Assembly (NCBI GenBank): GCA_903916165.1
Contig: CAIWVR010000107.1
Span: forward strand, 1 to 14,689
Length of the DNA stretch: 14,689 nucleotides
DNA from: an uncultured Hyphomicrobiales bacterium
GTDB taxonomy: Bacteria > Pseudomonadota > Alphaproteobacteria > Rhizobiales > Beijerinckiaceae
Reading direction: 5' to 3'
Shown here: positions 1 through 14,689 of the stretch, in pieces
Numbering within the stretch: position 1 is the stretch's first letter
Layout: each line of letters opens with the position of its first letter
Notes under the pieces: generated by a model
Told to the model about the DNA's origin: nothing
Seen by the model: only the letters and a program-made list of their open reading frames with translations
Databases searched by the model: none
Program-made: the position numbers and the translations under genes

Positions 1-291
1 GACGCCGATGATCAGCGGTGCCATGGTCATGCGCCTGCGCTCGGCCGCGATCCGCGAGGGCTCGACACCCGGCTCCCTGGCGGCGAAGGCGGCCGCCAGA
101 ATGTCCCCGGCCCGTTCGCGCGCCTCGCCCTGGAAGACGATAAAGCGCCAGGGCACCAGCTTGCCATGATCGGGCACCCGCGCGGCGAGGCGCAGCAGGC
201 GCTCCAGCTCGGCGGGCGTGGGCCCCGGCCCCGCAAGCGCGACCGGTGCCACGGAGCGACGCGTCTCGAGCAGGTGAATCATGTCAGTCAT
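1..291 (-). CDS. Nitroreductase family protein, N-terminal 97 residues (3' end cut by window edge)
   Basis: Read on the minus strand from the ATG at 291, the frame is open to base 1 and gives 97 residues starting MTDMIHLLETRRSVAPVALA. The RRS at residues 11-13 followed by ARVPDHGKLVPWRFIVF (about 37-53) is the FMN-binding start of the nitroreductase superfamily: the paired Arg and Ser contact FMN, and the P-D-H-G-K-L-x-P-W-R stretch resembles the YdjA/RutE-like branch. Family members are cytoplasmic FMN enzymes that use NAD(P)H to reduce nitro or enone compounds; the substrate cannot be told. A second possible start is Met4. An AAGGTG lies about 14 bases upstream of the first ATG. The gene diverges from the secreted-protein gene at 445, so the 153-bp gap should hold both promoters. 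The C-terminal half lies outside the window. Confidence 0.88.
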   Translation of the reverse strand, partial: MTDMIHLLETRRSVAPVALAGPGPTPAELERLLRLAARVPDHGKLVPWRFIVFQGEARERAGDILAAAFAAREPGVEPSRIAAERRRMTMAPLIIGV

Positions 292-444
292 GGTGCGTCC
301 GTTTCACCTTCGAGCCAATGGTCCAGCCCGTCAGGGCGCGCCACATCGTGAGGTTTTGGCAAGTTCCGCAAGCAACCGCAAGCCGCGCGCATCCCCTCGC
401 TCCCGCTTTGACGCGGGCTGCGCTTTGCGGCACAAGTCGGGGCC

Positions 445-1452
445 ATGACGATGCCCCTTCGCGCCGGTCTTCTCGTGCCGGCTCTCTTCTGTGCGATTCT
501 TGGTTGCGCGTCCGCTTGGGCGCAGGCGACACCCGGCCGCGCGCCCGAGGGTGCAGCACCATCCCTTTTCGCACCCTCCACGCCGTCGCCCGCCCGGCCA
601 CCGGAGCAGAATGACGGCACGCCGCTGCAGGACGGCACCGGCCGGCTGTTCCTGTCGGCCAATTATGGTGGCCCGTCGACCACTGCGGTCCGCGGTGTGC
701 TCTGGCGCGTGTACCAGCAGAATGCCGAAAACGGCATTCATGCCCTCATTGCCGAAACGACGGACATGACGCCTGCACTCACCCTGCCAGACGGCGACTA
801 TGTCGTGCACGCAGCCTTTGGACTGGCAGCGGCCATGCGGCGGGTGACGATCAACAGCAATAGTGTCACCGAGAAAATCGCGCTCAACGCCGGGGCGCTG
901 CGGATCGCGGGCCTGCTGGGCGACACGCCACTCCAGCCCAACCGGCTCAAGATCGACATCTATGTGCCCGAGCGCACCGGACAGCCCGAAAAGCTCATCG
1001 CCGCAAATGTGAAGTCCGGCGACCTGGTGCGCCTGCCCGAAGGCAATTACCGCGTCGTCTCGACCTTTCTCGACCTCAACGTCTCACCCTCGGCCACGCC
1101 GACGATCCCGGGACTGCCCGCCAATGCCACCAATTCCGTAATCAACGCGGAGGTGCGGATCGATGCCGGCAAGCTGACCGACGCGACCATGCGCCATCGT
1201 GCGTCCAACATCACATTGAAGCTGGTCAACAGCATGGGCGGCGATGCCCTGGCCAACACGTCCTTTACCGTATTGACACCGGGCGGCGACGTGATCCGCG
1301 AAATGATCGGTGCCTTTCCGCGCCTCCTGCTGGCGGAAGGCGAATATTTCGTGATTGCGCGCCGCGACGGCAAGACGCATCAGATGACGATCAAGGTGCC
1401 ATCCAATGCCGATCGCGAGATCGAGGTGATGGCCAATGGATCGGGAGGCTAG
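445..1452 (+). CDS. Secreted protein with three similar beta-type modules, function unknown
   Basis: This 335-residue protein has a clear export signal: MTMPLR, a hydrophobic core at about residues 7-22, and an AWA-QA signal peptidase I site near residue 26. I-L-G-C at 18-21 could be read as a weak lipobox, but Leu at the -2 position argues against it. A Pro/Ala-rich linker (28-60) follows. The mature part holds a recurring motif: LPDGDYVV (114-121), LPEGNYRVV (197-205) and LAEGEYFVIA (296-305). Each lies in beta-rich sequence about 80-100 residues from the next. The L-x-x-G-x-Y-x-V pattern resembles the end strand of carboxypeptidase-regulatory or Ig-like modules, so I infer a periplasmic or surface protein with three beta-sandwich domains. 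No catalytic motif is visible. It ends 2 bases before the next gene, so co-translation is likely. I do not recognise a named family. Confidence 0.85.
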   Translation: MTMPLRAGLLVPALFCAILGCASAWAQATPGRAPEGAAPSLFAPSTPSPARPPEQNDGTPLQDGTGRLFLSANYGGPSTTAVRGVLWRVYQQNAENGIHALIAETTDMTPALTLPDGDYVVHAAFGLAAAMRRVTINSNSVTEKIALNAGALRIAGLLGDTPLQPNRLKIDIYVPERTGQPEKLIAANVKSGDLVRLPEGNYRVVSTFLDLNVSPSATPTIPGLPANATNSVINAEVRIDAGKLTDATMRHRASNITLKLVNSMGGDALANTSFTVLTPGGDVIREMIGAFPRLLLAEGEYFVIARRDGKTHQMTIKVPSNADREIEVMANGSGG

Positions 1453-1454
1453 GC

Positions 1455-1691
1455 ATGCAGACCTTCTTCGTCGAAATCAAATGCGCGCTCGGGCGCACCT
1501 ATGAAGTGGCCAGCGCGCTCGCCGAAGCGGAGATCGCCTCCGAAATTTATTCCATCGCCGGAAATTATGACATTCTGGCCAAGTTCTACGTCGACAAGGA
1601 GGCCGACATCGGTCATTTCGTCGGCGAGAAGGTGCAGATCATCCCCGGCATCGTCGACACGCGCACGATCATCACGTTCAAGGCGTTTTGA
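1455..1691 (+). CDS. Stand-alone Lrp/AsnC ligand-binding (RAM) domain protein
   Basis: The 78 residues form one RAM domain, the effector-binding and oligomerising half of Lrp/AsnC regulators. Signs are the beta-alpha-beta-beta-alpha-beta order, FFVEIKCALGRTYEVASALA at the start, the hallmark G-x-Y-D-I-L (GNYDIL, 36-41), and PGIVDTRTIITF near the end (64-75). The usual N-terminal helix-turn-helix is absent, and nothing upstream could encode it: only 2 bases separate this ATG from the preceding stop. Proteins of this kind (SMAU/RAM-only) are known to form decamers that bind amino acids or modulate full-length Lrp proteins. The ligand and partner here are unknown. It sits second in a three-gene cluster, 15 bases before the next start. 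Confidence 0.9.
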   Translation: MQTFFVEIKCALGRTYEVASALAEAEIASEIYSIAGNYDILAKFYVDKEADIGHFVGEKVQIIPGIVDTRTIITFKAF

Positions 1692-1706
1692 AAAAGGAAG
1701 AGTGAA

Positions 1707-2195
1707 GTGACCGAAGCCGAAACTCTCCAAGACAAGGCCCTTCTGGACGAGGCCTTTCTGGACGACCGCATGTTCCTGCTTGCCGTCTATCCGGCGCGCC
1801 TCGCCAAGGACGCGGAAGAAAATCACCAGACAGCGATCTTCTACGACCAGACGCCGGAAAATGGCCTGTGGACCGTCCTCACCTTCCGCAATGTGGCTGA
1901 CTATCCGCTCGTCGGCGTCGCGCATTTCGAGCGCGAGGACCATGCGCGTGCCTATAAGGCGGGCCTTGAGCCCTCGATCCCGCTGACGAGCCTCGGCGGC
2001 CAGTCGCCCAAGACCGTGATGACGCCGGATGATTTCGCGGCCTGGAAGGAAGAACGCGGGTTTGTCGATTTCCATCCCGACAACGCCCCGCGCCTGGTGG
2101 GCACCGACCGCGCCGAAATCGTGATGCAGACGAAAGAACAGTTCATCGCGGGGCTGCAGCAGGTCGCGAGCGTGCTGAAGGGTCCAGGGGCCTAG
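1707..2195 (+). CDS. Conserved-looking hypothetical protein, 162 residues
   Basis: I do not recognise this family. The start chosen is GTG at 1707, because a good Shine-Dalgarno (AAGGAAG, 1695-1701) lies 5 bases upstream and no better start is nearby. The product is acidic at its N-terminus (MTEAETLQDK, then ALLDEAFLDD), soluble, and lacks a signal peptide or membrane segment. The sequence looks like one alpha/beta domain with conserved-looking aromatic patches (TAIFYDQTPENGLWTVLTF, about 42-60; ERGFVDFHP, about 115-123). No catalytic motif is evident. Codon use matches its neighbours. It is the last gene of the cluster begun at 445, and a perfect 24-bp palindrome 14 bases after its stop probably ends or trims the transcript. 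Confidence 0.8.
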   Translation: MTEAETLQDKALLDEAFLDDRMFLLAVYPARLAKDAEENHQTAIFYDQTPENGLWTVLTFRNVADYPLVGVAHFEREDHARAYKAGLEPSIPLTSLGGQSPKTVMTPDDFAAWKEERGFVDFHPDNAPRLVGTDRAEIVMQTKEQFIAGLQQVASVLKGPGA

Positions 2196-2209
2196 GAGGA
2201 TATGAGCAG

Positions 2210-2358
2210 CCCTCTCCCGCGCGCGGGAGAGGGTGGCATGCGAAGCATGACGGGTGAGGGCAGCGCCGCTGCGCCATCCTTTCAGAATCTTCAGCCATTG
2301 AACCGCCCTCATCCGTCACGCGAGGCGTGACACCTTCTCCCGCCAGCGCAGGAGAAGG
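2210..2358. repeat. Composite intergenic inverted repeat, copy A
   Basis: Two copies of one module lie in opposite orientation around a 45-bp spacer (2261-2305). The left module (2210-2260) opens with a perfect 24-bp palindrome (2210-2233, CCCTCTCCC...GGGAGAGGG), continues with a small hairpin (GGCATGCGAAGCATGA) and ends CGGGTGAGGG. The right module (2306-2358) is its inverse: CCCTCATCCG, a GTCACG/CGTGAC hairpin, then CCTTCTCC...GGAGAAGG. A second copy with the same layout lies at 5484-5620. This is the architecture of REP/BIME-type or MITE-like elements. Here it lies between convergent genes, where it could act as a bidirectional terminator or stabilise mRNA ends. Confidence 0.85.
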
Positions 2359-2367
2359 ACGTGCCGA

Positions 2368-2435
2368 GTCATTGCAAGCGCTCCACTAGACACCGAAGAC
2401 TCGGGACTGGATTGCTTCGCTGCGCTCGCAATGAC
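2368..2435. repeat. Second intergenic repeat with GTCATTGC terminal inverted repeats
   Basis: GTCATTGCAAGCG (2368-2380) and CGCTCGCAATGAC (2423-2435) are inverted copies differing at one of 13 positions. The inner right arm (GGATTGCTTCGCTGCGCTCG, 2409-2428) belongs to a repeat I recall as widespread in intergenic regions of alphaproteobacteria and other bacteria. The element lies directly beside composite repeat A and ends 5 bases before the brnA stop codon. It carries no coding sequence. Whether it marks a past insertion that brought in brnTA cannot be decided from one window. Confidence 0.7.
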
Positions 2436-2440
2436 GGCTG

Positions 2441-2707
2441 CTATTGAGCTGCCTTCGGTGCCAATTCCCGCTCGAGCGCGCGGCGGATCAGACGCTGATA
2501 GGGGATGCCCTCCGCAGCCGCCTTTGCCCGCGCGGCGTCGAGCAATGACTTTGGCAGTCGCATGTTCACACGCTCTGTCTTCGGCTGAAGCTCGAAATGC
2601 ACGCGTTGGAAACCGGACCAGTCATATTCGGTCAAGTCTGCGTTCGCGACGAAGTCTTCAGCCTCCTCATCGCTCCTCAGAACGGGAAATTGCTTCAGCT
2701 TTTTCAT
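2441..2707 (-). CDS. brnA: BrnA-type antitoxin, CopG/ribbon-helix-helix-like
   Basis: This 88-residue protein starts MKKLKQFPVLRSDEEAEDFV and has the usual layout of the CopG-type antitoxins that accompany BrnT. An acidic N-terminal half with L-T-E-Y-D-W (25-30) is expected to wrap the toxin. A C-terminal ribbon-helix-helix follows: RVNMRLPKSLLDAARAKAAA (46-65), then PYQRLIRRALEREL (69-82). The ATG at 2707 is supported by a strong AGGAGG 9 bases upstream, inside the end of brnT. Its first 41 bases overlap the toxin gene, which couples the two. By analogy with known BrnTA systems, BrnA neutralises BrnT and represses the shared promoter. The stop lies next to an intergenic repeat. Confidence 0.88.
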   Translation of the reverse strand: MKKLKQFPVLRSDEEAEDFVANADLTEYDWSGFQRVHFELQPKTERVNMRLPKSLLDAARAKAAAEGIPYQRLIRRALERELAPKAAQ

Positions 2708-2978
2708 AAAGGGCGACCTCCTTTGAATGCATGTAACGCGCACTGATGGGCCTGATGACGTCCTCAGTGCCACGGCTTCTGATCGTGAAAACCACGAACA
2801 CAGCACGTCCGGATGCCGCACGCCCCACCGCGTGAAACCGCGCCTCCACCAACGAATGACGCAGGTCGCCCATAACGATGGGGTCGGCGACCAACGCCTG
2901 TTCGATTTCTTCCAGATCCACGCCGTGCTTGCGGCATTTTTCCGAGTTGCCAAAATCCCAGTCGAAAACGTAACGCAT
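2667..2978 (-). CDS. brnT: BrnT family toxin (DUF497 ribonuclease)
   Basis: The product of 103 residues matches the BrnT/DUF497 pattern: a start with F-x-W-D (VFDWDFGNSEKCRKHGVDLE, residues 4-23), a central EARFHAVGRAASGRAVFVVF (45-64), and IRPISARYMHSKE (75-87), whose I-R-x-I-S-A-R is the family signature. BrnT is an RNase with a RelE-like fold that stops growth by cutting RNA. I chose the ATG at 2978 rather than one eight codons upstream: the family starts near this point and an AGG-rich site (TTAGGTAGG) lies just before it. The C-terminal tail (YEKAEAISRSEER) extends a little past the usual end and overlaps brnA by 41 bases. Toxin-first order is normal for BrnTA. Confidence 0.9.
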   Translation of the reverse strand: MRYVFDWDFGNSEKCRKHGVDLEEIEQALVADPIVMGDLRHSLVEARFHAVGRAASGRAVFVVFTIRSRGTEDVIRPISARYMHSKEVALYEKAEAISRSEER

Positions 2979-2990
2979 CAGCCTACCTAA

Positions 2991-3014
2991 ATGTACATAC
3001 AAATGTCAATACAT
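2991..3014 (-). promoter_or_regulatory. Probable brnTA promoter/operator with two ATGT...ACAT palindromes
   Basis: Just upstream of brnT lie ATGTACAT (2991-2998) and ATGT-CAAT-ACAT (3003-3014), two related inverted elements. Such short paired sites suit a ribbon-helix-helix repressor like BrnA. A TTGACA (minus strand, 3009-3004) falls inside the second palindrome, but no good -10 lies 17 bases further on. A TATACT (3035-3030) may be the actual -10 of an upstream promoter. Operator function is inferred. Confidence 0.45.
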
Positions 3015-3044
3015 ACCCAAAACGGGTAGAGTATAACCTGAGCC

Positions 3045-3079
3045 AAAAAACAAAAAAACGCCACCCTCGCGGATGACGC
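3045..3079 (-). terminator. Rho-independent terminator of thrS
   Basis: On the minus strand, 30 bases after the thrS stop, GCGTCATCC-GCGA-GGGTGGCGT can fold into a 9-bp stem with some G-U pairs and a GCGA tetraloop. It is followed directly by a T-rich tract (TTTTTTTGTTTTTT, 3058-3045). This separates thrS from brnTA. Confidence 0.85.
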
Positions 3080-3108
3080 TCTCAATCATCTTGCCTTGGC
3101 AGAGCAAA

Positions 3109-5049
3109 CTACCCCGCCCGCTTCACATCCGGCGCAACCGCCTCATCCGCCAGCGTGCGCAGCGCCTCATCCAGCGTCATCGACGTCTGCGCCTGCGACC
3201 CGAGACGGCGGATCGAGACCGTCTGCTCCGCGGCTTCCTTGCGGCCCACGACCATCAGCACCGGGATCTTGGCGAGCGAATGTTCGCGCACCTTGTAGTT
3301 GATCTTCTCGTTGCGCAGGTCGCCCTCGACCCGCAGGCCCCTCTTGCGGGCGGCCGCAATGATCTCCAGCGCGTAATCATCGGCGTCCTGCGTGATCGTG
3401 CAGACCGTGATCTGCTGTGGCGACAGCCACAGCGGCAGATGGCCGGCGTAATGCTCGATCAGGATGCCGGTGAATCGTTCCAGAGACCCGAACATCGCGC
3501 GGTGGATCATCACCGGCGTCGTCTTCTCGCTGTCGGCGGCGATATAGAAAGCCCCGAAGCGGGTCGGCAGGTTGAAATCGACCTGCGTCGTGCCGCACTG
3601 CCATTCGCGCCCAATCGCGTCACGCAAGGTATATTCGAGTTTCGGACCGTAGAAAGCGCCCTCGCCCGGGTTGATGCCGATCTTGATGCCGCTCTCGCCG
3701 ACCTTGTCGAGCACGCGCGACAGCGCGGCTTCCGCCTTGTCCCAGACATCATCGGAGCCGACGCGCTTTTCAGGACGCGTCGAGAGCTTCAGCACGATGT
3801 CGGTGAAGCCGAAGTCTTCGTAGATCGACATGATGAGATCGTTGATCTCCATCGCCTCGTCCATGATCTGCTCTTCGGTGCAGAAAATATGCGCATCATC
3901 CTGCGTGAACGCGCGCACGCGCATCACGCCATGCAGCGCGCCCGAGGGTTCATAGCGATGCACTGTGCCAAATTCCGCGATCTTCAGCGGCAGGTCGCGA
4001 TAGGATTTCAGCCCGTTCTTGAAGATCTGCACGTGACCCGGGCAGTTCATCGGCTTCAGCGCGAAGACGCGATCATCCTCGGTCTGGGTGATGAACATGT
4101 TTTCACGATAGGTCTGCCAATGGCCGGAGGTTTCCCACAGCGCGCGGTCGAGCACCTGCGGCGTATTCACTTCCGTATAGCCTGCCGCCTGCTGGCGACG
4201 GCGCATGTAGTTGATGAGCGTCTGGAACAAGGTCCAGCCCTTGGCGTGCCAGAAGACCGTGCCCGGACCTTCCTCCTGGAAATGGAAGAGATCCATTTCG
4301 CGCGCGAGGCGGCGATGATCGCGGCGCTCGGCTTCCTCGATCTGCTTCAGATAAGCGTCGAGATCTTCCTGGCGTGCGAAGGCGGTCGCATAGATGCGCG
4401 ACAGCATGGGCTTGGTTGAGTCGCCACGCCAATAGGCACCAGCCACCTTCATCAGCTTGAAGGCCGAGCCGATCTTGCCTGTCGATGTCATATGCGGGCC
4501 GCGACACAGGTCGAGCCAGTCGCCCTGCCTGTAGATCTTCAGGTCCTGGTCAGCGGGGATCGTCTCGACGAGTTCGACCTTGAAGGCCTCGCCCGCCTTT
4601 TCGAAATGCGAGATGGCCTCGGCGCGCGACCAGACTTCACGCACGAAGGGCGCGTCCTTGGCGATGATCTCGCGCATCTTCGTCTCGATCGCGTCAAACT
4701 CTTCGGGCGTGAAGGGCTGATCCTTGCGATAGAAATCATAATAGAAGCCATTGTCGATCACCGGCCCGATCGTGACCTGCGTGCCGGGATAGAGCGTCTG
4801 CACGGCTTCTGCGAGCACATGCGCGCAATCGTGCCGGATCAGCTCCAGCGCGCGGGGATCGTCGCGGTTGATGAAGTCGATACGGGCATCGCGCTCGATC
4901 TTGTCGGCCAGATCGACCACCGCGCCATCGAGCGCCATTGCGATGGTGCGCTTGGCGAGAGAGGGCGAAATCGATTTGGCGATGTCGAGGCCGGTGGCAC
5001 CGGCGGGGAACGCGCGCTGCGCGCCGTCCGGGAAAGTCACGGAAATCAT
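3109..5049 (-). CDS. thrS: Threonyl-tRNA synthetase
   Basis: Full-length class IIa threonyl-tRNA synthetase of 646 residues, which charges tRNA-Thr in the cytoplasm. Domains in order: TGS (1-62); editing/SAD domain (about 65-225) with H73-x3-H77 and C182-x3-H186, which clears mischarged Ser-tRNA; catalytic core (about 240-540) with zinc ligands C336 (MNCPGH), H387 (DDAHIF) and H516 (MIHRAMFGS), motif 2 around [20 protein letters not shown] (360-379) and motif 3 at GSLERF (521-526); and the anticodon-binding domain (about 545-646) with [11 protein letters not shown]. Start ATG at 5049 has AAGGAG 5 bases upstream. The 5' leader carries a hairpin resembling the tRNA-Thr anticodon arm (5071-5088). 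A possible -10 (TATACC, minus 5116-5111) would give a leader of about 55 nt. The terminator at 3045-3079 ends the unit. Confidence 0.99.
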
Positions 5050-5070
5050 GTCGTCTCCTTGCTGCTCACT

Positions 5071-5088
5071 CGCCGATACGAGTCGGCG
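5071..5088 (-). promoter_or_regulatory. Candidate thrS translational operator: anticodon-arm-like hairpin
   Basis: In the thrS leader, CGCCGA-CUCGUA-UCGGCG forms a perfect 6-bp stem whose loop reads C-U-[C-G-U]-A. That equals positions 32-37 of a tRNA-Thr(CGU) anticodon loop, with U33 before the anticodon and A37 after it. The hairpin spans -22 to -39 from the start codon and ends 10 bases before the AAGGAG site (5060-5055). E. coli ThrRS represses its own translation by binding such a mimic at about this position. An alternative hairpin (ACUCG/CGAGU) overlaps it. Function here is inferred. Confidence 0.5.
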
Positions 5089-5194
5089 TAAGCGGTTTCA
5101 TCGAGCGCGCGGTATAACAGCCGACGCCCAAGGCGCAAAGACCGCTCGGGACCGCCCCTCTCCCGCCGGGCGCAAGGAGGACGGGTGCCCTACC

Positions 5195-5479
5195 CTAGTC
5201 CACCGCCTCGCACCGCCAGCGTGCAGACCGCCACGGCGTCAGCGGCGACGCCCCCTCCGGTAATCTGGTGGGTGCGGGGTCATACCCCGCCCCGCCCCAA
5301 GGATTGCAGCGACAGATGCGGGCGAGGCCCATCCAGCCGCCCATCCACAGGCCATGCGCCTGAATGGCGTCGTCCGTATATTCGGAACAGCTGGGCAGGT
5401 AGCGACATTGGCGCCCGATCAGCGACGACAGCGTGAGCTGGTAGGTTCGGATCGCCACATGGGCCAGTTGGCGGGGCAT
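5195..5479 (-). CDS. yidD: Membrane protein insertion efficiency factor YidD
   Basis: A 94-residue protein with the whole YidD signature: IRTYQLTLSSLIGRQCRYLP (10-29), the P-S-C-S-x-Y core at 29-34, HGLWMGGWMGLARICRCNPW (42-61), then GGAGYDP. The three conserved Cys-containing patches and the basic amphipathic N-terminus are typical. YidD is a small inner-membrane-associated protein that assists YidC-dependent insertion. I chose the ATG at 5479 because homology begins there. The frame stays open upstream, with ATGs at 5500, 5509 and 5644, but those residues are encoded by an intergenic repeat and look unnatural. No Shine-Dalgarno precedes 5479 or 5500, possibly because the repeat displaced the native leader. 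It lies between the Fe-S scaffold gene and thrS on the same strand. Confidence 0.93.
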   Translation of the reverse strand: MPRQLAHVAIRTYQLTLSSLIGRQCRYLPSCSEYTDDAIQAHGLWMGGWMGLARICRCNPWGGAGYDPAPTRLPEGASPLTPWRSARWRCEAVD

Positions 5480-5483
5480 ATTG

Positions 5484-5620
5484 GCGGGAGAGAGTGGCAT
5501 GCGCAGCATGACGGGTGAGGGCGGCGCAGTCCATGGCGCGCCGGGCGAAAGGCGATCGGCTGAACCGCCCTCATCCGTCCGGCTTTGCCGGCCACCTTCT
5601 CCCGCCGGAGCGGGAGAAGG
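5484..5620. repeat. Composite intergenic inverted repeat, copy B (left module truncated)
   Basis: Same layout as copy A: a left module remnant (5484-5521: GCGGGAGAGAGTGGCATGCG, then ...CATGACGGGTGAGGG), a 46-bp spacer (5522-5567) and an inverted right module (5568-5620: CCCTCATCCG, CCGGCTTTGCCGG hairpin, CCTTCTCCC...GGGAGAAGG). The right module is 53 bp, as in copy A. The outer arm of the left palindrome is missing exactly where the element meets yidD, 4 bases upstream of its ATG. It lies between the Fe-S scaffold stop (5644) and yidD, both on the minus strand. Confidence 0.85.
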
Positions 5621-5643
5621 ACGCCCACAATCCTCCGAACCCA

Positions 5644-6090
5644 TCAGGACGCCTTCGCCTGCGACCCGGCTTCAACCTTTTCCAGCGCCGCGACCACGGC
5701 GTCGAAGGTGAGCAGCGTGGAGGCATGCCGCGCCTTATAGTCGCGGACCGGCTCGAGCACGGCGACATCCGCCCATTTGCCGGACGGCGGGGCACCATTT
5801 TCTTTCAGCATCCGGCGGACCTGCTCGCGGACATCGCGCAATTCTTGCGCGCTCGAGCCCACGATATAACGCGCCATGATGGAGGAGGACGCCTGCCCCA
5901 GGGCGCAGGCCTTCACGTCATGCGCGAAATCGGACACCACCCCATCCGTCATGGAGAGGTCGACGGTTACCGTCGAGCCGCACAATTTGGAATGGGCTGT
6001 GGAGCTGGCGTCTGGAGCCGCGAGACGACCGAGCCGGGGAATATCGCCGGCGAGTTCCAGGATGCGACGGTTGTAAATATCGTTCAGCAT
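5644..6090 (-). CDS. NifU/IscU-like iron-sulfur cluster scaffold-type protein
   Basis: A 148-residue protein of the IscU/NifU-N fold: MLNDIYNRRILELAGDIPRL at the start, C37 in HSKLCGSTVTVDL, and C62 in DVKACALGQASSSIM, the counterpart of the IscU Y-G-C-G-S-A-I-A-S-S-S segment. Both cysteines align with IscU Cys37 and Cys63. The third ligand (IscU Cys106, in H-C-S) is replaced by Ala123 in the matching H-A-S of YKARHASTLLTF, and the IscU Asp39 position is Ser39. From memory this looks like a trait of an alphaproteobacterial subfamily rather than a mutation. It may bind a cluster differently or act as a carrier. ATG at 6090 was chosen because homology starts there. A perfect TATAAT (minus 6124-6119) lies 28 bases upstream. 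The gene diverges from folE. Confidence 0.88.
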   Translation of the reverse strand: MLNDIYNRRILELAGDIPRLGRLAAPDASSTAHSKLCGSTVTVDLSMTDGVVSDFAHDVKACALGQASSSIMARYIVGSSAQELRDVREQVRRMLKENGAPPSGKWADVAVLEPVRDYKARHASTLLTFDAVVAALEKVEAGSQAKAS

Positions 6091-6097
6091 GGGTGAC

Positions 6098-6126
6098 CTG
6101 ACAGAATGGGTTGCTGCCATTATATA
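6098..6126. promoter_or_regulatory. Overlapping divergent promoters for folE (+) and the Fe-S scaffold gene (-)
   Basis: On the plus strand CTGACA (6098-6103), a 17-bp spacer and TATATA (6121-6126) form a good sigma70-type promoter pointing at folE, with a predicted start near 6133. On the minus strand the same AT tract contains a perfect TATAAT (6124-6119), which would start the scaffold transcript near 6112. Its -35 is poor. The two -10 elements share bases, so RNA polymerase could probably serve only one direction at a time. Confidence 0.6.
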
Positions 6127-6132
6127 GGGACC

Positions 6133-6293
6133 GGGAGGACCTGACGAGAGACGCGCCCCTGCGGCGCATTGCGCCATGCGATCCCGATGCTGCGGGACTG
6201 AAATTGATCCAGCGAAATCGTGACAACAGGACTGGTCCAAGCCCCAAGCATCGCCGTAACAGAGCCGATGTTCCTCTTGACTGGAGGCGCCAC
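6133..6293 (+). promoter_or_regulatory. Long folE 5' leader with an RBS-sequestering hairpin; possible riboswitch
   Basis: About 160 bases separate the predicted start from the folE ATG. CCTC (6273-6276) can pair with GAGG (6284-6287) of the Shine-Dalgarno GGAGG. Just upstream CATCG (6249-6253) pairs with CGATG (6266-6270), and GATCCAG (about 6206-6212) with CTGGTC (about 6234-6239). Alphaproteobacterial folE genes are known hosts of the THF-II (folE motif) riboswitch. I cannot match its consensus from memory, so the class assignment is open. Confidence 0.4.
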
Positions 6294-6920
6294 ATGGATG
6301 CCGTGGTTAAGCCCTTGCAAAGCGTAAAGCCTGCCCCTGCCCCGGTTCTTCGCCCAAGCCGCGAAGAGGCCGAGGAGGCTGTCCGTGTCCTGCTGCGCTG
6401 GGCCGGTGACGATCCGAGCCGTGAAGGCCTGCTGGATACGCCCAAGCGCGTGACCAAGGCCTATGGCGAATTGTTCGGCGGATACCGCGAGGACCCCAGA
6501 CAACATCTGGAGCGCGTCTTCGAGGAGGTCGAGGGCTATGATGACATGGTCCTTGTCCGTGATATCGCCTTTGCCTCGCATTGCGAACATCACATGGTGC
6601 CCTTTGTCGGCAAGGCGCATATCGCCTATTACCCGTCCGAAGGCGTCGTGGGCCTGTCGAAGCTTGCCCGCGTGGTCGAAACCTATGCGCGCCGCCTGCA
6701 GACGCAGGAGACCATGACAGCCCAGATCACCGAGGCCATCGACACTGTGCTCAAGCCACGCGGCATTGCCGTGATGATCGAGGCCGAGCATATGTGCATG
6801 TCGATGCGCGGTGTGCAGAAGCAGGGTGCCTCCACGGTGACGAGCCAGTTCACCGGCGTCTTCCGCGACGATCCCACCGAGCAGGTGCGCTTCTACACCT
6901 TGCTGCGCGGCTTCCGGTAG
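6294..6920 (+). CDS. folE: GTP cyclohydrolase I
   Basis: Type I GTP cyclohydrolase of 208 residues. It converts GTP to 7,8-dihydroneopterin triphosphate, the first step of tetrahydrofolate synthesis, and in many bacteria also feeds queuosine synthesis. The zinc ligands are visible: C97 and H100 in [10 protein letters not shown] (95-104) and C168 in [16 protein letters not shown] (165-180). [14 protein letters not shown] (44-57) and [20 protein letters not shown] (120-139) are family hallmarks, and the C-terminal [10 protein letters not shown] is standard. Start ATG at 6294 was chosen over in-frame upstream codons because GGAGGC (6283-6288) lies 5 bases before it, and the upstream residues are Arg/Pro-rich and unlike the family. 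Expression is probably controlled in the long leader. A terminator follows at 6952. Confidence 0.98.
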
Positions 6921-6951
6921 GCTCAACCTGAGGTTGATTCAGAATTTGAAG

Positions 6952-6975
6952 GGCGGGCCGCAAGGTCCGCCTTTT
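6952..6975 (+). terminator. Rho-independent terminator after folE
   Basis: GGCGGGCC-GCAA-GGTCCGCC (6952-6971) forms an 8-bp stem with one G-U pair and a GCAA tetraloop, followed by TTTTC. It begins 31 bases after the folE stop. A smaller hairpin TCAACC-TGA-GGTTGA lies just before it. The stretch from 6976 to 7099 holds no gene that I can see. Confidence 0.85.
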
Positions 6976-7099
6976 CAGTTTGTTGGACTTGAACGAAAAC
7001 ACAAACGCCGTTACATTTCACCTTGAGGCCCTTGCCTAGTGAAAGCGCCCCCGGGTGCCCTCCGAAAGGATCAGCTAGTGTCGCGGGCCTCATCCTCGT

Positions 7100-7756
7100 T
7101 CAGAAGTAATGTTCCACCGCGCCTCGCCACAGGTCGAGCTCGCTCCTGATCTTTGGCTGGATCAGCCTGTAGGACCGATCGTCAGCGCGCTCCCATTTTC
7201 GCTGGATCGCCCACGCGCAATAATCAGCTGCCCAAAGCAACGGATCTTTTGCAGATTCCATGAACGAGGTCTGCCAGCGCGCTCTGTCGGCAACTTGCTG
7301 GATTGCGTTGTTGAAGCCCTGCTTGAAAGCAGCTCGCGTCTTGTTGGTGCCCAGCGAGGCTGCTGTCAGCAAAAGGCGATCTGCCTGGCCCAGAACAATT
7401 GGCCCCACGCGTCTGAAGTGATGAAACCAGGCCACCTGATAGAACTGGGCATCGTTCGTGCGGATGCGGGACGGAGCCTTGGATTTTTCGAGAACGGTCG
7501 CATCGACGCGAAACGAGTGATTTCCAAGACAGGCAAACACCTGATCCCTCACGTGCTGCTTGTCCTCGGTCGCGTGCAGGCGGTCGCGATCCGACTCGCC
7601 CGCCAGGATGAGGCCGCGCCGGATCTGCAAGAGATCATGGGACAGCCCGGCGTTGACCGTGGTCAAGGTGCAGAGAATGAAATAGCGGCTCGCGCCTGAT
7701 TGGCGCCTGAAGGTGAAGTCGCCCGCTTCATCGGCAAAAAGAAAAAAATCTGACAT
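7100..7756 (-). CDS. DUF3800 domain-containing protein
   Basis: A 218-residue protein with DUF3800 features: an N-terminal acidic motif F-A-D-E-A-G-D-F (7-14) after a hydrophobic strand, RLHATEDKQHVRD (59-71) in the middle, and D178 in WAADYCAWAIQRKWER (175-190). The conserved acidic residues suggest an RNase H-like fold and possible nuclease activity, but the family's biochemical role is not established. DUF3800 genes often occur in variable regions near phage or defence genes. Here it stands alone, 58 bases downstream of the exported metallo-beta-lactamase-fold gene on the same strand, with a weak ribosome site. The A-rich stretch around its start looks different from the neighbouring GC-rich genes, which suggests an acquired gene. 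Confidence 0.82.
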   Translation of the reverse strand: MSDFFLFADEAGDFTFRRQSGASRYFILCTLTTVNAGLSHDLLQIRRGLILAGESDRDRLHATEDKQHVRDQVFACLGNHSFRVDATVLEKSKAPSRIRTNDAQFYQVAWFHHFRRVGPIVLGQADRLLLTAASLGTNKTRAAFKQGFNNAIQQVADRARWQTSFMESAKDPLLWAADYCAWAIQRKWERADDRSYRLIQPKIRSELDLWRGAVEHYF

Positions 7757-7814
7757 GAAAGATCACGGATCGGAAAGGCCGAAAGGCTAAGCATTTTCCG
7801 GCCCGCTGTCATCC

Positions 7815-8597
7815 TCAATGCCCCGGCAGCACCACCACTTTCGTCCGCACCGGCAGCTCGTCTTTCACCAGCATCAGCTCCGGCCTGTCGCGTCGCTCCA
7901 CGTCGAAGCGCTCGGCCGCCAGCCGCAGGAAGCGGTCGAGCGTGGAGGTCCCGAAAAAATGCATCGGCACGACGAGACGCGGGCCGATCTTCTCGATCAC
8001 GTTCATCATCCCCGCCTGGTCCAGCGTATAGCTGCCGTCGACAGGCACCAGCAGGACATCGATCTGGCCAAGGCGGCGCAGATGCTCTGCTGTGAGGTCG
8101 TGGTGCAGATGACCCAGATGGGCGATGCACATCTGCCCCGTCTCGAAGACGAAAATCGAATTGCCGAGATATTCGGTACCGCCCGCCCAGTCGCGAATAT
8201 TGGTCTGGACGTTGCGGATGCGCAGGTCGCCAATGCGCACGTCATGCTCGATCTCGCCGCCGCTCTCGCTCCAGCCCCGCAGCACCTGCCCGATGCGCGG
8301 ATCGGGATGGTAGGTGAAATGGGTGGAATGGGCCTTGTTCATCGTCACGGCATCGAGCGGCAGCGGCACGGAGACATGATCATTATAATCTGTGGCAGCG
8401 CGCACGCCCTGGCTGCTTTCGATCAGGAAGGTGGCATGTCCCTGAAACCGGAGCCGCGCGATGTCGCGCGTGACGGCCGCGCGCTGGAGGGTCGGTACAC
8501 CCTGCGCGACAAGTCGCGGGCAGGCTTCCGGCTCGGCGGCGCGGGCGAGAGCGGGCGCGACAGACAACAGGGCGACAAGCAACAGGGTGCGGATCAT
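7815..8597 (-). CDS. Exported metallo-beta-lactamase-fold protein with atypical metal site
   Basis: A 260-residue protein that starts with a signal peptide (MIRTLLLVALLSVAPALARA, cut near AEPEA). FQGHATFLIE (51-60) and T69-D70 match the first strands of the UlaG-like/COG2220 branch. Later ligands look intact: H160 and H163 in IAHLGHLHHD, D187 in VPVDGSYTLD, H213 in VPMHFF. The normal H-x-H-x-D-H is instead N-K-A-H-S-T-H (87-93), so the first His and the Asp are missing. I recall relatives with the same M-N-x-A-H-S-T-H, so this is probably a subfamily trait. The substrate is unknown; a periplasmic hydrolase is likely. ATG at 8597 was chosen because the signal peptide starts there; the upstream open frame lies antisense to hisI. 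It diverges from hisI. Confidence 0.88.
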   Translation of the reverse strand: MIRTLLLVALLSVAPALARAAEPEACPRLVAQGVPTLQRAAVTRDIARLRFQGHATFLIESSQGVRAATDYNDHVSVPLPLDAVTMNKAHSTHFTYHPDPRIGQVLRGWSESGGEIEHDVRIGDLRIRNVQTNIRDWAGGTEYLGNSIFVFETGQMCIAHLGHLHHDLTAEHLRRLGQIDVLLVPVDGSYTLDQAGMMNVIEKIGPRLVVPMHFFGTSTLDRFLRLAAERFDVERRDRPELMLVKDELPVRTKVVVLPGH

Positions 8598-8690
8598 GCA
8601 AGCCTCGCCATGACGAGCCGGGTCCTCTATTCTGGCGCGCGCCGCGTGACCCGGCGCATCACATTTCCATGATCTTCGAAAGCAACCGGC

Positions 8691-9104
8691 ATGACGACCA
8701 ATTCCTTCGCCCCGCGCCGCGACAAGCACTCCATCGAAGAGGGACAGGGCTTCGCTCCGAAGTTCGACCGCGATGGCCTGATCGTCTGCGTCACCACGGA
8801 GCACAGGACCGGCGACATCCTCATGGTCGCCTATATGAATGAAGAGGCGCTGCGGCTCACCCTCGAGACAGGCGTCGCGCATTACTGGTCGCGGTCGCGG
8901 CAGGAACTCTGGCGCAAGGGCGACACCTCCGGACAGGTGCAGAAAGTCATCGAGATGCGCACGGATTGCGACCAGGATGCCATCGGGCTGACGGTCGAGG
9001 CGGGCGGCGATGGCAAGGCCTGCCACACCGGGCGGCGCTCCTGCTTCTATCGCAAGATTGTCGTGGGCACTGACGGTCCTCACCTCGTGTTGACGGATAG
9101 CTGA
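8691..9104 (+). CDS. hisI: Phosphoribosyl-AMP cyclohydrolase
   Basis: A 137-residue monofunctional HisI, which opens the adenine ring of phosphoribosyl-AMP in the third step of histidine synthesis. Visible signatures: [10 protein letters not shown] (45-54), [19 protein letters not shown] (64-82), D92-C93-D94-Q95-D96 for Mg2+ and Zn2+ binding, and C111 and C118 in [11 protein letters not shown] as the remaining zinc ligands. There is no fused HisE (phosphoribosyl-ATP pyrophosphatase) domain; the protein ends 19 residues after C118. From memory, separate hisI near folE is common in this group of bacteria. The ATG at 8691 has no strong Shine-Dalgarno. The 93-bp gap to the divergent exported protein gene should hold both promoters. 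Confidence 0.98.
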
Positions 9105-9274
9105 CCGGCTCTGAATGTCGAGATCATCAAGACCGGGAGTGCCTGAACCGAAAGGGGGCGCGCCTCAAACGGGCTCATGCTGCAGCAGCCATGCAGTCCC
9201 GCATGAACCCTTCGGACAGACACTCAGGGAGACGTTTTGCGGGGGCAAGATCATTTGCCACTGATCCCGGCTGT

Positions 9275-10078
9275 TCAGATTTCTCGAACCACCTCTGACG
9301 CCTTGGGATCGACGAGCGCAAACAGCAGGAGCCCGCACAGAAACCCGCCCACATGCGCTTCCCAAGCCACGCCGCCTTCCACAAGACCGAGCCGCTGCCC
9401 CGCCAGGCCGAAGGCAAGATTGGTGAGGAACCAGAACAGAATGAAGGTCAACACACGCCGGTCGCCCAGCGTTTCCTGCAACGACAGTGCGGGCAGGCGA
9501 TAAGCACGCGGGTCGTCGGGGTGCAAAGCCAAAGCAGTGCCAAGCGGTGCGCCGGGCTGGAAGACAAACCGCAGCGATGCCCCCATGGCACCCGACACGG
9601 CGGCAGAAGCACCGATGATCGGCATCGGATCGTGAGCATGGAGGGCATAATGAGTCGCCACACCCGCCACGGCTGTCACAACAAAAAGGGCGAGGAAACG
9701 CACCGTGCCGAAGCGGCGTGCGACCGGCGCGCCGAAAGCGACGAGCCAGATTGAATTGAGCCCGTTATGCGTCCAGTCAGCATGCAGGAAGGCATAGGTC
9801 AGCACCGTCCAGGGCTGAACCGATCCGTCGCCGAAAAAGAACTCGGCATATTCAATTTCCCCTCTGCCGCGCAGCGCGAGTGCGCGCATCACCGAGGCCA
9901 CGCCAGAGGCATCGAAATGTGCGGTCAGGCGCCCGGGTGTGAAGGCCAGCAACGCGAGCAGGTCAAAATCTGCGTCAATGCTCAGCACATAGGTCCGTAT
10001 GGCATGGATCAAACCCATGCAGACGACCAACCCGAGGATCACGCCCGGCACGTTGAAAACGCGTTCGCGTTGAGACAA
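9275..10078 (-). CDS. Rhomboid family intramembrane serine protease
   Basis: Polytopic membrane protein, 267 residues from the start chosen, with about six membrane segments. Rhomboid features: H99 and H104-N105 in FLHADWTHNGLNSIWLVAFG (98-116) of the second core helix; the nucleophile S158 in IIGASAAVSGAMGA (154-167), where the usual G-A-S-G reads G-A-S-A; and the general base H242 in AHVGGFLCG. Rhomboids cleave transmembrane segments of other proteins; the substrate is unknown. I chose TTG at 10078 because AGGA lies 5 bases upstream and the protein then begins MSQRERVFNVPGV, close to what I recall for rhizobial relatives. An in-frame TTG at 10141 would add 21 unlikely residues. Its gene lies downstream of gamma-carbonic anhydrase on the same strand but across a 319-bp gap. 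Confidence 0.92.
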   Translation of the reverse strand: MSQRERVFNVPGVILGLVVCMGLIHAIRTYVLSIDADFDLLALLAFTPGRLTAHFDASGVASVMRALALRGRGEIEYAEFFFGDGSVQPWTVLTYAFLHADWTHNGLNSIWLVAFGAPVARRFGTVRFLALFVVTAVAGVATHYALHAHDPMPIIGASAAVSGAMGASLRFVFQPGAPLGTALALHPDDPRAYRLPALSLQETLGDRRVLTFILFWFLTNLAFGLAGQRLGLVEGGVAWEAHVGGFLCGLLLFALVDPKASEVVREI

Positions 10079-10397
10079 AGCAATCCTCAAGGAGTGGCAG
10101 AACCGACCATCCCGACATAGAGCCCCCGGCGTAAAGCGCAAGCCTTCGGTAAAACCATCCTGCCTTAATGTAAGGGGCTCTTAAACCGCTTCGCCTTAAC
10201 CTATGCGACCAAGGTAACTTGAATGAGAGGATCTGTCACACGTCTTTGCAAGAGCGGCTTTGCAGTTGCTGTGCACATTTCACCTGAACGGCAGCTCCAT
10301 CTGACCAGACGCCTTCACACGATCTCCGAAACCCCGGCGCGCAACGCCTGTCCGGCGAGACCAGCGAACGCCTCACGCGCGGCACCCAGGGCACCGA
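10079..10397. other. Intergenic stretch without a supported gene
   Basis: No convincing gene. It holds three TTAA boxes at 10165, 10181 and 10196, spaced 16 and 15 bp, in an AT-richer patch that is probably the rhomboid promoter. The spacing does not match the TTAA-N7-TTAA CtrA site. A repeated CTTTGCA (about 10251 and 10259) is also present. A 63-codon plus-strand frame from 10223 changes composition midway and shows no family features. Confidence 0.5.
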
Positions 10398-10937
10398 CTA
10401 GCCGGCGCGGCTGACATCCCTGAGGTCGCGCGCGAAACGCTTCCAGTTCTCCACATAGCGATCGGCCGAGCCGCGCAGGCTCTCGATGGCGGCCTCATCC
10501 AGCACGCGCACCGCCTTGGCAGGACTGCCGACGATCAGCGAATTGTCGGGAAATTCCTTGCCCTCGGTGACCAGTGCATTGGCGCCGACGAGGCAGTTTT
10601 TCCCGATCCGCACGCGGTTCAGCACGGTCGCGCCCATGCCGATCAGCGTATTGTCGCCAATGGTGCAGCCATGCAGGATCGCACGGTGGCCGATGGTGCA
10701 GCCTTCACCGATTTCGAGTGGCGCGCCGGGATCGGTGTGCATCACCGTCCCCTCCTGCACATTGCTGCGCGCACCGATCTTGATCCATTCATTGTCGCCA
10801 CGCAGCACGCAGCCAAACCAGATGCCGACATCGACGCCAAGTTTCACGCGACCGATCAGCGACGCATCAGGGGCCACCCAGAATTGACCCTCGGGCGGAA
10901 GGTCGGGCACGACATCGCCCAGAGCATAGATTGGCAT
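10398..10937 (-). CDS. Gamma-carbonic anhydrase-like left-handed beta-helix protein
   Basis: A 179-residue hexapeptide-repeat protein of the gamma-carbonic anhydrase family (YrdA/PaaY-like). The repeats run from about residue 24 to 140. The metal-binding histidines are in place: H67 in VMHTD, and H84 and H89 in IGHRAILHG. WFGCVLRGDNEWIKIG (40-55) carries the conserved Arg-Gly-Asp of the active site. A C-terminal helix (about 145-179) packs on the trimer. Activity as a carbonic anhydrase is plausible, but many bacterial members show little, and some act as thioesterases. Start ATG at 10937 has a G-rich stretch 6 bases upstream. It follows the double DUF3126 gene by 16 bases, so the two are probably co-transcribed. 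Confidence 0.95.
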   Translation of the reverse strand: MPIYALGDVVPDLPPEGQFWVAPDASLIGRVKLGVDVGIWFGCVLRGDNEWIKIGARSNVQEGTVMHTDPGAPLEIGEGCTIGHRAILHGCTIGDNTLIGMGATVLNRVRIGKNCLVGANALVTEGKEFPDNSLIVGSPAKAVRVLDEAAIESLRGSADRYVENWKRFARDLRDVSRAG

Positions 10938-10953
10938 GCGCGCCCCCGTCTGT

Positions 10954-11355
10954 TCAGAAATCTTCGAGATCGAAGTCGAGGATCGCCATCTGCAACGTAT
11001 AGCTCTTGCCCTTGGGATCGTCCGCCGAGATCACGCCGAGGAAATCATCGCCGGAATTCAGCTCGACCGAATCCATCTTGCGGGTGCGTGCGACAATCTT
11101 GAGTTTGTCGTTCTCAAACAACATGCGCAGATATTCCTGCAAGGTCTCGCGCCCGACCGGCACTTTCATATCAAAGGAGAACGAGCGGTCGCCATCCTCG
11201 TCGTCGACTTCAATCGAACCGATTTTGCGTTCGCCAAGATGCACATCCGCAGCTTCGACATTTTGCGGGTTGAGGGCAACGCGCAAGTCTTCGTTCCCGA
11301 AGGAGTGTCGCAAAAAAGCCTGTAACTTGCGGACTTCGGTCTTTTCCAAGGGCAT
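10954..11355 (-). CDS. Tandem DUF3126 protein (two copies of the domain in one chain)
   Basis: A 133-residue acidic protein. DUF3126 proteins are usually single-domain, near 70 residues. Here two copies are fused. Half 1 (about 7-65) has LQAFLRHSFGNEDLRV (11-26), G41, I45-G46, D51-D52, and SFSFDM (58-63). Half 2 (about 68-133) repeats it as LQEYLRMLFENDKLKI (72-87), G102, L106-G107, D112-D113, and SYTLQM (118-123). They align at an offset of 61 with one single-residue gap. Half 2 keeps the canonical ending QMAILDFDLEDF; half 1 is more diverged. The domain's function is unknown. Start ATG at 11355 follows GGAAGAGAGA. It sits between cysE (56-bp gap) and the carbonic anhydrase gene (16-bp gap). 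Confidence 0.88.
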   Translation of the reverse strand: MPLEKTEVRKLQAFLRHSFGNEDLRVALNPQNVEAADVHLGERKIGSIEVDDEDGDRSFSFDMKVPVGRETLQEYLRMLFENDKLKIVARTRKMDSVELNSGDDFLGVISADDPKGKSYTLQMAILDFDLEDF

Positions 11356-11411
11356 ATCAGTCTCTCTTCCAATCACGTGGGCGTTCGCAATGCCAGAAAG
11401 CCGCGAGCGCG

Positions 11412-12239
11412 TCAAAGGTCCGATTTGTCCGCCAGAATCTGGTCCATACTGCGTGCCGGTTCGGCGCAGCCAGCTTCTCCCACGACCCGCGCCGGAACGC
11501 CCGCCACGGTCTTGTTGTGCGGCACTGACGCCAGCACGACGGAACCCGCCGCGACGCGCGCGCAATGGCCGACCTCAATATTGCCGAGAATCTTCGCCCC
11601 TGCCCCGATCAGCACGCCATGCCGGATCTTCGGATGGCGGTCGCCGCGCTCCTTGCCGGTGCCGCCGAGCGTCACGTCCTGCAAAAGCGAGACGTCGTCC
11701 TCGATCACCGCCGTCGAGCCCACCACGAGGCCCGTGGCATGGTCGAGGAAGATTCCCTTTCCGATGCGCGCCGCCGGATGCACGTCGGTCTGGAACACTT
11801 CCGACGAACGGCTCTGGAGATAGAGCGCAAAATCCCGGCGACCGTGCGCCCACATCCAATGCGCCAGGCGATGCGTCTGGATGGCGTGGAATCCCTTGAA
11901 GTAGAGCACCGCCTCGATCAGCCGCGTGCAGGCCGGATCGCGGTCGGCGACGGCAAGAATATCGGCGCGAATCGCCTCCGCGATCGACGGTTCCCCGGCA
12001 ATGGCCTCCAGATAATGCGCGCGGATCAGCGCCCCCGGCACGGCGGTATGGTCGAGCCGGGCGGCGACGCGGTCGGCGACGATCTCCTCGACGCTCGACA
12101 GGTTGAGAATGGCGGCGCGGATAAACCCCGCCATCTCCGGCTCGCGCTGCACGGCCTCCTCAGCCTCGCTGCGCAAACGCAGAAAGATCGGGTCCACCTG
12201 GTTGAAGGCGATGATTTCAGCCGGTTGTGCCTGCGCCAT
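11412..12239 (-). CDS. cysE: Serine O-acetyltransferase
   Basis: A 275-residue CysE, which makes O-acetylserine from serine and acetyl-CoA, the carbon skeleton for cysteine. The N-terminal helical domain (about 15-140) includes FKGFHAIQTHRLAHWMW (114-130). The left-handed beta-helix follows, with the catalytic D166-H167 in GKGIFLDHATGLVVG (160-174), then LLQDVTLGGTGKERGDRHPK (185-204) and VAGVPARVVG. It keeps a C-terminal tail ending KSDL, without the Ile of tails that bind cysteine synthase CysK. Start: ATG at 12239, with AAGGAG 7 bases upstream; an in-frame ATG at 12260 would add MGCKEFC. Upstream lies the 14-bp tandem array, then the hydrolase gene on the same strand. Confidence 0.97.
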   Translation of the reverse strand: MAQAQPAEIIAFNQVDPIFLRLRSEAEEAVQREPEMAGFIRAAILNLSSVEEIVADRVAARLDHTAVPGALIRAHYLEAIAGEPSIAEAIRADILAVADRDPACTRLIEAVLYFKGFHAIQTHRLAHWMWAHGRRDFALYLQSRSSEVFQTDVHPAARIGKGIFLDHATGLVVGSTAVIEDDVSLLQDVTLGGTGKERGDRHPKIRHGVLIGAGAKILGNIEVGHCARVAAGSVVLASVPHNKTVAGVPARVVGEAGCAEPARSMDQILADKSDL

Positions 12240-12306
12240 GCAAAACTCCTTACACCCCATCTTCTATCACGCCGGCGCGACCGTATGCGAGCCTGAGCGA
12301 CGACAT

Positions 12307-12362
12307 GCGACGCCTTTCATATGACGCCTTTCATATGACGCCTTTCATATGATGCCTTTCAT
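12307..12362. repeat. Four-unit 14-bp tandem repeat upstream of cysE
   Basis: Four head-to-tail copies of ATGACGCCTTTCAT (12307-12320, 12321-12334, 12335-12348, 12349-12362). The outer two each differ slightly (GC for AT at the first two bases of unit 1; T for C in unit 4). Each junction is the palindrome TCATATGA. On the minus strand every unit reads ATGAAAGGCGTCAT, a start codon with an AAAGG sequence. The array begins inside the stop codon of the hydrolase gene (12361-12359) and ends 67 bases before the cysE ATG. Confidence 0.95.
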
Positions 12363-13138
12363 GGGCGCTCTCGCAGGAAAGCCAGCACGCCTTCCTTGTA
12401 GACCTTGTCGCCAACAGCCAGATTGTGGTCGCGCCCGGGGATGTCCAGCGCCCGCGCATTGGGCATCAGCGCGGCCGCGCGGTGCGGATCGCCCGCGACG
12501 TCATCCTTCGTCCCGACTGCAATCAGCACTGGCGCACGAATCGAGCGCGCCTCGTCGACGGTCAGGATCTGGCGCGAGCCCCGGATGCAAGCGGCCAGCG
12601 CCCGCAGGTCGCTCTTCGTCTGCTCGCCAAAGGCCCGGAACATCCGCTGCATCGGGTCGGTCAGCACCTCCAGCGAGGGCGCTTCCATGGCTTCGGCAAT
12701 CGCCACCGGCAGGCCCAGCCCGTCGACAAGATGATGCCCCAGACCGCCCAGCACCGCCGAGCGCACCAGTTCGCGATGATTGAGCGCGAGGTAGGCCGTG
12801 ATCCGCGCGCCCATCGAATAGCCCATGACGTCGATGCGCCCGAGACCCAGATGCTCGATCAGCCGCCGCGCATCCTCGGCCATGGTGGCGGTGTGATAAT
12901 CAGCCGGATCGTAGAGCTTCTGGCTCTCGCCATGGCCACGATTGTCGAGCGCAATGACACGCCGTCCCGCATGAGCCAACACCTTGACCCAGAGCGTATT
13001 GACCCAGTTCACCGCATGGTTCGAGCCAAATCCGTGGATGAGCAGGATCGGCTCGCCGAGATCGGGCCCCGTCGGCGGATGATCAATATAGGCGATGCGG
13101 ACGCCGTCAGAAGAGAAGGAGAGCATATCGGGATCCAT
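12359..13138 (-). CDS. Alpha/beta-fold hydrolase
   Basis: A 259-residue alpha/beta hydrolase. The oxyanion-hole motif is H35-G-F-G38, and DNRGHGES (65-72) marks strand 4. The nucleophile elbow is G-Y-S108-M-G (106-110), the acid is D212 or D213 in VGTKDDVAG, and the base is H238 in GRDHNLAVG. There is no signal peptide or membrane segment. Relatives include esterases, C-C hydrolases and dehalogenases; the substrate cannot be read from sequence. The start used is ATG at 13138; Met5 (13126) is a possible alternative. The stop (TGA within CCATGA) overlaps an ATG that begins the tandem array. The gene heads a minus-strand series with cysE, DUF3126 and carbonic anhydrase. Confidence 0.93.
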   Translation of the reverse strand: MDPDMLSFSSDGVRIAYIDHPPTGPDLGEPILLIHGFGSNHAVNWVNTLWVKVLAHAGRRVIALDNRGHGESQKLYDPADYHTATMAEDARRLIEHLGLGRIDVMGYSMGARITAYLALNHRELVRSAVLGGLGHHLVDGLGLPVAIAEAMEAPSLEVLTDPMQRMFRAFGEQTKSDLRALAACIRGSRQILTVDEARSIRAPVLIAVGTKDDVAGDPHRAAALMPNARALDIPGRDHNLAVGDKVYKEGVLAFLRERP

Positions 13139-13182
13139 GCGGAAGGACGGCGGACCATAGACAAGGCCGGTCGCCCGGTGAA

Positions 13183-13199
13183 GGGGCCGCAGAGGCCCC
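13183..13199. promoter_or_regulatory. GC-rich hairpin in the hydrolase / zinc-finger divergent gap
   Basis: GGGGCC-GCAGA-GGCCCC is a perfect 6-bp stem with a 5-base loop, 45 bases upstream of the hydrolase start (minus) and 86 bases upstream of the zinc-finger gene (plus). No T-tract follows on either strand, so it is not a standard terminator. It could be an operator or leader structure; nothing more can be said. Confidence 0.35.
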
Positions 13200-13284
13200 G
13201 GCCATGCGCCTTTAAGACCCTACCCAAACCATCGCGCCTCGCTTATGGTGCGCGCCGATTGTCGTGCAGCCCGGAAGCGAGACC

Positions 13285-13533
13285 ATGGCCGAACATTCCA
13301 CGCCCCATTTCCACAATCAGCCCGGCGTGCCGGTCGTTCGCGTGGGCGCGAAGGAATTCATGTGCATCGGCGCGCTGCCGCCCTTCGATCATCCCCACAT
13401 TTTCATCGACATGGGCGCCGAGACGGAAGCCGTCTGCCCCTATTGCTCGACGCTCTTCCGGTTCGACGCCGCCCTGCACGGCCACGCCGATCCCGCCGCC
13501 TGCGAGCTGAAGCCCGACCAGGCCGCCGCCTGA
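13285..13533 (+). CDS. NDUFS6-like zinc-finger protein (zf-CHCC)
   Basis: An 82-residue protein of the zf-CHCC family, related to mitochondrial complex I subunit NDUFS6 (13 kDa). Zinc ligands are C27 (KEFMCIG), a His of DHPHIF (H36 or H38) and C51-x2-C54 in VCPYCSTLFRF. The start HFHNQPGV and the IDMG just before the second cysteine pair are typical. In alphaproteobacteria such proteins are thought to serve complex I, although the gene lies outside the nuo operon; that role is inferred from homology. ATG at 13285, preceded by GGAAGCGAG, was chosen over an in-frame GTG at 13264. The monooxygenase gene begins 19 bases after its stop, so both are probably in one transcript. Confidence 0.95.
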   Translation: MAEHSTPHFHNQPGVPVVRVGAKEFMCIGALPPFDHPHIFIDMGAETEAVCPYCSTLFRFDAALHGHADPAACELKPDQAAA

Positions 13534-13552
13534 CATTCTCAAGACATTGCCC

Positions 13553-14689
13553 GTGAACGCGCCCCGCCATGCGCTGATCGTCGGCGCTGGCGTCGGCGGA
13601 CTGGCGGCTGCGCTGACGCTGGCGCGCGCCGGACTGCGCATCACGATCCTGGAGCGCGCACCCGCGCTTGAGGACATCGGCGCCGGATTGCAGCTTTCAC
13701 CCAATGCCAGCGGCATTCTGGACGAACTCGGCCTCCTGCCACGCCTCGACGGACTGGCTCTCGCGCCCGAGCGCGTGCGGGTCCGCTCCTCCTCCAGCGG
13801 CGCTGACATCATGGTCCTGCCGCTTGGACACGCGGCGATCGCACGCTGGGGGGCACCCTCGCTTGTGGTCCACCGCGCCGACCTGCAAGCCACGCTGCTC
13901 GGAGTTGTGCGCGCGCATCCGGCCATCGCCTTGCGCACCGGGGTCGAGATTGCCGGCTTCACCCGTGAGGGATCGGGCGTGCGGCTGTCGCTCGACGGCG
14001 AGACGCTCCACGGCGACCTGCTGATCGGTGCCGATGGCGCGCAGTCGCGCATCCGGCAGGCGCTGGGGCTGGGCGGCGCACCCGTCTATTCCGGCCGCAC
14101 CGCCTGGCGCGCGCTGGTCCCGGCCGACGAGGCCCCGGCCTTTTCCCGCACACCCGAGACGCAGCTCTGGCTCGGGTCCCGCACGCATCTCGTCCATTAC
14201 CCGCTGCGGCAGGGACGACTGGTCAATATCGTCGCCATCACCGACGATGGGTGGCGCGGTGCCGATCCGGCGCGCTTCTGGGCGGAGCCCGGCGCGCCGC
14301 GCGACGTGCTGCGCCGCTTCGCGGGCTGGACGCATGACCCGCTGCGCCTGCTGGATTCGGCGCGCGACTGGCGCCGCTGGCCGCTGTTCGATCTCGATCC
14401 GCTGCCGCGCTGGAGCAGCGGCCCCGTCACACTGCTGGGCGACGCCGCCCATCCCATGCTGCCCTTCATGGCACAAGGTGCCGCGCAGGCGATTGAGGAT
14501 GCGGGCGCGCTCGGCGCTGCCTTCATGCCGCGCAACGGTGCCGCCCCAGATATCGCGCAGGCCTTCGCAGATTATGAGCGCGCCCGCGTGGCGCGCGCGG
14601 GGCGCGTGCAAATCACGTCACGCCGCCAGGGCGTGATCTACCACCTGCCCGGCCCGGCCGGCGCCTTGCGCAACATGGCGCTGCGCGCC
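13553..14689 (+). CDS. FAD-dependent monooxygenase (UbiH/salicylate hydroxylase-like), 3' end beyond window
   Basis: From a GTG at 13553 the frame is open to the right edge, giving 379 residues without a stop. It is a group A flavoprotein monooxygenase: the N-terminal FAD fold G-A-G-V-G-G (11-16) with E34 binding the ribose, R109 in VHRADLQ, the D-G motif in LLIGADGAQSRIR (156-168), and the G-D motif in LLGDAAHPMLPFMAQGAAQA (293-313). Such enzymes use NAD(P)H and O2 to hydroxylate aromatic compounds. The Q-G-A-A-Q-A-I-E-D-A stretch is as in salicylate hydroxylase-like members. The substrate is unknown. The start is GTG, 19 bases after the zinc-finger gene, with a weak ribosome site; translation probably depends on coupling. 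Only a short C-terminal part appears to be missing. Confidence 0.94.
   Translation, partial: MNAPRHALIVGAGVGGLAAALTLARAGLRITILERAPALEDIGAGLQLSPNASGILDELGLLPRLDGLALAPERVRVRSSSSGADIMVLPLGHAAIARWGAPSLVVHRADLQATLLGVVRAHPAIALRTGVEIAGFTREGSGVRLSLDGETLHGDLLIGADGAQSRIRQALGLGGAPVYSGRTAWRALVPADEAPAFSRTPETQLWLGSRTHLVHYPLRQGRLVNIVAITDDGWRGADPARFWAEPGAPRDVLRRFAGWTHDPLRLLDSARDWRRWPLFDLDPLPRWSSGPVTLLGDAAHPMLPFMAQGAAQAIEDAGALGAAFMPRNGAAPDIAQAFADYERARVARAGRVQITSRRQGVIYHLPGPAGALRNMALRA

Follow-up and report, generated by a model that had tools for sequence, protein, structure and literature searches.

A one-arm mimic of the tRNA-Thr anticodon arm upstream of thrS in Hyphomicrobiales, a probable threonyl-tRNA synthetase operator

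The thrS leader in the window

The window (the whole 14,689-nt stretch of DNA that was analysed, from an uncultured Hyphomicrobiales bacterium) carries on its minus strand a thrS gene (3109..5049) coding for a threonyl-tRNA synthetase (ThrRS) of 646 aa, of which residues 4-639, i.e. nearly the whole length, align with E. coli ThrRS (1qf6, E 8.4e-213). The A of the AUG start codon is at 5049 and a Shine-Dalgarno (SD) site, AAGGAG, is found at 5055..5060 (-). A yidD-like frame was seen by eye immediately upstream of thrS on the same strand (5195-5644 (-)), and another one near thrS in L089, a locus without the hairpin described below.

The operator-like element, GCUUACGCCGACUCGUAUCGGCGAGUGAGC (5064..5093, minus strand), ends 3 nt before the SD site. 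Read from 5093 to 5064, it is an 11-bp hairpin in two parts: a lower helix of GCUUA (5089..5093) and UGAGC (5064..5068), indicated by folding and covariation, and an upper helix of CGCCGA (5083..5088) and UCGGCG (5071..5076), in which compensatory changes are found, with a 3' bulge, AG (5069..5070), between them. The loop CUCGUA (5077..5082) corresponds in tRNA register to C32, U33, C34, G35, U36 and A37, with U38 at 5076, and its CGU triplet (5078..5080) is a threonine anticodon. An earlier note, made from the sequence of the window, had reported the perfect 6-bp stem and its loop, the position of the loop G35 (5079) and U36 (5078) at -30 and -29 from the start codon, and the ten bases (5070-5061) that separate the stem from AAGGAG (5060-5055). 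All of these were exact; what had been overlooked is the lower helix, which forms across the 2-nt bulge. The presence of a tRNA-Thr anticodon-arm mimic in the thrS leader is therefore confirmed, and the mimic is larger than first described.

The energy model prefers the adjacent register, where C5088 pairs with G5069 and GA (5070-5071) is bulged, likewise with 11 pairs. The predicted leader folds into the hairpin, either in the conserved register or with the bulge shifted by one base, and its stability is unexceptional when compared with shuffles (z -1.12). Covariance model R1, of whose seed the sequence is a member, matched the element with 47.6 bits (E 1.1e-7 in its own whole genome).

Upstream of the hairpin lies a predicted thrS promoter, TTGCGC-N16-TATACC, with its -35-like hexamer at 5133..5138 (-) and its -10-like hexamer at 5111..5116 (-), the latter ending 17 nt before the element. 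Since a general sigma-70 scan of the window found no site, the promoter rests on conservation: a TTGC, a spacer of 16-18 nt and a TA-type -10 (TATA in 16) precede the hairpin in 20 of the 21 same-genus loci examined, and in 20 of 21 the -10-like site ends 8-19 nt before the element. High promoter scores were obtained for 48 of 112 regions of the order versus 2 of 328 control stretches (112 of the 113 elements were scanned, L005 being too short, with a matrix drawn from a consensus). Transcription is predicted to start near 5104, giving a leader of ~55 nt. The earlier note had made its reading depend on the hairpin being transcribed; with a promoter-like site upstream of it, the hairpin should indeed be part of the mRNA.

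Conservation and covariation within the order

A grammar scan for a two-helix hairpin with GU in register was positive for 113 of 118 thrS upstream regions of Hyphomicrobiales; this count and those below come from related, partly overlapping genomes (named versus other sets; L055 is identical to L300) and are thus not independent. A chance match, against which the earlier note had cautioned, does not account for this result, the 15 other dinucleotides being found in register in 2-17 regions out of 118. When GU was not demanded, the best two-helix hairpin had it in 105 of the 116 regions with a hairpin at threshold, and among dinucleotide shuffles of the order regions the combination of threshold and GU was reached in 75 of 2360. 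Grammar or covariance model (the model search covered 81 of the 118 loci) together gave 115 of 118, the two regions added by the model being L080 and L088; L040, L055 and L089 had no element by these two means.

The element is present in all 22 same-genus genomes with an intact thrS 5' region (25 were searched, the window included, and in three a contig end cuts thrS). That search also took in 16 genomes of the order's other families, 15 of them with the element; 76 of 80 named loci fit the grammar. Of 11 more members of the order sampled later, 9 had it. The two without it, L300 and L364, are from one sister genus in the family of the window. As both element-less genomes (L055/L300 and L364) belong there, the element looks to have been lost in this genus (2 of 2 genomes examined), which may then serve as a natural control for thrS expression. 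Judged from these leaders, the element occurs across the order, with a small number of losses.

A first plain-text pattern had matched in only 40 of the 80 named loci, because of variant lower helices and of Bradyrhizobium thrS frames that reach further upstream. The lower helix is CCA/UGG in Rhizobiaceae and Phyllobacteriaceae, and CCUA/UGGG in Xanthobacter and one Bosea. In Bradyrhizobium and its kin, hairpin and SD site lie ~100-200 nt upstream of the conserved ThrRS start, which points to an N-terminal extension of ThrRS (loci with the hairpin far from the conserved start: L057-L059, L063, L067-L070, L077 and L092).

The 30 rows of the seed alignment (A3) have 98.5% of their cells paired and five pairs that change on both sides, figures which lean towards structure since most rows were selected for pairing. 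Sliding the partner strand reduced pairing to 21-47%, and RNAalifold recovered the identical 11 pairs from this alignment. For the 53 distinct rows of alignment A4, which was fitted to the model and retains two spurious-looking matches (the second hits of L015 and L025), 95.1% of the cells are paired versus 26-55% when slid; the double-change cells number 84 versus 26.3 in shuffles, and none of 500 shuffles reached 84. Among the families of upper stem are CGCCG/CGGCG, CCCGC/GCGGG, CCUGC/GCAGG and CGGGG/CCCCG. On a ThrRS tree (FastTree, 116 ThrRS, i.e. without L041 and L088, 112 of them labelled, no shuffled control), at least 4, 2, 12 and 2 changes were counted for the four upper pairs, and 3 for the type of lower helix. 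The 3-bp lower helix of a Rhizobium leader (L095) was not formed by the folding program. The alignment of relatives that the earlier note had called for thus has both stem and loop kept in the order, with compensatory changes and with CGU, GGU, UGU or, once, AGU in the loop. That note had also envisaged an open/closed switch through an overlapping ACUCG/CGAGU hairpin. This idea found no support because the alternative hairpin is not conserved, a 5-bp pairing of that type being possible in just 20 of 68 distinct elements.

The U-G wobble of the lower helix is constant in 30 of 30 seed rows, which favours an RNA and speaks against a DNA palindrome. As an inverted repeat near a promoter-like site, the hairpin could be the target of a transcription factor, or else act as an intrinsic terminator or attenuator. 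For a DNA site, however, the constant U-G and the variable G-U stem pairs would be mismatches and, for a terminator, no terminator-like site was found at 4900-5700; we give this reading a very slight probability.

The loop and a candidate mechanism

The R1 model was run against 40 whole genomes of the order, with at most 150 candidates scored per genome. The 33 places found at E<=0.3 are, without exception, directly upstream of a thrS frame; of four further places at E 0.6-1, one is. In five of the 40 genomes the model found nothing at E<=1; of these five, G027, G030 and G031 fit the grammar. One of the 33 places, on a second contig of G033 (L297, contig 433), precedes a second thrS start, from either a duplicate gene or a mixed assembly.

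In tRNA numbering, the loop reads N34-G35-U36, then two bases, then the 3' arm. It has 7 nt in 31 of the 113 elements; in the other 82 it is one nucleotide longer than the 7-nt anticodon loop (8 nt, or 6 plus a closing pair as in the window). At position 34 these elements, for which the scan required GU, have C (78), G (25), U (9) or A (1), so that all four threonine anticodons are represented. On the ThrRS tree, N34 changes at least 28 times and G35-U36 is constant. A tRNA-Thr(UGU) is encoded in the window's genome, and its loop, UUUGUAA, falls into this register; no tRNA-Thr(CGU) was found among the 30 of 38 tRNA loci examined in this genome. G35 and U36 serve ThrRS as recognition elements (PMC4267643).

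Because it would sit at the 5' end predicted for the mRNA, just before the SD site, the hairpin could be purely structural and ensure mRNA protection or ribosome standby with no recognition by ThrRS. This would leave unexplained a G-U that stays fixed in one loop register when the base next to it and the sequence of the stem vary, and also the thrS-only placement (40 genomes, E<=0.3); we hold it to be unlikely. The mimic would also be seen by any other protein that reads the anticodon loop of tRNA-Thr, e.g. a tRNA-modifying enzyme that would tie thrS to tRNA maturation. A modifier of A37 is not required, since 66 of the 113 elements have U and 35 have A at position 37. Against another reader stand the nature of the gene, which is thrS itself, and the binding of a like-shaped arm by ThrRS in E. 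coli (PMC9976931 and PMC11088916), so that its involvement appears quite improbable.

A T-box-like, tRNA-sensing leader would share with the present one the synthetase gene and the participation of tRNA. Here, though, the loop displays an anticodon and not a threonine codon, and Rfam gave no match at gathering threshold for the window or for 14 loci; such a leader is to our mind hardly credible. Rfam gave no match either for the E. coli thrS leader (E up to 1), which makes its silence uninformative as to novelty. A sub-threshold match at 5282-5390, to the lncRNA model MEG3, was taken as chance.

Structure, covariation, an invariant G35-U36, the place upstream of thrS and the layout of E. coli domain 2 are what is directly seen in these leaders. 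The interpretation of the earlier note, an autoregulatory thrS operator, is very probably correct, with ThrRS as its presumed ligand; as to its form, there is a good probability that the hairpin is a single-arm operator acting on thrS translation through the binding of ThrRS. The anticodon-binding domain of free ThrRS would recognize loop bases G35 and U36 in the way it recognizes those of tRNA-Thr. Sitting 3 nt ahead of the SD site, the enzyme would exclude the 30S subunit and so repress its own synthesis; competition of tRNA-Thr for ThrRS would relieve repression. The operator would then act like domain 2 of E. coli, but would consist of one arm, located at the 5' end of a ~55-nt leader. From binding to steric block, tRNA competition and transcription start, these steps are what we infer from the sequences. 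The order also offers a natural series of variants for ThrRS recognition, with C, G, U or A at position 34 and several stem families.

Leaders beyond the order and known systems

Over the whole class, R1 gave a match at E<=1 in 18 of 289 genomes and at E<0.02 in five, three of the five being from the window's family. Around the matches of L125 and L126, which are outside the order (E 0.011-0.012), no thrS-like motif was found within 3 kb. Because so short an element cannot be expected to be picked up in remote whole genomes, thrS upstream regions were read directly. From 104 genomes of other alphaproteobacterial orders, 88 leaders were taken, some with an approximate thrS start (16 were omitted, 15 as mostly broken or poorly matching and one with its start unlocated). 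By the two-helix grammar, GU is present in 5 of the 88, a count within the range of the other dinucleotides (1-10 of 88). A common core (Y-A, upper helix, NGU plus two nucleotides, upper helix, bulge, U-G), written after the E. coli, order and other-class leaders had been seen, was found with GU in 111 of 118 leaders of the order (other dinucleotides 0-3) and in none of the 88 (others 0-2). Both results indicate that the Hyphomicrobiales form is not class-wide. In a looser count of 7-nt loops in the other orders, GU ranked highest (5 regions) for three of the five thresholds tried and not for the remaining two, which is weak on its own. Outside the Alphaproteobacteria, where 49 of 67 genomes were examined (two had no thrS match and 16 were left out), the core with GU was found in 7 of 49 leaders (others 0-2), one of the seven, L321, looking spurious.

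Hairpins of other kinds were noticed as well. By eye, in 7 of 10 members of f121, an alphaproteobacterial family outside the order (L268-L271, L273, L276 and L277), CCCGU-UU[AG]GU[GUA]G-ACGGG stands just before the SD site, with a threonine-anticodon loop in which position 34 is variable and G-U fixed; for L271, the energy model closes U-G pairs and yields a smaller loop. In family f106, 3 of the 7 leaders inspected by eye (L282, L283 and L287) have, directly behind a TATAAT-like thrS site, hairpins with UGU in a 7-nt loop (GUUGUGU, UGUGUCA and GUUGUUG) and with stems of different sequence. A T-rich run follows the hairpin in L282 and L283, giving it a terminator-like look, and the energy model gives L282 a loop of 5 nt. 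Upstream of thrS in L275 is a perfect 9-bp hairpin, GGUACCGGG-GUGUUU-CCCGGUACC, with UGU in the same register and a T-rich run behind it. In other classes, domain-2-like hairpins with an ACCACUG 3' flank occur in the thrS leaders of L336, L342, L343, L348, L350 and L353. They have in common with the Hyphomicrobiales element the core, with CGU, GGU or AGU loops, and differ from it in that their upper helix has 7 bp, with one 5' base, and their bulge is CAC and not of the AG type.

Hyphomicrobiales may have a complete one-arm thrS operator, the single arm being a basic and old (or repeatedly evolved) form of autoregulation of which the two-arm E. coli operator would be a later elaboration. This proposal, in which we place slightly less than even confidence, draws on the one-arm element itself, on the domain-2-like hairpins of other classes and on the NGU hairpins with unlike stems in two alphaproteobacterial families. 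A minimal one-arm version, kept in a large order to which laboratory rhizobia and methylotrophs belong, allows one to test whether one arm suffices and whether the system is ancestral in Proteobacteria.

We did not find a thrS operator described for Alphaproteobacteria in the literature, of which supplements and subscription papers may mention one: the main texts of PMC2864571, PMC2873474, PMC11109978 and PMC4842269 contain neither 'thrS' nor 'threonyl', and the single mention in PMC2965389 is of E. coli ThrRS. In yeast, mRNAs of aminoacyl-tRNA synthetases hold anticodon mimics bound by the synthetase (PMC6542539 and PMC9956033). Binding of a synthetase to mRNA would be common to both; the yeast case is eukaryotic and its architecture different. 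The control of synthetase genes through a tRNA logic is shared with T-box leaders as well. In T-boxes, tRNA is bound through base pairing to a specifier codon, whereas the present loop imitates the tRNA with its NGU anticodon and no threonine-codon specifier loop is seen.

E. coli ThrRS is the textbook enzyme that recognizes a tRNA mimic in its own message, a property explained by two symmetrical arms on the dimer; structure 1kog is that of ThrRS with domain 2 of the thrS operator. The computed fold of the E. coli K-12 leader, from which the domain 2 pairing is taken, has a lower helix, one 5' base, a 7-bp upper helix, the loop UUCGUGU, a 3' bulge CAC and the lower strand, and fits the grammar built for the alphaproteobacterial element (score 23.5). 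According to two reviews (PMC9976931 and PMC11088916), the E. coli enzyme has two anticodon-like hairpins, domains 2 and 4, as its binding sites, and control passes to MetRS when the loop is changed to the methionine anticodon. On the operator, ThrRS blocks 30S binding (PMC11088916 and PMC3858243), the E. coli studies having used -195 to +65 (PMC3858243).

The parallel with E. coli drawn in the earlier note holds. Both elements stand directly upstream of the thrS ribosome site, with an NGU anticodon-like loop followed by two nucleotides and with G35 and U36 near -30 (-32/-31 in E. coli), and both have an upper helix, an asymmetric 3' bulge and a lower helix that opens with A-U then Y-G. Unlike in E. 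coli, there is one arm instead of two: given that the predicted -10 ends close before the element, there would be no room for a second one, so that the absence of the domain-4-type arm and its linker rests on the promoter prediction. The note's label of 'acceptor-like' for the missing arm does not agree with the reviews, where it is a second anticodon-like hairpin. The leader, at a predicted ~55 nt, the stem sequences and the loop, often one nucleotide longer, differ too. With R1, no match was obtained at the E. coli operator (the best score, 3.0 bits, fell elsewhere in the stretch), hence common descent is not demonstrated. To conclude, it appears from the sequences that the working likeness to the E. 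coli operator is strong and, since the second arm that defines the E. coli type is absent here, the Hyphomicrobiales element is classed as a one-arm variant and not as a two-arm member.
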